Assembly: GCF_036323475.1 (NCBI RefSeq)
Contig: NZ_AP028934.1
Coordinates: 310,001-374,000, forward strand
Origin: Solobacterium moorei
GTDB lineage: Bacteria > Bacillota_I > Bacilli_A > Erysipelotrichales > Erysipelotrichaceae
Length of the DNA stretch: 64,000 nt
Direction: 5' to 3'
Part shown: in pieces, positions 1 to 64,000 of the stretch
Layout of the letters: each line of letters begins with the position of its first letter
Numbering within the stretch: position 1 is the first letter of the stretch
Notes under the pieces: model-generated
The model's database searches: none
Seen by the model: the letters and a program-made list of their open reading frames with translations, nothing else
Told to the model about the DNA's origin: nothing
Translations under genes and position numbers: made by a program

Positions 1-2
1 TA

Positions 3-389
3 CTTCCATATTGTCCATACTTGATCAAACCAAATCAACAGGAATTATCAGAGATATTTTCTGAAACTGTCTTAGAAAATCAAATGGAAGAATATGCATG
101 CAAGCTAGTATCTATGGGTGCACAGAATGTGCTTGTTTCATTAGGGAATCAGGGTGCACTCCTAGTAAATCACAAGGTATATCGCTGCAATGCACCGAGT
201 GGAGAAGTAATCAATTCTGTAGGTGCAGGAGATTCAATGGTAGCTGCGTTTTTAACAAGTAAATTAAATGGAGAAGATGATCAAACAGCACTCAAAAAGT
301 CAGTTGCGATGGGTTCGGCTACTGCCTTCTCCTATGGGATTGCAGACCAGGAAGCTGTAGATTTACTGTACAAAGAGATGGTGAAATAA
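3..389 (+). CDS. fruK: 1-phosphofructokinase (PfkB family), C-terminal part
   Basis: The reading frame is open from the left edge of the window, so the start lies outside; a TTG at 21 is an ordinary Leu codon. The visible part holds the two PfkB-family landmarks in order: a KPNQQELSEIF segment as in the substrate-binding region of FruK/LacC, and the anion-hole and catalytic-base motif NSVGAGDSMVAAF near the C-terminus, whose Asp acts as the base. The FruK-type wording of these motifs suggests fructose 1-phosphate phosphorylation in the cytoplasm, although tagatose-6-phosphate kinase (LacC) is not excluded. Its stop codon is immediately followed by the alaX start codon, implying co-transcription. 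Confidence 0.75.
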   Translation, partial: LPYCPYLIKPNQQELSEIFSETVLENQMEEYACKLVSMGAQNVLVSLGNQGALLVNHKVYRCNAPSGEVINSVGAGDSMVAAFLTSKLNGEDDQTALKKSVAMGSATAFSYGIADQEAVDLLYKEMVK

Positions 390-1565
390 ATGAATGAATT
401 TCAAGAATATTATTATCGTCATCCTTACATAAAAGAATTGGATACAGTCGTTTTGTATTGCCATGCATGCAAGGATGGCTATGAACTTGTTTTGAAAGAT
501 ACGATCTTTTATCCGGAAGGTGGTGGACAGCCTTGTGATAAAGGTACAATCCAAGGCGTTGAAGTAATCGCTGTACAACGAGAAAAAGAAAGGATTGTAC
601 ATATCACAAAACAACCACTTGCACCAGGAGAAAATGTTCACTGTGAAATTGATTGGGAGTATCGTTTTGATTTAATGCAGAATCATACAGGAGAACATAT
701 CTTTTCTGGTGTTGTAAAACAGTTATATGGATATTCCAATGTTGGTTTTCATATGGGTGAATATATCTGTGCTGATTTTAATGGGAATCTAACAGAAGAG
801 AATATTGAAGAAGTTGAAAGACGTGTTAACCAAGCGATTTGGACGAATCTTTGCGTACAGGAAATCCTCTGTTCTCCGAGTGAAACAGCGAAGTATGATT
901 ATCGCTCTAAGATTGCGATAGAAGGTACTACGCGCATTATTTCAATTGATGGCTATGACATGTGCGCATGTTGTGGTATGCATGTTAAAAATACGGGTGA
1001 AATTGGAATCTGTAAGGTGATAAACTTTGAAAAGTCACGCAATAAAACAAGAGTCTTCTTGTTGAGTGGAAGAAGAGCATTTGCCTACCTTAGTCACATT
1101 CACCAAGAAAATAGTAGCATTTCAAAGCTGTTGTCCGCTAAACCGCTAGAGATATCGACAGCTGTAAGCCATCTTCAACAGCGTTATGTAGATGTACAGA
1201 AATCATATCGCACTGTCTCGATGGAAATGATGATGAAGGACGCAGACCAAATCCCTATACAAGATGCGATTATATATACTTCTGTCCTTGCGGATTCTGA
1301 AGGAATGCGTGCATTCTGTAATCGTTGTATTGAGATGGGAATCTCTACAGTAATGGTGATTGCGAAAACAGAAGTGGGATATGCTTATGTCATCATGAGT
1401 CATACGATTGATTTACTATCTATTCGTGCTGAATTCAACGCGGATATCCACGCTAAGGGTGGCGGAAATCGTGAAATGATGCAGGGTAGTTGTACGGCAA
1501 GTCCGACAGAAATTTCTATCGCATTTCATGCTGTAACTGGAATCTCAATGCATATCGTTTCCTAA
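390..1565 (+). CDS. alaX: AlaX-type alanyl-tRNA editing protein
   Basis: Stand-alone trans-editing hydrolase that removes mischarged Ser or Gly from tRNA-Ala. The 391-residue length fits the long AlaX class: an N-terminal beta-barrel with the GGGQPCDKG segment (44-52), the zinc-binding editing core with HTGEH (H99, H103) and CACCGMH (C194, H198), and a C-terminal DHHA1-type region ending in GGGNREMMQGS. The first His motif reads HTGEH rather than the commoner HSAQH form, but both metal ligands are present. It starts on the base after the upstream kinase stop. No clear terminator follows; the next gene has its own promoter. Confidence 0.9.
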   Translation: MNEFQEYYYRHPYIKELDTVVLYCHACKDGYELVLKDTIFYPEGGGQPCDKGTIQGVEVIAVQREKERIVHITKQPLAPGENVHCEIDWEYRFDLMQNHTGEHIFSGVVKQLYGYSNVGFHMGEYICADFNGNLTEENIEEVERRVNQAIWTNLCVQEILCSPSETAKYDYRSKIAIEGTTRIISIDGYDMCACCGMHVKNTGEIGICKVINFEKSRNKTRVFLLSGRRAFAYLSHIHQENSSISKLLSAKPLEISTAVSHLQQRYVDVQKSYRTVSMEMMMKDADQIPIQDAIIYTSVLADSEGMRAFCNRCIEMGISTVMVIAKTEVGYAYVIMSHTIDLLSIRAEFNADIHAKGGGNREMMQGSCTASPTEISIAFHAVTGISMHIVS

Positions 1566-1634
1566 CATTTCCAGGAAATAATAAATTCTTTGACAAGTAT
1601 CACAAAAAGCGTAAGTAGATGTGAATATTTTCGT

Positions 1635-1662
1635 TTGACATCATAAAGTCATGTGATACGAT
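1635..1662 (+). promoter_or_regulatory. Promoter of gpmA
   Basis: TTGACA at 1635-1640 and TACGAT at 1657-1662 with a 16-base spacer, followed by AGGAGG at 1681-1686 and the gpmA ATG at 1693. A second TTGACA lies upstream at 1590-1595, and TTTGACA (1634-1640) is mirrored by TGTCAAA (1667-1673), which could form a small operator. Confidence 0.65.
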
Positions 1663-1692
1663 TGATTTGTCAAAAAGCGAAGGAGGCTTAAA

Positions 1693-2439
1693 ATGAAACT
1701 TGTTTTAATTAGACATGGTGAAAGTGAATGGAATAAGCTCAACCTTTTCACAGGTTGGACAGACGTTGAACTTTCTGAGAAGGGTGTAGAGGAAGCTAAG
1801 GCTGGCGGACGTGCTTTAAAGGAAGCAGGATTTGACTTTGATCTTTGCTATACATCATATTTGAAGCGTGCAATCCACACATTAAACTTTGTATTATCTG
1901 AAATGGACCGTGAATGGTTACCAGTTACTAAGACTTGGAAGCTCAATGAAAGACACTACGGTGCTTTACAGGGCTTAAATAAGGCTGAAACAGCTGAGAA
2001 GTATGGTGAAGAGAAGGTTAAGATCTGGAGAAGATCGTTTGATGTTCAGCCACCAGCTTTAGACCCAACAGATGATAGAAACCCAGCATTACAGGAAGCT
2101 TACCGTAATGAAAATAAGGATGAACTTCCATTAGCTGAATCCTTAAAGGATACAATCGCTCGTGCAGTTCCTTACTATGAGCAGGAAATCTTACCACAGA
2201 TGAAGGCTGGTAAGCGTGTAATCATCGCTGCTCATGGTAACAGCTTACGTGCTCTTGTTAAGTATTTCGAAAACTTAACAGATGAAGAAATCATCGGTGT
2301 AAATATCCCTACAGGTGTTCCACTCGTTTATACATTCGATGACAACGGAAAGTTCATCTCTAAGGAGTACTTAGGTGACCAGGCAACTATTGAAGCTAAG
2401 ATGGCTGCAGTTGCTAAACAAGGAAGCGTTCAAAAGTAA
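1693..2439 (+). CDS. gpmA: 2,3-bisphosphoglycerate-dependent phosphoglycerate mutase
   Basis: Glycolytic enzyme interconverting 3- and 2-phosphoglycerate in the cytoplasm. The N-terminus carries the histidine-phosphatase signature RHGESEWN with the phospho-accepting H8, the segment [11 protein letters not shown] typical of dPGM, and the second catalytic His in [12 protein letters not shown] near residue 184. The 248-residue length is standard. AGGAGG sits six bases before the ATG. It is a single-gene transcription unit with its own promoter and a strong hairpin terminator. Confidence 0.97.
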
Positions 2440-2447
2440 ACAAACGA

Positions 2448-2469
2448 AAAAGAGCCGTTTGGCTCTTTT
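2448..2469. terminator. Bidirectional terminator between gpmA and the ACT-domain gene
   Basis: AAAAGAGCC (2448-2456) pairs with GGCTCTTTT (2461-2469) around a GTTT loop. It has T-rich edges on both strands and lies between convergent genes, so it can serve both. Confidence 0.9.
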
Positions 2470-2470
2470 A

Positions 2471-2911
2471 CTATGCGATCGCATCCAGTTGTGCTTTTCG
2501 TACACAAGAATGTTTCAGTAATTGTTTTAACAAATTATCTGGAGTATTTTCCATCTTGGAGATATCTAAACTGATTAATACAGTTGCGTATCCACCGACT
2601 GGAATAGCTTGAGAAATCGTTAAGACACTTGCTTGTGCTTTACTCAACGTTTGTAGTACCGCTGTTAATGCGCCACTTTCATCTTTTAAGAGAAGAGAGA
2701 TTGTCATCGTACGTGAAGTGGTGTTATCAGAAATCTCAAATAGATAATCTTTATAACGATAGTAGGTGTTTCTGGAAATGCCTACTTTTTTTACGGCTTC
2801 TGTTACAGTTTCAACTTCGTGATTTTCAAGAAGGGATCTTGCTTGAATGACTTGGCTGAAGTATTCAGGTAGAATCTTTTTATGAACGATTAGGTAATCG
2901 GAGTTTTGCAT
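2471..2911 (-). CDS. ACT domain-containing protein, PheB/UPF0735 type
   Basis: A 146-residue protein: an N-terminal helical segment with a helix-turn-helix-like stretch (EAVKKVGISRNTYYRYKDY, about 39-57), then a C-terminal ACT domain (about 68-146, with LLLKDESGALTAVLQTLS) of the kind that binds amino acids. This is the architecture of the UPF0735/PheB family. It is the last gene of the minus-strand operon, 4 bases after thrB. The context suggests a sensor or modulator of threonine-family synthesis, which is inference; the family has no settled function. Confidence 0.85.
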   Translation of the reverse strand: MQNSDYLIVHKKILPEYFSQVIQARSLLENHEVETVTEAVKKVGISRNTYYRYKDYLFEISDNTTSRTMTISLLLKDESGALTAVLQTLSKAQASVLTISQAIPVGGYATVLISLDISKMENTPDNLLKQLLKHSCVRKAQLDAIA

Positions 2912-2915
2912 GTGC

Positions 2916-3788
2916 TTACCTTTCTATTTCTGTACCATGATAGGCGATATCCAACTGTAGACACTGCCAATGGTTTGGAAGTGAAGCAATCTTCAAACGC
3001 GCTGCTGTGCTTAGTTCTTTCTTCGCAATGCATAAGCAGGTTGAACCTGAGCCACTGATGAGTAAGATGCCGTCAGTATCTTCCTTTACAATTTGTTGGA
3101 TAATCTCAAAGTTTGGGATTAATTTTTTGCGATACGGCTCATGAACGATATCGTGTGTTGCGGCTAAAAGTAGAGAAAGATTGCCCTCCTGTAGTGCTTG
3201 TGATGTGAGTATCGCATTACTAATGGCAGTGGCTACTTCAGTGCGTGCATAATGATCTGGTAATGCAGCGCGTGTTTCTTCTGTACTTATCTTAACATCT
3301 GGCACAAGAGCGGTATATTTCCAATCTTTATGGATTGGAAGCTTGTGGGATGAGAAATATTTCTCATCAATCTTCATACCTGCACAGAGTCCACCATATA
3401 GGCAAGGCGCAATATTATCCGGATGACCTTCAATACTACATGCTAGGCGATAGATTTCTGCTTCACTGAGAATGTTGTTGTGTAGAACACTAGCTGCGAT
3501 GAGTCCACCAATGATGAAGGATGCACTGCTTCCTAGGCCTCGACTAATTGGAATATGACAATCAAAGATGACGTGAATCGGATCGTATTTTCCAATCGTC
3601 TCACAACCGAGGCGATATGCCCTCAGGAAGAGGTTATTATCATTGTTGTATTCTTTATCCACATTTTCGAGAAAGTTGTGGTCATACTTTTCAATTTGGG
3701 AAATGTTGTATAGCTTTAAGGCAATACCAAGACAATCAAAGCCAGCACCGAGATTTGCGGATGTGGCAGGAGTTTTAATTGTAATCAT
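2916..3788 (-). CDS. thrB: Homoserine kinase
   Basis: GHMP-superfamily kinase making O-phosphohomoserine from homoserine and ATP, the penultimate step to threonine. The N-terminus KTPATSANLGAGFDCLGIAL is the ThrB signature; the ATP-binding loop PISRGLGSSASFIIGG lies near residue 82, and the C-terminal GHMP motif ISGSGSTCLCI is present. Its 290 residues are typical. It overlaps the end of thrC by 14 bases, so the two are translationally coupled. Its product is the direct substrate of ThrC. Confidence 0.97.
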   Translation of the reverse strand: MITIKTPATSANLGAGFDCLGIALKLYNISQIEKYDHNFLENVDKEYNNDNNLFLRAYRLGCETIGKYDPIHVIFDCHIPISRGLGSSASFIIGGLIAASVLHNNILSEAEIYRLACSIEGHPDNIAPCLYGGLCAGMKIDEKYFSSHKLPIHKDWKYTALVPDVKISTEETRAALPDHYARTEVATAISNAILTSQALQEGNLSLLLAATHDIVHEPYRKKLIPNFEIIQQIVKEDTDGILLISGSGSTCLCIAKKELSTAARLKIASLPNHWQCLQLDIAYHGTEIER

Positions 3789-5265
3789 GTTGTAGATCCT
3801 CCAAGCGTTTTGCGATAGCAGTTAGTGCATCTTCTTTTTCAACGGCTTTTGTAAAGCGTACATCCATATCTTTTAAGCAGGCTAGATTCTTTGGAATCGT
3901 AACTGATGTATAGTCATGTAAAGCGTACATCGCCTCAAATTCATCATCACAAGATTTTCCTGTAAGAACTGCATATACATCCTTGGCAAATTTATAGGCA
4001 CTCGCTGTGGATAGTACGATACATGGTGCTGTATCATTTGATTCTTGTTTATATGCATGGCATGCATGCACAGCGACTGCTGTATGTGGGTCAATCAGAA
4101 TATGTTCTTTATGGAAGGTATCGCAAATGACCTTTTTGCATTCCTCTTCTGAACAATCATACGCTGTAAAGCTTTCCTGTAATGCATGACGTAAGTCATC
4201 AGAAATTGTGTAATGCCCATCTTCCTTAAGTGAGGACATATATTGATTGATCAATACGTCGTTATGATTGCTAAGAAGGAATAAAAGGCGTTCTAGGTTA
4301 CTGGATACTAGGATATCCATCGATGGGGATATCGTAGGAATGAACGCTCTATTTGCGTTGTAGGAACCTGTACGGATAAATTCTGTTAGTACATTATTTG
4401 AATTAGACGCACATACTAGTTTTTTGACAGGTAAGCCCAATTGTTTTGCAAGATATCCAGCAAGGATATTACCAAAATTACCGCTAGGGACAACAAAGTT
4501 TATAACATCGCCCAATTGAATATCACCACTCTTAACAAGTTTTGCGTAAGAGTCGAAATAATAGACAATTTGTGGGACTAAGCGACCAATGTTAATGGAG
4601 TTGGCGGAAGATAATTTTATATGTTTACATGCCGCTAGTACAGCTGTATCTTTCATCGCTTCCTTTACGATACGTTGGCAATCATCAAAATTACCTTTAA
4701 CTGCGATGACTTCGACATTTTTACCTAGTGATGTCTGCATTTGTCTCTTTTGAATATCGGATACACCAATTTCTGGATAGAGTACTGTAATGGCAGTGTT
4801 TTCAACATTCGCAAATCCATTGATTGCGGCTTTGCCGGTATCACCACTTGTGGCAGTCAAAATGGAGATGAGATCATTTTCGTTATGATTTTGGTATGCG
4901 GCTGTTAATAGATGTGGTAATAGTATTAGGGCTACATCTTTAAAGGCGCTGGTTGGCCCATGCCACAGCTCCATAAGCCAGCCATCGTGATATTTGCATA
5001 GTGGTGCTATTTCGTTGTTTTCAAATGAGTTTTGATAGGCATTTTGAACACATTGTTGAATCTGTTCATGGCTAAAGTCACTTAAAAATAGAGATAGAAT
5101 ATACTGTGCTAACTCTAGATAGTTCATCTTTAGTGCGGAGGATAAATCTACCTTTTGATCAACTGTTTGTGGTGTATAGAGTCCGCCATCTTCAGCAAGA
5201 CCTTGGATGATCGCTTCTGAGGACGATACAATTTTATCTTTATTTCGTGTACTAATATATTTCAT
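3775..5265 (-). CDS. thrC: Threonine synthase
   Basis: PLP enzyme converting O-phosphohomoserine to threonine. The lysine that binds PLP is K109 in HGPTSAFKDV, and the phosphate-binding region LTATSGDTGKAA follows near residue 137. At 496 residues with an N-terminal KYISTRNKD segment it belongs to the longer fungal/enterobacterial-like ThrC class rather than the short plant-like one. It is the first gene of the minus operon thrC-thrB-ACT; AAGGAAG lies just before its ATG, and its promoter faces that of hom. Confidence 0.95.
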   Translation of the reverse strand: MKYISTRNKDKIVSSSEAIIQGLAEDGGLYTPQTVDQKVDLSSALKMNYLELAQYILSLFLSDFSHEQIQQCVQNAYQNSFENNEIAPLCKYHDGWLMELWHGPTSAFKDVALILLPHLLTAAYQNHNENDLISILTATSGDTGKAAINGFANVENTAITVLYPEIGVSDIQKRQMQTSLGKNVEVIAVKGNFDDCQRIVKEAMKDTAVLAACKHIKLSSANSINIGRLVPQIVYYFDSYAKLVKSGDIQLGDVINFVVPSGNFGNILAGYLAKQLGLPVKKLVCASNSNNVLTEFIRTGSYNANRAFIPTISPSMDILVSSNLERLLFLLSNHNDVLINQYMSSLKEDGHYTISDDLRHALQESFTAYDCSEEECKKVICDTFHKEHILIDPHTAVAVHACHAYKQESNDTAPCIVLSTASAYKFAKDVYAVLTGKSCDDEFEAMYALHDYTSVTIPKNLACLKDMDVRFTKAVEKEDALTAIAKRLEDLQHDYN

Positions 5266-5277
5266 AGGGCTTCCTTA

Positions 5278-5332
5278 TTGTTTCAAATATAGAAAAATGA
5301 TACACTGTTTGTGTTTTAAATACAAGTGTATC
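5278..5332. promoter_or_regulatory. Overlapping divergent promoters and candidate operator, thrC / hom
   Basis: On the plus strand TTGTTT (5278-5283) and TACACT (5301-5306), 17-base spacer, fit a hom promoter. On the minus strand TTGTAT (5325-5320) and TATCAT (5302-5297), also 17 bases apart, fit a thrC promoter. A perfect 8-base inverted repeat, GATACACT (5299-5306) and AGTGTATC (5325-5332), overlaps both, so one regulator could control both operons. I see no T-box or leader peptide. Confidence 0.55.
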
Positions 5333-5353
5333 TATTTTAGAAACAGAGGGCAT

Positions 5354-6511
5354 ATGAAAATTGGTTTATTGGGACATGGAACTGTCGGTTCTGGTGTTAG
5401 AAAAATTATCGATGAAATGAATACAAAAGAAATCTCTCAACTAGAGATTTCTAAGATATTGGTGCGCTATGAAAAGGATATTACTGATGAGCGTATGACA
5501 GTGGATATCTATGACATTGTGGAGGATTCTGATATTGATGTGGTAGTAGAATGTATTGGTGGTGATGAGCCAGCGTTTAGTTATGTCAAAGCAGCGTTAT
5601 TCAATGGAAAACATGTTGTGACAAGCAATAAGAAGATGCTGGTGAATCATTTGGGAGAGCTATTAGAAACAGCACGTACACGCGGTGTTAGTTTAAAGTA
5701 TGAGGCTGCTTGTGGTGGTGGAATTCCATGGATGAGTAATCTAGATCGAACAAAGCGTATCGATGATATCGAAAGCTTCCGTGGGATCTTCAATGGGACA
5801 ACCAACTATATCTTAAGTAAGATGAGTAATGAGGGTTCAGAGTTTGCGGTAGCTTTAAAGGAAGCGCAGGACTGCGGGTATGCGGAATTTGATCCATCGG
5901 ATGATATTGATGGCATGGATACAGCGTATAAAGTAATACTGTCAAGCTGTAAAGGATTTGGTGTACTCGTAAGTATGCAGGACATTGATATCTATGGAAT
6001 TCGTTACATTAGTGCAAGAGATATTGCATATGCATGCACGCATGATTATGTATGTAAATTAATTGGCACAGGCGTAAAGTCTAATGATGGTATCAGTGCT
6101 ACAGTTATTCCAACCTTTGTTCCAAAGCAGAATCTCTTTGCGACGATATCAGCAAACTTCAACGCAATTGAGAGTGCTTCAAGAACGCTTGGCAAGATGA
6201 CTTATGTTGGTCAAGGCGCAGGTTGTTATCCAACAGCACACGCGGTTGTACAGGATTTAATTGATTTGATGTATAAACAAGATATAGAAGTTACATCAGG
6301 AGAGAGTACTCGCATCGATAACAAGAGTCGAGTATCCTCATTCTATGTTCGTTCTATCAATCTTGATTGTATTCAAGATATGATTGAAGAAAGAATTGAT
6401 GAAGATACATGCATTACAAAGAAGATGTCTTTTGTCAAACTAACTTCTATGATTAAGACGCTAGAAGATGATGCGGTATTTGTGGCGGAGGTAATGCATG
6501 ATTGTAAGTAA
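5354..6511 (+). CDS. hom: Homoserine dehydrogenase
   Basis: Reduces aspartate semialdehyde to homoserine with NAD(P)H. The protein opens with MKIGLLGHGTVGSGV, a Rossmann GxGxxG motif, followed by catalytic-domain segments EAACGGGIPWM and FNGTTNYILSKM. The reading frame is open upstream to 5207, but that extension runs into the thrC gene and divergent promoters and precedes the conserved N-terminus, so the ATG at 5354 is chosen (385 residues). It lacks the long C-terminal ACT extension of feedback-inhibited versions. It overlaps lysC by 14 bases. Confidence 0.95.
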   Translation: MKIGLLGHGTVGSGVRKIIDEMNTKEISQLEISKILVRYEKDITDERMTVDIYDIVEDSDIDVVVECIGGDEPAFSYVKAALFNGKHVVTSNKKMLVNHLGELLETARTRGVSLKYEAACGGGIPWMSNLDRTKRIDDIESFRGIFNGTTNYILSKMSNEGSEFAVALKEAQDCGYAEFDPSDDIDGMDTAYKVILSSCKGFGVLVSMQDIDIYGIRYISARDIAYACTHDYVCKLIGTGVKSNDGISATVIPTFVPKQNLFATISANFNAIESASRTLGKMTYVGQGAGCYPTAHAVVQDLIDLMYKQDIEVTSGESTRIDNKSRVSSFYVRSINLDCIQDMIEERIDEDTCITKKMSFVKLTSMIKTLEDDAVFVAEVMHDCK

Positions 6512-7829
6512 GTTTGGTGGCTCGTCTGTGGCCAGTAAAGAACAATTTGAAAAAGTGAAACGTATTGTAGAAGCGAATGCGAATCGTAAGTTTATTGTCG
6601 TAAGTGCGTGTGGTAAAGAAAATTGTGATGATTATAAAGTGACAGATTTACTTTATCTTTTACATGCACATATTAACTATGGTGTATCATATGAAACAAT
6701 TTTTAGTCTTGTAAAAGAGAAATATCAACGTATCTGTGGTTCACTTGCGTTAAAGATCGATTTAGAAAAAGAATTCGCAAGTATCAAAGAAATGTTAGAT
6801 ACACATGCGCCAGTTGACTACATCGTTTCACGTGGTGAGTATTTAACTGCTAGATGCATGGCCGAATATTTAGGTGCGAAGTTTTTAGATGCGAAGGATG
6901 TAATTGCGTTTAAATATAATGGTGACTTTGAGAAGATTAAGCAGAATCTAGATAGACTTGTGGATATGAATCGGAAGTATGTTATACCTGGTTTCTATGG
7001 TGCTTTACCAAATGGACAAATCAAGGTGATGAGCCGTGGTGGGAGTGATATTACAGGTTCAATCTTGGCTAATATCACAGATGCGGAAGTTTATGAAAAC
7101 TGGACGGATGTATCTGGAATATTAGTGGCGGATCCTCATATCATTGATAACCCACAACAAATTCCAGTGATTACGTATAGTGAGCTGCGTGGAATGAGCT
7201 ACATGGGTGCTAATGTACTCCATGATGATGCAATTTTCCCAGTCCGTGAAAAGAATATTCCTATTCATATCTTGAATACCAACGAGCCAGATAATCCTGG
7301 AACATTCATTCAAGATGATTGCCAAGAGTATGATAAAGCCAATGGTACTTCAACTGTTACGGGTATCACTGGAAGAAGAGACTACGCTTCCTTTACAGTT
7401 GTAAAGAGTCATAGTTCTACAGAGGTTGGCTTTTTGCGTAGATTATTATTCATCTTTGAGGAATATCATATTTCTATCGAGAGTGTTCCGATTACGGTTG
7501 ATACATTTACGGTCATTGTACAAAAGGGCGCAATCGAACAATGTAAGTATGAGATTCTTGCGAAGATCAAGAAGGAATTAGAACCAGATGAACTGATGTT
7601 GGAAGAAGACTTAGCGATGGTAGCCATCGTTGGAAGAGGTATGAAACAAGTGCCAGGTGCTTCTGGTCAGTTATTAAGTGAGTTTGGCAATCATAAGATC
7701 AATATTAAAGTAATCAATCAGAGTGCAGATGAATTATCTGTTGTGGTAGGAGTATCAAATCATGACTTCCACAATGCGATTCGCTGCATCTATGAAAGAT
7801 TCATTCAAGAAGAGAGGAAACATGCATGA
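6498..7829 (+). CDS. lysC: Aspartate kinase
   Basis: Phosphorylates aspartate, the first step to lysine, methionine and threonine. The N-terminal KFGGSSVAS and the SRGGSDITGSILA segment form the amino-acid kinase active site; the C-terminal third (from about residue 295, LRRLLFIFEEYHISIESVPI) holds paired ACT domains, the usual site of feedback inhibition. Its 443 residues match monofunctional class III-like aspartokinases. It overlaps hom upstream and shares ATGA with asd downstream, so all three are tightly coupled. Threonine feedback would be expected from context but cannot be read from sequence. Confidence 0.95.
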   Translation: MIVSKFGGSSVASKEQFEKVKRIVEANANRKFIVVSACGKENCDDYKVTDLLYLLHAHINYGVSYETIFSLVKEKYQRICGSLALKIDLEKEFASIKEMLDTHAPVDYIVSRGEYLTARCMAEYLGAKFLDAKDVIAFKYNGDFEKIKQNLDRLVDMNRKYVIPGFYGALPNGQIKVMSRGGSDITGSILANITDAEVYENWTDVSGILVADPHIIDNPQQIPVITYSELRGMSYMGANVLHDDAIFPVREKNIPIHILNTNEPDNPGTFIQDDCQEYDKANGTSTVTGITGRRDYASFTVVKSHSSTEVGFLRRLLFIFEEYHISIESVPITVDTFTVIVQKGAIEQCKYEILAKIKKELEPDELMLEEDLAMVAIVGRGMKQVPGASGQLLSEFGNHKINIKVINQSADELSVVVGVSNHDFHNAIRCIYERFIQEERKHA

Positions 7830-8812
7830 AAATTGGAATTTTAGGTGCGACAGGTGCTGTTGGTAGACAGATGCTCGAATGTATTGAAGAACAAAACCTC
7901 GCAGTAGAAGAATTGCGTTTATTTTCTAGTCCAAGATCAACTGGACGTGTATTATCTTTTCGCGGCGAAGGAATTACCGTACAGGTTGTAGATGAACAAT
8001 CTTTTGAAGGACTAGATTATGTGTTGGGTGCTGTATCCAACGCACTAACAAAGGAATATCTACCTTTGATTCAAAAGGCAAAGGCAGTGCTCATTGATAA
8101 TTCTAGTGCTTTTCGTTTACAGGATGATGTGCCGTTAGTTGTTCCAGAGATTAACGGGGAAGATGCGTTTGATCATCATGGTATTATTTCAAATCCAAAC
8201 TGTTCTACGATTATTGCGTTAATGGCAATTGCGCCAATCCATCGCTTATCTAAAATCAAACATGTAAATGCGACAACATTTCAGGCAGTCAGTGGTGCAG
8301 GTGTTGAAGGGATGCGCGAATTGCGCGAGCAGATTTTACAGCTTGATAAAGGAGAAGAGGTTCATCCAAATGTCTTCCCAGCGCAGATTGCGTATAACTG
8401 TATTGCCCAGATTGGCACGTACTTAGATGATGGGTATACAACAGAAGAAGTGAAGATGCACAATGAAGGTCGGAAGATCATGCATGCAAAGGATTTACAG
8501 GTTAATTGTACTTGTGTACGTGTACCGGTATATCGTTCTCATTCTATTTCTTTGACAGTTGAAACCGAACAAGAAGTATCATTAGATGCGATTCGTCAAG
8601 CAATTAAAAACTTTCCTGGTGTAGAACTGATTGAAGACCATGTGCCTGCACCAGTTGAAGCCTCCAATCAGGACATTGTTTATGTAGGTCGTGTGCGCAA
8701 GGATATAAGTCGAGAAAATAGTATTAGTCTTTGGTGTTGTGGAGATCAGATTCGTAAAGGTGCTGCTTCAAATGCGGTTAGTATCATGACGTATTTAGAG
8801 AAGAGCCGATGA
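7826..8812 (+). CDS. asd: Aspartate-semialdehyde dehydrogenase
   Basis: Reduces aspartyl phosphate to aspartate semialdehyde with NADPH. MKIGILGATGAVG is the nucleotide-binding loop, the catalytic Cys is C126 in SNPNCSTIIA, and the downstream HNEGRKIM segment supplies substrate-binding residues. Length 328 is typical of the Gram-positive type. It overlaps lysC by four bases and ends the hom-lysC-asd operon, so the window encodes every enzyme from aspartate to threonine. Confidence 0.96.
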   Translation: MKIGILGATGAVGRQMLECIEEQNLAVEELRLFSSPRSTGRVLSFRGEGITVQVVDEQSFEGLDYVLGAVSNALTKEYLPLIQKAKAVLIDNSSAFRLQDDVPLVVPEINGEDAFDHHGIISNPNCSTIIALMAIAPIHRLSKIKHVNATTFQAVSGAGVEGMRELREQILQLDKGEEVHPNVFPAQIAYNCIAQIGTYLDDGYTTEEVKMHNEGRKIMHAKDLQVNCTCVRVPVYRSHSISLTVETEQEVSLDAIRQAIKNFPGVELIEDHVPAPVEASNQDIVYVGRVRKDISRENSISLWCCGDQIRKGAASNAVSIMTYLEKSR

Positions 8813-8841
8813 TGTTTCCGTTAGGGTATTTTAGCAAGATG

Positions 8842-8850
8842 TGCTAGAAT
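8842..8850 (+). promoter_or_regulatory. Extended -10 promoter element
   Basis: TGCTAGAAT is an extended -10 element without an obvious -35 box. It precedes a GAGGAGA ribosome binding site and the ATG at 8881. Confidence 0.4.
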
Positions 8851-8880
8851 ATGGCATAGAGAGACAGAGAGGAGACAACT

Positions 8881-9393
8881 ATGCTCAATAGACTATTTGG
8901 TGCTCTTGCGGTGGCTGTCGGAGTTGGTGCGGTCGTTGCAGTAAAACTTTTAAAAGATCAGAAAGAAACAGAAAATAAAGAAGAAAATGATGATAATGAA
9001 GTGCGTTTTATAACTCTTTCAGATGGAGATGGAGTAGCACAGCCCACTTATGATGCAAGTGATCGTTCCGTTGAAGTACAGGAAGTATGTGGTGTATATC
9101 CATACCTCAATCCAGACTTCGTAGAAGAATTACTAGCAGAAGCAGCTTCTTTAAACGGTATGTTCGAACAGGATACACTCGTTACAATTCATCACTATGT
9201 ATCATTCGATAGTGAAAAGAACTTTGAAGCATTCGCAGATATTATGACAGCTGCAGGCTATGAATGTTCACAAGAGGGCACCACAAAGAAACTATTTGTA
9301 GAAGATGGCGCAATCATTAGCGATATTTTGAATGTCGCAAATCAAGCGGCTGTATTAAATGGTAGTTACCAAAACTACTCGATTCAAAAGTAA
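8881..9393 (+). CDS. Membrane-anchored or secreted protein of unknown function
   Basis: A 170-residue protein not recognised with confidence. Residues 5-24 (LFGALAVAVGVGAVVAVKLL) form one hydrophobic segment, an uncleaved anchor or signal, followed by a charged linker rich in Lys, Glu, Asn and Asp (25-42). The C-terminal half (about 95-170, with HHYVSFDSEKNFEAFADIM and AAGYEC) is a compact alpha/beta region that loosely recalls the RraB fold of RNase E inhibitors; that is only a resemblance noted by eye. It forms a one-gene unit with its own promoter and terminator, and the group IIC intron sits just after that terminator. Confidence 0.75.
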   Translation: MLNRLFGALAVAVGVGAVVAVKLLKDQKETENKEENDDNEVRFITLSDGDGVAQPTYDASDRSVEVQEVCGVYPYLNPDFVEELLAEAASLNGMFEQDTLVTIHHYVSFDSEKNFEAFADIMTAAGYECSQEGTTKKLFVEDGAIISDILNVANQAAVLNGSYQNYSIQK

Positions 9394-9417
9394 TTTCAAA
9401 CAGGTTTTATAAGTAAT

Positions 9418-9445
9418 AAAGTTGGAGTGAAAGCTTCAACTTTTT
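9418..9445 (+). terminator. Rho-independent terminator, also the intron landing site
   Basis: AAAGTTGGAG (9418-9427) pairs with CTTCAACTTT (9434-9443, one G-U pair) and runs into a T tract ending at 9445. The group IIC intron begins eight bases past the end of the stem, at 9452. Confidence 0.85.
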
Positions 9446-9988
9446 ATACGAGTGTGACGGGCATGTCGCAAACCTAACTGGTGAAAGTCCAGTCGTAGGT
9501 AGTTACCGCCAAGCGTAGCGAACCACAAGCCGTAAGCCGTGAGGCTTTGGGTGAAGGAAGTGGTGTAGCGATTCTTTCGAGGTTACGAACAGAAATCTGA
9601 TATAAGGCTAAATGGAGGGTGAGATTGCTCTACAAATCGAAGCCCAAAAGGTAAACGTAAAACCAAAACAGTAAATCAGGAACTTGTGAAAGAAGAGAGA
9701 AAGGTATGTGACTTACCCTGTGAGGTCTTGTGGACGATGAATCCTAGACGTTTTCAAACAACTATAGTACCATCGGTCGGAAAAGGTCTATCACAAGAAG
9801 TCAGCTGAGCCCATAGTAGGTATACACCAATACTGAAGGGGTTAATGTTTGTATAGTGCAAATCACTATATGTAAGAAAATGAATACTCTGGAATTGAGA
9901 TATCACCTAGAACCATAGAACGTAACTATGGATGGTGAAAAGGCAAGAAGAGAATTTCATTATTTGTGCAATAGAAGGAGGAGCAGCC

Positions 9989-11284
9989 ATGGAATTAATG
10001 GACAAGATTCTAAGTCAAAAGAACTTACAAGAGGCGATGAAAAGAGTCAAGAGTAATAAAGGTGCATCGGGCATTGACAAGATGTCTGTGGAAGAAATTG
10101 ACGAATACTTCAGTAAACATATAGAAGAAATCAAAACTTCGATATGGGAAAAGAAATACAGACCTCGGGCAGTAAAAAGAGTCTATATCCCAAAACCAAA
10201 TGGAAAGAAAAGACCATTGGGGATACCCGTTGTAGTGGATAGAGTAATCCAACAAGCAGTGGCACAAGTGTTTAGTGAACTCTATGACGAGTGCTTTAGT
10301 GAGCATAGTTACGGATTCAGACCAAACAGAAGTGCCCACCAAGCGATGGAGGAAGTACTCTTCTACCTAAACGAAGGGTGTGAATGGGTAATAGACCTAG
10401 ATATTGAAAAGTACTTTGACACAGTGAATCATGATAAGTTGATATCCATACTTAGAGAGAAAGTAAAAGATGATGTAACGCTACATCTCGTAAGGTCCTT
10501 TTTGAGGGCTGGAATCATGGAAGATGGAATCATCCACAGAAATGAAGAAGGAGTTCCACAAGGAGGTCCGCTCAGTCCAATATTATCCAATATCTACCTA
10601 GATAGGTTTGATAAGGAACTGGAAAGCAGAGGGCTAAGATTCGTAAGATACGCAGATGACTGTAATATCCTCGTGAAGAGTGAGATGTCAGCCAACAGAG
10701 TCATGAAGTCTGTATCAAGTTGGCTAGAAAGAAAACTATTTCTAAAGGTCAACATGACAAAAACAAAAGTAGTAAGACCTAGCAATAGTTCGTTTCTTGG
10801 CTTCACGTTCTGGAAAAACAAAGATGGATGGAAAAGTATGCCTACATACGATAGGAAACAAAAACTATGTAAGAAAATAAAAGAAGTGCTATGCCGTAAA
10901 AAGGCAAGTGCACTTCCTTTATCGACTGTATTCACCCAAGTAAACCAAATCGTGAGAGGATGGATAAACTACTTCAGGATTGGCTCGATGAAGACCTTCT
11001 TAAAAGAATTTGGAGAATGGTTGCGACACAAGATACGTGTGATAATTCTAAAACAATGGAAGAAACCAAAACGTATCTATACCAACCTACAAAGTCTAAA
11101 TCGGATACTCAAGGTCAATATCTCTGATGAAAGAATCTACAGTACAGCCAATACTAGACTAGGTCTATATCGACAGGCAAATGGAAACACAATAAAATTC
11201 TTATTGAGTCCAAAGGTACTATCGATGAAAAGCAAAGACAGACCGGGATTAATCAATCCACTAGAATATTATCAATCTAAGTAA
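9989..11284 (+). CDS. ltrA: Group II intron reverse transcriptase/maturase
   Basis: Makes the intron mobile by splicing its RNA and reverse-transcribing it at the target. AAGGAGGAG at 9975-9983 fixes the start at the ATG at 9989 (431 residues), although the frame is open from 9932. Fingers and palm motifs occur in order: KSNKGASGID (21-30), YGFRPNRSAHQAM (108-120), DIEKYFDTVNHDK (138-150), GVPQGGPLSPILSNI (188-202), and the active site YADD (221-224). The X/maturase region (QVNQIVRGWINYFRIG) follows. There is no C-terminal HNH endonuclease, as expected for class IIC. Confidence 0.95.
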   Translation: MELMDKILSQKNLQEAMKRVKSNKGASGIDKMSVEEIDEYFSKHIEEIKTSIWEKKYRPRAVKRVYIPKPNGKKRPLGIPVVVDRVIQQAVAQVFSELYDECFSEHSYGFRPNRSAHQAMEEVLFYLNEGCEWVIDLDIEKYFDTVNHDKLISILREKVKDDVTLHLVRSFLRAGIMEDGIIHRNEEGVPQGGPLSPILSNIYLDRFDKELESRGLRFVRYADDCNILVKSEMSANRVMKSVSSWLERKLFLKVNMTKTKVVRPSNSSFLGFTFWKNKDGWKSMPTYDRKQKLCKKIKEVLCRKKASALPLSTVFTQVNQIVRGWINYFRIGSMKTFLKEFGEWLRHKIRVIILKQWKKPKRIYTNLQSLNRILKVNISDERIYSTANTRLGLYRQANGNTIKFLLSPKVLSMKSKDRPGLINPLEYYQSK

Positions 11285-11305
11285 AGGTAGAAACAATACA
11301 AATGT

Positions 11306-11383
11306 AGCGCCGTATACGAGACCCGTATGTACGGTGCAATGAGAGGGTCGAGGAATATCTGGATAAGATATTCTCACTCTACT
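11306..11383 (+). ncRNA. Group II intron domains V and VI
   Basis: Domain V: AGCGCCGTATACGAG (11306-11320) pairs with ACCCGTATGTACGGTGC (11321-11337), with the catalytic AGC triad at its 5' edge. Domain VI: stem GAATATC (11353-11359) / GATATTC (11367-11373); the candidate bulged branch-point A is at 11376, about 6-11 bases before the possible 3' ends. Confidence 0.75.
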
Positions 11384-11386
11384 CTA

Positions 11387-12520
11387 TTATGAATTGATAT
11401 GGATACTGATGAGATTTGCCTTTTCTTGTGATGTAAGTCCCAATGCATGGAGATCACATCCCTTTGGGCATATCTCTCTTACCAATAGGTGTAGGTTCTC
11501 TAGACTACCTTTCTGCCAAGAGGCCATCGAATCACAGTAGAACATACGTGTCCTGCGAGTTCCATCTTCACGTATCTCCGCTTCTTCAGCTAGGACGAAT
11601 TCACTTCCTCTGTCTGTTAATATGACCTCGGCTTCTTTTTCGAACATTTCTTTTCCTAATATCTTTTCCAATAATAGGATCCCATCCAACATATGTAAGG
11701 AGTCCTTTACGGTTTGATAGATACATATCAACAGGTCATACTCTCTGAATTTGAAGGTCTGTAGGAAAGGTCCGTTGGACACGTCGTTGTATACCGTATC
11801 CATCTCTACGACCTTGGCATTTGGATTCTTTTCCATGTATATCAAGAAGTCGGAGTACTTTCTTCCTGTCAGGTATCGATTGTCTTTACGTGGCTTGTAT
11901 GTATTGCGCTTTTGTTTGGACATCTTTCGTCTTACGACACGTTTCAAATCGATGGCACCGATCGATACACCCACATCTTGGAAGACACCATTTTCGATAT
12001 AGTTGTATATCGTCTTTTCTGATAACTTGATTTCTTTGTGGCTTTGAAGAATAGAGTAGATGGACTGACCTTTCTTAATCAATGGTAATAAGAGTTCACC
12101 GAGCTGCTTGATATCATTTACTGTCGCATTGACACCTTGTCGTGAAGATGTAAGTGTCATCTGGTAGTCGTGCTGTGCATCAAGGGCAGAGTATCGATAT
12201 TTGTCATAGAGACAAGAGCGATAGTTTCCACATCCATTACAAGCTCCTGGTGACTTGTCCCTGCGAGTACATTTGAAAGGGACATAATCGATACAATTCA
12301 GAGTACAATGGCGTTCATGTTTACAGCGTTTGTAGTTAGCACACTCTAGAGGCAGATTACATTTGTATGCAAGGACACGATGGAATTTGATTTCTTTTCC
12401 TATGGTTGATTTGTCTTTACCAAGGGTAGTAGCGATAGCTTGTTTGGTAGAACCATTTTCGATACCAGTTTCAATGATCTGTCTATCTGAATAAGACATG
12501 TGTGAATTCTTCGTTAACAT
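11387..12520 (-). pseudogene. IS30-family transposase, C-terminally truncated
   Basis: The N-terminal helix-turn-helix (YSDRQIIETGIENGSTKQAI), a Cys-rich region, and the DDE catalytic core are all present: EMDTVYN, ILTDRGSEF and the Glu of KGSLENLHLLVREICPKG. The protein then stops at KANLISIHINS, where family members continue through a conserved Arg-Lys-Ser-Leu segment for a few dozen more residues. The stop codon comes from the neighbouring intron sequence. Loss of the end of the protein and of one IS end implies an immobile remnant, although the 377-residue frame itself is undamaged. Confidence 0.85.
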
Positions 12521-12650
12521 AATGTTTTCCTCCTAAAACACGAAGAATCGGCACTTATATTGAACTAGAAGTGTAAGAGTAAATTCAACTAGAGCTTGGT
12601 GAATAACTAAATTCAACTTTCGTACCTTAGAAGTGGAATTTAACTTTTCA
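11388..12650 (-). mobile_element. IS30-family element A, 3' end missing
   Basis: It holds the IS30 transposase 11387-12520. The transposase-start end of the element lies to the right: three spaced copies of ATTCAACT/ATTTAACT (12583-12590, 12611-12618, 12638-12645) probably mark it, resembling the repeated end motif of IS30 element B. The other end is gone, cut off exactly at the 3' edge of group IIC intron copy 1. The right border is uncertain. Confidence 0.6.
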
Positions 12651-12784
12651 CTTGAGGAATAAAAGAAATAGTTTGGTTATGCATTGTCTAACAAATCATT
12701 GTTATATAAAATATAAGTGAAATTAATCACATGTTTTATACATGCATAATTGATTGAGTGAGAACATAAAAGGGGGAGGACAAT

Positions 12785-13834
12785 ATGTTATTTCACATTA
12801 GTGGGGATACGGCCATATATCAATGGGTCGCAATGTTAGGGGTACTTGCCAGCTTGATCTTGTTGAACGAGTTTTCTCGTCGAACAAAGTTTGGCGGTAT
12901 CTTGATGTTTTTTGTTTTGCCATTAATTTTAACAGTGTATTTTATCGCAATTTATGTATCAGCTAGAATGGGTGCAGAGTGGGCATTACACAATCAGACA
13001 TATCTATATATGAATGGTTGGTTCCATTACGCAAAGTTATATGCATCACTAACTGGATGTATTGGATTTATGATGATTAAATACAAATGGGGTATTGGGA
13101 AACAGCACTGGTTCCGTGCATTCCCATTTGCGATTGTTGCAATTAATATTTTAATTGCAGTAGCTAGTGACTTCGAATCAGCGATTAACGGATGGTATAA
13201 GTGGTGGCTATCTTCTGAAGGTGTTTGGTTATATGGTGGGTGGCACAATGTATTCAACGGTTTAGCTGGTTTAATTAATATCTTCTGTATGACAGGCTGG
13301 TGGGCTGTATATTCTTCTAAAGATGAGAAGGATATGGTATGGCCAGATATGATTTGGGTATATATCTTAATTTATGATGTATGGAATTTCGCATATACAT
13401 ATAACTGCTTGCCAACGCATACTTGGTTCTGCGGTGTTGCACTATTACTTTCACCTACAATTCCTGCATTGTTATGGAATAAGGGTGGATGGATTCAAAA
13501 TAGAGCGAATACATTATGTATCTGGTGCATGTTTGCACAGGTATTCCCATTATTCCAGGAAACATTGGCTGATGGCACAAAGGCATTCCCATGGGTTACA
13601 TTACCAACGTTATACGCAGATGGAACATTAAATGGTATCGTAGCAGGTGGAAGTGCTAACGCAAATCCAACCATGATGACGATTGTGAGTGGATTAGCTC
13701 TTGTGGTAAACCTTATTGCAATCATCTATATTATCCGCACTTGTATGAAGACAAAGAAGAATCCATACAAGGGAGAAGTATTTACAGAATTTAAGTATTA
13801 CAAAGATGCAGCTGCTCGTGCAGTAATTGACTAA
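12785..13834 (+). CDS. Conserved multi-pass membrane protein (DUF5692-like)
   Basis: A 349-residue integral membrane protein with roughly eight to nine hydrophobic segments (for example 16-27, 38-58, 88-100, 112-127, 160-176, 190-203, 222-233, 309-325) and an unusual wealth of Trp and Tyr (GWYKWWLSSEGVWLYGGWHN). A short basic tail ends the protein. It matches what I remember of the DUF5692 family, whose function is unknown; this assignment is from memory. AGGGGGAGGA precedes the ATG. It stands alone between the IS30 remnant and a strong terminator. Confidence 0.7.
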   Translation: MLFHISGDTAIYQWVAMLGVLASLILLNEFSRRTKFGGILMFFVLPLILTVYFIAIYVSARMGAEWALHNQTYLYMNGWFHYAKLYASLTGCIGFMMIKYKWGIGKQHWFRAFPFAIVAINILIAVASDFESAINGWYKWWLSSEGVWLYGGWHNVFNGLAGLINIFCMTGWWAVYSSKDEKDMVWPDMIWVYILIYDVWNFAYTYNCLPTHTWFCGVALLLSPTIPALLWNKGGWIQNRANTLCIWCMFAQVFPLFQETLADGTKAFPWVTLPTLYADGTLNGIVAGGSANANPTMMTIVSGLALVVNLIAIIYIIRTCMKTKKNPYKGEVFTEFKYYKDAAARAVID

Positions 13835-13860
13835 TTAACAATTGAAAGGGATAGAATTAT

Positions 13861-13912
13861 AAAAAGGTAGGTCCTAAGAAGGTATACTTCATTTGGGGAC
13901 TACCTTTTATTT
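13861..13912 (+). terminator. Rho-independent terminator
   Basis: AAAAGGTAG (13862-13870) pairs with CTACCTTTT (13900-13908), extended by TCC/GGA past one bulged G, with a T-rich 3' side. It closes the membrane-protein gene. Confidence 0.8.
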
Positions 13913-14249
13913 CGGGTTGAATATTTTAAATTGATAAAGGCAACGGAGATACTAACTGATAGATTATAAAAGTTAATAAAATCTTAAAGGAGTCTGTATT
14001 TGAATCTTATACATTGTAACTTAAAATTGATATATGAAACGAAAGCTTCTTTTGTTTGTGAATACATCCTTTGAATACGAAAATTGCTAGACTAGACCAG
14101 TTAAAAACAGCAAATGAATCCACGTTAGCAAGTATCGTTGATGGTAGATATCACAGTTCTTAGCAATGATTTGGTATAAAGTAAAACGCTGCAGAAATCA
14201 TTGAGAGAGAAAGAAATCTATTTGCAGCAATCATCGCTTTATAAAGGGA
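13913..14249. other. Gene-free A+T-rich stretch
   Basis: No sustained reading frame, promoter or RNA structure stands out. Short translatable pieces (for example around 14098-14165) have several stops and are probably remnants of decayed coding sequence continuing from the pseudogene to the right. Confidence 0.4.
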
Positions 14250-15559
14250 ATATAGAGGGTATTTACGTTTCTATTATCATTTGTAATCGTAATCGTCGGT
14301 CTTATTCCTGGAGAAGCAGTCAGTTGGGTTGAGGATACAACCGGTTTTCAATTTCAGAAAGTTATTGTAAAGGATTTATCTACCGGTGCGTAGGTCGCAA
14401 ATCTATTACAAGGAGATATTCCGGAACTGAAAGCAGGAGTTATTTACTCGTTGAATGTAGAATATGCAGTTCCATCCTCCCTACAGTTTTCAAATACCTA
14501 TTTTCATTTAAATCTTGGCAATGGAACGTATATTACAACACTTCCAGGTTCCACGTTTACAGAAGAATTTAGGTATAATTTCTGGACCGATCAATCAACT
14601 GAAACTATTAACAAAGGTGATACAACTACGACATTGATGACGTTGATTATTGGTGGTAAGTCTTTAAGGGAGGCTGGTAGTAAGACGCTGTTGAAATTGA
14701 ATATCCAAGTGATATTGAATGTGTTTCGCTTGAAGAAACACAACTCTATCATAGAAATGGTACGGTTGTATCTACAGCAGAGAGTGGTGGTATTAAGACT
14801 ACAAAAGTAGAATGGGATGAGCCAGGTTCTTATTCTGGAACTCCGATATTTGTGCCACATGTTAAGGTTCCAGTAAATTCTATCTTGTGCAAGTGGTCAA
14901 CCTTCAATAGTGTTTTAAGGAAACTTAAGAAGGAAATTTGGGATGATACGCCAAATGTTGATCGAACATCTCGCAATGCTTCTACAATGATAATTAAGAT
15001 GATTGATGATGTTGATCTATAGTAGGTAAATCCGCATGCTTTAACAGATACAGAGGTCACCTAGGCTTATAAAATATAATACATATAACGTGCGTTTAGG
15101 GTCCTTGCTGATTAAGATTGAACTGACAGCTCCAATAACGCCAAAGACAATTGAAATGATGATTGATGGGACAAACACTGCTATCATTCGTGGTGTAACA
15201 ATTTCATATCACAATGACATGGTGTATGGAAATATCTATTGGACATCCGCTAGTGTGCTGGTGGTGCATCTAGCGTGAGTATCTTATAGAAGTTTAATGT
15301 TTTTGTGATAATTACAAATACAGCATTAGGTTTAGATATCAATGATTCTATCAAGTTTATCAAGGTTGATTTGGGTACAATTTCTGCACAATATGATGGC
15401 GTGCCCCCTCAACGTGACCTATTAGATACATGGAATCCAAATCACAGGTTTATTTCAGGTGGTGAATACTATGGTTGGTCTTACATTCAAAATGGTGTAG
15501 ATGGTAACTGGAAAGAAGGCATAAACACAGATGTTAAGACAGCTATAAATTTTATATGA
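14250..15559 (+). pseudogene. Decayed gene for a secreted or surface protein
   Basis: Remnants in several frames line up on the plus strand. Frame A (about 14262-14800) begins with a signal-peptide-like stretch (FLLSFVIVIVGLIPGEAVS) and is broken by an in-frame TAG at 14391-14393. A second piece in another frame (14690-15022) reads VEIEYPSDIECVSLEET and ends with a run rich in Asp. Further pieces lie at 15090-15278 and 15305-15559, the last with many aromatic and Gly residues (GGEYYGWSYIQNGVDGNW). No intact start exists. The parent was probably a large extracytoplasmic protein; I do not recognise its family. Confidence 0.6.
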
Positions 15560-15724
15560 CAGGCACAATATCAACCGCTGTTGATACTTACCACTCAAAC
15601 TGGATAAGATGGAAATGACATCTAACTTTGAAGTGAAGTTCGTCAAGCTAAAGCTAGGTAAAACTATCAAACTTTTTTGTGGAAGTGAATGAGTTTTTGT
15701 GAATATTTCTGTAGAGGTGAGACG

Positions 15725-16873
15725 ATGAAATGTCCACGTTGTGGGAACTTACAAAAATCATACTTTTATAAAGGTAGTCATGGCTATTACTGTCGAAAAT
15801 GTATTAGGTTTGGAAGGCTTTTATTAGAGGAAGAGGAAACGAGTCTAGAACTTCAGGCTATTCAAGAGGATTGTAGTGAATATACCATGCAGTATCCCTT
15901 AACAAAATTTCAAGAAGCAGTATCTAAAGAGTGTCAAATGAATATAAGAACACAGGATGTATTACTAGAGTGTGTATGTGGCGCGGGTAAAACGGAAATG
16001 GTACTTGCTAGTATTGCGGATGCATTAAATGAGAATCGAAAAGTCTGTTTTGCGATTGCAAGAAGACAAGTTGTATTAGAACTATCAGAAAGACTAAAGA
16101 CCTATTTCAAGAAAGCAAAAATCATCGCAGTATGTGGTGGTCATACGGATGAGATTGATGGAGATTTAATTGTGTGTACAACTCATCAGTTATATCGCTA
16201 CCAAGGACAATTCTCGTTACTGATATTGGATGAACCGGATGCTTTTCCATATCGTGGCGACGAAGTACTACATGGGATTGCACAACATGCGTGCATAGGG
16301 CATGTCATCTACTTAACAGCGACGCCAGACAATTATTTGTTGAATAGAGTACAAGAAGGGACAATGCGTCATATCGTGTTAAATAAAAGACCACATGGAC
16401 ATGATTTGCCAGTCCCAAGACTTTTTATTTATCCATCGATAGTATTGTTTTGGGTATTATTACGATGGATAAACAAACATACATGCAATCCAAGAATTAT
16501 CTTTGTGCCAACGATAAAAACTGCAAGTATATTAGGAAAAATTCTGAGCATATTTATGAAATGTTATGTGTGTACAAGTGAAAGTGAAGATAGAGACAGG
16601 ATCATTTATGAGTTTAAAAAAGAATCAAACGGTATTATGATTGCGACGACAGTTCTAGAACGAGGTGTCACAATTCCAAAGGCAGATATCTGTGTATGGC
16701 ATGCGAATCACTCGGTATTTGATGAAGCTGGCTTAATTCAAATGGCTGGTAGAGCAGGGAGAAGCTTCACATCACCAGAGGGAGATGTATTATTTTTGTG
16801 TAGTGAGAAGACAGAACTTGTACAGCTTTGCAAAGAGAAGATTGAGCAGGCAAATCACGTATGCATTGTTTAA
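15725..16873 (+). CDS. comFA: Competence DNA-translocation ATPase ComFA
   Basis: Helicase-like ATPase that helps pull single-stranded DNA into the cell during natural transformation. An N-terminal zinc finger (C3, C6, C23, C26) precedes a DEAD-type core: Walker A GAGKT (86-90), Walker B DEPD (169-172), the TAT motif in YLTATPDN, and the motif VI region QMAGRAGRSF. GAGGTGAG at 15713-15720 selects the ATG at 15725 rather than the in-frame ATG at 15689, giving 382 residues. It overlaps comFC by 13 bases. Whether the organism is transformable cannot be told from this pair alone. Confidence 0.93.
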   Translation: MKCPRCGNLQKSYFYKGSHGYYCRKCIRFGRLLLEEEETSLELQAIQEDCSEYTMQYPLTKFQEAVSKECQMNIRTQDVLLECVCGAGKTEMVLASIADALNENRKVCFAIARRQVVLELSERLKTYFKKAKIIAVCGGHTDEIDGDLIVCTTHQLYRYQGQFSLLILDEPDAFPYRGDEVLHGIAQHACIGHVIYLTATPDNYLLNRVQEGTMRHIVLNKRPHGHDLPVPRLFIYPSIVLFWVLLRWINKHTCNPRIIFVPTIKTASILGKILSIFMKCYVCTSESEDRDRIIYEFKKESNGIMIATTVLERGVTIPKADICVWHANHSVFDEAGLIQMAGRAGRSFTSPEGDVLFLCSEKTELVQLCKEKIEQANHVCIV

Positions 16874-17487
16874 TGTGTGGATTGGAAAAAGGAGATGGGG
16901 ATATTATCGATATTTTAGAAAATGATGATCCTTTATGTCATACATGCCGCAGTAGCTTAAAACATGTCAGATTTCGTATGAAGTTTCATGGATACAAGCT
17001 ATATGCGAGTTATGTTTATGATGATACGTTTGCGAAGATATTAGTTCAATACAAGGAATGTTTTGATGAAGCTTTGAAAACAGTATTTCTCTATCCATTT
17101 CGTTGGTGGTTGATGATACGATTTTTTGGATATACTGTCTGTTATTTGCCAAGTTCAAAAGAAAAAATCACAAAACGTGGGTTTCACCATCTAGAAAAGA
17201 TGTTTTCATCACTTTCTTTACGGCAGGCGGATCTCTTTGAAAAAGTGAATGATTTTGATCAGAAAAATCGTAGTGTGGAAGAACGAATGAGGATGGCTGA
17301 TAACATTGCATTAAAAAAAGATTGTGTTGTGCCAAAGAAGGTTCTATTGGTAGATGATACGATTACAACAGGTGCTTCTTTGTTGGGGGCACTTCGTTGT
17401 TTGAAGGATTATGACTGTAAGATTGTAATTTATGTAGTCAGTGTGAATCATCTCTGGCTAAAAAAGCCTAGAATATTCGGGAAATGA
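16861..17487 (+). CDS. comFC: ComF family protein (phosphoribosyltransferase fold)
   Basis: Partner of ComFA in DNA uptake. Its 208 residues show an N-terminal four-Cys zinc site (C3, C6 and the CHTC pair near 27-30) and a C-terminal PRTase domain with the PRPP-binding loop VLLVDDTITTGAS (about 161-173). It overlaps comFA, so the two are translated together. A terminator follows at 17505. The ribosome hibernation gene that often sits next in related genomes is absent here. Confidence 0.92.
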   Translation: MHCLMCGLEKGDGDIIDILENDDPLCHTCRSSLKHVRFRMKFHGYKLYASYVYDDTFAKILVQYKECFDEALKTVFLYPFRWWLMIRFFGYTVCYLPSSKEKITKRGFHHLEKMFSSLSLRQADLFEKVNDFDQKNRSVEERMRMADNIALKKDCVVPKKVLLVDDTITTGASLLGALRCLKDYDCKIVIYVVSVNHLWLKKPRIFGK

Positions 17488-17504
17488 AGTGATTCTAAAG
17501 TGTT

Positions 17505-17529
17505 GGCAGTGCTTGTCGCATTGCCTTTT
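17505..17529 (+). terminator. comFC terminator
   Basis: GGCAGTGC (17505-17512) pairs with GCATTGCC (17518-17525, one G-U pair) and is followed by TTTT. Its right arm contains the -35 box of the secA promoter, so terminator and promoter overlap. Confidence 0.8.
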
Positions 17530-17549
17530 ACATGTCGAAAATATATAAT
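17521..17549 (+). promoter_or_regulatory. Promoter of secA-prfB
   Basis: TTGCCT (17521-17526) and TATAAT (17544-17549) are separated by 17 bases. GGAGG precedes the secA ATG at 17586. Confidence 0.7.
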
Positions 17550-17585
17550 AAAATAGTTATTTAGTATAAAAAATATGGAGGCATT

Positions 17586-19937
17586 ATGGCAAATTTTTTA
17601 AGTCGATTATTCAACGAAGACGCCCGTAAGTTAAAACAGATTCAAAAGAAGATCAAGCCAGTTTTGGATTTGGAAGAAGAATATAAAGCAAAAAGTGATG
17701 ATGAACTCAAAGCGATGACACCGTATTTGAGAGAAAAGCTCGCTGCTGGTGCTACTTTAGACGATATCTTTGTGGAGGCATTTGCAACAGCACGTGAAGC
17801 CTGCCGAAGAGTGATTGGAGAATTCCCATACCCTGTTCAGTTGATGGGCGCTGCTGTTATGCAAGGTGGCGATATCGCTGAAATGAAGACGGGCGAAGGT
17901 AAGACTTTGACATCTGTTATGGCGGTATATCTAAATGCCTTAGAGGGTAAAGGTGTTCACGTTGTAACTGTAAATGAGTATCTATCAGAACGTGACTCCG
18001 CATGGATGGGAGAAATTCACCGCTTCTTAGGACTAACAGTTGGCTTAAATCTTCGCCAATTAACAAAGGCTCAAAAGCGTGCAGCGTATGCATGTGATAT
18101 TACATATACAACAAACTCAGAACTTGGATTTGATTATCTACGTGACAACATGGTAACGCGTGTAGAAGATCGTGTACTACGTGGCTTAAATGTTGCGATG
18201 GTCGATGAAGTTGACTCCATTTTAATCGATGAATCTCGTACACCACTAATCATTTCTGGTGGTAAAAAAGATACTGCCAATCTATATCTTCAGGCTGATC
18301 GCTTTGTAAAGCGTTTGGTAAAAGATGAAGATTATGAATTAGATGTAAAGTCACGTACAGTTCAGTTAACGGAAAAGGGTACCGCAAAAGCAGAGGCTAC
18401 TTTCCGTATTGAAAACTTATTTAACCTAGCACATACACAGTTATTACATCACATCAATCAGGCTTTAAAGGCTAACTATGTGATGTTAAGAGATATTGAG
18501 TATGTCGTAGATGAAGAAAATGATGAGATTGTAATCGTCGATCCAAATACTGGCCGTTTGATGAAGGGTAGACAATGGTCTGATGGCTTACACCAGGCAG
18601 TTGAAGCCAAGGAAGGCATTTCTATCAAGCAAGAAACAACCACTCTTGCGACGATTACATATCAGAACTTCTTCCGTCTCTATAACAAGCTTTGCGGTAT
18701 GACTGGTACAGCGAAGACAGAGGAAGAAGAATTCCTAGAGATTTACAACATGTACGTATTTGAGATTCCAACAAACCGTCCAGTTGCACGTATTGACTAT
18801 CCGGATGCGGTATATGGCACAAAGAAGGCAAAGTTCAATGCACTTGTGGATGAGGTTGTAGAACGTCATGCGGCAGGGCAACCGGTACTAGTAGGTACAA
18901 TCGCGGTTGAAACTTCCGAATTAATTTCTAAGTACTTAAAGGAACGTCATATTCCACACGAAGTATTGAACGCTAAAAACAATGCTCGTGAAGCAGATAT
19001 TATCGCTAAGGCTGGTCAGAAGGGTGCAGTTACAATTGCGACAAATATGGCTGGTCGTGGTACTGATATTAAGCTTGGTGAAGGTGTTCGTGAGTTAGGT
19101 GGTCTTTGTGTATTGGGCTCTGAAAGACATGAATCTAGACGTATCGATAACCAGTTGCGTGGACGTTCTGGTCGTCAAGGGGACCCAGGTATGTCACGTT
19201 TCTATGTATCTGTACAGGATGATCTAATGGTTCGTTTTGGTGCGGAACATATGGAAGCGTTATTCGCAAAACTTGGTGATACGGTCATTGAATCTAAGAC
19301 GGTTACACGTTCTATCTCCGGCGCACAACGCCGTGTTGAAGGTGTAAACTACGATGCTCGTAAACAGTTATTACAATACGATGATGTTATGCGTCAACAG
19401 CGTGAAACAATGTATGATACAAGAAATTTCATTCTTGAAAATGACGATGTTCACGCAGTCATTCACGATATGTTTAAGCGTGTCATCTCTGATATTGTTG
19501 CAGCACACTTCAACAGTGAAGCTAGAGATCAAGACTTAAATGAACTCATTGCGGCTTTAGATGGTATTGGCTTCAAGGGTGTTGTTCGTGTAGAAGATAT
19601 CGAGGGACGTACTGAAAATGATGTCGTTGATATCTGTTTAGAACAGGCTTGGTCTGACTATGAACAGAAGATTGAAAAGGTAAAAGATAAGGTGTTGCCA
19701 ATTGAGAAGGAAGTATCCTTACGTATGATTGACCGTGCTTGGTCTAACCACATCGATACGATGTCGAAGTTACGTGATGGTATTGGTTTGCGTTCCTATG
19801 CGCAAAGTAATCCTCTACAGGCATATGTCACAGAAGGATTTAACTTATTTGAAGATATGATGCGTACAATTTCTCGTGAAATCGTAGCGTTTTGTATGAA
19901 TATCCGTGTCGTGGATGGACCTGAACAGGAGGCGTAA
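17586..19937 (+). CDS. secA: Preprotein translocase ATPase SecA
   Basis: Motor of the general secretion pathway; it drives unfolded proteins through SecYEG at the inner face of the membrane. Nucleotide-binding domain 1 holds GEGKT (103-107) and DEVDSILIDESRTP (207-220); NBD2 holds TNMAGRGTDIKLGEGV and the arginine fingers in GRSGRQGDPG. At 783 residues it is shorter than many SecA proteins: it ends at VVDGPEQEA and lacks the C-terminal Cys-rich zinc motif that binds SecB, as in several Gram-positive lineages. It has its own promoter and is followed after two bases by prfB. Confidence 0.97.
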   Translation: MANFLSRLFNEDARKLKQIQKKIKPVLDLEEEYKAKSDDELKAMTPYLREKLAAGATLDDIFVEAFATAREACRRVIGEFPYPVQLMGAAVMQGGDIAEMKTGEGKTLTSVMAVYLNALEGKGVHVVTVNEYLSERDSAWMGEIHRFLGLTVGLNLRQLTKAQKRAAYACDITYTTNSELGFDYLRDNMVTRVEDRVLRGLNVAMVDEVDSILIDESRTPLIISGGKKDTANLYLQADRFVKRLVKDEDYELDVKSRTVQLTEKGTAKAEATFRIENLFNLAHTQLLHHINQALKANYVMLRDIEYVVDEENDEIVIVDPNTGRLMKGRQWSDGLHQAVEAKEGISIKQETTTLATITYQNFFRLYNKLCGMTGTAKTEEEEFLEIYNMYVFEIPTNRPVARIDYPDAVYGTKKAKFNALVDEVVERHAAGQPVLVGTIAVETSELISKYLKERHIPHEVLNAKNNAREADIIAKAGQKGAVTIATNMAGRGTDIKLGEGVRELGGLCVLGSERHESRRIDNQLRGRSGRQGDPGMSRFYVSVQDDLMVRFGAEHMEALFAKLGDTVIESKTVTRSISGAQRRVEGVNYDARKQLLQYDDVMRQQRETMYDTRNFILENDDVHAVIHDMFKRVISDIVAAHFNSEARDQDLNELIAALDGIGFKGVVRVEDIEGRTENDVVDICLEQAWSDYEQKIEKVKDKVLPIEKEVSLRMIDRAWSNHIDTMSKLRDGIGLRSYAQSNPLQAYVTEGFNLFEDMMRTISREIVAFCMNIRVVDGPEQEA

Positions 19938-19939
19938 TC

Positions 19940-21050
19940 ATGGAATTGTATGAGATGAGACAAAGCGTTTCACAGTGCCAAGCAAAATTGGAGTCGCTTG
20001 GCTACTCTCTTTGACTTGGAAGGGAAAGAGAAACGTTTAGCAGAAAACAATGCCTTGATGGCAGAGGCTGACTTCTGGAATGACCAGAAGAAGGCACAAA
20101 AAATTATTCGTGAGAGTAATCAATTAAAAGCTTTAATTGAAACCCATCATTCCTTAACTGATTCCTTTGCGGAATTAAGTGAAGGAATCGGTGAATTATC
20201 ATCTTCCTTTGATGAAGATATGAATGAACTTATCAGTGAAGAATATACAGAGACAATGAAGAAGTTTGAAGAGTTTGAAATTCAAGTTCTATTGTCTGGA
20301 CCATATGATAATCATAATGCTATTCTAGAAATTCACCCAGGTGCTGGTGGAACAGAAGCAATGGATTGGGCCGCAATGTTATATCGTATGTATATGCGTT
20401 GGGCTGAAAGAAAAGGCTTCAAGATTGAACTGATGGATTATCAGGAAGGTGAAGAAGCAGGTATGAAGTCCTGTTCTGTCCTCATCCAAGGTCCTATGGC
20501 ATATGGTTACTTAAAGGCAGAAAACGGTGTGCATCGTTTGGTTCGTATTTCACCATTTGACTCTAACGCAAGAAGACATACTTCCTTTGCATCAGTCGAA
20601 ATCATGCCAGAATTTGAAGATGATCTTGAAATTGAAATTGATGATAAAGACTTAGATATTATCACAATGCGAGCTTCGGGGGCTGGTGGTCAGCACATCA
20701 ATAAGACAGACTCCGCTGTACGTATGACACATATCCCTAGTGGAATCACTGTCTTCTGTCAATCACAGCGTTCCCAAATTCAAAACCGTGAAGCGTGCTT
20801 GAATATGTTGAAGTCAAAGCTATTACAGCTTAAGATTCGTGAAAATGAAGAGCGTGCTGCTGCAGTAAGAGGTGAAGTGAAGGCAAATGAGTGGGGCTCT
20901 CAAATTCGTTCGTATGTCTTTGCGCCATATACGATGGTAAAAGACTTACGTACTGGTCATGAAGCAGGTAATGTACAAGCTGTCATGGATGGCGAAATTG
21001 ATGGCTTCATTGATAGTTACTTACGTAGTATGATTAAGGCAGATGAATAA
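19940..21050 (+). CDS. prfB: Peptide chain release factor 2, with programmed +1 frameshift
   Basis: Releases the nascent chain at UGA and UAA. Translation starts at the ATG at 19940 behind AGGAGG at 19927-19932, and runs 24 codons to CTT TGA C (20009-20015). A +1 shift at CTT skips the T at 20012 and continues in the long frame, giving about 369 residues. The anticodon-mimic SPF (RISPFDSNARRH) and catalytic GGQ (GAGGQHINKTDSAVR) motifs identify RF2. The frameshift lets RF2 level control its own synthesis. It follows secA by two bases and overlaps the pseudouridine synthase gene by eight. Confidence 0.95.
20009..20015 (+). other. prfB +1 programmed frameshift site CTTTGAC
   Basis: The slippery CTT followed by TGA and C is the canonical RF2 autoregulatory site. 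The usual Shine-Dalgarno-like AGGGGG three bases upstream is missing: the preceding codons are GGC TAC TCT, and the nearest purine-rich stretch (TTGGAG, 19988-19993) is too far away. Confidence 0.9.
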
Positions 21051-21906
21051 AGAACTGTGCTATCAAATCACAAATAAACAAAACGGTCTTACAGTAAAGG
21101 CCGTTTTATCGTCTTTGGGTTTTAGTCGTCATGAGATTTCACGCTTTAAATTCTCAGCATATCAGATGTATTTAAATGAGAAGCCGGTGAAGGTCAATCG
21201 TGTTGTGCATACAGGAGATGTACTAGTAATTCAAGAACTGAATATAGAAACATATACACTCCATCCATGCACAGTACGACCAGATATCTTGTATGAAGAT
21301 GAAGATGTTGTGGTTGTGTGTAAACCGGCAGGTATGCCATCTCATCCCAGTCATCATCACTTAACGGATGATATGGGAACACTTTTAAGAGATTATTATC
21401 AAGATGAGCACTTTGTAATTCGTCCAATTGGACGATTAGATAAAGATGTATCAGGGATTATGATCTACGCAAAGAATCAACTCTCGGCCGCAAGATTAGC
21501 AGCACAAAGGAAGGATGGAATACTTCAGAAGCACTACTATGCAATCGTAGAAGGACAGCTAGAAGATAAAGATACACTGATTTTTTCCTTGATAAAGGAA
21601 GATGGACAGATGACACAATCCTTCAATCAAGGTGGAAAACAATGTGTTACAGAATATGAAGTGATTAAACACTATCAAACAGAATGCTTAATCAGAGTAT
21701 ATTTAAAAACGGGAAGAACACACCAGATACGTGCTGGCTTTGCGGGTATTGGTCATCCACTTTGCGGAGATACGCTATATGGCGGTAGTATACACTGGAT
21801 CAAGCGGCCAGCATTACATTGTGCAAGAATAGAGTTTTTACAACCATTTACCAAAGAGAAGATGATTCTAGAGAAATCACTACCAGAAGATATGAAAAGA
21901 AAGTAG
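21043..21906 (+). CDS. RluD-type 23S rRNA pseudouridine synthase
   Basis: Isomerises uridines in 23S rRNA to pseudouridine. The 287-residue protein has an S4-like N-terminal region (about 14-70), the conserved VVCKPAGMPSHPS segment, the active-site loop GRLDKDVSG with catalytic D133 (the family norm has Thr where Val stands), and the C-terminal TGRTHQIRAGFAGIGHPLCGD motif. It overlaps prfB by eight bases, forming a translation-related tail to the secA operon. Which uridines it modifies cannot be told. Confidence 0.9.
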   Translation: MNKELCYQITNKQNGLTVKAVLSSLGFSRHEISRFKFSAYQMYLNEKPVKVNRVVHTGDVLVIQELNIETYTLHPCTVRPDILYEDEDVVVVCKPAGMPSHPSHHHLTDDMGTLLRDYYQDEHFVIRPIGRLDKDVSGIMIYAKNQLSAARLAAQRKDGILQKHYYAIVEGQLEDKDTLIFSLIKEDGQMTQSFNQGGKQCVTEYEVIKHYQTECLIRVYLKTGRTHQIRAGFAGIGHPLCGDTLYGGSIHWIKRPALHCARIEFLQPFTKEKMILEKSLPEDMKRK

Positions 21907-22716
21907 TTAGACTATCTTTCCTTGTTTGTAATATTGAATCATCTCAGTTGTAAGTGATGCATCATCTAGACTGTTAATAGCTTCATCACGATCTGCCCAT
22001 CGTGCTACACGCAACTCATTTTCATCCATCTGGATAGGAGTATCACCGTGCGCTTTGCACCAGAATCCTAATAGTAATGTGGATGAGAAGGACCATGGTT
22101 GTGATTTATAGTACTGAATATCAGTTATGTCTAGGCCTGTTTCTTCTTTTACTTCACGCTTTACGGTTTCTTCTATCGTTTCACCAATTTCACAGAAACC
22201 GGCAACGAGTGCATAACTTTGGTAGTGACCATGTGCATACTTCGTTACAAGAATCTGTCCTTTGTCATTGGTAATACCAACGATAACAGCAGGCGAAATC
22301 TTAGGATATACAATATTTGAGCAATGTGGACAACGCATCGCTCTTTCTTTTTGATCAAAGTCCATTGGATGACCACACTTACCACAATATTTATTATCTT
22401 GAATCCAACGATACAGTTGCCAAGCTGTAATTGCCGCAAAACCTAACATTCGATTTTCAAAGGTACGCATCGCACGGAAGGATACCTTAATATGATTAAG
22501 ACTGGTTAAGTCGGCGAGGAAGAATTTCAGATTGTCGATTGAAAATAGATAATAACAACTACTCTTCTTGGAAATTTCATGATAACGATAGAATTGATGT
22601 TCATCTTTCATTAAGACTTGGTCTTCTTCAAAAGAGAAGATAATATCATTATCAGTAGGTGTAACACCTGTTTGAAATACATTCTTATAAATATGTGGGT
22701 ATATATCTTGTATCAT
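21907..22716 (-). CDS. nudC: NAD+ diphosphatase / RNA deNADding Nudix hydrolase
   Basis: Hydrolyses NADH to NMNH and AMP and, in characterised relatives, removes NAD caps from RNA. The 269 residues follow the NudC plan: an N-terminal domain, a zinc ribbon with C111, C114, C129 and C132, and the Nudix box spanning 173-195 (GFCEIGETIEETVKREVKEE then TGL). The SQPWSFSSTLLLGF segment is the NudC-specific SQPWPFPxS motif, here with a Ser for a Pro. The ATG has a GGAGG site upstream. It is convergent with the pseudouridine synthase gene with no gap. Confidence 0.93.
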   Translation of the reverse strand: MIQDIYPHIYKNVFQTGVTPTDNDIIFSFEEDQVLMKDEHQFYRYHEISKKSSCYYLFSIDNLKFFLADLTSLNHIKVSFRAMRTFENRMLGFAAITAWQLYRWIQDNKYCGKCGHPMDFDQKERAMRCPHCSNIVYPKISPAVIVGITNDKGQILVTKYAHGHYQSYALVAGFCEIGETIEETVKREVKEETGLDITDIQYYKSQPWSFSSTLLLGFWCKAHGDTPIQMDENELRVARWADRDEAINSLDDASLTTEMIQYYKQGKIV

Positions 22717-22741
22717 CTTATGACCTCCTGGAAATAAGAAA

Positions 22742-22758
22742 TGGTCCTTATCGGACCA
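22742..22758 (-). promoter_or_regulatory. Short hairpin or operator upstream of nudC
   Basis: TGGTCC (22742-22747) and GGACCA (22753-22758) form a perfect 6-base inverted repeat about 25 bases before the nudC start, in its probable 5' untranslated region. Its role is unknown. Confidence 0.35.
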
Positions 22759-22877
22759 ACAATAATATTATAGAACAAAAAAATTTTAATTGTAAGACTA
22801 TTAAATTTAAAAGTAGATGCTATAGTAAAGGTGCAAAGAGAAGTACCCTAGAAGAAAGGATAAGGAGGTACAAGTTC

Positions 22878-22922
22878 ATGAAGGAAGTGTTACTCAATTA
22901 CAGTTTACGCTCCAACATTTAA
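22878..22922 (+). CDS. Possible 14-residue leader or micropeptide
   Basis: An ATG at 22878 sits nine bases after AAGGAGG (22863-22869) and opens a frame of 14 codons (MKEVLLNYSLRSNI). An extended -10 element TGCTATAGT lies at 22818-22826. Good initiation signals on such a short frame could mean a micropeptide or the surviving start of a decayed gene; downstream sequence to 23094 shows no continuation. Confidence 0.25.
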   Translation: MKEVLLNYSLRSNI

Positions 22923-23094
22923 CAAAAATCGTTAAATGATATGTTTCTCAAGAAAAGTTGAGGACAGACCAATGGACAATTTAAAATGAAAATAGAATAT
23001 AAATAATCATTTGTGAAGCACAAATTATTCTGAGATTCGTATTTCAGTAGCGAAGTATCGCAAAAAAGATAATGCAGTAAATCTATAGCATCAA
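22923..23094. other. Gene-free stretch between nudC and the antitoxin gene
   Basis: No frame, promoter or terminator is convincing. Small translatable scraps suggest decayed coding sequence. Confidence 0.35.
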
Positions 23095-23154
23095 GAAAGG
23101 TCTCGCAAAAACAAACCGTCGGATTGAAACAGCAGGGTTTAATCGAGACCTTTC
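23095..23154. repeat. 11-base perfect inverted repeat with structured loop
   Basis: GAAAGGTCTCG (23095-23105) and CGAGACCTTTC (23144-23154) are perfectly complementary across a 38-base loop, inside which AAACC and GGTTT can form a second stem. It could be an RNA hairpin, a mobile-element scar or a weak terminator; no good T tract follows on either strand. Confidence 0.5.
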
Positions 23155-23285
23155 ATTATGTCTGTATGGTAAGGTTAGTTTAGAATTTACTTGATAAGCA
23201 TCTATAAAAAGCAATTTGATTGAAACTTTAAAATGTTGCTGAGTATATTAAAAAAACTATATTATTATGTGCATTGCACTGCAAT

Positions 23286-23561
23286 ATGAATGATATGAAA
23301 AATAAAGAGAATAGGACACTACGAATCGATCATGATATTAAAGTGCAAGCAACAAAGTTATTCAAATCTTTAGGGTTTGATATGCGTATTGCTACTGGAA
23401 TTTTCTATCGACAAGCATTACAACATCATGGGCTACCATTTGATGCGAAAATAGAAAAACCAAATATAGAGACATATGCAGCGATGGAAGATGCCATAAA
23501 AAGAAAAGATTTAAATGGCTCTTTCGATAGTGTTGAAGAACTGATGGGGGTCATTAGATGA
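23286..23561 (+). CDS. RelB/DinJ-family antitoxin
   Basis: A ribbon-helix-helix antitoxin of about 91 residues (from the ATG at 23286; ATGs at 23274 and 23295 are alternatives, and none has a clear ribosome site). The N-terminal TLRIDHDIKVQATKLFKSLG and FYRQALQHHGLPFD match the DinJ DNA-binding region; the acidic C-terminal part would wrap the toxin. Its TGA overlaps the ATG of a yafQ-like toxin frame, the classic operon layout, but that toxin is destroyed, leaving an orphan antitoxin. Confidence 0.82.
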   Translation: MNDMKNKENRTLRIDHDIKVQATKLFKSLGFDMRIATGIFYRQALQHHGLPFDAKIEKPNIETYAAMEDAIKRKDLNGSFDSVEELMGVIR

Positions 23562-23776
23562 TTCGATAGGTTTATACTGTAGGAAATAATCGTGCTGTTA
23601 TGTAATCAAACTACATGACCAGAAATATTTAGAGATTATGCATTCACTAATTCTAGGAATGATAAAGATATGAGAGAATGCCATATAGAGCTAGATTGGT
23701 TGTTGGTATATAGGTTATAAAACAGGAATTACTTCTTGCATTAATTAGAACGGGTACACATAGCAATTTTTTTAAT
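23558..23776 (+). pseudogene. YafQ/RelE-family toxin, inactivated
   Basis: The frame opens with ATG ATT CGA overlapping the antitoxin stop, but hits TAG at 23567. Pieces of the toxin continue in other frames: FRDYAFTNSRNDKDMRECHI then ELDWLLVYRL (about 23628-23717) matches the conserved YafQ core around its catalytic His, and LIRTGTHSNFF (from 23741) matches the family C-terminus. At least two frameshifts plus stops rule out a functional toxin. Confidence 0.8.
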
Positions 23777-23787
23777 CAGTATTAAAA

Positions 23788-23824
23788 CAGCACATCCAAC
23801 CGTTTTGGTTTTGTGTGCTGCTTT
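23788..23824 (+). terminator. Terminator after the antitoxin-toxin locus
   Basis: CAGCACA (23788-23794) pairs with TGTGCTG (23814-23820), with an inner AACC/GGTT stem, followed by CTTTT. Confidence 0.75.
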
Positions 23825-23881
23825 TAAAATGCTATGGCTGTATAGAAACTTATGCCATTAATTCTGCTCGAGTTTGTCTTT

Positions 23882-26014
23882 TTATTTATGTGATTGGAAT
23901 AAGAATCGAATGACATAGATGGAAGTGATACATGGTAGGATTGTTGGTAGTGGAATGTCAAAGAAGATTGGTGTAATAAAGCCAAATAGTACAACAGCCA
24001 ATACGTGGTATGCAATAATCGCAATTTGTTTAAATTGAATCTGTTCATTTAGTTTTGCGGATGTTTGGATTGCAAATACCAGAGCACTTAAGCGTTTGCG
24101 CGTTAATATAATATCATTATCTTCAGAATCTAAATTCTGACTAATGCCAAATTGAATATTTACATCAGCGGTAGATGAAGAGGAAGAACTATCTGCATTA
24201 GCGTACATACTGATAGAGTCATGCGAGCATGATTTTATCAGATTTTCTTTTTCATTCATATCTACATTTGCATGAATGTTTTCGATATCACAGGTATGTT
24301 TGATATATTGAATCTCTTTGATATTTCCATGTGCAAAAAGATGTACATCTGTTAGTTCCTTGAGTGAATGAATTGCTTGTAAGCTATTTGGAACAATTGG
24401 TCTTTGTGTTGCGATTAAACCAAGTGCTTGATCTTCACCAATTAGGATAAATACTGTCTTTCCTTGATTTGTAAGTTCATCAATCATTTGGTTTATAGTA
24501 GAGCTGATTACATCTGTGTTAGAGAAATCATGTGTATTGTTTAACTGATATGTGCTTTGAATCGTATCAGTTTGATGTGTCTTTTGAAAATTTGTTAGAA
24601 CACTTAGATTTACAGAAGAAATCTTCTGTGATTTTAAGTAACGTGTAATCGCTCTAGAGTAACTATCATGTCGTTTGTTGGATAGCGTATATGCAATATA
24701 ACGCATGATATTTAAATCTGTTTCTTCAAGTGGGATAAAATCAGTTACTTCAGGTTTTGAGGCAATCAAGATATCGTCTTGTTCGAGAAATAATGTTTCT
24801 GCTTTACCAGCTGTTTCTAACGCATCTACATTACGGAAAAGCACATGATTTTTCGCTGCGTAAATTGCCTTTTCTAGCACTTCTTTTTCAGAGGCGATTG
24901 TTAATGCATTCATTGCGACAGATGCTAGTACTGCAATAGATACACTGATAGCGATAGAGAAAGATTTACCAACTAAAATCCAACCAAAGAATAAGATGAT
25001 AGCTGCAATAATGGAATATAAGAATAAGTATTTTGAGAAGTTTTTAAATGGTGAATCAAACGATTTATCGTTCGCTGTTTCCTTAGCAAGTTTTGCGAAT
25101 TGTAATAGGGTGGTCTTTTCGCCAATCTTCTCTACTTTGATTTGTAGAGAGCCTTGTATGCAACGTGTACCTGCATATACATAGGAACCTTCTGACTTTG
25201 TGATATTTGACTGTACACCGGTTAATGTAGATTCATCAACAGATGCGTAACCTTCTACAACAATGCCGTCGCAGGGAATGTTTTCGTTTGGCCGAATAAT
25301 CAGGATCTGGTTCTTTTTAAGTTGACTTGTCTCTTCGATAACTTCGCCAGTCTTATTAAAGACTGCTGTGTTTTCTGGAATATACTGTTTGATATTCAAT
25401 GATGTTGTGGAAGTTTGTTGCATGTATTTCAAATACTTTGTTTTATAGAGATTTGTACCAAGTATCGTAATCATTGATATCATAAATGGGTATGCATTTA
25501 CGGTATTTTGAATTGTTAGGAAGATACCGTAAAAGAATGATATTCCAATCGCAATACTATCAATGGTTGCGAAAGATAGATTCTTATCTTGAATTTCTTT
25601 TTTTGCATGCATGAAAATTACACGACCTACATACAAGGAGTGGATTGAGAATAGTAATCCAATCCAAGGTGTAATATGTAATATCCATAGTATCGCTAGT
25701 AGAATCACTTCAAACACAAAGACAAATAAGATACGATAATTTGGCTTTTTTGGATTTTTTGTGTCCTGTTGGATGAGGAAATCTGAAGTTGGGATTTTGC
25801 GTGTATATGCATGATATCCACATGCTTTAATTTTTTCGATAATGATATCTGCAGTAATGATAGTTGGATCATATTCTACAGTCACATTGCGGTCGCTTAA
25901 AGTAACCGTTACAGTGACGATTCCTTTTGTATTGATTAGGTGTTGATGGATTGTATCAGCACTTGCATTTAAATATAGATTTGCGACTGAAAATGTTTGC
26001 TTGACTGTTTCCAT
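23882..26014 (-). CDS. P1B-type ATPase homologue lacking all catalytic motifs (pseudo-ATPase)
   Basis: An uninterrupted 710-residue frame follows the heavy-metal P-type ATPase plan: an HMA-like domain (about 5-72), membrane segments near 93-133, 150-190, 328-375 and 663-705, an actuator domain and a P/N domain. Every functional signature is changed. The HMA CxxC site reads NLYLNAS; TGES reads TGVQS (265-269); the intramembrane CPC is AMN (367-369); the phosphorylated Asp of DKTGT is E411 in LEQDDIL; the N-domain HP is HD (449-450); and GDGIND is replaced by ANADSSSSSS (605-614). The flanking residues (KPEV, TADV, DIILTRK) still align. It cannot be a normal pump. It might be a binding or scaffold protein or a decaying gene. 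AGAGGATA precedes the ATG. Confidence 0.85.
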   Translation of the reverse strand: METVKQTFSVANLYLNASADTIHQHLINTKGIVTVTVTLSDRNVTVEYDPTIITADIIIEKIKACGYHAYTRKIPTSDFLIQQDTKNPKKPNYRILFVFVFEVILLAILWILHITPWIGLLFSIHSLYVGRVIFMHAKKEIQDKNLSFATIDSIAIGISFFYGIFLTIQNTVNAYPFMISMITILGTNLYKTKYLKYMQQTSTTSLNIKQYIPENTAVFNKTGEVIEETSQLKKNQILIIRPNENIPCDGIVVEGYASVDESTLTGVQSNITKSEGSYVYAGTRCIQGSLQIKVEKIGEKTTLLQFAKLAKETANDKSFDSPFKNFSKYLFLYSIIAAIILFFGWILVGKSFSIAISVSIAVLASVAMNALTIASEKEVLEKAIYAAKNHVLFRNVDALETAGKAETLFLEQDDILIASKPEVTDFIPLEETDLNIMRYIAYTLSNKRHDSYSRAITRYLKSQKISSVNLSVLTNFQKTHQTDTIQSTYQLNNTHDFSNTDVISSTINQMIDELTNQGKTVFILIGEDQALGLIATQRPIVPNSLQAIHSLKELTDVHLFAHGNIKEIQYIKHTCDIENIHANVDMNEKENLIKSCSHDSISMYANADSSSSSSTADVNIQFGISQNLDSEDNDIILTRKRLSALVFAIQTSAKLNEQIQFKQIAIIAYHVLAVVLFGFITPIFFDIPLPTILPCITSIYVIRFLFQSHK

Positions 26015-26075
26015 GGATATCCTCTGTTATATTTTACAAAATTATCATCAGAATAGGAATGTAAATTCTCTGATA

Positions 26076-26104
26076 GATAAAAGAAAACACATGGAATCCA
26101 TGTG
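26076..26104 (-). terminator. Terminator of the small membrane protein gene
   Basis: CACATGGA/TCCATGTG (26088-26104) forms an 8-base stem; reading leftward on the minus strand it is followed by TTTTCTTTT. Confidence 0.8.
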
Positions 26105-26117
26105 CTTGTGATACAAA

Positions 26118-26339
26118 TTATCTTCCGCGGAAACTGAAGACTACGATGATAGCACTTACTACTAGTTGCACGATTGAGCCTGGTAATACACCAAGAGTAT
26201 CGTAAATGATTAGTAGAAAAGTTGGTACTTTGAAACTACCGCTTAGATTTCCAGTTAGATGTAGAACTAGAAGTACTGCTGCGTATAGAAACCAAATTGT
26301 ACCGAAGACGATTCCGACCCAATCTTTTTTCTTTTCCAT
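26118..26339 (-). CDS. Small two-segment membrane protein
   Basis: A 73-residue protein of unknown function. GGAGGG lies ten bases before the ATG at 26339, so this start is preferred over the in-frame ATG at 26357, which overlaps the ribosome site. Two hydrophobic segments (about 8-27, VGIVFGTIWFLYAAVLLVLH, and 38-67) flank a short loop, and the chain ends in FRGR. It lies upstream of the pseudo-ATPase on the same strand, separated by a terminator, and is probably transcribed on its own. Confidence 0.65.
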   Translation of the reverse strand: MEKKKDWVGIVFGTIWFLYAAVLLVLHLTGNLSGSFKVPTFLLIIYDTLGVLPGSIVQLVVSAIIVVFSFRGR

Positions 26340-26528
26340 ATTTTTTTGGCCCTCCATAAAGAATTATACCCTTCTTATCGCATATACAAACTAGTTTTTG
26401 TATATATTAACAATACAAATGTTAGTTTATATTTGTTGTGAAAGACTAATTGAACTATTTTGGTTAGTATAATCTAACAAAAAAACATGGAATTGATGCG
26501 GATTTGTTTTTGTTTGACAAATATTGAG

Positions 26529-26547
26529 TATAATTATAACGAGGTGA
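26529..26547 (+). promoter_or_regulatory. -10 element and ribosome binding site of the aminopeptidase gene
   Basis: TATAAT at 26529-26534 and GAGGTGA at 26541-26547 precede the ATG at 26555. A TTGACA at 26514-26519 is too close to pair with this -10; it could serve TATAAC at 26535-26540 with a 15-base spacer. Confidence 0.4.
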
Positions 26548-26554
26548 CTAAATT

Positions 26555-28351
26555 ATGATACAGGATAGAATCAAACAGTTAAGAGCTTTGATGGCTGAAC
26601 GTAAGATTGATGTATATTATATTCCAAATGAGGATGATCATCTTTCTGACGAATACACAGCTGATTATTTTAAGTGTAAATCATACATGTCTGGTTTCAG
26701 TGGTGAAGCTGGATGCACAATTATCACAAAGGATTTCGCAGGTCTTTGGACCGATGGTAGATTCTTTACGCAGGCTGAAAATGAACTTCAAGGAACTGGT
26801 GTTACATTGATGAGACTGCGTCAAGAAGGCGTGCCAAATCCAATCGACTTCTTGATTGCGAATACACCAAAGAATGGTGTATTAGGTTTTGATGGTGCAG
26901 TGGTTTCTGCTAGAAATTACTTACATCTAACACAAGCATTGAAAGAAAAAAATGCGAAGTTATATACAACAGAAGATCTTGTTGGAATGGTTTGGGGGAA
27001 AGAAAGACCTACTATGCCAACAGAGGAATTATATGTACTTCCTAAGAAGTATACAGGTGAAGAAGCTTCTGAAAGAATTGCACGTACAAGAGAAGCGATG
27101 AAGGCTAGCAACTGCGATGCAATCTTATTAACTGCATTAGAAGATCCATGTTGGTTATTGAATATTCGTGGTAATGATATTGCGTGTACACCAGTTAGTT
27201 ATGCATTCGCTGTAATTACAAATAAGAAACTCTACTATTATGTAGACGCAAAGAAGATCAATGCGAAAGTTGCTCAGTACTTCAAGGACAATAAGGTAAC
27301 AGTACGTCCATACAATGCGTTAATGAAGGACTTACAGAAATTAGAAGGTAAGAAGATTTGGGGAGATATGGGGCATCTCAATTCTAATCTGTATAAAGCA
27401 TTAGCAGGGAATGAAATCTATGATGCGATTTCACCAGTTGCTTACTTCCGTGCAATCAAGAATAAGACAGAAATCAAGAACATTCGTAATGCACATGTAA
27501 AGGATGCGGTTGCGATGGTGAAGTTCATCTATTGGGTCAAGAATACTGTTGGAAAGGGCAAGATGACAGAAGTAACTGCCCAAGACCATTTATATGCATT
27601 ACGTGCAGAACAGAAGAACTACATCGAACCATCATTTGAAACAATCTGTGCATATCAAGAAAATGCCGCAATGATGCACTACACTGCAACAGAAGAAAAA
27701 CATGCGGCAGTGAAGGCAAGAGGTTTCTTACTTGTTGACTCTGGTGGAACATACAAGGATGGTACAACAGATATTACAAGAACAATCGCGTTAGGTGGTT
27801 TAACTGCGGAAGAAAAGAAGTTATATACAAAGGTATTAAAGGGACATCTTGATTTGCTGCATGCGAAGTTCTTGTATGGAACAACAGGTAATAACCTAGA
27901 CATTCTTGCAAGAAATCCATTATGGAATGACTGCATTGACTATCAATGTGGTACAGGCCATGGTGTAGGGCATGTATTAGCTGTACATGAAGGTCCACAC
28001 GGTATCCGTTGGGGCATGCCAGCAAATGGTAAGGCAGTTATTCTCCAAGAGGGAATGGTTGTTACAGATGAGCCAGGTGTATATCTACCACATAAGTTAG
28101 GTATCCGTATTGAAAATGAGATGATCGTTCAAAAGGAAGAAAAGAATTTCTATGGACAGTTCTTATCCTTTGAAGATATTACATATGTACCATATGACCG
28201 TGATGCGATTGATACACAGTATCTCAGCGATGAAGAAATCGATTGGATCAATGCATATCACAAGATGATCTGGGAAAAGATTGGACCACTTCTCAGTGGT
28301 AAAGAAAAGAGCTTCTTAAAGAAGGCAACTGGAAAGATTACACGCGCATGA
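26555..28351 (+). CDS. Xaa-Pro aminopeptidase (M24B)
   Basis: Cleaves N-terminal residues preceding proline in the cytoplasm. The 598-residue, three-domain form resembles eukaryotic-type aminopeptidase P: two creatinase-like N-terminal domains (about 5-130 and 160-300) and a C-terminal pita-bread domain with metal ligands in LLVDSGGTYKDGTTDITRT (two Asp), GTGHGVGHVLAVHEGPHG (His), TDEPGVY and GIRIENE (two Glu). It shares ATGA with the downstream exonuclease gene. Confidence 0.93.
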   Translation: MIQDRIKQLRALMAERKIDVYYIPNEDDHLSDEYTADYFKCKSYMSGFSGEAGCTIITKDFAGLWTDGRFFTQAENELQGTGVTLMRLRQEGVPNPIDFLIANTPKNGVLGFDGAVVSARNYLHLTQALKEKNAKLYTTEDLVGMVWGKERPTMPTEELYVLPKKYTGEEASERIARTREAMKASNCDAILLTALEDPCWLLNIRGNDIACTPVSYAFAVITNKKLYYYVDAKKINAKVAQYFKDNKVTVRPYNALMKDLQKLEGKKIWGDMGHLNSNLYKALAGNEIYDAISPVAYFRAIKNKTEIKNIRNAHVKDAVAMVKFIYWVKNTVGKGKMTEVTAQDHLYALRAEQKNYIEPSFETICAYQENAAMMHYTATEEKHAAVKARGFLLVDSGGTYKDGTTDITRTIALGGLTAEEKKLYTKVLKGHLDLLHAKFLYGTTGNNLDILARNPLWNDCIDYQCGTGHGVGHVLAVHEGPHGIRWGMPANGKAVILQEGMVVTDEPGVYLPHKLGIRIENEMIVQKEEKNFYGQFLSFEDITYVPYDRDAIDTQYLSDEEIDWINAYHKMIWEKIGPLLSGKEKSFLKKATGKITRA

Positions 28352-29103
28352 AATTTATCTCTTGGAATGTAAACGGCTTAAGAGCCGCAATGAAGAAGGG
28401 CTTTGCGGACTTCTTCCATGAACAGGACGCAGATTTCTTTGCATTACAGGAAACGAAGATGCAGCCGGACCAGCTTGAAGATGCGATGAAGTTCGAAGGT
28501 TACCATATGTATATGAACAGTGCAGAAAGAAAAGGATATTCTGGAACACTGATCTATACAAAACATGAACCACTCAGTGTAACCTATGAAATCGAAGGTG
28601 ATGTTACCAAGGAAGGTAGAGTCATTACTCTTGAATATCCGGATTTCTATTTTGTATGTGCATATGTACCAAATTCCAAAGATGGATTATTACGTCTACC
28701 GTATCGCATTGAATGGGAAGAGATGTTACGTAAGCATTTAATGGAGTTAGATAAGAAGAAACCGGTGATTTATACAGGTGACCTAAACGTAGCACATGAA
28801 GAAATAGACTTGAAGAATCCAGCAACAAACCATAAGAATCCTGGTTTCTCAGATGAAGAACGTGCAGCGATGACTAAACTACTAGACTCAGGCTTTAGTG
28901 ATACATTTAGAGAACTTTATCCAGATACACAGAAGTTCTCTTGGTGGAGTTATCGTATGAAAGCACGCGAAAGAAATGTTGGTTGGCGGATTGACTATTT
29001 CTTAGTGAGTGAGCGTCTACTAGCAAATGTACAAGATGCATTGATATTTGATGAAACAGAAGGTTCCGATCACTGTCCAGTTGGATTAAATATCAATCTG
29101 TAA
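28348..29103 (+). CDS. exoA: Exodeoxyribonuclease III / AP endonuclease
   Basis: Repairs abasic sites and trims 3' ends of DNA. The 251 residues carry the EEP-family landmarks: MKFISWNVNGLRA (Asn metal ligand), LQETKM (Glu34-region ligand), YTGDLNVAHEEIDL (Asp/Asn pair), WWSYRMKARERNVGWRIDYF and the terminal GSDHCPVGLNI with catalytic His. It overlaps the peptidase gene by four bases, so it is translationally coupled to an otherwise unrelated enzyme. Confidence 0.95.
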   Translation: MKFISWNVNGLRAAMKKGFADFFHEQDADFFALQETKMQPDQLEDAMKFEGYHMYMNSAERKGYSGTLIYTKHEPLSVTYEIEGDVTKEGRVITLEYPDFYFVCAYVPNSKDGLLRLPYRIEWEEMLRKHLMELDKKKPVIYTGDLNVAHEEIDLKNPATNHKNPGFSDEERAAMTKLLDSGFSDTFRELYPDTQKFSWWSYRMKARERNVGWRIDYFLVSERLLANVQDALIFDETEGSDHCPVGLNINL

Positions 29104-29139
29104 TAAAATAGTACATATTAGAATTACGGAGGTGGAATC

Positions 29140-30504
29140 ATGGATGTAAAATCTATGGTATATGGATATAAGGAAGAACTTTTAAAAAGATTAGGAAAGC
29201 TTATATCAATTAATAGTGTGGAAGGAACGTCAGAACCAGATGCACCGTTTGGCAAAGGTCCTAAGGTTGCTTTAGAAACAGCATTAGAAATGATGAAGGC
29301 AGATGGTTTTAACACAGTAAATTTGGATAACTATATTGGCTATGCGGAAATCGGTTCAGGGGAAAAACTGATTAGTATTATTGGACATTTAGACGTCGTT
29401 CCTGCCAATGTAAAAGATGGATGGAATACAGATCCATTTCAAATGGTAGAAAAAGATGGTGTTCTATATGGTCGTGGTGTAAGTGATGATAAGGGTGCAA
29501 TGGTTGCCAGCATGATTGCATTAAAGGTAATCAAGGACATGAACGTTCCACTTACAAAGAGAATTCGTTTAATCTTCGGAACAAATGAAGAAACTGGATC
29601 GAAGTGCTTGAAACACTATGTTAAAAAAGAAGGTTCTGTAGACTATGGATTTACACCAGATGGTGACTTCCCAGGTGTACATGGTGAAAAGGGCATGATT
29701 TCCATGCGTTACCTTTCTAAGCATACGGCGATTAAGGATATCCAAGGTGGTAGTGCAAAGAATATTGTTTGTCGTAACTGCTATGTAGTTATCGATAAAA
29801 ATAGTTTCTCTCGTAAGACACTAGAAGATTACTTCAATAACGAGAATCTCGAATTTAGCATCGAGAACATCGGCAAAACGGATGTTAAGGTCTCTGTACA
29901 GGGAATCGCTGCACATGCAAGCTTACCTGAACTTGGAAAGAATGCGTTATCTTACTTAATGGATGGTTTAAAGCAGTCTGGTTTCCAAGATGGATTTGTT
30001 GATTTCTATTGCAAGCACTTTGGTCTTGCGACTGATGGCAGTGGTTTTGGTGCAAACTGTTCTGATGAATATGGAGCACTCACACAAAATAATGGTGTGA
30101 TCTCGATGCAGGATGGTGTCATTGAAGGCTCTATCGATATCCGTTTCCCAGTTACTTTGACTTCTCGTAAGGTGCTTAAGTTAATGGAAGGACATCTAGA
30201 AGATGAAAATGGTGTCATAGAAGTACTCCATACACATGAACCATTATTCTTCCCAATTGATTCGCCACTTGTAAGTGCATTATGTTCTGCATACCGTGAG
30301 GTAACAGGTGATAAGGATGCACAGCCAATCACACTAGGTGGTGGAACATACGCAAAGGGAATTGATAATACAATCGCATTTGGATGTGCATTCCAAGGCA
30401 AGGATTATCATATCCATGACGCAAACGAATATGTTGAGATTAATGAATTACTCCTACAAGCAGAAATCTATGTAGCCGCAATTCTAAAACTCTTAGCAAT
30501 CTAG
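29140..30504 (+). CDS. pepV: Dipeptidase PepV (M20 family)
   Basis: Zinc dipeptidase for internalised peptides. Metal and catalytic motifs occur in order: GHLDVVPAN (His ligand and Asp), YGRGVSDDKGAMVA (bridging Asp), FGTNEETGSKC (Glu base and ligand), DGDFPGVHGEKG, and a late His in KDYHIHDANEYVEI. Length 454 matches the PepV/Xaa-His subgroup with its large lid domain (about 190-370). GGAGGTGG precedes the ATG, and a terminator follows. Confidence 0.94.
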   Translation: MDVKSMVYGYKEELLKRLGKLISINSVEGTSEPDAPFGKGPKVALETALEMMKADGFNTVNLDNYIGYAEIGSGEKLISIIGHLDVVPANVKDGWNTDPFQMVEKDGVLYGRGVSDDKGAMVASMIALKVIKDMNVPLTKRIRLIFGTNEETGSKCLKHYVKKEGSVDYGFTPDGDFPGVHGEKGMISMRYLSKHTAIKDIQGGSAKNIVCRNCYVVIDKNSFSRKTLEDYFNNENLEFSIENIGKTDVKVSVQGIAAHASLPELGKNALSYLMDGLKQSGFQDGFVDFYCKHFGLATDGSGFGANCSDEYGALTQNNGVISMQDGVIEGSIDIRFPVTLTSRKVLKLMEGHLEDENGVIEVLHTHEPLFFPIDSPLVSALCSAYREVTGDKDAQPITLGGGTYAKGIDNTIAFGCAFQGKDYHIHDANEYVEINELLLQAEIYVAAILKLLAI

Positions 30505-30511
30505 AAAAAAT

Positions 30512-30548
30512 AGACAGGAACTGGTAAAACAGACCTGTCTTTCATTTA
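30512..30548 (+). terminator. pepV terminator
   Basis: AGACAGG (30512-30518) pairs with CCTGTCT (30534-30540), followed by TTCATTT. The T tract is weak. Confidence 0.6.
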
Positions 30549-30577
30549 TCTAATATTCTTTGAAGATTAGTGCGTGC

Positions 30578-30583
30578 TATAAT
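30578..30583 (+). promoter_or_regulatory. Extended -10 of a probable leaderless gene
   Basis: TGCTATAAT with TATAAT at 30578-30583; six bases separate it from the ATG at 30590, placing the expected transcription start at the start codon itself. Confidence 0.6.
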
Positions 30584-30589
30584 AGTCAC

Positions 30590-31426
30590 ATGACAAAAGT
30601 AGCGATTTTATATGATTTTGATAAAACACTGTGTGGAAAAGACATGCAGGAATATAGCTTGATTCCTTCTTTAGGCTATGAAAATCCAAAGGATTTCTGG
30701 AAGGAAGTAACCTCTTTAGCAAATGAGCACAATATGGATGCGATTAGTGCGTATCTATATCTATTGCAGAAGAAGTTTGAAGAGATGGGTCAGCCACTTA
30801 CAAAACAACAATTTGAAGGTGTAGGAAAGGGCATTGTTTTGTATAACGGTGTGGATACTTGGTTCAAGCGTATTAATAAGTATGGAAAAAAATTAGGACT
30901 TGAAGTAGAGCATTACATTATCTCTAGTGGTATGAAGGAAATCATTGAGAATGTAATGGTTGCGGATGAGTTTAAACATATCTACGCATGTAGTTATTTC
31001 TACGATGAAAATGAATTTGCTAGATGGCCAGCGCAAATCGTAAACTACACAACAAAGACACAATATATCTTCCGTATCAATAAACAAGTCTTAGATGAAA
31101 ATGATTCGGAAGACTTAAATACTTACATTGATCCAAAACTACGTCCAATCCCATTAACGAAAATGGTTTATGTTGCGGATGGTTTAACAGATGTACCGTG
31201 TATGCGCCTTATAAAAGAGTATGGTGGTCGCTCTGTTGCGGTCTATAACGAAAAATCCGTAAAGGCAAAAAAGATAGCGGAAAAACTCATTCGTGAAGAA
31301 CGTGCAAACTATATGGTAAAAGCAGATTACAGTGAAGGCTCAGAGATGGAAACGCTGATGAAGATGATACTCAACCACATGAGTGCAGATAGTACCTTAG
31401 AAGCTTTGGAAGGTAAAATCAAATAA
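30590..31426 (+). CDS. HAD-superfamily phosphatase
   Basis: A 278-residue phosphoserine-phosphatase-like HAD enzyme of unknown substrate. Motif I is YDFDKTL with D9 and D11, motif II is IISSGMKE, and the late acidic motif is YVADGLTDVPCMRLI. The frame extends upstream to 30560, but the -10 box lies inside that extension and no ribosome site is present, so the ATG at 30590 is chosen and translation is probably leaderless. It is followed 14 bases later by the CBS-domain gene, which does have a ribosome site. Confidence 0.8.
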   Translation: MTKVAILYDFDKTLCGKDMQEYSLIPSLGYENPKDFWKEVTSLANEHNMDAISAYLYLLQKKFEEMGQPLTKQQFEGVGKGIVLYNGVDTWFKRINKYGKKLGLEVEHYIISSGMKEIIENVMVADEFKHIYACSYFYDENEFARWPAQIVNYTTKTQYIFRINKQVLDENDSEDLNTYIDPKLRPIPLTKMVYVADGLTDVPCMRLIKEYGGRSVAVYNEKSVKAKKIAEKLIREERANYMVKADYSEGSEMETLMKMILNHMSADSTLEALEGKIK

Positions 31427-31440
31427 AGAGGAATATATCT

Positions 31441-32130
31441 ATGACAAATGCGGAGAGATTTCTAAATGCCTATGCACAATGTGAGAAGAGGTTGGCTGAA
31501 CTAGCAGAACAACCAAGATATATTCCATTCTCACAACTTGTTGCTCGATGTGCAAATCGAAGTCGAGTCGTCGCAATCAATCAACAATCCCTACGGGAAT
31601 ACAATGAATTGCGTAACGCAATCGTACATATCCGCGGTAGCAAAAAAGAGATTATCGCAGAACCTTGCAATAGTGTAACAGAGGATATTGAACGTATCGC
31701 AAAATTATTAACGGAACCACATGATATTCTAAAGTATGCAAGCATGCCTGTAAAAACAGTGCATATCGATACGAGTATTCGTGATGCTTTTCAGCTCATG
31801 CAAGAGATGGACACATCTAAGATTCCAGTATATAAGGAACAAAATTTTGTGGGGATGCTTACGTTAGCTGAAATTGCGAAAGTTGCGATGCAAGGAAGAA
31901 CAGATGATACGGTCGTATCAGATGTTATCTCTTCTACAAAGAATTCTAGAGTTGTGTTTACTTCTAAGAGTAATAATGTGGATGTTGTATTAGAGTATTT
32001 TGATAAGGCAAGAGATGAAGGTATTACTCTACTAGCAATTCTGATCACCGAATCAGGAAAGTCGAGTGAAAAGCCTATCGGTATTATCACAACAGCTGAT
32101 TTGCCAAATATTCTAAAAATTTATGCATAA
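31441..32130 (+). CDS. HEPN-like N-terminal domain fused to paired CBS domains
   Basis: A 229-residue cytoplasmic protein. The N-terminal 100 residues are helical and contain YNELRNAIVH (R58, N59, H63), the Rx4H pattern typical of HEPN domains, many of which are ribonucleases. Residues about 105-229 are a CBS pair (SMPVKTVHIDTSIRDAFQLM, then a second repeat ending GIITTADLPNILKIY) that normally binds adenosine nucleotides. A nucleotide-gated RNA-binding or RNA-cutting protein is possible but unproven. It lies in an operon behind the HAD gene. Confidence 0.75.
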   Translation: MTNAERFLNAYAQCEKRLAELAEQPRYIPFSQLVARCANRSRVVAINQQSLREYNELRNAIVHIRGSKKEIIAEPCNSVTEDIERIAKLLTEPHDILKYASMPVKTVHIDTSIRDAFQLMQEMDTSKIPVYKEQNFVGMLTLAEIAKVAMQGRTDDTVVSDVISSTKNSRVVFTSKSNNVDVVLEYFDKARDEGITLLAILITESGKSSEKPIGIITTADLPNILKIYA

Positions 32131-32160
32131 AAAATAATAGGGTGGAAGCCCTATTATTTT
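32131..32160. terminator. Bidirectional terminator
   Basis: AATAATAGGG (32133-32142) pairs with CCCTATTATT (32149-32158), with A and T tracts outside. It separates convergent genes and overlaps the stop codon of the S66 peptidase gene. Confidence 0.88.
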
Positions 32161-33137
32161 AGTATAAAATGTAGTGCTACTTTACCATCTTCATAATGCA
32201 AGTGTAACATTGCACCATTGATCATTGTGATGCGAGGTACGGTATGGCCAATATCCGCATCATAGATAACTGGTATATCTTGTAATGCATGTTTGATTGC
32301 GTCTTCATAACTTAAGCCAGTACTATTCGATTCGAAACAGGTTCTGCCAATGATGATTGCTTTGGTTGTTTGAAACCAACCCATATACTTCATCTGTAAA
32401 AGGGTGCGGTAAAGTGTTTCACTATTCATTGCAAAGTTATCGAAGTACCAAATGATACCATCATTACGATAGCGTTTGATAAACTCTAATGTACCATCAT
32501 ATGGTGTGCCAATTAAATCCTTCAGTACATCAATACAGCCACCGATACATCTACCTTCTACGTTGATTGTATTAGAAGTGGATTTCCAGATACTATCTTT
32601 ATCATAGACAATATCATCTCTAAAGAATGGTGGTTGTTCCATGCGGCGTGGATAGTTGTGTTGTACAACTAAGTTACCTTTTAGTATCGCAAGATTTCCC
32701 TCTAAATAATCTGGGGTGGGTGTTGCGTAATAATCACCGGCATTCTCACCATAGAGTGTTGCGATATCGTACTTGGTGGTAATTGGATATACAAGTCCAG
32801 TTGGATCGGAAGCACCCATAATCCACTTTGGATTTGCTTGAATGATAGATGGGTTTAAACGAGGGAGGATATCAAATAAGAAGTCTCCTCCAGTTGCGGC
32901 AATAATCATATCTACATCTTTATCGAGTAAGAGTTCTTCAACTTCTTTTGCACGAATGATTGAAGAATTACTTGGTTCACTTTCATTACGTACAGATGCA
33001 GTTTCTTTTGTTTGATAACCATACGTATGCAGGTTATCAATCGAACGCTTAAATTTCTGTACAAATTTACCAACACCTGAACTTGGAGCACAGATGCCGA
33101 TTGTATCACCTTGTTTTATAAATTTAGGATATTTCAT
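32154..33137 (-). CDS. S66-family serine peptidase (LD-carboxypeptidase/MccF-like)
   Basis: A 327-residue cytoplasmic serine peptidase. GICAPSSGV opens the fold; MGASDPTGL holds the nucleophilic Ser (family norm GxSD), and the triad Glu and His lie in the C-terminal domain, the His in ADIGHTVPR. Family members trim murein tetrapeptides (LdcA) or detoxify microcin C-like compounds (MccF); the sequence does not decide between them, but the insert and length are closer to MccF-like proteins. AAGGAGAC precedes the ATG. Confidence 0.85.
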   Translation of the reverse strand: MKYPKFIKQGDTIGICAPSSGVGKFVQKFKRSIDNLHTYGYQTKETASVRNESEPSNSSIIRAKEVEELLLDKDVDMIIAATGGDFLFDILPRLNPSIIQANPKWIMGASDPTGLVYPITTKYDIATLYGENAGDYYATPTPDYLEGNLAILKGNLVVQHNYPRRMEQPPFFRDDIVYDKDSIWKSTSNTINVEGRCIGGCIDVLKDLIGTPYDGTLEFIKRYRNDGIIWYFDNFAMNSETLYRTLLQMKYMGWFQTTKAIIIGRTCFESNSTGLSYEDAIKHALQDIPVIYDADIGHTVPRITMINGAMLHLHYEDGKVALHFILK

Positions 33138-33157
33138 ATATCGTCTCCTTAAGTCGT

Positions 33158-33196
33158 ATTATACATAAAATAACCATCGGTGGGGAGCCGACGGTT
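33158..33196 (-). promoter_or_regulatory. Promoter -10 and overlapping hairpin upstream of the S66 gene
   Basis: TATAAT on the minus strand is at 33163-33158. Just upstream, AACCATCGG (33172-33180) and CCGACGGTT (33188-33196) form an imperfect inverted repeat over the -35 region, which could be an operator or the terminator of an unseen minus transcript. Confidence 0.4.
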
Positions 33197-33236
33197 AAGT
33201 AAAACTCATTATTATTTTATAAATTGGGGGGGATTT

Positions 33237-33356
33237 ATGAATTTAAGAAATAATTTAATTACTGTACTGCATTCTAGCTACTCTTTAGTAACTTTGTTCT
33301 ATGTTCTCCTTTCTGTTTACAGTTATTACTATAAAGTGAATATGTTAAGAAAATAA
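33237..33356 (+). CDS. Candidate 39-residue single-span membrane peptide
   Basis: An ATG at 33237 preceded by a G-rich ribosome site (GGGGGGG, 33226-33232) opens a 39-codon frame. Residues 14-32 (SYSLVTLFYVLLSVYSYYY) form one membrane span, flanked by MNLRNN and a basic KVNMLRK tail. This is a plausible small membrane protein in an otherwise empty 300-base gap, but too short to judge by sequence alone. Confidence 0.4.
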   Translation: MNLRNNLITVLHSSYSLVTLFYVLLSVYSYYYKVNMLRK

Positions 33357-33426
33357 GAACGCTATGTGAACTTTATCTGAACAAATGATGTGTTCAATCA
33401 CATATTTCACTAGAATTAATAGATGA

Positions 33427-33432
33427 TATAAT
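33427..33432 (+). promoter_or_regulatory. -10 of a probable leaderless flavoprotein gene
   Basis: TATAAT at 33427-33432, six bases (AACTCT), then ATG at 33439. No ribosome binding site lies in between. Confidence 0.6.
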
Positions 33433-33438
33433 AACTCT

Positions 33439-35244
33439 ATGAATATGCAAAATAAAATCTGTAAAATAGGTACGGCTCTATTTCTGGCTGTTGGAGTTAT
33501 TGGCTGTACACCAAAAAAAGAGTCAGTATCTACACATACTGTAAATGACGGTAACTATATAGGAATTGGGACTGGTTACAATGGCTATGTAACGGTATCT
33601 GCATCTTTCCGTAATGGGATGTTAACAAATGTAATTGTGACGGATGAAGAGGAAACGGATGCGGTATCTGATGCGGCGTTAACCAAGATTCCAGAATATG
33701 TAATCGATGAGCAATCTTTAAATGTAGATGTTTCTACAGGCGCAACACAGACTTCAAAAGCTGTACTAGAAGCGATTGGGAATGCGATTGCAGCAGCTAA
33801 TGGAAATGTTGAGGAGTGGCAGAAGGATTGTACTGGAAAAAATAAAGAGAAGGTCATTGAAGAAGAGTCGGATGTAACGGTTGTCGGTGGTGGTGCTGCA
33901 GGTATCGCTACAGTGTTACGCTTACAGGAAAAAGGATATAAGACAAGCTTAATTGAAAAGGATAGTGAGATTGGTGGTTCTTTACGCTACTATGCTAGTA
34001 GTGGGCAGATTGTAGCAGGCTCCACAAAGGCAAATCTAGAGGATGTTGATTCTGCTAGTACATTGGCGGAGAATATCACAGCGTATAGCAATCAAACAAA
34101 TAGTCCTACTTTAAGCCAATTATTTGAAGATCATATAGGTGAAACTGTAGATTGGCAATCAAAGATTCTGGGAATCACATTTGATAAGAAGACAGGGTAT
34201 GTACCTACTGATGGCTTATCCTTAAAATCTGTCATGACGTATGATGAATCCAGTGGCGAAATTGATGACTTACTACAAAAAGAAGTGAAGGTATCTGGTT
34301 CTAGTGTTTATACAAACACAGGTATCATTGGCTTGCGTTATGATGAAAACGGTAAGGTCATTGGTGTAAGAGCGAAGAAGTCTAATGGGGATATTGTTGA
34401 GACAACATCAAAGTATGTGGTCTTAGCAACAGGGACTTCTGCAGGGAATTTGAATTTAATTCCTGATCGTGATCGCAACTCAAATTACCTAGGTCTTACA
34501 ACAAATACGGGGGATGCGTTAGCACTTGCAAGAGATGCGGAGCATCCGTATCAGATAGAAGATGGTTCGGTGGTATATAACTATTTAGGATATAGTGTAC
34601 GTGATATAACATTAGATACATATCTTGCGACAAAAGCTGTTCTTGAAAAATGTGTTGCGTTAGTCAACAATACAGGAGAACGTTTTATCGATGAAACAGA
34701 ACCGTATAATCAAATCTCTGAAGCAATTCATAACCAGAATAATGCGACTTCCTATCTTGTAATGAATGAAGATGTCTATGAAGAATGGAAGAAGAAATTA
34801 CTTTCAACAGCCACAATCACAAAGGCAGATGTGAAATATCTGCAGTCGATGTATGGAATTGTTCCATTTAGCGGTGGAACATTAAGTGAAGCTGCACTTT
34901 CAGCAGACTTAGATGCACAGAAATTAGTACAAACAATCAACTATCATAACTTCGAAATCGATGCATCTAGTACTAATACAATGGGCAAGATTGATCCAGA
35001 TAAGCCAACATGCATTATTCCGTTAAATAAATATCGTTATGAGACAACAGGCGGTTTAAAGGTGGATGATCACTTGAATCTTCTAGATAGTAGTGGTACT
35101 TCAACGTTAAATGTATTTGCGGCTGGTAGTATTGCGGGTAATGTATTTGGTGAGAAGATGCCAGGTGGAGCAGGACTTGCATGGGCATTTGTGTCTGGAA
35201 AGTATGTCGCAGATGAAATTGTGAGTGCCTTACAAGAAAAATAA
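33439..35244 (+). CDS. Surface flavoprotein reductase: FMN-binding domain plus FAD-dependent domain
   Basis: A 601-residue lipoprotein: signal peptide with lipobox VIGC (C23), an FMN-binding domain (about 38-118) with the flavinylation motif TGATQT (100-105) where FMN is attached covalently by ApbE, then a fumarate-reductase-like flavoprotein domain with DVTVVGGGAAGIATVLRLQ near 142 and a C-terminal GGLKVDDHLNLLDSSGTSTL and GAGLAWAF. This is the layout of extracytoplasmic reductases that pass electrons to fumarate, urocanate or similar acceptors; the acceptor here is unknown. No ApbE gene is in the window. Confidence 0.88.
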   Translation: MNMQNKICKIGTALFLAVGVIGCTPKKESVSTHTVNDGNYIGIGTGYNGYVTVSASFRNGMLTNVIVTDEEETDAVSDAALTKIPEYVIDEQSLNVDVSTGATQTSKAVLEAIGNAIAAANGNVEEWQKDCTGKNKEKVIEEESDVTVVGGGAAGIATVLRLQEKGYKTSLIEKDSEIGGSLRYYASSGQIVAGSTKANLEDVDSASTLAENITAYSNQTNSPTLSQLFEDHIGETVDWQSKILGITFDKKTGYVPTDGLSLKSVMTYDESSGEIDDLLQKEVKVSGSSVYTNTGIIGLRYDENGKVIGVRAKKSNGDIVETTSKYVVLATGTSAGNLNLIPDRDRNSNYLGLTTNTGDALALARDAEHPYQIEDGSVVYNYLGYSVRDITLDTYLATKAVLEKCVALVNNTGERFIDETEPYNQISEAIHNQNNATSYLVMNEDVYEEWKKKLLSTATITKADVKYLQSMYGIVPFSGGTLSEAALSADLDAQKLVQTINYHNFEIDASSTNTMGKIDPDKPTCIIPLNKYRYETTGGLKVDDHLNLLDSSGTSTLNVFAAGSIAGNVFGEKMPGGAGLAWAFVSGKYVADEIVSALQEK

Positions 35245-35251
35245 ATGAAAG

Positions 35252-35286
35252 AGTATGTATGAATTTGAATTCATGCGTACTTTTTT
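35252..35286 (+). terminator. Flavoprotein gene terminator
   Basis: AGTATGTATGAATT (35252-35265) pairs with AATTCATGCGTACT (35268-35281, two G-U pairs), followed by TTTTTT. Confidence 0.85.
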
Positions 35287-35368
35287 GATGGATTGGTTGT
35301 ATCATTAATACGGTTTTACAATCCAAAAATAAATCTGTTATAGTATGGTACGCAAGGGGAAGTAAGTT

Positions 35369-36616
35369 ATGACAAGTACAAATGAAAAAAAGATTGATCT
35401 AAAACAGAGCATAGACTTTATACGTATCCTAATATATGCGGCAATCGTTGGCCTAGGTGCAGGTGTTCTTGGTACGTTGTTTACATTTAGTGTAAATTAC
35501 GTTACTCAACTAAGAACTAATTATCCATGGTTAATATATTTCTTGCCTATTGGTGGTATTGTTATTGTTCTGCTATATAAACTGGCTAAATATAAGGATG
35601 CTGGAACAGATTTGGTAATCAATTCAATTCATTCTGAACCGCATTTACCGGTGCGTATTGGCCCATTAATCTTTATTTCTTCTGTGATTACACATTTATT
35701 TGGTGGTTCTGCTGGACGTGAAGGTGCAGCGCTACAGATTGGTGGTAGTGTTGGTAGCTTTGTATCAAAGACATTTCATTTAACGGAAGAAGATAAGAAG
35801 ACATTAATCATGTCTGGTATGTCTGGCTGCTTCTCGGCTTTATTTGGGACACCTTTAACGGCAGCGATTTTACCGTTAGAAGTTGTACATGTTGGATATA
35901 TGGAATATGCGGCATTACTTCCATGTGCTATTGCATCGCTAGTTGGACATAGTGTGGCTATCGCTATGAATCTGGTGGAGCCAATGCATCACATTGGTAC
36001 AGTTCCTAATTTGGACGTAATTACAACGCTTGCGGTTATTGGATTATCACTATTAGCAGGACTCGTAAGTCGCCTATTTGTTTTCAGCTTACATAAGACA
36101 CATCATATCTTTGCGATGATTGAAAATGCATATGTACGTGCAATTATAGGTGGTGCTATCATCATCATTTTGACACTGTTAGTTGGTAATCAAGATTACA
36201 ATGGTGTAGGTTCACAGATGATTGAACGCTCATTAAGTGGGAATGTTCCAATCTATGCATTCCTATTGAAGATACTCTTTACAGCAATCACTCTATCAGC
36301 TGGATATAAGGGTGGGGAAATCATTCCGTCTTTGATTATCGGCGCTACTCTTGGTAGTGCATTTGGTACGATATTTGGATTACCTGCTGGCTTATGGGCT
36401 GAGGTTGGAATGGTTGCGGTATTCTGTGGTGTAACAAACTGTCCAATCACTTCACTATTAATTGGATTTGAATTATTCAACTTCCAGGCAAGCTCATTCT
36501 TATTGATTGCGGTTGCGATCAGTTATATCGTCTCGGGCTATTCTGGTTTATATAAAGCACAGATGATTATTTTTTCTAAGACAAGTCGTCAACGCATTGA
36601 ACGCAATACAAACTAA
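35369..36616 (+). CDS. CLC-family anion transporter, possibly CLC-F fluoride/proton type
   Basis: A 415-residue membrane protein with about ten spans. The signature GGSAGREGAALQIGG (112-126) holds the gating Glu E118; the selectivity loop in place of GSGIP reads AGTDLVI (78-84), and the late motif is YKGGEIIPSL. The THLFGGSAGREG context is what I recall for CLC-F fluoride antiporters rather than chloride types. No fluoride riboswitch is visible upstream. AAGGGGAAG precedes the ATG, about 120 bases after the flavoprotein terminator region. Confidence 0.82.
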   Translation: MTSTNEKKIDLKQSIDFIRILIYAAIVGLGAGVLGTLFTFSVNYVTQLRTNYPWLIYFLPIGGIVIVLLYKLAKYKDAGTDLVINSIHSEPHLPVRIGPLIFISSVITHLFGGSAGREGAALQIGGSVGSFVSKTFHLTEEDKKTLIMSGMSGCFSALFGTPLTAAILPLEVVHVGYMEYAALLPCAIASLVGHSVAIAMNLVEPMHHIGTVPNLDVITTLAVIGLSLLAGLVSRLFVFSLHKTHHIFAMIENAYVRAIIGGAIIIILTLLVGNQDYNGVGSQMIERSLSGNVPIYAFLLKILFTAITLSAGYKGGEIIPSLIIGATLGSAFGTIFGLPAGLWAEVGMVAVFCGVTNCPITSLLIGFELFNFQASSFLLIAVAISYIVSGYSGLYKAQMIIFSKTSRQRIERNTN

Positions 36617-36675
36617 AAGCATTTTAGTATAAAAATGACTAAAAAATAGTAAAATAATACATAGAGGTGAATACT

Positions 36676-36951
36676 ATGAAGAAAATTACTTATTTCCATC
36701 TAAATTCCTGCCCTTATTGCAAAAATGCCAATAAGGCTATTGAAGAGTTAAGAGCAGAGAATCCAGAATACAACAACATTGAAATTGATATGATTGAGGA
36801 AAATGAACATCCAGAAATCATTGAAAAGTATGATTATCACGCAGTTCCATGTATGTGGATTGGTGATCAGAAAATCTATGAAGCGCATTTATTTGAGAAG
36901 TATGACGAATGCAAGGAACAAGTGCGTAAAGTATTTGAGGCTGCTAAATAG
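36676..36951 (+). CDS. Thioredoxin-fold protein with CPYC motif
   Basis: A 91-residue glutaredoxin/thioredoxin-like protein. Residues 5-16 read YFHLNSCPYCKN, with the redox pair C11/C14, and the conserved cis-Pro is in HAVPCMW, which adds a third Cys. AGAGGTG (36663-36669) selects the ATG at 36676; a GTG at 36667 lies inside that ribosome site. There is no signal peptide, so it acts in the cytoplasm. It lies just before a CydDC-like exporter, which suggests a role in thiol balance. Confidence 0.82.
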   Translation: MKKITYFHLNSCPYCKNANKAIEELRAENPEYNNIEIDMIEENEHPEIIEKYDYHAVPCMWIGDQKIYEAHLFEKYDECKEQVRKVFEAAK

Positions 36952-36960
36952 TTTTTCTAT

Positions 36961-36987
36961 GAGGAATCTATTAAAGATTCCTTTTTT
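36961..36987 (+). terminator. Terminator after the thioredoxin-like gene
   Basis: GGAATCT (36963-36969) pairs with AGATTCC (36975-36981), followed by six T. It lies 15 bases before the next start, so it may only attenuate. Confidence 0.75.
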
Positions 36988-37001
36988 AGGTAGGAGGTTG
37001 A

Positions 37002-38735
37002 ATGTTATTACTAGATAAAACATTGTTAAAGATGACCAAAGGTCTTTGGGGTTGGATTCTTTCACTTGTTGTAATACGTGTTTGTTCACTTGTGATGATA
37101 ACTAGCTTTGCAACTCGTATTTCCTATTTCTTGGGAAATATGATGAATCCATCATTCACGCGTGATGAAATACGAAATGTGGTAATTCAGATTATTATCG
37201 TATCTGTACTGATATTTGTATTTCAGTTCATACAAGGTGAACTAGAGTATCGCTCTCAAGCGGCAGCACGTTCATCAATACGTCAGAAGTTATTTACAAA
37301 AACAATGTCATTAGATGCAGGATACATTGAAAAGATTGGTCCCAATTCCGCAATCACTTCAGCGGTCGATGGTGTAGAACAAATGCAAGTCTACTACAGC
37401 GTTTATTTACCAAGTTTAATTTTCAGTGTGATTGCGCCAATCTATTTGTTTACTAAAATCTATCCTAGTTCTTTCTTGATTGCCTGCATACTGTTAGTAG
37501 TATCCTTTGTGTTACTACCATTACATAACATATTTCGTTATCGTATTGAAAAATTAAGAAAGTCATATTGGGTTTCACTAGAGGATATGACAGGGTATTA
37601 TCTAGACGGTATTCGAGGTCTTTCAACATTGAAGCTGTTTGACCAATCTGATAAACATGCGGAAGTCTTAGGAGAAAAAGCAGATTATCTCAATCACCAA
37701 ATCAATGAATTTATGAAGGTAAACTTCACATCCTTTTTGGTGACAGAAGGAATCATCTATATCACATTATTTATCTGTGTCCTTATCGCAGTGACTGGGT
37801 TATCGAATCAAACAATGAAACTTAGCAGTGTGTTAATGATTTTATTATTAGGCTATAGCTACTTTGGCTCAATTCGACAACTGATGTCCGCAACCCATGA
37901 TGCACTTACGGCTGTTTCAGCCGCAAGTCGTGCAGAAGAAATTCTTGCGGTAAAGACAGCAGAAATCGAGCAAGAAGGAAAACACAATATGTCTCAAGAT
38001 AGTATTGTGCTAGAAGATGTATCCTTCTCCTATGAAGGTAGGAAAGAAGTATTACATCATGTAAACATCAAGATCGAAAAATCAAAGATAACTGCACTAG
38101 TTGGATTATCAGGTTGTGGTAAAAGCACTGTTGCGTCAATGCTAATGAAGTTTATCTATCCTTCAAGTGGTGCGGTATATCTAAACGGAAAAGATTATGC
38201 ATGCATGAATCGAAAAGAAATTGGGGAATATATTGTAATGGTTCCACAAACTGTGAATTTATTTAGCGATACGATCCGAAATAACCTCTTACTAGCAAAT
38301 CCATCCGCAACAGATGAAAAGCTTTGGCAAGTGTTGAAGGAAGTCAGCCTCGATAAACATATTCGAAGAATGTCAGAGGGTTTAGATACGATGGTAAGTG
38401 AATCTGGTTCTAATCTATCTGGTGGGCAAAAGCAGATGATGGGCATCGCTAGAGCGTTATTAACAGATGCGGAATATATCATCTTTGATGAAGCTACTTC
38501 AGCAGTCGATCCTGAAAGTGAAAAAATAATTTGGCAGTGTATTGAGAAGTTATCAAAGAAGCGTACTCTCATTATTATTTCACATCGTTTATCTGCGATT
38601 CGTCATGCAGATCAAATCATTGTATTACAAGCCGGTGTTGTGGAAGAGGTGGGTAATCATGAGGAACTCATGAAGAATCATGGTCTCTATCGAACACTTG
38701 TGGAAGAACAGAATGAACTGGAGGTAGAAGAATGA
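37002..38735 (+). CDS. cydD: CydD-like ABC exporter half (membrane plus ATPase)
   Basis: A 577-residue half-transporter with six membrane spans (about 15-300) and an ATPase domain (about 335-570): Walker A GLSGCGKST, signature NLSGGQKQMM, Walker B YIIFDEATSAVD and the H-loop ISHRLS. The segments VYLPSLIFSVIAPIYLF and GLSTLKLFDQS resemble CydD, the partner in export of cysteine and glutathione for periplasmic redox balance. No cytochrome bd genes are nearby, so the substrate is inferred. AGGAGG precedes the start, and ATGA overlap couples it to the next gene. Confidence 0.82.
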   Translation: MLLLDKTLLKMTKGLWGWILSLVVIRVCSLVMITSFATRISYFLGNMMNPSFTRDEIRNVVIQIIIVSVLIFVFQFIQGELEYRSQAAARSSIRQKLFTKTMSLDAGYIEKIGPNSAITSAVDGVEQMQVYYSVYLPSLIFSVIAPIYLFTKIYPSSFLIACILLVVSFVLLPLHNIFRYRIEKLRKSYWVSLEDMTGYYLDGIRGLSTLKLFDQSDKHAEVLGEKADYLNHQINEFMKVNFTSFLVTEGIIYITLFICVLIAVTGLSNQTMKLSSVLMILLLGYSYFGSIRQLMSATHDALTAVSAASRAEEILAVKTAEIEQEGKHNMSQDSIVLEDVSFSYEGRKEVLHHVNIKIEKSKITALVGLSGCGKSTVASMLMKFIYPSSGAVYLNGKDYACMNRKEIGEYIVMVPQTVNLFSDTIRNNLLLANPSATDEKLWQVLKEVSLDKHIRRMSEGLDTMVSESGSNLSGGQKQMMGIARALLTDAEYIIFDEATSAVDPESEKIIWQCIEKLSKKRTLIIISHRLSAIRHADQIIVLQAGVVEEVGNHEELMKNHGLYRTLVEEQNELEVEE

Positions 38736-40414
38736 AAAAATATGCATATTCAATTCCAGTTCTCGTATCGAGATTGGTAAAGAAAGCTAAACCAATCGCA
38801 AAATATCTAACGATATCTACATTAGCTAGTATTATTGGCAATCTTTCACACATGGGTGTGATGGGCTTTGGTGCACTTTGGATTATGAGGGTTGCGGGCA
38901 TTGCAACAACCGGTAGTGCATGGCTCTATGCATGCATGATGTTGGTGAGTGGTCTATTAATCGCATTGTGCCGGTATTTAGAAGGTGTGTTTTCGCATCT
39001 AGGCGCGTATGGTATTCTTGCTAAGATGCGTGTTGATTTATTTACATCTATCAATCGATTAGCACCTGCATATTTGATTGATCAAAAAATAGGTGATGTG
39101 ATTAATATTGCGGTAGGTGATATAGAAACATTGGAGTACTTCTTTGCACATACGATAGGTCCGATGTTTACAGTGATTCTACTGCCGGTAACGACGGTTC
39201 TGATAGCGTTACAGTTCAATGTATTATACGCGTATGTATTGATTCCTGTATATTTGATGATTAGCGTTATCATCCCTCTTGTTGGGCTTTATCTTGGAAG
39301 AGGAATTGGGAAAGAATACCGCAAAGATTTAGGGAAGTTAAAGGCAGTGATTCTTGAAAATATATACGCAATTAAGGATATTCAGATATACCATGCAGGT
39401 GATGCGAAGATTGCACAGGTCATGAAGTACAATGATCAAGTCAATAAAGATATGCATGCGATGACGATGCATAAACAGGCATTGTCTTCTGCGCCAAATT
39501 TCTTTGTCTATCTTGGTAGAGTAATGATATTGGTTGTGGCTGCGTATTTACTTTCGAGTGGAATGGGTGATCCAGTTGGTACAATCGTCATTTCATTTAT
39601 CGCAGCTGCATCCTTCTCTTCAACATTCTCACTGACATTTGTGGTATCTCATCTATTGGAGGCTTTTGCGGCGGCAGAGAGAATCTTCTTGATAGAAGAT
39701 GCCAAGCCACTTACTACTGATCCAAGTGAATCTGTTCAGATTGAAGATGTTGAATGTATTGATTTTAAAGATGTTTCATTTGCATATCCGAAAACAAATC
39801 GTGAGATTTTAAAGCATTTCAATCTATCAATACAGAATCAAAAACATATTGGTATTGTTGGAGAAAGTGGTTCTGGTAAATCTACGATTTTAAGATTGTT
39901 GTTAAGATACTATCCAATACAAACTGGTAAGATACGCATCAACGGGATTCCTCTAGATCAATTTTCATTTGAGGAACTCCATCGTCATATCGCGGTATTG
40001 GAGCAGGATACCTATCTATTCAATGATACAATTGCGGGAAATATCGCTATTGCCAAACCAGAAGCTACGATGGATGAGATTCGTCTAGCAGCGAAAAGAG
40101 CAGGTATTGATGACTTTATTATGAGTTTAGCAGAAGGGTATGATACGCAGATGGGTCAAATGAGTTCACGTGTGTCTGGTGGTGAGCGTCAACGGATTGG
40201 CCTAGCACGTATTATGTTAAAACAACCGGATGTGATTATCTTGGATGAACCTACAAGTGCACTCGATGTACTACATGAAAAAGAACTCCTCTATACGTTA
40301 GAAAAGGAGTTTAAAGATAAGATGATTCTAACAATTTCACATCGCTTATCTACACTGGCATATTGTGATCATATCATTCAAGTAGAAGATGGAAGCGGTA
40401 ATGTAAAAGGTTGA
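38732..40414 (+). CDS. cydC: CydC-like ABC exporter half (membrane plus ATPase)
   Basis: A 560-residue partner of the preceding gene. Its membrane domain contains SHMGVMGFGALWIMRVAG and RYLEGVFSHLGAYGILAKMR, as in CydC, and its ATPase domain has Walker A GESGSGKST, signature RVSGGERQRIG, Walker B VIILDEPTSALD and H-loop ISHRLST. Together they form a heterodimeric exporter. The stop codon lies inside the terminator stem shared with the convergent dacA gene. Confidence 0.82.
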   Translation: MKKYAYSIPVLVSRLVKKAKPIAKYLTISTLASIIGNLSHMGVMGFGALWIMRVAGIATTGSAWLYACMMLVSGLLIALCRYLEGVFSHLGAYGILAKMRVDLFTSINRLAPAYLIDQKIGDVINIAVGDIETLEYFFAHTIGPMFTVILLPVTTVLIALQFNVLYAYVLIPVYLMISVIIPLVGLYLGRGIGKEYRKDLGKLKAVILENIYAIKDIQIYHAGDAKIAQVMKYNDQVNKDMHAMTMHKQALSSAPNFFVYLGRVMILVVAAYLLSSGMGDPVGTIVISFIAAASFSSTFSLTFVVSHLLEAFAAAERIFLIEDAKPLTTDPSESVQIEDVECIDFKDVSFAYPKTNREILKHFNLSIQNQKHIGIVGESGSGKSTILRLLLRYYPIQTGKIRINGIPLDQFSFEELHRHIAVLEQDTYLFNDTIAGNIAIAKPEATMDEIRLAAKRAGIDDFIMSLAEGYDTQMGQMSSRVSGGERQRIGLARIMLKQPDVIILDEPTSALDVLHEKELLYTLEKEFKDKMILTISHRLSTLAYCDHIIQVEDGSGNVKG

Positions 40415-40435
40415 TTGTCATGCAATCAACCTTTT
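40405..40435. terminator. Bidirectional terminator cydC / dacA
   Basis: AAAAGGTTGATTG (40405-40417) pairs perfectly over 13 bases with CAATCAACCTTTT (40423-40435). It covers the stop codons of both convergent genes. Confidence 0.9.
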
Positions 40436-41622
40436 ATAAAGTTTTGTAGATGTAGAATGATTCTGCCGAATATATTCTTTTCTTGTGGAAGTGTAATACT
40501 GATTGTTTTTGTATAGATGTTTTTATTATCAGCTGTAAATGTAATTGTTGCTTGAATGTTTTGGTCATATAGTTCTGCCGAGAATTTCTTTGGAAGATCA
40601 ATTTCATAAGTACATTCAACGTTTGCGGGTAGATCAAGTGTAATACCTTTATCCATCTTCACATCAATATTTGCAGTATGCATGAATGATTTGTATTCAA
40701 TTGTACTAACAACATCATTACTTTTAAGAATCGTTTTCTTCTGCCAAGAAGCTAAGCTGGTTAAGACAGTTTGTGCATCGCTAAGATTAGAGTACTGTTC
40801 AACGTTAGTGCTAGCACCAGCTGTTACCGCAATGATAGTCATATCATTGACGGTTGCCCAATAAGCGATGCATCTACCGGCTTGTAAAGTATATCCGGTT
40901 TTACCGCCAGAAAGATTTGTTAGGTTATAACCATATGTATCTGCGTATGCCCAAATTGTACTGGCGAGTGGAATGCCAAATGGATAATAGGTTGTGGCTT
41001 GTGTTGTATATTCCTTTGTTGAGAAGATTTCTTTAAAGGTTGGATTTTGTAATGCATAACGTAATAACTTTGAAACATCCTCAACCGTTGAATATTGTCC
41101 ATCACGGTCAAGTCCGTGTGCACTCTTGAAGACGGTATGATCCATTCCTAACTGGGCTGCTTTATTATTCATCATCTGATAGAACTTTTCAAAGCTACCA
41201 CCAATCTGTATAGCTAATGCGTTAGCAGCGTCGGCTGCGGATGGTACAGCTGCAGCGTAACATAGGTCTAGTAATGTGGCTGTATCACCACTGATATATC
41301 CAGCAACACTTGCTTGTTCATCATAAAGCCCATCAATCATCTCATCGGTAATAGTAACTGTTTGATTCAGTGAAGAACTATTTTCGATTGCTAGAAGTAC
41401 CGTCATCATCTTTGTAAGTGATGCGATACTGATTTGTTCGTCCTGTTTCTTTGCGGATAATACTTGGCCTGTATCTGCGTCTAGAAAAATATAGTTTGTA
41501 CTATATAAGTTTTTACCTAAATCAAAAGCGGCATCAGCTGCGGTAACTGGTAATAGTGTTGTCAGAGCAATCACGAGTGTACAGGTGATTGTTGCGAATA
41601 ATTTGGTTAGTAGTTTCTTCAT
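40426..41622 (-). CDS. dacA: D-alanyl-D-alanine carboxypeptidase (S11)
   Basis: Low-molecular-weight penicillin-binding protein that trims the terminal D-Ala of peptidoglycan outside the cell. A signal peptide (about 1-29, cut near VTAADA) is followed by the active-site set SLTK (68-71), PSAAD (127-131, an S-x-A variant of SxN) and KTG (241-243), then a PBP5_C-like beta domain and a short tail. The upstream region is notable: TATAAT six bases before the ATG and no ribosome site, so it may be leaderless. Confidence 0.93.
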   Translation of the reverse strand: MKKLLTKLFATITCTLVIALTTLLPVTAADAAFDLGKNLYSTNYIFLDADTGQVLSAKKQDEQISIASLTKMMTVLLAIENSSSLNQTVTITDEMIDGLYDEQASVAGYISGDTATLLDLCYAAAVPSAADAANALAIQIGGSFEKFYQMMNNKAAQLGMDHTVFKSAHGLDRDGQYSTVEDVSKLLRYALQNPTFKEIFSTKEYTTQATTYYPFGIPLASTIWAYADTYGYNLTNLSGGKTGYTLQAGRCIAYWATVNDMTIIAVTAGASTNVEQYSNLSDAQTVLTSLASWQKKTILKSNDVVSTIEYKSFMHTANIDVKMDKGITLDLPANVECTYEIDLPKKFSAELYDQNIQATITFTADNKNIYTKTISITLPQEKNIFGRIILHLQNFIKG

Positions 41623-41628
41623 GAGTCT

Positions 41629-41634
41629 ATTATA
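41629..41634 (-). promoter_or_regulatory. -10 of probable leaderless dacA
   Basis: On the minus strand TATAAT (41634-41629), six bases (AGACTC), then ATG at 41622. No ribosome site lies between. Confidence 0.6.
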
Positions 41635-41708
41635 TATTAGACTATGGAAAGTTTCCCATTAAGTTTTTAAGTATGATATAACCTTATATAGAAAAGAAGA
41701 GGTCTATT

Positions 41709-42188
41709 ATGGAGAAAATCGCAAGCTTTACAGTGAATCATCTAGTCTTAGAACCAGGAATATATGTATCCCGTCAAGATCATTTCAATGATGTGATAAT
41801 TACGACTTTTGATTTAAGAATGACAACACCAAATAAAGAACCGGTAATGAATACCGCAGAAATGCATACGATTGAACATCTTGGCGCTACATATTTACGC
41901 AATCATCTTATGTGGAAAGATCGTATTGTTTATTTTGGCCCTATGGGTTGCCGTACAGGTTTCTATTTACTTTGTGAAGGGGATTTAACCTCCAGGGATA
42001 TTGTTCCGTTAGTGAAAGGACTCTTTGAATTTGTGCGTGACTTTGAGGGAGATATCCCTGGTGCAGAAGCACGGGATTGTGGTAATTATTTAGATCAGAA
42101 TCTACCGATGGCAAAATATCTTGCGAATCGTTACTTAGAAAATACAGTAAAGGAGATTGACGAGTCACACCTCGTGTACGCAGAATGA
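41709..42188 (+). CDS. luxS: S-ribosylhomocysteine lyase
   Basis: Splits S-ribosylhomocysteine into homocysteine and DPD, the precursor of autoinducer 2. The metal-binding HTIEH (H53, E56, H57) and the catalytic C81 in GPMGCRTGF are present; a further ligand Cys is in ARDCGNY. Length 159 is typical. AAGAGG precedes the ATG. It shares ATGA with mtnN, which makes its substrate, so the two complete the activated-methyl recycling step. Confidence 0.97.
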   Translation: MEKIASFTVNHLVLEPGIYVSRQDHFNDVIITTFDLRMTTPNKEPVMNTAEMHTIEHLGATYLRNHLMWKDRIVYFGPMGCRTGFYLLCEGDLTSRDIVPLVKGLFEFVRDFEGDIPGAEARDCGNYLDQNLPMAKYLANRYLENTVKEIDESHLVYAE

Positions 42189-42883
42189 TGAGAGTAGGAA
42201 TTATTGGTGCGATGGATGTAGAAGTAACATCGATCAAAGAGCGCATGACAATCGACAAGATTGAACAAGTTGGAGACAATACATATTGTTTGGGGAAAAT
42301 TGGTGATACGGAAGTTGTTGTCGCAAGATGTGGTATTGGAAAGGTGAATGCCGCAATTTGTGCTACAACCATGTGTGTAAAGTATGATATAACCCATATT
42401 TTAAATACGGGTATTGCGGGATCTTTGGATAATCAAATTAATATTGGAGATATCGTTGTGTCTACGGATGCGATATATCATGACTTTAGAATTGAACCGT
42501 TCGGCTATCCTGCAGGGATGGTGCCTGGTAGAAAGACAATATCCTTTACAGCAGATGAAACTCTACGTAAATTGGTTGTGGAAAGCATTCAAAAGGTCGC
42601 TCCTGAAATTCAAGTTTTTGAAGGACGTGTTGCCAGTGGGGATATCTTTGTAGGACAAAAAGAAAAGAAAGATTGGATTGTTCAAAACTTCGGTGCGAAG
42701 TGCTGTGAGATGGAGGGCTGCGCAATCGCGCATGTGGCGACGGACTTTGCGGTTCCATTTGTAATTGTACGTGCAATTTCTGACAAGGCAGATGAAGAAA
42801 GTACAGTATCTTATGAGGACTTTGAAGCACAGGCAGCAGAACATTGTGCAAATCTAGTCTTTCAAGTATTGCAGAGTTTATAA
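42185..42883 (+). CDS. mtnN: 5'-methylthioadenosine / S-adenosylhomocysteine nucleosidase
   Basis: Removes adenine from SAH and MTA. MRVGIIGAMDVEV holds the first catalytic Glu region, TGIAGSL and GDIVVSTDAIYHDF are the phosphorylase-fold motifs, and CCEMEGCAIAHVA and VRAISDKADEE carry the nucleoside-binding Glu and catalytic Asp. Length 232 is standard. It is translationally coupled to luxS and followed by a terminator. Confidence 0.96.
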   Translation: MMRVGIIGAMDVEVTSIKERMTIDKIEQVGDNTYCLGKIGDTEVVVARCGIGKVNAAICATTMCVKYDITHILNTGIAGSLDNQINIGDIVVSTDAIYHDFRIEPFGYPAGMVPGRKTISFTADETLRKLVVESIQKVAPEIQVFEGRVASGDIFVGQKEKKDWIVQNFGAKCCEMEGCAIAHVATDFAVPFVIVRAISDKADEESTVSYEDFEAQAAEHCANLVFQVLQSL

Positions 42884-42906
42884 GTGGGGCAATTCCCGCT
42901 TTTTTT
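42883..42906 (+). terminator. luxS-mtnN terminator
   Basis: AGTGGG (42883-42888) pairs with CCCGCT (42895-42900, one G-U pair), followed by TTTTTT. Confidence 0.8.
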
Positions 42907-42929
42907 AAAGAGTGATAGGAAGTTATGTG

Positions 42930-42935
42930 TATAAT
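42930..42935 (+). promoter_or_regulatory. -10 of a probable leaderless nuclease gene
   Basis: TATAAT at 42930-42935, six bases (ACAAGT), then ATG at 42942. A GTG at 42927 behind AGGAAG is an in-frame alternative start with a poor 4-base spacing. Confidence 0.5.
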
Positions 42936-42941
42936 ACAAGT

Positions 42942-43754
42942 ATGTATAACCAACAAACATTTTTAAAATATATACTAGTGGGATTATTTCTTTTTGTGTT
43001 TGCATATCTTATGATATGCATGACAAAGATGATGTACCATAAATCTTTTTGTTTGTATCGTAAGCGTGTTTTGTCATCACTGCTTTTATTAGTGCTATCA
43101 GCGGTGATGATATGGGAAGCATTCTTTTCTGCAATTCCGGTGAATCGTGATGCGTCTTTTTCGCTGTCGGATATTCCTGCATATACATCATCACCATACG
43201 TTGAGGTCAATCATAATATTCCATTCTTTACGGAAGAGGAATTAAAGAGTGATGAATATGAATCGTATAGTGAATTAGATTATCTTGGTCGCTGTGGCCC
43301 AGCGATGGCGATGATAGGCATTAATATGATGCCAACAGAAAAACGTGGTTCCATCTCAATGGTGAAACCGACTGGGTGGCATTTGGTCAAGTATGATTTT
43401 ATTGATGGAAAATATTTGTATAATCGCTGTCATTTGATTGCGTATGAATTAAGTGGAGAAAACGCAAATGTGCAGAATCTGATTACTGGGACTCGTTATA
43501 TGAACGTGGTGGGGATGCAGCCGTTTGAGGACAAGACAGCGTGGTATATCTTAAGAACAGGAAACCATGTACTGTATCGCTGTACACCAATCTTTGAGAA
43601 CGATAATCTACTAGCAACAGGGGTACTGCTGGAAGCACGTTCAATAGAAGACAGTGGAGAAGGAATTTGTTTCAATGTATTCTGTTATAACGTACAGCCA
43701 AATATCATGATTGATTATCATACCGGTGACAATCAGTTAGTTATTCAAGACTAA
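42942..43754 (+). CDS. Membrane-anchored DNA/RNA non-specific endonuclease
   Basis: A 270-residue protein with two N-terminal membrane spans (about 10-31 and 43-65) and an extracytoplasmic nuclease domain of the beta-beta-alpha metal type. NRCHLIAYELSGENANVQNL (161-180) is a variant of the DRGHL motif, with H164 the likely general base, followed by ITGTRYMN. Pneumococcal EndA-type DNA-entry nucleases look like this, so it may feed the ComFA/ComFC uptake machinery; that link is inference. The frame is open to 42912, but the -10 box lies inside the extension. Confidence 0.85.
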   Translation: MYNQQTFLKYILVGLFLFVFAYLMICMTKMMYHKSFCLYRKRVLSSLLLLVLSAVMIWEAFFSAIPVNRDASFSLSDIPAYTSSPYVEVNHNIPFFTEEELKSDEYESYSELDYLGRCGPAMAMIGINMMPTEKRGSISMVKPTGWHLVKYDFIDGKYLYNRCHLIAYELSGENANVQNLITGTRYMNVVGMQPFEDKTAWYILRTGNHVLYRCTPIFENDNLLATGVLLEARSIEDSGEGICFNVFCYNVQPNIMIDYHTGDNQLVIQD

Positions 43755-43757
43755 TTT

Positions 43758-43770
43758 ATGTAAAAATAAC
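43758..43770 (+). repeat. Left copy of 13-base target duplication of IS30 element B
   Basis: ATGTAAAAATAAC here and at 45409-45421 flank the element exactly. Confidence 0.8.
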
Positions 43771-45408
43771 GCTCAATTTTCAACGAAAGTTCCTTTTCAA
43801 CGAAAGTTCCCCATTTTTAGGGCTAAAGAGAAGAAACATTTTACTGTAATAGTGTACTTATAAGATATTTTGTGATATTGAATATGTATAGACAGGCGAT
43901 TTGGGCATACGAAAGCTCGGCTTTCAATGATGGTTTAAATTTTTTCTCATCGAAAGTTCCTTTTTGTAGGTTAGGGATATGTGCCAAATCGGCTAGTGGA
44001 TGATAGGTGTAAGCTTAACTTGTTTGATGTTGAGGTGAGTCAACTTGTTAAGACTTAACACCTTTTTGTTTAGTGATAGAGCGGCGATATCGATAGGTGA
44101 ATTGTAGTTTAAGGATCTACGAGGATAATTGTTTACCATGTCAGACACATAGTTGATGTCCTTCTGGGTCAATGCATTCATACTCTTTCCCTTTGGAACA
44201 CATTCTCTAAAGTGTTCATGGTTCTTCTCACATTTACCTTTCTGATCACTTCTTCCGGCCTTGCAGTAGTAGATGGATATTAGTTTTTCTCCTGTATATG
44301 CATCGGTCTCTAGACTTAGAGGATCGTGGAACTCAGAGCCATTGTCAGTAAGAATGATTGGAAAGGTCATAGAAAATAGTTCAGGTCCCAGTACATCCTT
44401 GATGATTTCGAATGCACGCTGGACAGCCAACATGCTTTTTTCCTTTAACAGAAAATATAACTGTAGATTCGATCTTGTATGCAGGAGTGAAAGGACACAT
44501 TTCTCTTCATCGCCTTGCTTGCCGAGTATTGTATCCATTTGCCATATATTGATGGAAACATCTTCATTCTCGATACGTTCGAGATAGTCTTCATATCTTC
44601 TGCCTTCAAGCCAATCATAGTTGATTGGTATCACGACATGTTTGCTGGAAGAGCGTGTTTTATATTTGACCTGACGCTTGAGGTCTACATTGATGATGGC
44701 GCCCATATGACGAAAATGAATATAACGATATGCGGTAGATACTGATATGTCCAACTGATTGTTGTGTATGATGATGTCTGGTGAAAGGTTCTGTTTGACG
44801 CCTTTCTCAAAGGCATCGACAATCATCTTCATTTGTGCTTCTGATTTCTTTGGTCCTTCCTTCCAACTACTGACATTGTCATCCCTCTGTTTTTGGGCAA
44901 CATCGGCCATATAGAATACCTTTGGCAACTTGCAGGTTTTGGCATCTGGGCAATTGTTGCAGACATAGGGGAAACGAGATGTATGTTTGCATATTGGTGA
45001 AGAGATGAAATCGGAACATAGATCATTGCAGTTATCATGTTTACAGAACTTACAACGACCTTGTAGACAGTGAGTACATAACCTTGTGCGATTACATTGA
45101 TTTTGTCTACCACACTTATTATGAGTATTGGCACGGACGACAATTCTAAGATGGTGTGTTATCTCATAGCGAATGGCCTTGGGACTCCTGTTAAGAGTAA
45201 GGGCAATCATCTTGAGCGTGATGTTAGGATCAGACAACAGATTTTGAATAATGAGTCGTTCGTCAAAAGAAAGCTGTTTGTATGTGCTAGTCATAAAATA
45301 TTCCTCCTTTTCTCCACTTTCCTGGCACATATCCCTTGTGCCATTATCATAAAAGGGAACTTTCACTAAGAAAATAGTGCAAAGAGGAACTTTTAAAAAT
45401 AATTGAGG
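43771..45408 (-). mobile_element. IS30-family element B, complete
   Basis: A 1638-base element with one transposase gene on the minus strand. Ends: CTCAATT followed by AAAGTTCC on the left (43772-43793), and the same two blocks inverted on the right (45386-45407). GAAAGTTCC recurs at 43785, 43802 and 43952, and as GGAACTTTC at 45356, presumably transposase-binding sites. A 13-base direct repeat brackets it, longer than the 2-3 bases usual for IS30. Confidence 0.85.
43993..45294 (-). CDS. IS30-family transposase
   Basis: A 433-residue transposase that appears intact. The start is set at the ATG at 45294 (MTSTYKQLSFDERLIIQNLL, a helix-turn-helix opening) behind AGGAGG; the frame is open to 45423 but the extension contains the IS end. 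A Cys-rich zinc-like region (about 58-130) precedes the DDE core: IWQMDTILG, ILTDNGSEFHD and the Glu of KGKCEKNHEHFRECVPKG. It is only distantly like the transposase of IS30 element A. Confidence 0.92.
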   Translation of the reverse strand: MTSTYKQLSFDERLIIQNLLSDPNITLKMIALTLNRSPKAIRYEITHHLRIVVRANTHNKCGRQNQCNRTRLCTHCLQGRCKFCKHDNCNDLCSDFISSPICKHTSRFPYVCNNCPDAKTCKLPKVFYMADVAQKQRDDNVSSWKEGPKKSEAQMKMIVDAFEKGVKQNLSPDIIIHNNQLDISVSTAYRYIHFRHMGAIINVDLKRQVKYKTRSSSKHVVIPINYDWLEGRRYEDYLERIENEDVSINIWQMDTILGKQGDEEKCVLSLLHTRSNLQLYFLLKEKSMLAVQRAFEIIKDVLGPELFSMTFPIILTDNGSEFHDPLSLETDAYTGEKLISIYYCKAGRSDQKGKCEKNHEHFRECVPKGKSMNALTQKDINYVSDMVNNYPRRSLNYNSPIDIAALSLNKKVLSLNKLTHLNIKQVKLTPIIH

Positions 45409-45421
45409 ATGTAAAAATAAC
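45409..45421 (+). repeat. Right copy of 13-base target duplication
   Basis: ATGTAAAAATAAC, identical to 43758-43770. Joining the flanks restores the upstream region of the FMN-binding lipoprotein gene. Confidence 0.8.
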
Positions 45422-45451
45422 AAATCGATACCAAAAATATTCAGAATTATG

Positions 45452-45457
45452 TATAAT
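45452..45457 (+). promoter_or_regulatory. -10 element of the FMN-binding lipoprotein gene
   Basis: TATAAT with no strong -35 at the expected distance; AAAGGAG at 45468-45474 follows. Confidence 0.45.
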
Positions 45458-45483
45458 ACATGTGACTAAAGGAGAAAATGAAC

Positions 45484-45822
45484 ATGAAATTAGTTAAGAG
45501 CATTTTAGCGGCAGCTACTATCCTTACATTAGCAGGTTGCGGATCAAAGGCTATTTACAAAGCTGGTACATATGAAGCAACAGCTGAAGGACGTAATGGT
45601 GACGTTACAGTTGCAGTTACAGTTTCAGATTCAAAGATTGGAAAGGTAGAAGTTAAGGACCACAAGGAAACAGCTGGTATCGCTGATGGTGCTTTAGAAG
45701 AAGTTCCAGCAGCTATCGTTAAGCAGAATAAGGCTGATGTAGACACTGTTTCAGGTGCTACAATTACTTCTAACGCAATCATTACAGCAACTAAGGACGC
45801 TTTAAAGAAGGCAGCTAAGTAA
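45484..45822 (+). CDS. FMN-binding domain lipoprotein
   Basis: A 112-residue exported lipoprotein: signal peptide with lipobox LAGC (C19), then one FMN-binding domain with the flavinylation motif VSGATITS (S90, G91, A92, T93), where ApbE would attach FMN. The AAAGGAG site fits the ATG at 45484 better than the one at 45478. Such single-domain proteins act as flavin electron carriers outside the membrane and may serve the larger flavoprotein at 33439. It forms a one-gene unit with its own promoter and terminator. Confidence 0.88.
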   Translation: MKLVKSILAAATILTLAGCGSKAIYKAGTYEATAEGRNGDVTVAVTVSDSKIGKVEVKDHKETAGIADGALEEVPAAIVKQNKADVDTVSGATITSNAIITATKDALKKAAK

Positions 45823-45827
45823 GCAAA

Positions 45828-45853
45828 AAGAGGGCAATTTGCCTTCTTTTTTT
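45828..45853 (+). terminator. Lipoprotein gene terminator
   Basis: GAGGGCA (45830-45836) pairs with TGCCTTC (45840-45846, one G-U pair) and is followed by seven T. Confidence 0.8.
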
Positions 45854-45883
45854 GTAAAAATAAACAAATCTGCATCAAAAATA
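45854..45883 (+). repeat. Upstream repeat shared with the lipoprotein gene
   Basis: GTAAAAATAAACAAATC with a trailing CAAAAATA at 45854-45883 closely matches 45411-45439, allowing short gaps. One copy lies before the lipoprotein gene and one before hup. Confidence 0.5.
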
Positions 45884-45925
45884 CGAAAAACATGCGTAGA
45901 TAAGCACTTTTTTAAGATTCACTAG

Positions 45926-45953
45926 TTGAAAATACACAAAAATCAATTAAAAT
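45926..45953 (+). promoter_or_regulatory. Promoter of hup
   Basis: TTGAAA (45926-45931) and TAAAAT (45948-45953) with a 16-base spacer; AAAGGAGG precedes the ATG at 45985. Confidence 0.55.
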
Positions 45954-45984
45954 AAAATTATCAAAATAAAAGGAGGCCATAAGT

Positions 45985-46275
45985 ATGGCAACAGTAAAAG
46001 TCGTTACAAAGAAAACATTAGCAGATGATTTAGCAGAAAAATACGGTTTAACAAAGAAGGCTGCTGGAGAAGCAGTTAATTACGTATTTGATGAAATCGC
46101 TACAACAATCAAGAAGGGTGGCGAAGTTTCATTAAATGGCTTTGGTAAGTTCACAGTAGTTAAGAAGAAGGCTCGCACTGGTTTAAATCCAGCTACAGGC
46201 GAAAAGATCAAGATTAAGGCTACTAAGGCTCCAAAGTTTAAAGCTAGTAAGACTTTAAAGGACTTGGTTAAGTAA
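45985..46275 (+). CDS. hup: HU-family DNA-binding protein
   Basis: Small basic histone-like protein that bends DNA and compacts the nucleoid. Its 96 residues follow the HU fold: helices (TKKTLADDLAEKYGLTKKAA), the FGKFTVVKKKARTGLNPATG signature leading into the DNA-binding beta arm with its conserved Asn-Pro, and a C-terminal helix KTLKDLVK. It has its own promoter and terminator. Confidence 0.96.
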   Translation: MATVKVVTKKTLADDLAEKYGLTKKAAGEAVNYVFDEIATTIKKGGEVSLNGFGKFTVVKKKARTGLNPATGEKIKIKATKAPKFKASKTLKDLVK

Positions 46276-46281
46276 TTTTAT

Positions 46282-46305
46282 GAGCGGAATATCCGCTCTT
46301 TTTTT
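46282..46305 (+). terminator. hup terminator
   Basis: GAGCGGA (46282-46288) pairs with TCCGCTC (46292-46298), followed by seven T. Confidence 0.9.
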
Positions 46306-46322
46306 ATGCATGAAGGCATAAG

Positions 46323-46353
46323 AAAAACCTGTGTATTGCATGACACAGGTTTT
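46323..46353 (-). terminator. Terminator of the cyclophilin gene
   Basis: AAAACCTGTGT (46324-46334) pairs perfectly with ACACAGGTTTT (46343-46353); on the minus strand it runs out into TTTTTCTT. Confidence 0.85.
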
Positions 46354-46358
46354 AATGA

Positions 46359-46829
46359 TTAAGCGATGTATACACGCTTGATGATAACTGGAGTTGTTGG
46401 CTTATCACGGAAGTCAGTTGGAGTATTTGCAATCTCATCAACTACTTCCAAACCTTCTACAACATGTCCGAATGCAGCGTAGTTTCCATCTAGATGTGGA
46501 GCGTCTGCATGCATGATAAAGAACTGTGAACTTGCGGAGTTAGGATCCATTGCGCGAGCCATGGAAATAACACCACGTACATGCTTGATAGGATTATTAA
46601 ATCCATTAGACGCAAACTCACCAACGATGTTTTCCTTGGAACCACCTGTTCCATTTCCGATAGGATCACCACCTTGGATCATGAATCCAGGGATGATACG
46701 GTGGAATGATAATCCATCGTAGAAGCCTTCACTAACAAGTTTGTTGAAGTTTGCAACTGTCTTTGGAGCAGCTGTTTCATCAAGTTCTAACTTGATGACT
46801 TTGCCGTCATTCATTTCGATTACGATCAT
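46359..46829 (-). CDS. ppiB: Cyclophilin-type peptidyl-prolyl isomerase
   Basis: Cytoplasmic protein-folding helper that isomerises X-Pro bonds. The 156 residues contain the cyclophilin core FHRIIPGFMIQGGDP (catalytic Arg), GVISMARAMDPNSASSQFFI and the HLDGNYAAFGHVVEG segment. There is no signal peptide. AGGAGG precedes the ATG; it lies nine bases downstream of the glgP stop on the same strand and may be co-transcribed with it. Confidence 0.95.
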   Translation of the reverse strand: MIVIEMNDGKVIKLELDETAAPKTVANFNKLVSEGFYDGLSFHRIIPGFMIQGGDPIGNGTGGSKENIVGEFASNGFNNPIKHVRGVISMARAMDPNSASSQFFIMHADAPHLDGNYAAFGHVVEGLEVVDEIANTPTDFRDKPTTPVIIKRVYIA

Positions 46830-46838
46830 GTAAGCCTC

Positions 46839-49097
46839 CTATTTTAAGCGCCAGATATCACGGTTGTAGTCTAAGATTGTACGGTCACTTGAGAAGAATC
46901 CACTCTTAGCAATATTTACTAACGACTTCTTCTTCCATGCTAGACGATCTTCGTAGTCAGCTAATACACGATCCTTCACTCTGCAGTATTCTTCAAGGTC
47001 AAGTAATGTCATGAACCAGTCTTTATTAATTAAGTTATCGCGTAAGTCAGATAACATCTGTTTGTTGCCTAACTTAACAAGTTCTGGGCTTGTGATAAAG
47101 TCTACACATGCATGAATGAGTCTACTGTTGTTGTAGTAATCTGCTGCGTGGTAACCACTTGTTTCATAGAGCTTGATTACTTCATCGGATGAACGTCCGA
47201 ATGTATAGATGTTATCCTTACCAACGAGTTCGCCAATTTCAACGTTAGCACCATCATTCGTACCTAATGTGATAGCACCATTTAACATGAACTTCATGTT
47301 ACCAGTACCAGAAGCTTCCTTAGAAGCTAAAGAAATTTGTTCAGAGATATCACATGCAGGAATAACTGTTTCAGCCTTTGTTACATTGTAGTTTTGTAAC
47401 ATAACAACCTTGAGGTATGGACTTACTTCTGGGTCGTTCTTAATTAAGTCTTGTAAGCAAATAATCAAATGAATGATATTTTTTGCCATGATGTATGCAG
47501 GTGCTGCTTTTGCGCCAAATATTACGGTAATAGGGCGTGCTGGCTTTTGACCTGCCTTGATCTGTAGGTACTTATAGATTGCCCACAATGCGTTCATCTG
47601 TTGACGCTTGTACTCATGTAGACGTTTTACCTGGATATCAAAGATGGAACTTGGATTGATTTCAATACCTTCTTCCTTCTTGATCATATCCGCAAGGCGA
47701 ACCTTGTTTGTGTACTTGATATCATCTAACTTCTGTAGTACTGCTGTATCGTTGATATACTTTAATAAGTCTTCTAACTTACTAGCATCCTTACGCCATG
47801 CATCACCGATTAATGTATCGATATAATTTGCAAGTTCTGGATTGCAATGCATGATCCATCTACGGAATGTGATACCATTTGTCTTGTTGTTAAACTTAGA
47901 GTGGTAAATGTTATAGAATGGCTTTAATTCTTGGTGTTTTAGAATTTCTGTATGAAGCGCTGCTACACCATTGATGGAACTGCTGAAATGCATGTCCATT
48001 CTTGCCATGTGTACACGGTGATTATCATCGATGATTGTTAATTCCTTATCACCCTTGAAAGCAATATTTGCGGCATAGTCTAAGCCACCGATAATTGGAA
48101 CAAGCTGTGGTACAACTTCCTGTAGATAATCTAAAGGCCACTTTTCCAACGCTTCCGCAAGAATTGTGTGGTTTGTGTATGCACATGTATTAGCGACAAT
48201 ATCTGCTGCTCTACGGAATGTGATGCCTTCATTAATCAATAAACGAATTAATTCAGGAATTACCATAGAAGGGTGAGTATCGTTGATTTGGATAGATACA
48301 TACTTATCTAAATCATTGAGGTTGTGACCCTTTTCCTTTTCTTCCTTGATGATTAACTGTGCAGCGTTACTTACCATGAAGTACTGTTGGTAAATGCGTA
48401 ATAATTGACCATCCTTATCACTATCATCTGGGTAGAGGAATAGTGTTAAGTTTTTATCGATATTCTTCTTATCAAACTTTGTGCCGTCGTGAACGATAGA
48501 TTCATCAACAGTATCTAAGTCGAATAAGTGCAATGTATTCTTGTTTGTCTTATATCCGATGATATCTAGGTCATACATGTGTGAGTAGTATGTCTTACCA
48601 GCAAGTTCAACTGGGAAGGATACATTTGTATCACGTAATACTGTAGAACCATTTAGCCATTCATCTGGAATTTCGTGTTGTTTTCTATCCTTGAATTCCT
48701 GACGGAATAAGCCAAGGTGATAATTTAGACCAACACCATCACCCTGTAAGTTTAAAGTAGCGATGGAATCTAAGAAGCAGGCAGCCAGACGACCTAGACC
48801 ACCATTACCAAGAGAAGGTTCTTTTTCAAAACTTTCTACTGTGCGAATGGACTTACCATTCTTAGATAATAATTTTGCTAATTCATCGTATAGATCTAAG
48901 TTGATTAAGTTCTTGCCTAATTGCTTACCGATGAGGAATTCTGCGCTGATGTAGTACAACTTCTTTTCACCTGTAATCTTCTTAACCTGATCTTGTTCTT
49001 CCTTTACGATAGCGACAATTGCATCATAAAGTTCTCTGTCAGTGGCGTTTTTAATCTGCTTTTTTAAGCTGGACTCAAGTTGTTTCTCTAATGTCAT
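46839..49097 (-). CDS. glgP: Glycogen/maltodextrin phosphorylase
   Basis: Releases glucose 1-phosphate from alpha-1,4-glucans using phosphate and PLP. The PLP lysine lies in [35 protein letters not shown] and TNDGANVEI are further signatures. AAGGAGATA selects the ATG at 49097 (752 residues); the frame is open to 49178 but that part is hydrophobic and non-conserved. It is divergent from malQ, with which it would degrade imported maltodextrins. Confidence 0.95.
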
Positions 49098-49161
49098 GAG
49101 TATCTCCTTTTCAAAATCTTTAAAACCATAGACAACTATATCATAAATGAGAAAAAATGAG

Positions 49162-49188
49162 AAAAAAGTGAATTCCATTCACTTGACA
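49162..49188 (-). promoter_or_regulatory. Hairpin with T tract upstream of glgP
   Basis: AAGTGAAT (49166-49173) and ATTCACTT (49177-49184) form a perfect stem; on the minus strand a T-rich tract follows, as in an intrinsic terminator, about 65 bases before the glgP start. On the plus strand a TTGACA (49183-49188) overlaps its right arm. It may be an attenuator, an operator, or chance. Confidence 0.35.
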
Positions 49189-49238
49189 TGGAAAAATATT
49201 ATACCATGGGTTAATATTTAAACTGAAAGCGGAGTTAA

Positions 49239-50702
49239 ATGAATAGTAATATGAGAAAAGCAGGAATTTTAATGCCAGTCGCATCTCTGCCTGGCCGCCA
49301 CGGTTGTGGTACTTTTGGAAAAGAAGCATATGATTTTGTAAAGATGATGCACCAGTCGGGTTTGGGTATCTGGCAGCTGTTGCCATTAAACCCTTTGGGA
49401 TATGGAAATTCACCTTATCAGCCTTATTCATCTTATGCGGTTGATGAGCTGTATATATCATTAGATGTTTTGGCACAACAGGGTTTATTAGAGAAAGTGC
49501 CTTCTTATCACCGTAACGATGATGAGATTCAGTATGAAGCAGTTCGTGTATACTATGATAAGTACTTGCGTCTAGCCTATCAGAAGTTTGAAAAGGATGA
49601 GGCGTACGAATCCTTTATCAAGAAGCCTTGGGTAAAAGAGTATGCAATCTTTAAGACTTTTAAAGTTGCGAACAATTTAAGACCTTGGAATGAATGGGGA
49701 CAGGAACAGAAAGATTATCCAATCAATCAGAAATTAGATTTATCAAAGTATGAAGATGAAATTGCATATCAGATGTTCTTACAGTTTGTGCTGTACCAAC
49801 AATGGCATGCATTAAAAAAGTATGCAAATAGTTTAGGTATTCAGATGATGGGTGATATTCCATTCTATGTAGGATTAGATTCTGCGGATGTTTGGGCACA
49901 TCGAGAAAACTTCTTATTAGATCAAGATGGTAGACCGACGTTCATTGCTGGTGTTCCACCAGATTACTTCTCAGCGACAGGACAGAGATGGGGTAATCCT
50001 ATCTACGACTGGAAGTTTATGAAGAAAGATAAATTCACATTCTGGATTGAGCGTTTATCATACATGGGAGAGATGTTCGACGTTGTTAGAGTTGATCACT
50101 TCCGTGCCTTTGATACCTACTGGAAGATTCCGGCAGCTTGTCCAACCGCAATTGAAGGTGAATGGATTGAGGCACCTGGATATGAATTGTTCGATACATT
50201 ATTCAGGCAATATCCAAACCTCACTATCGTTGCGGAGGATTTAGGAGACTTACGTCTAGAAGTATTGGAATTAAGAGATCACTACAAGTTTAGAGGTATG
50301 CGTATTGTTCAATTTACATTTGACCCTGAGGGCATGGAAGAAGATAAAACACATCTATTGGTATATACTGGAACCCATGACAACGATACGACATATTCTT
50401 GGTACTGCCATCAGCCAGCTTCTCTAAGAAGAAAGATGCGTCAGTACCTATGGAAGCACGGATATCGCAAGCATAGCTTTGTCGATGATGTGATTGACTA
50501 TTCGTTGGACAGTAATGCGGACATGGTAATTATTCCGATATCAGACTGGATCCACGCTGGTAGCCAAGCACGCTTAAACATGCCTGGAAGCGTAGGTGCA
50601 CCAAACTGGATGTGGCGGATGAAAGATTTACGTGCATTTGCGAAACGTATCAAACAAATTAAGTCAGACTTACTACGAGCAAATCGTATCAATCACGACT
50701 AA
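49239..50702 (+). CDS. malQ: 4-alpha-glucanotransferase (amylomaltase, GH77)
   Basis: Rearranges maltodextrins so that phosphorylase and glucokinase can use them. The 487-residue protein has GH77 signatures: GIWQLLPLNPLGYGNSPYQP, VRVDHFRAFDTYW (nucleophile Asp), VAEDLGDL (acid/base Glu) and GTHDNDTT (transition-state Asp). GCGGAG precedes the ATG. It is divergent from glgP and followed 14 bases later by uppP. Confidence 0.96.
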   Translation: MNSNMRKAGILMPVASLPGRHGCGTFGKEAYDFVKMMHQSGLGIWQLLPLNPLGYGNSPYQPYSSYAVDELYISLDVLAQQGLLEKVPSYHRNDDEIQYEAVRVYYDKYLRLAYQKFEKDEAYESFIKKPWVKEYAIFKTFKVANNLRPWNEWGQEQKDYPINQKLDLSKYEDEIAYQMFLQFVLYQQWHALKKYANSLGIQMMGDIPFYVGLDSADVWAHRENFLLDQDGRPTFIAGVPPDYFSATGQRWGNPIYDWKFMKKDKFTFWIERLSYMGEMFDVVRVDHFRAFDTYWKIPAACPTAIEGEWIEAPGYELFDTLFRQYPNLTIVAEDLGDLRLEVLELRDHYKFRGMRIVQFTFDPEGMEEDKTHLLVYTGTHDNDTTYSWYCHQPASLRRKMRQYLWKHGYRKHSFVDDVIDYSLDSNADMVIIPISDWIHAGSQARLNMPGSVGAPNWMWRMKDLRAFAKRIKQIKSDLLRANRINHD

Positions 50703-50716
50703 GAAGGTTAACAAAA

Positions 50717-51559
50717 ATGGATATTATTTTAAATATTATTAAATCTGTGATTTTTGGAATTGTACAAGGTGTAACAGAGTTTCTACCGATCAGTTCGACA
50801 GGTCATTTGATTTTATTGCAGACATTTATGCCTTTGAATGTCTTTGCGGATCCTGTAAAAAATAAAGCCTTCTGGGATGTTTATAAGGTTGTGATTCAGT
50901 TCGGCAGTATTTTGTCTGTACTGTTATTGTACTGGAAGCGTTTATGCCCACTAGGCAAAAACGTATCAGAGCCTAAGAAAAAGAATATCTATCACACATG
51001 GTTAATGGTTGTTGTGGCATCCGTTCCACTAGTGGCAGGAATGTTACTGAATGATTGGATCGACAATGTGATGAGTGCACCATATGTAATCAGTATTACT
51101 TTGATTCTCTACGGCATCTTGTTTATCTGGATGGAGAATCGAAAAAAGAAGTATACGATTGAACATGTCAGTCAAATCACAGCTAAGAAGGCCTTTGGTG
51201 TTGGTATGTTCCAAATCTTGGCTTTGATTCCTGGCACAAGCCGTTCTGGAAGCACAATCTTTGGCGCAACTTTATTAGGATTTAATCGTTCCACAGCTGC
51301 GGAGTTCTCATTCTTTATGGCAATTCCAGCAATGTTTGGCGCAAGTCTTTTAAAGATACTCAAAGCCGACTTCTCGTTTGACTTTTGGTCACTCATGATT
51401 TTACTCATTGGTACAGTGGTTTCGTTTATCGTTTCTATTATTGCGATTCGTACCTTAATGAATTACATTCGCAAGAATGACTTTAAGGTGTTTGGCATAT
51501 ATCGTATTATTCTCGGAATTATCGTCCTGATTCTCTGCATTACACGCTTAATAGCTTAG
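50717..51559 (+). CDS. uppP: Undecaprenyl-diphosphatase
   Basis: Membrane enzyme that recycles undecaprenyl pyrophosphate to the monophosphate lipid carrier for cell-wall synthesis; it also gives bacitracin tolerance. The two BacA signatures are clear: QGVTEFLPISSTGHLIL (16-32) and PGTSRSGSTIFGATLLGFNR (176-195), with about eight spans over 280 residues. It is close behind malQ with a modest AGAAGG site, and 12 bases before the CcdA-like gene. Confidence 0.96.
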   Translation: MDIILNIIKSVIFGIVQGVTEFLPISSTGHLILLQTFMPLNVFADPVKNKAFWDVYKVVIQFGSILSVLLLYWKRLCPLGKNVSEPKKKNIYHTWLMVVVASVPLVAGMLLNDWIDNVMSAPYVISITLILYGILFIWMENRKKKYTIEHVSQITAKKAFGVGMFQILALIPGTSRSGSTIFGATLLGFNRSTAAEFSFFMAIPAMFGASLLKILKADFSFDFWSLMILLIGTVVSFIVSIIAIRTLMNYIRKNDFKVFGIYRIILGIIVLILCITRLIA

Positions 51560-51571
51560 AACGGCGGTATT

Positions 51572-52798
51572 ATGAAAGAAATTGTTACTCTTGGCGGTCT
51601 ATTTTTAGAAGGATTATTATCATTCTTCTCACCATGTATTCTTCCACTCGTTCCGTTATACATTGGGTACCTGACAAAGGGTTCCATGATGACAGACGAA
51701 AATGGGCAAGTACATTATGATCGAATGAAGACACTCATTCTAACAACAGGCTTTGTCTTAGGAATCTTGACGGTGTTCGTGATTGCAGGACTTGGATCTA
51801 GTGCACTTGCAACGGTATTCAAGCAGTACACATTGCAGTTACAGATTGCTGGTGGTGTATTACTAGTTATCCTAGGTCTAGCGAATCTGCACATTATCAA
51901 TATTCCTTTCTTGAATCAGACACACCAAAAAACAATGCGTGTAGAAGGTGGAATGACTTTCTTAAAGGCGTTTGCGTTGGGCTTTGTGTTTAGTTTTGCA
52001 TGGTCTCCATGTGTAGGCCCATTATTGGCCCAAGCAATTGTACTAGCATCCACTGCTACAAATGGACTTGGTTGGCTGTATATTGCGTCTTATGCACTTG
52101 GATTCATCGTCATCTTCCTACTCATTGGATTCTTCACGGAGGAAGTATTGAATATCATCAATCGTCACAAGAGTATTGTGAAGTATACAGGTGTACTTAG
52201 TGGAATTCTTGTATTAGCAATGGGATGCTTTATGTTATTCCAAGGCTTTACAACAATGAAGGCACTACAGAATCGTTCTTCTACAACTCCAGCAGAAACA
52301 ACAGTAGATGATTCGAAAAAGGATACAGCTAGTAAGGAAGATACTTCTAACAAGGATGATTCATCTGCAAAGACATCTATCGAAAAATATAACTTTGCGC
52401 TCGTAGATGGTGAAGGTAATGTTCATAATCTGAGTGACTACAAAGGAAAGACAATTGTCATGAATTTCTTTGGTACATGGTGCCATTACTGTAATGAAGA
52501 ATTTGAAGGATTACAGAAGATTAATGATGAGATGAAGGATGATGTTCAAGTGTTGATGATTGCGGCACCAGGTCTGAATGGTGAAGGTAGTATTCAGTAT
52601 GTTGAAGAATACATGAAGAAGAGAGGATATAACTTTACAATTCTGTACGATACAACATTAGAAGCTACAGATACATATCATATTTCAGGTTATCCAACAA
52701 CGTATATCGTTCGACCATCAGGAGATTTCTTAGGATATGTACCAGGCTATGTGTCTGAAGAACAAATGCGTAATTATATCAAGACAGCACAAGAATAG
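51572..52798 (+). CDS. CcdA-thioredoxin (TlpA-like) fusion
   Basis: A 408-residue protein joining a six-span CcdA/DsbD-like membrane domain (about 1-230) to an extracytoplasmic thioredoxin-like domain. [13 protein letters not shown] and [13 protein letters not shown] supply the two membrane Cys residues that carry electrons from cytoplasmic thioredoxin. A low-complexity linker rich in Ser, Thr, Asp and Lys (about 232-270) leads to the TlpA domain with WCHYC (C304, C307). It would deliver reducing power outside the membrane. It ends at a terminator now duplicated by an IS insertion. Confidence 0.9.
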
Positions 52799-52852
52799 TA
52801 GAAAGTATCAATATTTGTATAAACGAACAAAATTGATCAGTTGAAAACCTTC

Positions 52853-52879
52853 AAACCTTCGAAAGAAGGTTTTTTCTCT
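52853..52879 (+). terminator. Terminator of the CcdA-fusion gene, left copy of 27-base target duplication
   Basis: ACCTTC/GAAGGT around a GAAA tetraloop with a T tract. The same 27 bases recur at 54410-54436 on the far side of the IS. Confidence 0.92.
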
Positions 52880-54409
52880 GTCAACCAAAAATGAAAATGT
52901 CTTAAAAATTAACGAACATTAGCGGAGCTATAATAGTTCTGCTTTTTTGTAAATAATTGATATGAATACTTCCTCCAAGGGTGAGATATCGGCGGAATAT
53001 ATACTTTCTTTTTCTCAGGAGTTTCAATGATATTATCGAACTCACCCGAATTTTCTTCAAACACTTGTACTTCTTCTAAGATGTATAGTGTATCCATCGC
53101 ATTGACAAAGATCTTTTGATCAAATGATTCAATAACCAATACCTCCATCTTAGGTCTTAGTGGAATTCTATTGTGTTCCTTGTCATAGGCCATCCAATAC
53201 TTGTTTTTGAACTTGATACAGTTGCCTTGATCGACTATTCTCGATGAAATGATTGCCAATGTTTGATTGATTGTTTCTATATCTGGTTGTACTTCAAATA
53301 CAGAATTGGTACTATTCAAGTGTAGGGCGAACCTTGCATTGAATTCCTTTAGGTAGGATTTTAGGAACTTATTCGCGTCCGCCATACAAGTAATACGAGC
53401 ACGTCTAAGTTCAACTGGCAAACGTGATTGGAAAGTCTGGTTGAGACGTTCGATGCGTCCTTTGGCTTGTGCGATGCTCGTTGTTTTGATTTCGACACCA
53501 AGGTTATGGCAGGCGTAGGAGAACTGTGTGAAGGTATCCTCGTCGTCGAAGGCCTTGGTTTTCTTTCTGTATTCAAATACGGTTCGTTTATCCGTATAGA
53601 ATAGAGCGGGTATGCCATAGTCGACTAGTATCTGATGGAAAACGTTGTAATAGCCACATAGGGTCTCTTGTATATCAAAGTAGGCTCCAACAGCAGTACC
53701 GGTCGCATCATCTACAGCTAGGTGTAGATGCCATATCTCGCCAGGAATCCATTCGTAGCTTGAAGCGTCCATTTGAATCATCTCTCCCATATATTTGGAT
53801 CTAGATCTTCGTGAATGAGGCGTATCATCTTCAATTGATTCGATTTGTTCATTGATTGCGTTTCTGGCCTTTGTAGATGTTGTTTGGTCTAATCGTTTTG
53901 TCAAACGTTCCTTTAATTGTTTCTTGGTTTTTCGATGGGCCTTTGGGGACAAGACATCGTGTTCTGATAACCAGTTTCTAATAGTGGTGTCACTGATGGA
54001 GATGCCGAGGTCCATCTGGACGATTTCACTGAAATGAGTGATGTTGGCATCAAGATACTCGTTAAGATAGAGTTCAATGATTTTGTTTTTCGTTTCCAGT
54101 GAGAATGTGTTTGATGGTAATCGTCCACGATTACCATGTGAAAATGAGGATTTGCCTTCAGACTTATAACGTGTAATCAGGCGGTTGATAGTACGAATAG
54201 AACAATTTAGTTTTAATGCCGCACGGCGTTTATTGCCAGAATGATCAACCAGTTCTTTAATAATGTTGTATTTGTTTTCTTCCATAGGGGTTAATATAAT
54301 CTTTTTCATATTCAATCCAATCTAATGGAATGAATCATAACAATTCCTTTCTATAAATGGGGCATTTTCCCTTTCGGTTCATTAAGACAATATCAACTTC
54401 GATTCAGAC
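52880..54409 (-). mobile_element. IS1202-like (ISNCY) insertion sequence
   Basis: A 1530-base element flanked by identical 27-base direct repeats, matching the very long duplications known for the IS1202 group. Both ends begin with GTC and share an inward-facing TGTCTTAA block (52898-52905 on the left, mirrored near the right end), forming an imperfect inverted repeat. It carries one intact transposase gene and has landed inside a terminator hairpin. Confidence 0.88.
52909..54315 (-). CDS. ISNCY/IS1202-type transposase
   Basis: A 468-residue DDE transposase, apparently intact. An N-terminal helix-turn-helix (AALKLNCSIRTINRLITRYK) and a second one (ISDTTIRNWLSEHDVL) bind the ends; the catalytic core shows MIQMDASSYEW, FYTDKRTVFEY and AQAKGRIERLNQTFQSRLP. 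These wordings, the length and the 27-base target duplication fit the IS1202 group rather than IS481 or IS3. Confidence 0.88.
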   Translation of the reverse strand: MNMKKIILTPMEENKYNIIKELVDHSGNKRRAALKLNCSIRTINRLITRYKSEGKSSFSHGNRGRLPSNTFSLETKNKIIELYLNEYLDANITHFSEIVQMDLGISISDTTIRNWLSEHDVLSPKAHRKTKKQLKERLTKRLDQTTSTKARNAINEQIESIEDDTPHSRRSRSKYMGEMIQMDASSYEWIPGEIWHLHLAVDDATGTAVGAYFDIQETLCGYYNVFHQILVDYGIPALFYTDKRTVFEYRKKTKAFDDEDTFTQFSYACHNLGVEIKTTSIAQAKGRIERLNQTFQSRLPVELRRARITCMADANKFLKSYLKEFNARFALHLNSTNSVFEVQPDIETINQTLAIISSRIVDQGNCIKFKNKYWMAYDKEHNRIPLRPKMEVLVIESFDQKIFVNAMDTLYILEEVQVFEENSGEFDNIIETPEKKKVYIPPISHPWRKYSYQLFTKKQNYYSSANVR

Positions 54410-54436
54410 AAACCTTCGAAAGAAGGTTTTTTCTCT
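54410..54436 (+). terminator. Duplicated terminator, right copy of 27-base target duplication
   Basis: Identical to 52853-52879. Its last T is the first base of the malR -35 box, so it also insulates malR from transcription out of the IS. Confidence 0.88.
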
Positions 54437-54502
54437 TGACACTTTGTAAACGCTAACATATTATTTTGATGTATCCTGTAAACGTTTCCGTAAACGGTTA
54501 CG
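54436..54502 (+). promoter_or_regulatory. malR promoter with LacI-type operators
   Basis: TTGACA (54436-54441) and TATTAT (54459-54464), 17-base spacer. Operator-like sites: TGTAAACGCTAACA in the spacer (54445-54458), TGTAAACGTTTCC (54477-54489) and the near-palindrome CGTAAACGGTTACG (54489-54502). The layout suggests autorepression by MalR. Confidence 0.75.
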
Positions 54503-54519
54503 AGTAAAAGGGGTTTTAA

Positions 54520-55551
54520 ATGACGACAATTAAAGATATTGCACGTATTTCAGGGTATAGCATTGGAACAGTTTCCAGAGTTATCAATAACCATCCTGAT
54601 GTTAGTGTGGTAGCAAAGAGAAAAATTGAAAAGGTAATTAAGGACGAAAAGTTTGAACCAAACTCAAATGCGAAACTTTTAAAACAATCTGCGACATCCG
54701 CAATTACGATTTTGATTAAGGGATTGCACAATGCATTCTTCAGCATCATAGTCGAAAAGATGCAAAGTTATCTGCAGGAAAGCGGTGAAGATGTCTCGGT
54801 CGTATACTTGGATGAACTTGAAAATGAAGTGGAAGTAGCAATTCGCATCTGTAGTGAGAAGAAACCAAAGGGTTTAATCTTCTTGGGTGGCAATCAGAAA
54901 TATTTCCGTGAGTCATTTGCGAGCATCAAAGTACCATGCGTGCTCTGTTCAGAGAGTGCAGCAGGGATGAACTTTAGTAATCTTTCTAGCTTTACGACAG
55001 ATGATAGAGAAGCGGCATGCGCAGCAGCGGAATACTTGATTCGCTCTGGACACAGAAAGATCGGAATTGTATGTGGTTCGGCTGTATCAGAAGCGGGATT
55101 GATTGGTTCAAAACGTGTTGAAAGCGCAATCGCAGCGTTTAAAGAAAACAAGATACCGTTTAATAAACGTAAGCAGTTTGTGCCAGGAAAGTTCTCACTT
55201 GAAGATGGATATAACGGTACGATGAAATTATTAGACCGTTATCCAGAAGTTACCGCAATCTATGCGGTCAGTGACGTTGTGGCAATTGGCGCACTACGTG
55301 CAATCAATGACCGTAAGTTAAAGGTTCCACAAGATATATCCATCATCGGTAATGATGGCATTGACTTTGCAAGGTATGTAACACCACGTCTAGCAACTGT
55401 TGAGCAAGATGCTTCACAACTTGCCAAACGCAGTGTAGATGACTTGTTATTAAGATTAAATTACAATAAACCTGTCATACATGAAATTATTCCATTCCAT
55501 GTATTAGCGGGAGAAAGTATTCGTATTAAAAAACCAGTGGAGGAAAAGTAA
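54520..55551 (+). CDS. malR: LacI-family transcriptional regulator of the maltose locus
   Basis: A 343-residue repressor. Residues 2-23 (TIKDIARISGYSIGTVSRVI) are the LacI helix-turn-helix and hinge; the rest is a periplasmic-binding-protein fold (about 58-335) with AIYAVSDVVAIGALRAIND and ISIIGNDGIDFARYVTP as ligand-domain landmarks. AAAAGGGG precedes the ATG. One base separates its stop from malK. Sites before both malR and malE share the 13-mer TGTAAACGTTTCC, so it probably represses both; maltodextrin as inducer is inferred from context. Confidence 0.88.
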   Translation: MTTIKDIARISGYSIGTVSRVINNHPDVSVVAKRKIEKVIKDEKFEPNSNAKLLKQSATSAITILIKGLHNAFFSIIVEKMQSYLQESGEDVSVVYLDELENEVEVAIRICSEKKPKGLIFLGGNQKYFRESFASIKVPCVLCSESAAGMNFSNLSSFTTDDREAACAAAEYLIRSGHRKIGIVCGSAVSEAGLIGSKRVESAIAAFKENKIPFNKRKQFVPGKFSLEDGYNGTMKLLDRYPEVTAIYAVSDVVAIGALRAINDRKLKVPQDISIIGNDGIDFARYVTPRLATVEQDASQLAKRSVDDLLLRLNYNKPVIHEIIPFHVLAGESIRIKKPVEEK

Positions 55552-55552
55552 G

Positions 55553-56725
55553 ATGTCAACAGTAAGTCTAAAGCATGTCCAAAAAATTTACCCAAACAGT
55601 GGTGAGGTAAAAAAGAAGGGCGAAGTAAAGAAAACAAACCTTAAGATTACAGATGAAGGTGTTGTTGCGGTTGATGATTTCAACCTAGAGATTGCCGATG
55701 GGGAATTCATTGTATTAGTAGGTCCTTCTGGTTGTGGTAAGTCCACAACATTACGTATGATTGCGGGATTAGAAGATATTACTCGTGGAGAATTATTCAT
55801 TGATGGTAAGTTAATGAACAACGTATCTCCTAAAGATCGTGATATTGCGATGGTTTTTCAGAACTATGCGTTATATCCACATATGAGTGTTCGTCAAAAT
55901 CTTGAATTCCCACTCAAGATGCACAAAGTTCCAGCTGATGAAATCAAGGTTAAGGTTGAAGAAGCGGCTGAAATTTTGGACTTAACGCCATATCTAGACC
56001 GTAAGCCTAAGGCTTTATCCGGTGGACAAAGACAGCGTGTTGCGATTGGACGTGCAATTGTACGTAATCCAAGACTACTGTTGATGGATGAGCCACTCTC
56101 TAACTTGGATGCGAAGTTAAGAAACCAGATGCGTGCTGAAATCATCAAGTTAAGACAGAAGATTAAGGCAACATTTGTCTATGTAACACACGACCAGACA
56201 GAAGCGATGACACTTGGCGACCGTATCGTCATCATGAAGGATGGTGTTATCCAGCAGGTAGGAACACCACAGCAATTATTTGATCATCCAATTAATGAGT
56301 TCGTAGCTGGCTTTATCGGTATGCCACAGATGAACTTCTATAGCGGTGAACTCTTAAAGAATGAAGCCGGTAAATACTGTGTGAAGTTAGATGATGCGGT
56401 GATGGAGGTTTCTGAAGAGAAACAAGCACTCTTGGCTAAAAAGAATGTACAACCACAGCCAATTACAGTTGGTGTACGTCCAGAACACATCTCACTTGGT
56501 GGAGATAGTGGACAGACAATCGAAGGTATCGTTGACGTAAGTGAAATGATGGGTTCTGCAATTCATTTACACGTAAATGCGTGTGGTAAGGATAGCATTA
56601 TCATCGTTCCAACATTGGATTTAAATGGTAGAACATTCAAGATCGGCGATAAGATCGACTTTATATTTGGTGGTAATGTAATGCACATCTTTGGTAGAGA
56701 ATCTCATCAGAATTTAGAGTATTAA
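55553..56725 (+). CDS. malK: ABC transporter ATPase, MalK/MsmK type
   Basis: Energises the maltodextrin importer at the inner membrane face. Residues 1-250 form the ATPase: Walker A GPSGCGKSTTLRM, Q-loop FQNYALYPHM, signature LSGGQRQRVAIG, Walker B LLLMDEPLSNLDAK and H-loop THDQTEAM. The C-terminal 130 residues are the MalK regulatory (TOBE) domain with VGVRPEHISL. A basic insert (KKKGEVKKTNLK, about 20-31) near the N-terminus is unusual. It follows malR by one base. Confidence 0.93.
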   Translation: MSTVSLKHVQKIYPNSGEVKKKGEVKKTNLKITDEGVVAVDDFNLEIADGEFIVLVGPSGCGKSTTLRMIAGLEDITRGELFIDGKLMNNVSPKDRDIAMVFQNYALYPHMSVRQNLEFPLKMHKVPADEIKVKVEEAAEILDLTPYLDRKPKALSGGQRQRVAIGRAIVRNPRLLLMDEPLSNLDAKLRNQMRAEIIKLRQKIKATFVYVTHDQTEAMTLGDRIVIMKDGVIQQVGTPQQLFDHPINEFVAGFIGMPQMNFYSGELLKNEAGKYCVKLDDAVMEVSEEKQALLAKKNVQPQPITVGVRPEHISLGGDSGQTIEGIVDVSEMMGSAIHLHVNACGKDSIIIVPTLDLNGRTFKIGDKIDFIFGGNVMHIFGRESHQNLEY

Positions 56726-56748
56726 TTTCAAAATTTCATAAAAAGATA

Positions 56749-56816
56749 TTGAAATTTGAAAGCGCTTTGCATAAAATAAGACTATAGAGTTGTAAACGTT
56801 TCCAGTAACGTTTACG
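56749..56816 (+). promoter_or_regulatory. malE promoter with cre site and MalR operators
   Basis: TTGAAA (56749-56754) and TAAAAT (56772-56777), 17-base spacer. TGAAAGCGCTTTGCA (56757-56771) in the spacer resembles a CcpA cre site. Downstream TGTAAACGTTTCC (56791-56803) and the inverted CAGTAACGTTTACG (56803-56816) match the malR operators and lie where a repressor would block transcription. Confidence 0.75.
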
Positions 56817-56843
56817 AAATCATAGACTTTTTCGGAGGAAAAC

Positions 56844-58079
56844 ATGAAAAGTACAAAGTTAGTATCACTTGGTTTGGCTGCTTTAATGGGTATCTCTGCA
56901 TTAGCAGGATGCGGCGGCAAGAAAGAATCAAACACAACAGCTTCAGATTCAAAGGAAGTAACACTTACAGTGTGGACACCATCTGAAGACCAATCAGACG
57001 AACAGGGCAACTGGCTCAAGAAGCAATTAGATGCTTTCCAGGAAGCTCACCCAGAATGGAAGTTAACATTCAACACAGGTGTATGTCCTGAAGGTGATGC
57101 GAAGACATTAGTAGCAGCTGATCCATCAGCAGCAGCTGACGTTTACATGTTCGCAAACGACCAGATTCCTGATTTATTAAAAGCTAACGCAATCGCCGAA
57201 TTAGGTGGATCTGCAGTTGAAGCAATTAAGAAGAACAACAGCGATATTACTGTTGATACAGTAACTTATGAAAACTCTGTATATGGTGTTCCATTTACAG
57301 CAAACACATGGTTCATGTATTATGACAAGCGCGTCTTCACAGAAGATGATGCAAAGAACTTAGATACAATGCTTACAAAGGGTAAGGTCGGTTTCCCACT
57401 TTCTAACTCTTGGTATATCGCAGCGTTCTACGCAGCTAACGGATGCACATTATTCGGTGCTAATGGAACAGATGCTAAGGCTGGTATCGACTTCGGTGGT
57501 GATAAGGGTACAGCAGTTACAAATTACTTAGTTGACTTAGTTCAAAACCCTAACTTCAAGGATGCGTCTGGTTTAACACCAAGCACATTAGCTGATGGTA
57601 CAATCAATGCATTATTCTCAGGCGCTTGGGATTACAAGGCAGTTGTTGATGCTTTAGGTGAAGAGAATGTTGGCATCATTGCTCCTCCTAAGTACACATT
57701 AAATGGCAAGGAATTACAGTTAAAGGCATTCGCAGGTTCTAAGGCTATTGGTGTTAACCCAACAAGTAAGAATCCAGAAGTTGCAGTTGCATTAGCTTCA
57801 TTCTTAGGTAGCGCAAAGGCTCAACAAGCTCACTACGACTTACGTAATATCATTCCTACAGACACATCATTGAATGTTTCTGATGCATTGGCTAAGGCAC
57901 AGATGGATACAATGGACTTTGCTTCAATCGTACAGCCACTACAGTCAGGCATGGGTCAATATTGGACACCAGCAGAATCAATGGGTAAGGAAATCATTGC
58001 CGGTACAGTAACACACGAAAATGCTGCTGAAAAGACAGAGAGCATGAACAAGGCAATGAACACTGCTTCCGTTCAATAA
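56844..58079 (+). CDS. malE: Maltose/maltodextrin-binding lipoprotein
   Basis: Extracytoplasmic solute receptor of the importer. The signal peptide ends in lipobox ALAGC (C23), followed by a Ser/Thr/Asn-rich linker and a cluster B (MalE-type) binding protein: VTLTVWTPSEDQSDEQGNWL, the PFTANTWFMYYDKRVF segment and EVAVALASFLGSAKAQQ. Length 411 fits. CGGAGGA precedes the ATG. A stable hairpin separates it from malF, which would raise its transcript level over the permeases. Confidence 0.93.
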   Translation: MKSTKLVSLGLAALMGISALAGCGGKKESNTTASDSKEVTLTVWTPSEDQSDEQGNWLKKQLDAFQEAHPEWKLTFNTGVCPEGDAKTLVAADPSAAADVYMFANDQIPDLLKANAIAELGGSAVEAIKKNNSDITVDTVTYENSVYGVPFTANTWFMYYDKRVFTEDDAKNLDTMLTKGKVGFPLSNSWYIAAFYAANGCTLFGANGTDAKAGIDFGGDKGTAVTNYLVDLVQNPNFKDASGLTPSTLADGTINALFSGAWDYKAVVDALGEENVGIIAPPKYTLNGKELQLKAFAGSKAIGVNPTSKNPEVAVALASFLGSAKAQQAHYDLRNIIPTDTSLNVSDALAKAQMDTMDFASIVQPLQSGMGQYWTPAESMGKEIIAGTVTHENAAEKTESMNKAMNTASVQ

Positions 58080-58097
58080 TATTGCATTACTGATTAA

Positions 58098-58135
58098 AAG
58101 AATGTGGTTGAGATACTTATTTTAACCGCATTCTT
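58098..58135 (+). promoter_or_regulatory. Intercistronic hairpin between malE and malF
   Basis: AAGAATGTGGTT (58098-58109) pairs with AACCGCATTCTT (58124-58135, one G-U pair) around a 14-base loop. It has no good T tract, so it more likely stabilises malE mRNA or partly terminates. Confidence 0.6.
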
Positions 58136-58162
58136 CTTCGTTTATAGAATTGAGGTAATCGT

Positions 58163-59521
58163 ATGGAAAATAAAAAGATTCAGGACAAAGTCACCGTGTT
58201 AAAAGCGATAACATCCGGTGATTTACAAACGAAGCTATCCATCCCATTTATGGGACTTGGTGTATTTTTGAAAGGGCAGAAAATCAAAGGTTGCCTCATA
58301 TTCCTTCTGGAAGTAGCGTTCTTCTTATACATGGCTACTTCTGGTATCCATGCTTTATCATTGCTACCGTCACTGGGTGATGAAGCACAAGGCAAAGTGT
58401 GGAATGAAGCAAAACAAATCTTTGAATATACTGCCGGAGATAACTCACAGCTTATCCTCTTATTTGGTGTTGTTGCATTATTTGTCATCGCAGGTTTTAT
58501 CCTCTTATGGGTATTACAGATCAAACATGCATACAAACTACAATTAAAGAAAGCAAACAATGAACACATTAATTCCTTCAAGGAAGATTTGAAGTCTCTA
58601 TTAGATGGAAACTTACATATCACATTGATGTCATTACCTTGTGTAGGTATCTTAGTATTTAACATCGTGCCACTGGTTTACATGATCAGTATGGCATTTA
58701 CATCCTATTCCAAAGAAGATGAACACTTACAGTTGTTTGATTGGAATGGCTTAACACAGTTTAAGCGTGTATTAAACTTCAGCGGTAACATGGGTAGACA
58801 GTTCTGGCATGTACTTGCTTGGACAGTTGTATGGGCTCTTGTTGCAACATTCTTAAACTACATTACAGGTATGATCCTTGCAATGATTATCAATCGTAAG
58901 GAAACAAAGGCAAAGGGATTCTGGCGTTTCTGCTTTGTATTATCCATTGCTGTACCACAGTTTATTTCCTTGATGATTATGAATATCATGTTACAACCAT
59001 CAGGTGCAATCAACGTGTTATTACAGAACAATGGATTAATCAGTGCGCCACTACCATTCTTAACAGATGCGATGTGGGCTAGAATCACAATTATCATAAT
59101 CAACTTATGGATTGGTATTCCATATACAATGCTACAGGTAACAGGTATCCTACAGAACATTCCAGGCGAGCTCTATGAAGCAGCTCGTATGGATGGTGCA
59201 GGGCCAGTGAAGATCTTCTTCAAGATTACACTTCCGTACATGTTATTTGTTACAACACCATACTTGATTACATCATTTGTTGGCAATATCAATAACTTTA
59301 ACGTTATCTATCTCTTATCAGGTGGTGGACCAACATACGTTGGAGATACTGCAGGTCAGACAGACTTGCTCGTAACATGGTTGTACAAGTTAACAATCGA
59401 TCAACAGTACTACAACTTGGGTGCAGTTATCGGTATCTTGACATTCATCATCTTAACAACAGTTACATTGATCACATATCGTAGATCGAAGTCTTATCAG
59501 AATGAGGAGGCGTTCATGTAA
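58163..59521 (+). CDS. malF: Maltodextrin ABC permease MalF
   Basis: One of two channel subunits. The 452 residues include an N-terminal extension with extra hydrophobic segments (about 30-120, including LILLFGVVALFVIAGFILLW) and the MetI-type permease core with the EAA loop ELYEAARMDGAGPVKIFFKI (about 337-356), which contacts MalK. Its stop codon overlaps the malG ATG by one base, so the two subunits are made together. Confidence 0.93.
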   Translation: MENKKIQDKVTVLKAITSGDLQTKLSIPFMGLGVFLKGQKIKGCLIFLLEVAFFLYMATSGIHALSLLPSLGDEAQGKVWNEAKQIFEYTAGDNSQLILLFGVVALFVIAGFILLWVLQIKHAYKLQLKKANNEHINSFKEDLKSLLDGNLHITLMSLPCVGILVFNIVPLVYMISMAFTSYSKEDEHLQLFDWNGLTQFKRVLNFSGNMGRQFWHVLAWTVVWALVATFLNYITGMILAMIINRKETKAKGFWRFCFVLSIAVPQFISLMIMNIMLQPSGAINVLLQNNGLISAPLPFLTDAMWARITIIIINLWIGIPYTMLQVTGILQNIPGELYEAARMDGAGPVKIFFKITLPYMLFVTTPYLITSFVGNINNFNVIYLLSGGGPTYVGDTAGQTDLLVTWLYKLTIDQQYYNLGAVIGILTFIILTTVTLITYRRSKSYQNEEAFM

Positions 59522-60399
59522 TGAGTACGAATACAGTAAAACGTAATAAAAAGAGCGTATCCAGCCGTGTTGGTAACTTCTTCGTTCATGTATTCCTAGC
59601 GATGTTAGCGGCGGTATGGGTATTACCAATTTTCTGGATCATCCTAACCAGCTTTAGAGCTGAACAGGGATCTTATGTAAGTACATTCTTCCCTAAGGGA
59701 TATACACTTGCAAACTACATTAAGTTATTTACGGATCGTAATGTTTTGAACTTCCCACGTATGTTTGGAAATACACTGATCATTGCGGTATTCACATGTA
59801 TTATTTCTACATTCTTCGTATTATCTGTTTCTTATAGCTTATCTCGTATGCGTTTCAAGCTACGTAAGCCATATATGAACTTAGCAATGATTCTTGGCTT
59901 ATTCCCGGGATTCATGGCTATGATTGCTGAATACTATATCTTAAAGGCACTTGGTTTAACAGAAGGCTCTGCAGTACGTCTAGCATTAATTATTGTTTAT
60001 TCTGCTGGTACTGGTTTAGGCTTCCAAATTGCTAAGGGTTACTTTGATACAATTCCGCGTTCTGTCGATGAAGCGGCGATTATGGATGGTGCTACACAGT
60101 GGCAAGTATTCACAAGAATTACAATGCCATTATCCAAGCCAATCATTATCTATACAGTAATGACTTCGTTCATCGCTCCATGGGTAGACTTTATCTTTGC
60201 GAAAGTTATTGTTCGTGCTAACTCAGATCAATTTACAGTTGCAATTGGTCTATGGAATATGTTGCAGAAGGAATATATTAACCAATGGTACACAAGCTTC
60301 GCAGCTGGTGCGGTTATCATCTCTCTTCCAATCGCAATCTTATTCGTATACATGCAGAAATTCTATGTTGAAGGAATGTCTGGCGCTGTTAAAGGATAA
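59521..60399 (+). CDS. malG: Maltodextrin ABC permease MalG
   Basis: Second channel subunit, 292 residues with six spans. VWVLPIFWIILTSFR is the first conserved stretch, and the EAA loop is PRSVDEAAIMDGATQWQVFT (about 178-197). The C-terminus QKFYVEGMSGAVKG is typical of MalG, where the tail reaches into the channel. GGAGG precedes the start inside malF. A terminator follows. Confidence 0.94.
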   Translation: MSTNTVKRNKKSVSSRVGNFFVHVFLAMLAAVWVLPIFWIILTSFRAEQGSYVSTFFPKGYTLANYIKLFTDRNVLNFPRMFGNTLIIAVFTCIISTFFVLSVSYSLSRMRFKLRKPYMNLAMILGLFPGFMAMIAEYYILKALGLTEGSAVRLALIIVYSAGTGLGFQIAKGYFDTIPRSVDEAAIMDGATQWQVFTRITMPLSKPIIIYTVMTSFIAPWVDFIFAKVIVRANSDQFTVAIGLWNMLQKEYINQWYTSFAAGAVIISLPIAILFVYMQKFYVEGMSGAVKG

Positions 60400-60404
60400 C
60401 AAAA

Positions 60405-60437
60405 AAACGGTAGAACCTTTTGGTCCTACCGTTTACT
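60405..60437 (+). terminator. malG terminator
   Basis: AAACGGTAG (60405-60413) pairs with CTACCGTTT (60426-60434), with an inner ACC/GGT stem. The T tract is short, so some read-through to the downstream HAD and GH13 genes is possible. Confidence 0.75.
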
Positions 60438-60480
60438 TTCTAAAATCGTAGTATGATAGATATGAATCAGGAGGACCCAC

Positions 60481-61248
60481 ATGAAAACATATATCTTTGA
60501 CTTGTATGGAACCCTTATTGATGTTCATACAGAATTACATAATCATAAGATATGGAAAGCACTATCAGACATGTATGCATGTTATGGAGCTATCTATACA
60601 CCAGAACAGTTTAAACAAGCGTACTTAAAATTTAATGAAGAAGAGTGGAAACGTGTAGAAACACTACATCCTGATACATATATTGATATTCAATTCAAAA
60701 ATGTATTCAAACGTCTATATGATGAAGCACCACTGCATACAGAAGTATTATCAATCCAAGACAAAGAAACGTGGTTACTCTTTATTGAAACAGAGTTTAG
60801 ACGTTTGACAAGAATACGTTGTAAACCATATCCCAATACTATCAAGACACTACAAGCATTAAAGAAACAAGGTCATCAAATTATTTTGCTATCCAATGCA
60901 CAGCGTTCCTTTGCCTTAGCAGAGATGGGTATCTGTGGCTTGCTTCCGTACTTTGATCATATGTATATCTCTGCTGACTACGGTATTCGTAAGCCAGAGA
61001 AAGCATTTATGCAAAAAGTATTGGATGACCATCACCTGAATGTTCGTGATTGCCTCATGATTGGTAATGAAGTAGGTAGTGATATGCAGGTTGCAGCAGC
61101 TTGTGGTGTATCTGGTATATTATTAAACACAGCACATCGCAAAGAAAAAGAAATTCAAAAAGAATTAGAAACATTACAACAAGAATATCCAGACTTCCAG
61201 TACCGAATCGTTACTTCAGGGGATATTTTAGAAATTTTAGGAGAATAA
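60481..61248 (+). CDS. HAD-superfamily hydrolase with DLYGT motif
   Basis: A 255-residue HAD-IA protein. Motif I is FDLYGTLID (D7, with Tyr at position 9 where phosphatases have the second Asp), motif II LLSNAQRS, the motif III Lys in GIRKPEKAF, and the late acidic motif MIGNEVGSDMQVAAACG. The Tyr variant is seen in dehalogenase-like and some phosphatase members, so the reaction is uncertain. CAGGAGGA precedes the ATG; three bases separate it from the GH13 gene, implying a shared transcript. Confidence 0.82.
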   Translation: MKTYIFDLYGTLIDVHTELHNHKIWKALSDMYACYGAIYTPEQFKQAYLKFNEEEWKRVETLHPDTYIDIQFKNVFKRLYDEAPLHTEVLSIQDKETWLLFIETEFRRLTRIRCKPYPNTIKTLQALKKQGHQIILLSNAQRSFALAEMGICGLLPYFDHMYISADYGIRKPEKAFMQKVLDDHHLNVRDCLMIGNEVGSDMQVAAACGVSGILLNTAHRKEKEIQKELETLQQEYPDFQYRIVTSGDILEILGE

Positions 61249-61251
61249 GTT

Positions 61252-62805
61252 ATGCCAACATGGTTAAAAGATGCAGTATTTTATGAGATCTATCCACAGT
61301 CATTCTATGATACGAATGGCGATGGTATCGGTGATTTAGAAGGTATTATCCAGAAGTTAGATTACATCAAGGAGCTTGGTTGTAATGCGTTATGGATTAA
61401 TCCGATGTATGACTCTCCATTTATGGATGCGGGCTATGACGTTAGGGATTACAAGAAGGTCGCAGCTCGTTATGGCACAAATGAAGACGCGTATCGTTTA
61501 TTTGATGAAGCACATAAGCGTGGCATCAAAGTATTACTAGATTTAGTACCTGGTCATACGTCTGATGAACATGCTTGGTTTAAAGCAAGTAAAGAACCTG
61601 AGGAAAACGAATACTCCAGTCGTTATGTATGGACAAATGGTGCCTTTGTAGGTGTAAAAGACCACCCATATATGGCAGGTATGTCTGATCGTAATGGGGC
61701 ATATATGTTAAACTTCTTTGCGTCTCAACCAGCACTCAACTATGGCTGGTTAGAGCGTACAGAGAGCTGGATGTCTGCGGTGGATAGTCCAGAAGCTATC
61801 GCCACCAAAGAAGCAATGAAAGATATTATGCGCTTCTGGTTAGATCATGGTGCAGATGGTTTCCGTGTAGATATGGCAGATTCACTTGTAAAAAATGACG
61901 ATGATAAGAAATCGGCAACTGCGAAAATTTGGCGAGATGTTCGTAATATGCTAGACCAAGAGTATCCAGAGGCAGCACTAGTCAGTGAATGGTCCAATCC
62001 AGAACAGGCAATCAATGGTGGTAGTTTCCACATGGATTTCTACTTAGATCATTGGCACAATGGGTATAACACCTTATTACGTGATTATGAAACAGATGGA
62101 GAAGATAATAGTTTCTTCCTAAAGAGTGGAAAAGGCGATATCTGTCGTTTCTTAAATGACTATATGCCTAAATACAAAGCAACAAAAAAGAATGGTTACA
62201 TCTCTATGTTTACATGCAACCATGACACACCACGACCGACAAATACATTAACTCCAGAAGAGTTAAAGATTGCGTATGCATTTATCTTAACAATGCCAGG
62301 TGTACCATTTATCTACTATGGCGATGAAATTGGTATGCGTTACATGAAGGATATCCGCTCTAAAGAGGGTGGATTCCATCGTACAGGCTCACGCACACCG
62401 ATGCAGTGGGATAATAGTGCAAATAAGGGTTTTTCAACTGCAGAAGCACAAAAACTCTATCTAGCAGTGGATTCATCTGAAGATGCACCAAACGTAGCAG
62501 ATCAAACGAATGATGAAAATTCACTCTACTCTACAACAAAGTCACTTGTGGCATTACGTCACATGCATGCAGACTTACAGGCTGATGCAGACTTCAATGT
62601 GATTTATGCAGAACAGGAGAAGATGCCGTTTGTATACAAACGTGGAAAGTTGATACTAGCAATCAACCCTAGTGGTTTAGAAGAGACCATCTCTTTAGAT
62701 GAGTTCCAGGGTTATCAGCCAATCTACACGATTGGAAAAGTATCTCTAGAAGATATAAATCTTACAATTGGTTCAAGCGCATTTGCAGTATTTCAAATAA
62801 AGTAG
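61252..62805 (+). CDS. GH13 alpha-glucosidase / alpha-amylase family enzyme
   Basis: Cytoplasmic glycoside hydrolase of 517 residues with no signal peptide, acting on imported maltodextrins or similar glucosides. The GH13 conserved regions are in order: DLVPGHTSDEH, GFRVDMAD (nucleophile D207), VSEW (acid/base E246) and FTCNHDTPRP (D325). The TNGDGIGDLEGI calcium-binding-like start fits oligo-1,6-glucosidase/trehalose-synthase-like subfamilies; exact bond specificity cannot be told. AGGAGA precedes the ATG; its terminator is the landing site of intron copy 2. Confidence 0.92.
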   Translation: MPTWLKDAVFYEIYPQSFYDTNGDGIGDLEGIIQKLDYIKELGCNALWINPMYDSPFMDAGYDVRDYKKVAARYGTNEDAYRLFDEAHKRGIKVLLDLVPGHTSDEHAWFKASKEPEENEYSSRYVWTNGAFVGVKDHPYMAGMSDRNGAYMLNFFASQPALNYGWLERTESWMSAVDSPEAIATKEAMKDIMRFWLDHGADGFRVDMADSLVKNDDDKKSATAKIWRDVRNMLDQEYPEAALVSEWSNPEQAINGGSFHMDFYLDHWHNGYNTLLRDYETDGEDNSFFLKSGKGDICRFLNDYMPKYKATKKNGYISMFTCNHDTPRPTNTLTPEELKIAYAFILTMPGVPFIYYGDEIGMRYMKDIRSKEGGFHRTGSRTPMQWDNSANKGFSTAEAQKLYLAVDSSEDAPNVADQTNDENSLYSTTKSLVALRHMHADLQADADFNVIYAEQEKMPFVYKRGKLILAINPSGLEETISLDEFQGYQPIYTIGKVSLEDINLTIGSSAFAVFQIK

Positions 62806-62815
62806 TTAATATTTG

Positions 62816-62846
62816 TCCCTTATTCAAAAATGAATGAGGGATTTTT
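62816..62846 (+). terminator. GH13 gene terminator, intron landing site
   Basis: TCCCTTATTC (62816-62825) pairs with GAATGAGGGA (62832-62841, one G-U pair), followed by TTTTT. Intron copy 2 starts eight bases after the stem, the same spacing as copy 1. Confidence 0.88.
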
Positions 62847-62849
62847 AGA

Positions 62850-64000
62850 GTGTGACGGGCATGTCGCAAACCTAACTGGTGAAAGTCCAGTCGTAGGTAG
62901 TTACCGCCAAGCGTAGCGAACCACAAGCCGTAAGCCGTGAGGCTTTGGGTGAAGGAAGTGGTGTAGCGATTCTTTCGAGGTTACGAACAGAAATCTGATA
63001 TAAGGCTAAATGGAGGGTGAGATTGCTCTACAAATCGAAGCCCAAAAGGTAAACGTAAAACCAAAACAGTAAATCAGGAACTTGTGAAAGAAGAGAGAAA
63101 GGTATGTGACTTACCCTGTGAGGTCTTGTGGACGATGAATCCTAGACGTTTTCAAACAACTATAGTACCATCGGTCGGAAAAGGTCTATCACAAGAAGTC
63201 AGCTGAGCCCATAGTAGGTATACACCAGTACTGAAGGGGTTAATGTTTGTATAGTGCAAATCACTATATGTAAGAAAATGAATACTCTGGAATTGAGATA
63301 TCACCTAGAACCATAGAACGTAACTATGGATGGTGAAAAGGCAAGAAGAGAATTTCATTATTTGTGCAATAGAAGGAGGAGCAGCCATGGAATTAATGGA
63401 CAAGATTCTAAGTCAAAAGAACTTACAAGAGGCGATGAAAAGAGTCAAGAGTAATAAAGGTGCATCGGGCATTGACAAGATGTCTGTGGAAGAAATTGAC
63501 GAATACTTCAGTAAACATATAGAAGAAATCAAAACTTCGATATGGGAAAAGAAATACAGACCTCGGGCAGTAAAAAGAGTCTATATCCCAAAACCAAATG
63601 GAAAGAAAAGACCATTGGGGATACCCGTTGTAGTGGATAGAGTAATCCAACAAGCAGTGGCACAAGTGTTTAGTGAACTCTATGACGAGTGCTTTAGTGA
63701 GCATAGTTACGGATTCAGACCAAACAGAAGTGCCCACCAAGCGATGGAGGAAGTACTCTTCTACCTAAACGAAGGGTGTGAATGGGTAATAGACCTAGAT
63801 ATTGAAAAGTACTTTGACACAGTGAATCATGATAAGTTGATATCCATACTTAGAGAGAAAGTAAAAGATGATGTAACGCTACATCTCGTAAGGTCCTTTT
63901 TGAGGGCTGGAATCATGGAAGATGGAATCATCCACAGAAATGAAGAAGGAGTTCCACAAGGAGGTCCGCTCAGTCCAATATTATCCAATATCTACCTAGA
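62850..64000 (+). mobile_element. Group IIC intron, copy 2 (cut by window edge)
   Basis: Identical to copy 1 from its first base over 1151 bases apart from one change seen by eye (G at 63228 against A at 9830). It is in the same orientation as the upstream gene and follows a terminator hairpin. The maturase gene and the 3' end continue beyond the window. Confidence 0.92.
63387..64000 (+). CDS. ltrA: Group II intron reverse transcriptase/maturase, N-terminal part
   Basis: The same protein as in copy 1, starting at the equivalent ATG behind AAGGAGGAG and running to the window edge within the fingers/palm region, just before the YADD motif. No difference from copy 1 was seen in this stretch, so this copy may also be active. 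Confidence 0.92.
   Translation, partial: MELMDKILSQKNLQEAMKRVKSNKGASGIDKMSVEEIDEYFSKHIEEIKTSIWEKKYRPRAVKRVYIPKPNGKKRPLGIPVVVDRVIQQAVAQVFSELYDECFSEHSYGFRPNRSAHQAMEEVLFYLNEGCEWVIDLDIEKYFDTVNHDKLISILREKVKDDVTLHLVRSFLRAGIMEDGIIHRNEEGVPQGGPLSPILSNIYL

Follow-up and report, generated by a model that had tools for sequence, protein, structure and literature searches.

The window analysed here, a stretch of 64,000 nucleotides from Solobacterium moorei (contig NZ_AP028934.1, positions 310,001 to 374,000), carries a gene for a protein with the make-up of a P1B-type metal pump: HMA, A, P and N domains and eight predicted transmembrane (TM) helices. An earlier note had read an uninterrupted 710-codon frame here without naming its strand; the frame is intact, lies on the minus strand, starts with ATG and is preceded by AGAGGA. 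The gene is monocistronic. In most orthologues, −10-like boxes and Shine-Dalgarno-like sequences were recognized upstream by eye, without a statistical test; the same inspection of the upstream sequences revealed presumed housekeeping-type promoters only, and no copper-type operator. The inverted repeat downstream has no entry in the output of the terminator scanner, as its loop exceeds the scanner limit. The features of the locus are collected in Table 1.

Table 1 Features of the pseudo-ATPase locus (window coordinates).
Feature	Position	Strand	Basis
P1B-type pseudo-ATPase gene, 710 aa	23882..26014	−	Intact ORF, Pfam/NCBIfam matches, 22 orthologues, AF2 model
HMA domain, residues 7-68	25811..25996	−	Pfam PF00403, E=2.4e-6
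HMA CxxC position, L15-N16-A17-S18	25961..25972	−	Alignments; Ser18 invariant in 23/23
TGES position, T265-G266-V267-Q268	25211..25222	−	Alignments; phosphatase Glu absent, 23/23
Intramembrane CPC (M4) position, A367-M368-N369	24908..24916	−	Alignments; CPC in 0/23
DKTGT position, E411-Q412-D413-D414-I415	24770..24784	−	Alignments; family pattern [E18/D5]-Q-[D/N/..]
N-domain (E)HP position, H449-D450-S451	24662..24670	−	Alignments; His absent, 23/23
GDGIND position, A605..S614, serine run	24173..24202	−	Alignment; absent, 23/23
Tyr669-His670 in M5, family-specific invariant	24005..24010	−	His in 23/23; CopA Asn in 21/21
Presumed promoter/RBS of the pseudo-ATPase gene	26015..26062	−	TAAAAT −10-like, AGAGGA Shine-Dalgarno-like; upstream sequences compared by inspection
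Candidate transcription terminator, imperfect inverted repeat AAAACAGCACA...TGTGCTGCTTTT	23784..23825	.	Downstream; read from the sequence; tentative
Aminopeptidase P family gene, divergent conserved neighbour	26555..28351	+	Synteny; locus marker irrespective of carrier status

A 79-aa ORF of predicted membrane character (26119-26358, minus strand) lies in the gap between the pseudo-ATPase gene and its divergent neighbour; an initial comparison with 10 other carrier loci gave no match to it. On the other side, an intact 95-aa ORF resembling RelB/DinJ antitoxins (within 23274-23720, plus strand) is followed by an apparently degraded YafQ/RelE-type toxin gene, whose C-terminal stretch is recognizable and whose frame is broken. 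As judged by eye, the antitoxin-like ORF may thus be an orphan.

Profile searches confirmed the suggested P1B homology, with an end-to-end match and the P1B domain order. The protein matches Pfam E1-E2_ATPase at 7e-32 and TIGR01525 at E=2e-57; the latter score, 195 bits, does not reach the trusted cutoff of 346 bits. The only model that it clears is that of the superfamily, TIGR01494 ('HAD-IC family P-type ATPase'; 69.5 vs a cutoff of 62.3). NCBI pump models match all 23 family members. Among solved structures, the best profile matches are Cu+ pumps, namely ATP7B (1.9e-100), AfCopA (1.8e-95) and also HMA4. An AlphaFold2 (AF2) model built with the family alignment (pLDDT 82.9, pTM 0.72) shows the HMA, A, P and N domains, and its helices fit eight TM segments. 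Compared with CopA and other known structures, the model keeps the whole P1B fold, and Foldseek ranks Cu-ATPases at the top. TM-scores are 0.66-0.68 to the E1 Cu-ATPases 7r0g, 7xun, 8q73 and 8q74, and 0.49-0.50 to the E2/E2P structures 4bbj, 3rfu and 8q75. A single resting conformation is plausible for the modelled protein because the residues that drive the cycle are gone, but AF2 may favour the E1-like arrangement through training bias.

Motif positions were assigned by alignment with the CopA of the same genome (L002, 842 aa) and 22 orthologues. These alignments bore out the losses of CxxC, TGES, CPC, DKTGT and GDGIND at the residues previously assigned to them. The N-domain HP motif, which the earlier note had read as altered to HD, is indeed absent; its register required correction, since H449-D450 is one residue out and the H and P of 'SEHP' align with D450 and S451. 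Because 22 orthologues show the same losses, this shared pattern is not a product of chance. DKTGT is found in none of the 23 members: at position 411, 18 members have Glu and 5 have Asp, the latter in a DQDxx context, and Gln comes next in 21. The five orthologues that keep Asp411 are L052, L063, L050, L064 and L056, and their DQD[G/N/D] resembles motif I (DxDG) of HAD phosphatases. The most divergent member, L066 of genome G034, has a gap at TGES and YPC in place of CPC; the YPC may be left over from the ancestral motif. Established P-type ATPase biochemistry treats most of these elements (the TGES Glu, GDGIND, HP, CPC and CxxC) as essential. Judged by its motifs, the pseudo-ATPase would be catalytically inactive and would not pump.

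Using a profile built from the first 11 orthologues, we searched 70 genomes of the window's genus, a gut/rumen genus within the Erysipelotrichaceae, and found the gene in 23, the window genome included. Orthologues are 685-723 aa long and none contains an internal stop. Carriers score 597-1052 bits, and other P1B proteins of the genus score at most 357 bits. No further family member was found among 316 genomes of the order, where the next best hit (G122, 419 bits) was considered as an intermediate catalytic sister and rejected as a fully catalytic CopA; in a phylum sample of 392 genomes, the window's own gene was the sole find. With the window protein alone as query, a scan of genome contigs gave no match; a contig scan seeded with a 6-sequence subset alignment yielded the named relatives, Erysipelotrichaceae bacterium NK3D112, presumably a cultured rumen isolate, and uncultured Erysipelotrichaceae including RUG10685 and RUG12097. 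The pseudo-ATPases group in a single clade (SH-aLRT 100) with a long stem, apart from all catalytic P1Bs. Closest relatives with normal motifs would have told against the earlier reading; in fact, those very motifs are missing from all 22 of the nearest relatives. Independent orthologues also rule out assembly error as the source of the altered motifs.

The locus is well conserved around the gene, which is divergent from an aminopeptidase P - xth - pepV block in 22 of the 23 carriers (the exception being G077) and in many carriers is flanked on the other side by secA/prfB/nudix genes. The same neighbours without the pseudo-ATPase gene are frequent in non-carriers. A maximally sensitive HMM search of 28 non-carrier loci detected no gene remnant. 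As for the concern that orthologues might be absent or broken in sister strains, we found zero broken copies, and the absences are clean and require few changes: on a species tree based on six flanking genes, carrier status changes 3 times, compared with about 16 times when labels are shuffled. This pattern fits a single gain followed by two losses in the genus, and well-supported pseudo-ATPase subgroups reappear in the species tree. By eye, the ORFs that non-carriers have at this position are unrelated and include a DUF1275-like membrane protein, an MBL-fold protein and an acetyltransferase. The site beside the aminopeptidase P gene seems to accept gene insertions, because in the non-carriers L088, L089 and L097 an unrelated membrane protein of ~225 aa occupies the place upstream of, and divergent from, that gene. 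Roughly two thirds of the genus lack the pseudo-ATPase gene, which is therefore dispensable.

Relaxed selection, another outcome that had been envisaged, was not observed. The dN/dS of the pseudo-ATPase is 0.07-0.25 (0.10, 0.11, 0.07, 0.19 and 0.16 in close pairs), exceeding the value for the adjacent aminopeptidase P gene by a factor of about 1.1-2.6, and flanking housekeeping genes give 0.03-0.16; the protein is therefore constrained, less tightly than these neighbours. Across the genus, pseudo-ATPases are about 30% identical and CopAs 60-64%. Such fast evolution, together with a dN/dS above that of aminopeptidase P, indicates that the constraint is moderate. The two closest pairs are each equal in length and free of stops, and about 70% of their 299 and 313 differing sites fall at third codon positions. 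In a neutral simulation, in which each close pair underwent random change of the same size as observed, a mean of 7-8 stops per pair arose, and only 1-2 of 2000 runs had none.

Constraint peaks in the A domain and is generally lowest in MA-M2, with P2 in between; the A, P1 and HMA soluble domains are the most constrained. Of 348 CopA-conserved columns, 36 are kept in the pseudo-ATPases, and 16 positions fixed in CopA carry another fixed residue, including the swaps C16 to S18, K to Q412, G to H390, D to G563, T to E567 and N to H670. These fixed family replacements point to new constraint, not to simple decay. Several residues conserved elsewhere in the family, for example E438, W507 and D644, have disappeared from the window lineage, which includes G075.

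CopA itself offers a further point of reference. A CopA at least 60% identical to that of the window genome is present in 20 of the 23 carriers, the other three being draft genomes; this co-residence indicates that the pseudo-ATPase is no replacement for CopA. No copper genes are linked to the pseudo-ATPase locus, csoR-copA lying elsewhere in the genome, and the domain count of CopA shows no pattern with carrier or non-carrier status. In the window's own genome, the copA region (L153) appears by eye to consist of csoR-copA followed by hypA/hypB-like genes; as judged likewise by eye, copA has neighbours of these types in other carriers (L154 and L155).

Collectively, 23 intact orthologues, shared motif loss and low dN/dS support the proposal of a selected non-pumping protein. 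One alternative is that the gene is a decaying pseudogene, its frame intact by luck after the ancestral pump was lost. Fast protein evolution and the disappearance of E438, W507 and D644 from the window lineage are what decay would produce; 23 intact frames and not one truncated copy, the low dN/dS with its third-position bias, the stops that neutrality predicts and that are not seen, the presumed promoters still recognizable by eye and the 28 non-carrier loci free of remnants all speak against it, and we regard this explanation as largely refuted and highly improbable. Less probable still is a metal pump that remains active with unusual motifs: the overall fold is retained in the AF2 model and five members keep Asp411, but the TGES Glu, GDGIND, HP, CPC and CxxC are jointly lost in 23/23.

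Two further readings grant the protein a function of a different kind, and both are unlikely. In one, the HAD core would now serve as a hydrolase or another enzyme whose active-site residues have moved. Several members carry [D/E]-Q-D-G-[T/I], near the DxDG(T/V) signature of HAD phosphatases (DQDG[T/I] in some), Asp at 413 and Gly at 414 each occur in 14/23, His390 is conserved and His670 invariant, and Pfam 'Hydrolase' and 'Hydrolase_6' match 8/11 and 7/11 members, respectively. However, the nucleophile position is Glu in 18/23 and Asp in only 5/23, Asp413 varies among members, motif II is degraded and the acidic residues of motif IV (GDGxxD) are lost in all; unlike in HAD phosphatases, a P-type ATPase scaffold surrounds this core. 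In the other, to which we give marginally more weight, the TM bundle would conduct a solute or ion passively or through a gate without ATP, or would bind lipid or metal, for instance via His670 of M5. The stronger conservation of M3-M6 than of MA-M2, the invariant YH in M5 and the near-fixed W345 in M3 would fit such a role, but M4 has no conserved polar or metal-binding chain, residues 367-369 vary freely, and the most constrained parts are the soluble A, P1 and HMA domains, which a simple channel does not need.

This full-length, pump-like protein thus almost certainly does some other, non-pumping job, and as far as its sequence allows, a conserved non-pumping pseudoenzyme is very probable. 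The explanation that best accounts for the data as a whole, at a probability of roughly 0.6, is a selected P1B pseudoenzyme acting as a static, E1-like interaction module. Kinases and certain other enzyme families have well-known pseudoenzyme members, and the pseudo-ATPase shares with these, for example with pseudokinases, the loss of catalytic motifs in a selected fold and frame. Pseudoenzymes are defined by loss of conserved catalytic motifs (2023 review, PMC10211241); here, motif loss extends through an orthologous group (n=23) under purifying selection on the inactive form. With P1B-1 Cu+ ATPases (bacterial CopA, ATP7B and plant HMA4), the pseudo-ATPase has in common the domain order HMA - TM - A - TM - P/N - TM, the whole-length profile match and the fold. 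In contrast to them, it is devoid of CxxC, CPC, the TGES Glu, DKTGT, HP and GDGIND, and the YN of M5 is replaced by an invariant YH. KdpB (a weaker match, 1.5e-36), CtpE (P6) and other divergent bacterial P-type ATPases belong to the same superfamily but, unlike the pseudo-ATPase, are catalytic pumps. Since its fold and ancestry are plainly P1B, the pseudo-ATPase is a variant on a known P1B theme.

A 2023 review of P-type ATPases recognizes classes P1-P6 plus the unclassified CtpH/CtpI, and the text covered by a term search contains no inactive branch (PMC10654040); a term search of the pseudoenzyme review likewise returned no mention of P-type ATPases or transporters in the text covered (PMC10211241). 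We found no pseudo- or inactive P-type ATPase in the open-access papers searched, an absence that is no proof.

Based on these findings, we propose a plausible route to such a protein. A Cu+-type (CopA-like) P1B paralogue most probably arose once in this Erysipelotrichaceae genus and shed the functions of ATP binding, phosphorylation and dephosphorylation as well as the metal path; purifying selection has since kept it as a full-length membrane protein. It would act as a static, E1-like, membrane-anchored interaction module, in which the conserved surfaces of the actuator, the HMA domain, the N-terminal half of the P domain and M3-M6 bind a partner, and this binding would alter the activity, stability or placement of that partner. 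If the protein is indeed a non-pumping pseudoenzyme, a regulatory or scaffold role is reasonably likely. Other pseudoenzymes offer an analogy by which the most natural candidate partner would be a true P-type pump, for instance the co-resident CopA, although CopA itself being that partner is doubtful. Tentatively, a stand-alone dead P1B paralogue may regulate or scaffold a living pump, or sense a ligand, via a frozen E1-like conformation, and may represent the first pseudo-pump family to be described in the P-type superfamily.

The annotation of the 23 members as pumps is likely to be an error. Their function should be testable, as named carrier genomes exist (e.g., NK3D112), and a dead pump kept for so long would be a natural experiment that sets the structural and regulatory roles of the P-type scaffold apart from its transport cycle.

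Follow-up and report, generated by a model that had tools for sequence, protein, structure and literature searches.

Probable fixed-register targeting of predicted sigmaA promoters by IS1202-family elements with long target duplications

The insertion sequence upstream of malR in the analyzed stretch of the Solobacterium moorei genome (64,000 nucleotides, hereafter the window; Table 1) is a member of the IS1202 family with a long target duplication, and such elements very probably (probability about 0.9) target sigmaA promoters, as predicted from sequence, in a fixed register. In the sequences, one end joins the first base of the -35 hexamer, and the other lies about 27 bp farther upstream. 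With the junction at this base, the repeat spans approximately -36 to -62, presumably the alpha-CTD/UP-element region, and the core promoter survives downstream of the element. The IS1202 family was sorted by duplication length into groups with 3-5 bp, 16-28 bp and no duplication, and no conserved target was found for the latter two (Harmer et al. 2023, PMC10132070). The sites described below supply a target for a group for which none had been found, the predicted sigmaA promoter being met at single-base register. No report of promoter targeting at a -35 register by the IS1202 family or other bacterial insertion sequences was found in the literature searched, in which subscription journals are sparsely covered; the family is known, and the accessible literature does not describe this class of target for it.

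Table 1. Features of the insertion sequence and its target site (positions within the window)
Feature	Position	Strand	Remarks
IS1202-family insertion sequence	52879..54408	-	1530 bp; from genome comparison and flanks
DDE transposase, 468 aa	52909..54315	-	TTG start as listed; in-frame ATG at 54309; TnsB-like fold predicted
Left imperfect terminal inverted repeat	52879..52905	+	Starts with TGTCAA, the inverse complement of TTGACA; from sequence
Right imperfect terminal inverted repeat	54382..54408	-	From sequence
27-bp target duplication, left copy	52852..52878	+	Contains terminator hairpin of upstream gene
27-bp target duplication, right copy	54409..54435	+	About -62 to -36 of malR promoter
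malR promoter, predicted sigmaA-type, targeted	54436..54464	+	TTGACA 54436-54441, 17 bp, TATTAT 54459-54464; from sequence
malR, LacI-type regulator, downstream	54520..55551	+	Codirectional with promoter; name from translation and first-pass annotation
Upstream gene, CcdA/thioredoxin-like membrane protein	51572..52798	+	Terminator duplicated; assigned by reading the translation

Direct-repeat comparison revealed 28 identical nucleotides flanking the window element (52852-52879 and 54409-54436), i.e., the 27-base identical repeats of the first-pass annotation were one base off at the left. Since relatives retain the TGTCAA left end where the target has no such T (e.g., loci L247, L228 and L266), the last T of the repeat is assigned to the insertion sequence, and the duplication proper therefore comprises 27 nt, as originally claimed. 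Chance is excluded as the origin of an exact 28-nt repeat around a 13-copy element. The 27-bp imperfect terminal repeats run from TGTCAA at the left to ..CAGA (TCT.. inward) at the right, the TGT form being present at one end only; several relatives have right ends ..CACA or ..GACA. The family is described as having outer 5'-TGT and ACA-3' ends, imperfect terminal inverted repeats 22-29 bp long, a DDE transposase of ~394-507 aa in which Q follows E by seven residues, and a TnsB-like fold with HTH domains, RNase H fold, beta barrel and C-terminal domain (PMC10132070). Compared by their published description, IS1202 and ISSeq2 resemble the window element in size, DDE transposase with Q at E+7, TGT left end, imperfect repeats and a duplication of 27-28 bp, while differing in that no target was found for their group (PMC10132070). 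The earlier assignment to the IS1202 family, including the argument from duplication length, is supported by the Q at E+7, the NCBIfam ISNCY match and the 27-bp duplication.

The transposase matches the NCBIfam model NF033594 (ISNCY family; E 7e-116, 387 bits vs a cut-off of 250). Alignment of nine sequences showed conservation of D183, D242, E289 and, seven residues past E, Q296, the former three presumably being the catalytic residues as judged from the conserved motifs. Q at E+7 occurs in 144 of the 148 proteins in which the motif was found. The AlphaFold model (mean pLDDT 70.7) has TnsB as its best PDB matches (7svw_B, E 9e-12). In addition to this predicted fold, a C-terminal tail following a low-confidence linker is shared with TnsB of Tn7 and type V-K CAST, whereas the window element consists of a single ORF without TnsC, TnsD or guide RNA. 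The tail (residues ~440-462; 52909-53000, minus strand) carries a conserved HPW[KR] motif, present in 140 of the 146 proteins from 27-bp-type elements and in none of the 10 from 17-bp-type elements, and is reminiscent of the C-terminal tail by which TnsB binds its partner. The HPW tail as sole promoter-finding part was rejected, since some 17-bp elements are also located at promoters.

Promoters were scored as matches (out of 12) to TTGACA-N16-18-TATAAT, with offset 0 being the first base after the repeat. The S. moorei genome (2.6 Mb, one contig) harbours 13 near-identical copies with 0-5 mismatches relative to the window copy. Lining up their flanks revealed a hairpin in the window copy only; the feature common to the copies is a predicted sigmaA-type promoter on the right, the -35 hexamer of which starts at the first base past the repeat. 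Of the 10 copies whose duplication is intact, nine reach 8/12 or more at offset 0, and L018 reaches 7. Copy L015 has a 9/12 promoter at 27 bp, and in case of L016, the right repeat is split by an IS30-like element, beyond which the repeat continues and is followed by TTGACT-N17-TAAAAT. Features downstream of the copies are those of real transcription units: Rfam predicts tRNA genes (L011, L015 and L019), a T-box leader (L020) and a TPP riboswitch (L014), and translations of other downstream genes read as RNase Y, rpmH-rnpA, rplM, a lysyl-tRNA synthetase-like protein (lysS-like) and malR. Copy L021 lies within a prophage, with a promoter-like sequence antisense to a structural gene. L015 and L019 share the same right flank (tRNA promoter) and differ in their left flanks, pointing to copy recombination or duplication. 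IS30-like elements are located inside the right duplication of two copies and adjoin the left one (L016 and L017, right flank; L164 and L165); they may favour these junctions.

Altogether, 115 duplication-defined sites were analyzed, 10 of the window element and 105 of relatives in Bacillota, three of the sites belonging to a clade with 17-bp duplications (10 own copies, 17 from the family, 38 GTDB-named, 50 from Lactobacillales and L163-type). They were retrieved from 272 genomes of the same family, Erysipelotrichaceae (19 with matches at E 1e-60 or better, own genome included), from a scan of GTDB contigs (79 loci) and from 395 genomes drawn from the order to which Lactococcus hodotermopsidis belongs (matches at E 1e-40 or better in 19). 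A first set of 115 transposase hits in 112 loci was reduced to 67 sites (41 without duplication, 7 duplicates) and a second one of 67 hits to 54 (12 without duplication, 1 duplicate). Merging yielded 120 distinct duplications, of which five were dropped on account of left end or repeat length; two of these (L065 and the outer junction of L111) do show a promoter. The L284 copy and those of genome G013 are outside the 115 sites.

A promoter of at least 8/12 is present at offset 0 in 96 of the 115 sites (at least 9/12 in 81), compared to 2.74 % of the other offsets within 100 bp of the same flanks, to 2/115 on the opposite strand at the junction and to 5/115 in a left-flank control (60 bp left of the left junction). 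Within 100 bp, the best site is at offset 0 in 87 cases, within 1 bp in four and elsewhere in 24. The excess at offset 0 corresponds to a binomial log10 P of -128.8, with sites treated without correction for relatedness. Base frequencies across 67 sites read TTGACA at +0 to +5 (T97 T89 G79 A70 C61 A67, in %) and TATAAT at +23 to +28 (T79 A77 T49 A71 A67 T82); information is much lower between the hexamers and downstream of them, and beyond -28 the bases belong in part to the IS end. In 103 of the 115 sites, the duplication measures 26-29 bp. Orientation is also fixed: the end nearest the transposase start faces the predicted promoter, and the transposase reads away from it. The longest ORF within the next 800 nt is codirectional with the promoter in 89 sites, opposite in 19 and absent in seven, the upstream split being 73/33/9.

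Random insertion followed by selection sparing genes and promoters is a very improbable source of this pattern. Insertion upstream of a promoter should indeed be mild, but selection cannot confine the junction to a single base and strand, as seen in 96 of 115 sites, and insertions 5-50 bp farther upstream should be equally mild, yet the other offsets are at background. Selection alone is ruled out for the register by this offset comparison, and may shape which promoters are found occupied. Since the host promoter survives targeted insertion, the latter should do little harm, which would in turn allow many copies and sites beside essential genes.

Against a strict promoter register, 19 of the 115 sites score below 8/12. 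Four of these (L075, L111, L233 and L240) lie between members of tandem arrays, and several others combine a poor -35 hexamer with a good -10 or show a 1-bp shift; scoring revealed no clean promoter at L261, L242, L243, L241 and L259. Twelve copies without duplication were also tried, 10 of which gave an IS end; in seven, a promoter scoring at least 8/12 lies 25-28 bp away from this end. At this distance, none was found in L256, L016 and L017, the latter two being disturbed by IS30-like elements, and L166 has a slightly better score farther away, at 54 bp. One of the seven, located upstream of cfr(D) on a plasmid of Enterococcus faecium, has a promoter-like sequence 28 bp from the IS end. The copy L070/L087 has several long direct repeats (45-102 bp) on both sides.

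Tandem arrays are what would be left by repeated same-register insertion at one promoter. Locus L111 is organized as repeat-IS-repeat-IS-repeat with three identical repeats, the last followed by TTTACA-N17-TATACT. In L233, two different elements (~43 % and 65 % identical to the L140 query) are flanked and separated by one and the same repeat, its last copy preceding TTGTTC-N17-TATAGT.

The first-pass annotation had proposed the terminator hairpin as insertion target. Repeat comparison and folding substantiate its underlying observation that each window repeat contains the whole hairpin and T tract, so that a terminator is present on both sides: a 7-8 bp stem with GAAA loop is followed by T6, at z-scores of only -1.3 and -1.7 vs shuffled sequences. 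Terminator-hunting mobile elements exist in the form of group IIC introns, and a resemblance to them would be expected if hairpins were the target. The survey of the 115 sites, however, disclosed no link to hairpins, the outcome that the first-pass annotation had itself named as refuting its proposal, since a hairpin with T-tract is present in a single duplication (that of the window), equal to the one each in two control windows, rendering terminators scarcely credible as target. By contrast, the abutting -35 box, mentioned in passing by the same annotation, is the general rule among the insertion sites.

In case of malR, the right repeat abuts the -35 box as described, the shared last T (54436) being the first base of TTGACA. 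The locus was matched in 22 of 60 genomes, and six of these loci (L170, L171, L172, L174, L177 and L178) were inspected; all six have the promoter without insertion sequence, with a TTGAC- -35 box and the same 17-bp spacing, indicating that it is native rather than created by the element. Since this promoter lies directly behind the terminator of the upstream gene, insertion at the -35 box with a 27-bp duplication necessarily copies the terminator, which happens to fill -36 to -62 and is incidental to targeting. As a local consequence, it is plausible that the upstream gene retains its terminator and malR gains one behind the insertion sequence as insulator.

As for the mechanism, the transposase would dock on a promoter occupied by RNA polymerase-sigmaA, or on a factor bound to the promoter, with the polymerase edge at -35 setting the register. 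We lean slightly towards such docking because both hexamers and their 17-bp spacing are conserved though the cuts lie at or upstream of -35, because -10 matches are fairly high at sites with poor -35 hexamers, and because the duplicated segment is presumably the stretch contacted by alpha-CTD. Alternatively, the transposase itself could read the -35 (and -10) DNA, e.g., by a TTGACA target mimicking its own TGTCAA end. This appears rather unlikely. In its favour, 109 of the 115 sites have TGTCAA as left end, which is the inverse complement of TTGACA, and T occupies position 0 in 97 % of 67 sites; however, the -10 hexamer 23 bp off is conserved as well, and even where -35 has only 1-2 matches, the average at -10 is 4.4-4.75 of 6. 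Mimicry is further weakened by the five informative sites of elements with other ends, as those with TGTAAA (L112 and L076) and TGTTAA (L163, L279 and L280) hit TTGA.. and not TTTACA or TTAACA. The compensation test showed no correlation between -35 and -10 matches (r 0.05), hence provides no signal to separate docking from direct readout. Guidance by DNA shape (upstream DNA that is A+T-rich, bent or wrapped, or supercoiling near active promoters) instead of a promoter-bound protein is improbable: the A+T content of 75 % in the duplication vs 64-70 % in the flanks would agree with it, but a composition gradient yields no single-base register with both hexamers.

The promoter habit extends to some relatives with shorter duplications. 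Locus L163, a paralogue in the same genome (30-32 % identity), as well as the copies L279, L280 and L284 of three relatives have duplications of 16-18 nt and a predicted promoter starting at the next base. In a copy on a Spiroplasma plasmid, a 17-nt repeat is followed by an extended -10, but at a spacing of 15 bp to the junction. Five copies of G013, from the same 17-bp clade, are not located at promoters, four of them with repeats of 15-18 nt, so that family-wide promoter targeting is rejected. One of the five (L286:1408-2830) resides inside a CRISPR array, within a repeat. In the phylogenetic tree, the 27-bp type, the 17-bp type and ISEsa1-like rows each lie on one side of a branch, three rows of the 27-bp group without a detected duplication (L091, L094 and L098) having been placed by similarity.

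In the promoter-using cases, of which few are 17-bp sites, the right junction appears fixed at -35 and the other cut lies one or two helical turns upstream, which fits the discrete duplication lengths of 5-6, 15-17 and 24-29 bp given for the IS1202 group (PMC10045372). One may tentatively speculate, at somewhat less than even odds, that the whole group docks a TnsB-like transposase on RNA polymerase-sigmaA promoter complexes, with one cut set by the polymerase at the edge of -35 and the other falling one (17 bp) or two (27 bp) turns upstream; this would represent a bacterial counterpart of Ty3-type tethering and explain the discrete lengths. The yeast retrotransposons Ty3 and Tf1 integrate upstream of promoters, where transcription factors (Pol III initiation factors in case of Ty3) tether them to a fixed or narrow position. 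Unlike the IS1202-type elements, for which tethering is only inferred, these are eukaryotic retroelements.

Within the family, the ISAjo2 group of dif/pdif hunters likewise shows fixed orientation and a fixed distance from the site of a host protein (XerC; PMC10132070). It differs by duplications of 3-5 bp and a recombination site (XerC side of dif) as target (PMC10132070), whereas the 27-bp duplication and the promoter at the junction place the window element outside this group.

If RNA polymerase sets the register, these elements would constitute a bacterial transposon tethered to the transcription machinery. Their landing sites, including that upstream of the cfr(D) resistance gene on the Enterococcus faecium plasmid, should be predictable, and each insertion would serve as a natural pointer to a promoter. 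The transposase may likewise represent a single-protein integrase inserting upstream of genes while leaving promoters unbroken.

Two observations concern more distant members. ISEsa1-like copies of the group without duplication abut an Rfam sok antitoxin hit ending at the IS end (about locus position 727/728) in L296, L298 and L300, i.e., in three of the four loci scanned, with no such hit in L295; hok/sok loci may be the target of this group. Phage records yielded only distant relatives, and distant IS1202-like transposases are located near the ends of many prophage-like records of 9-13 kb (H43-H60, most from Vibrio).
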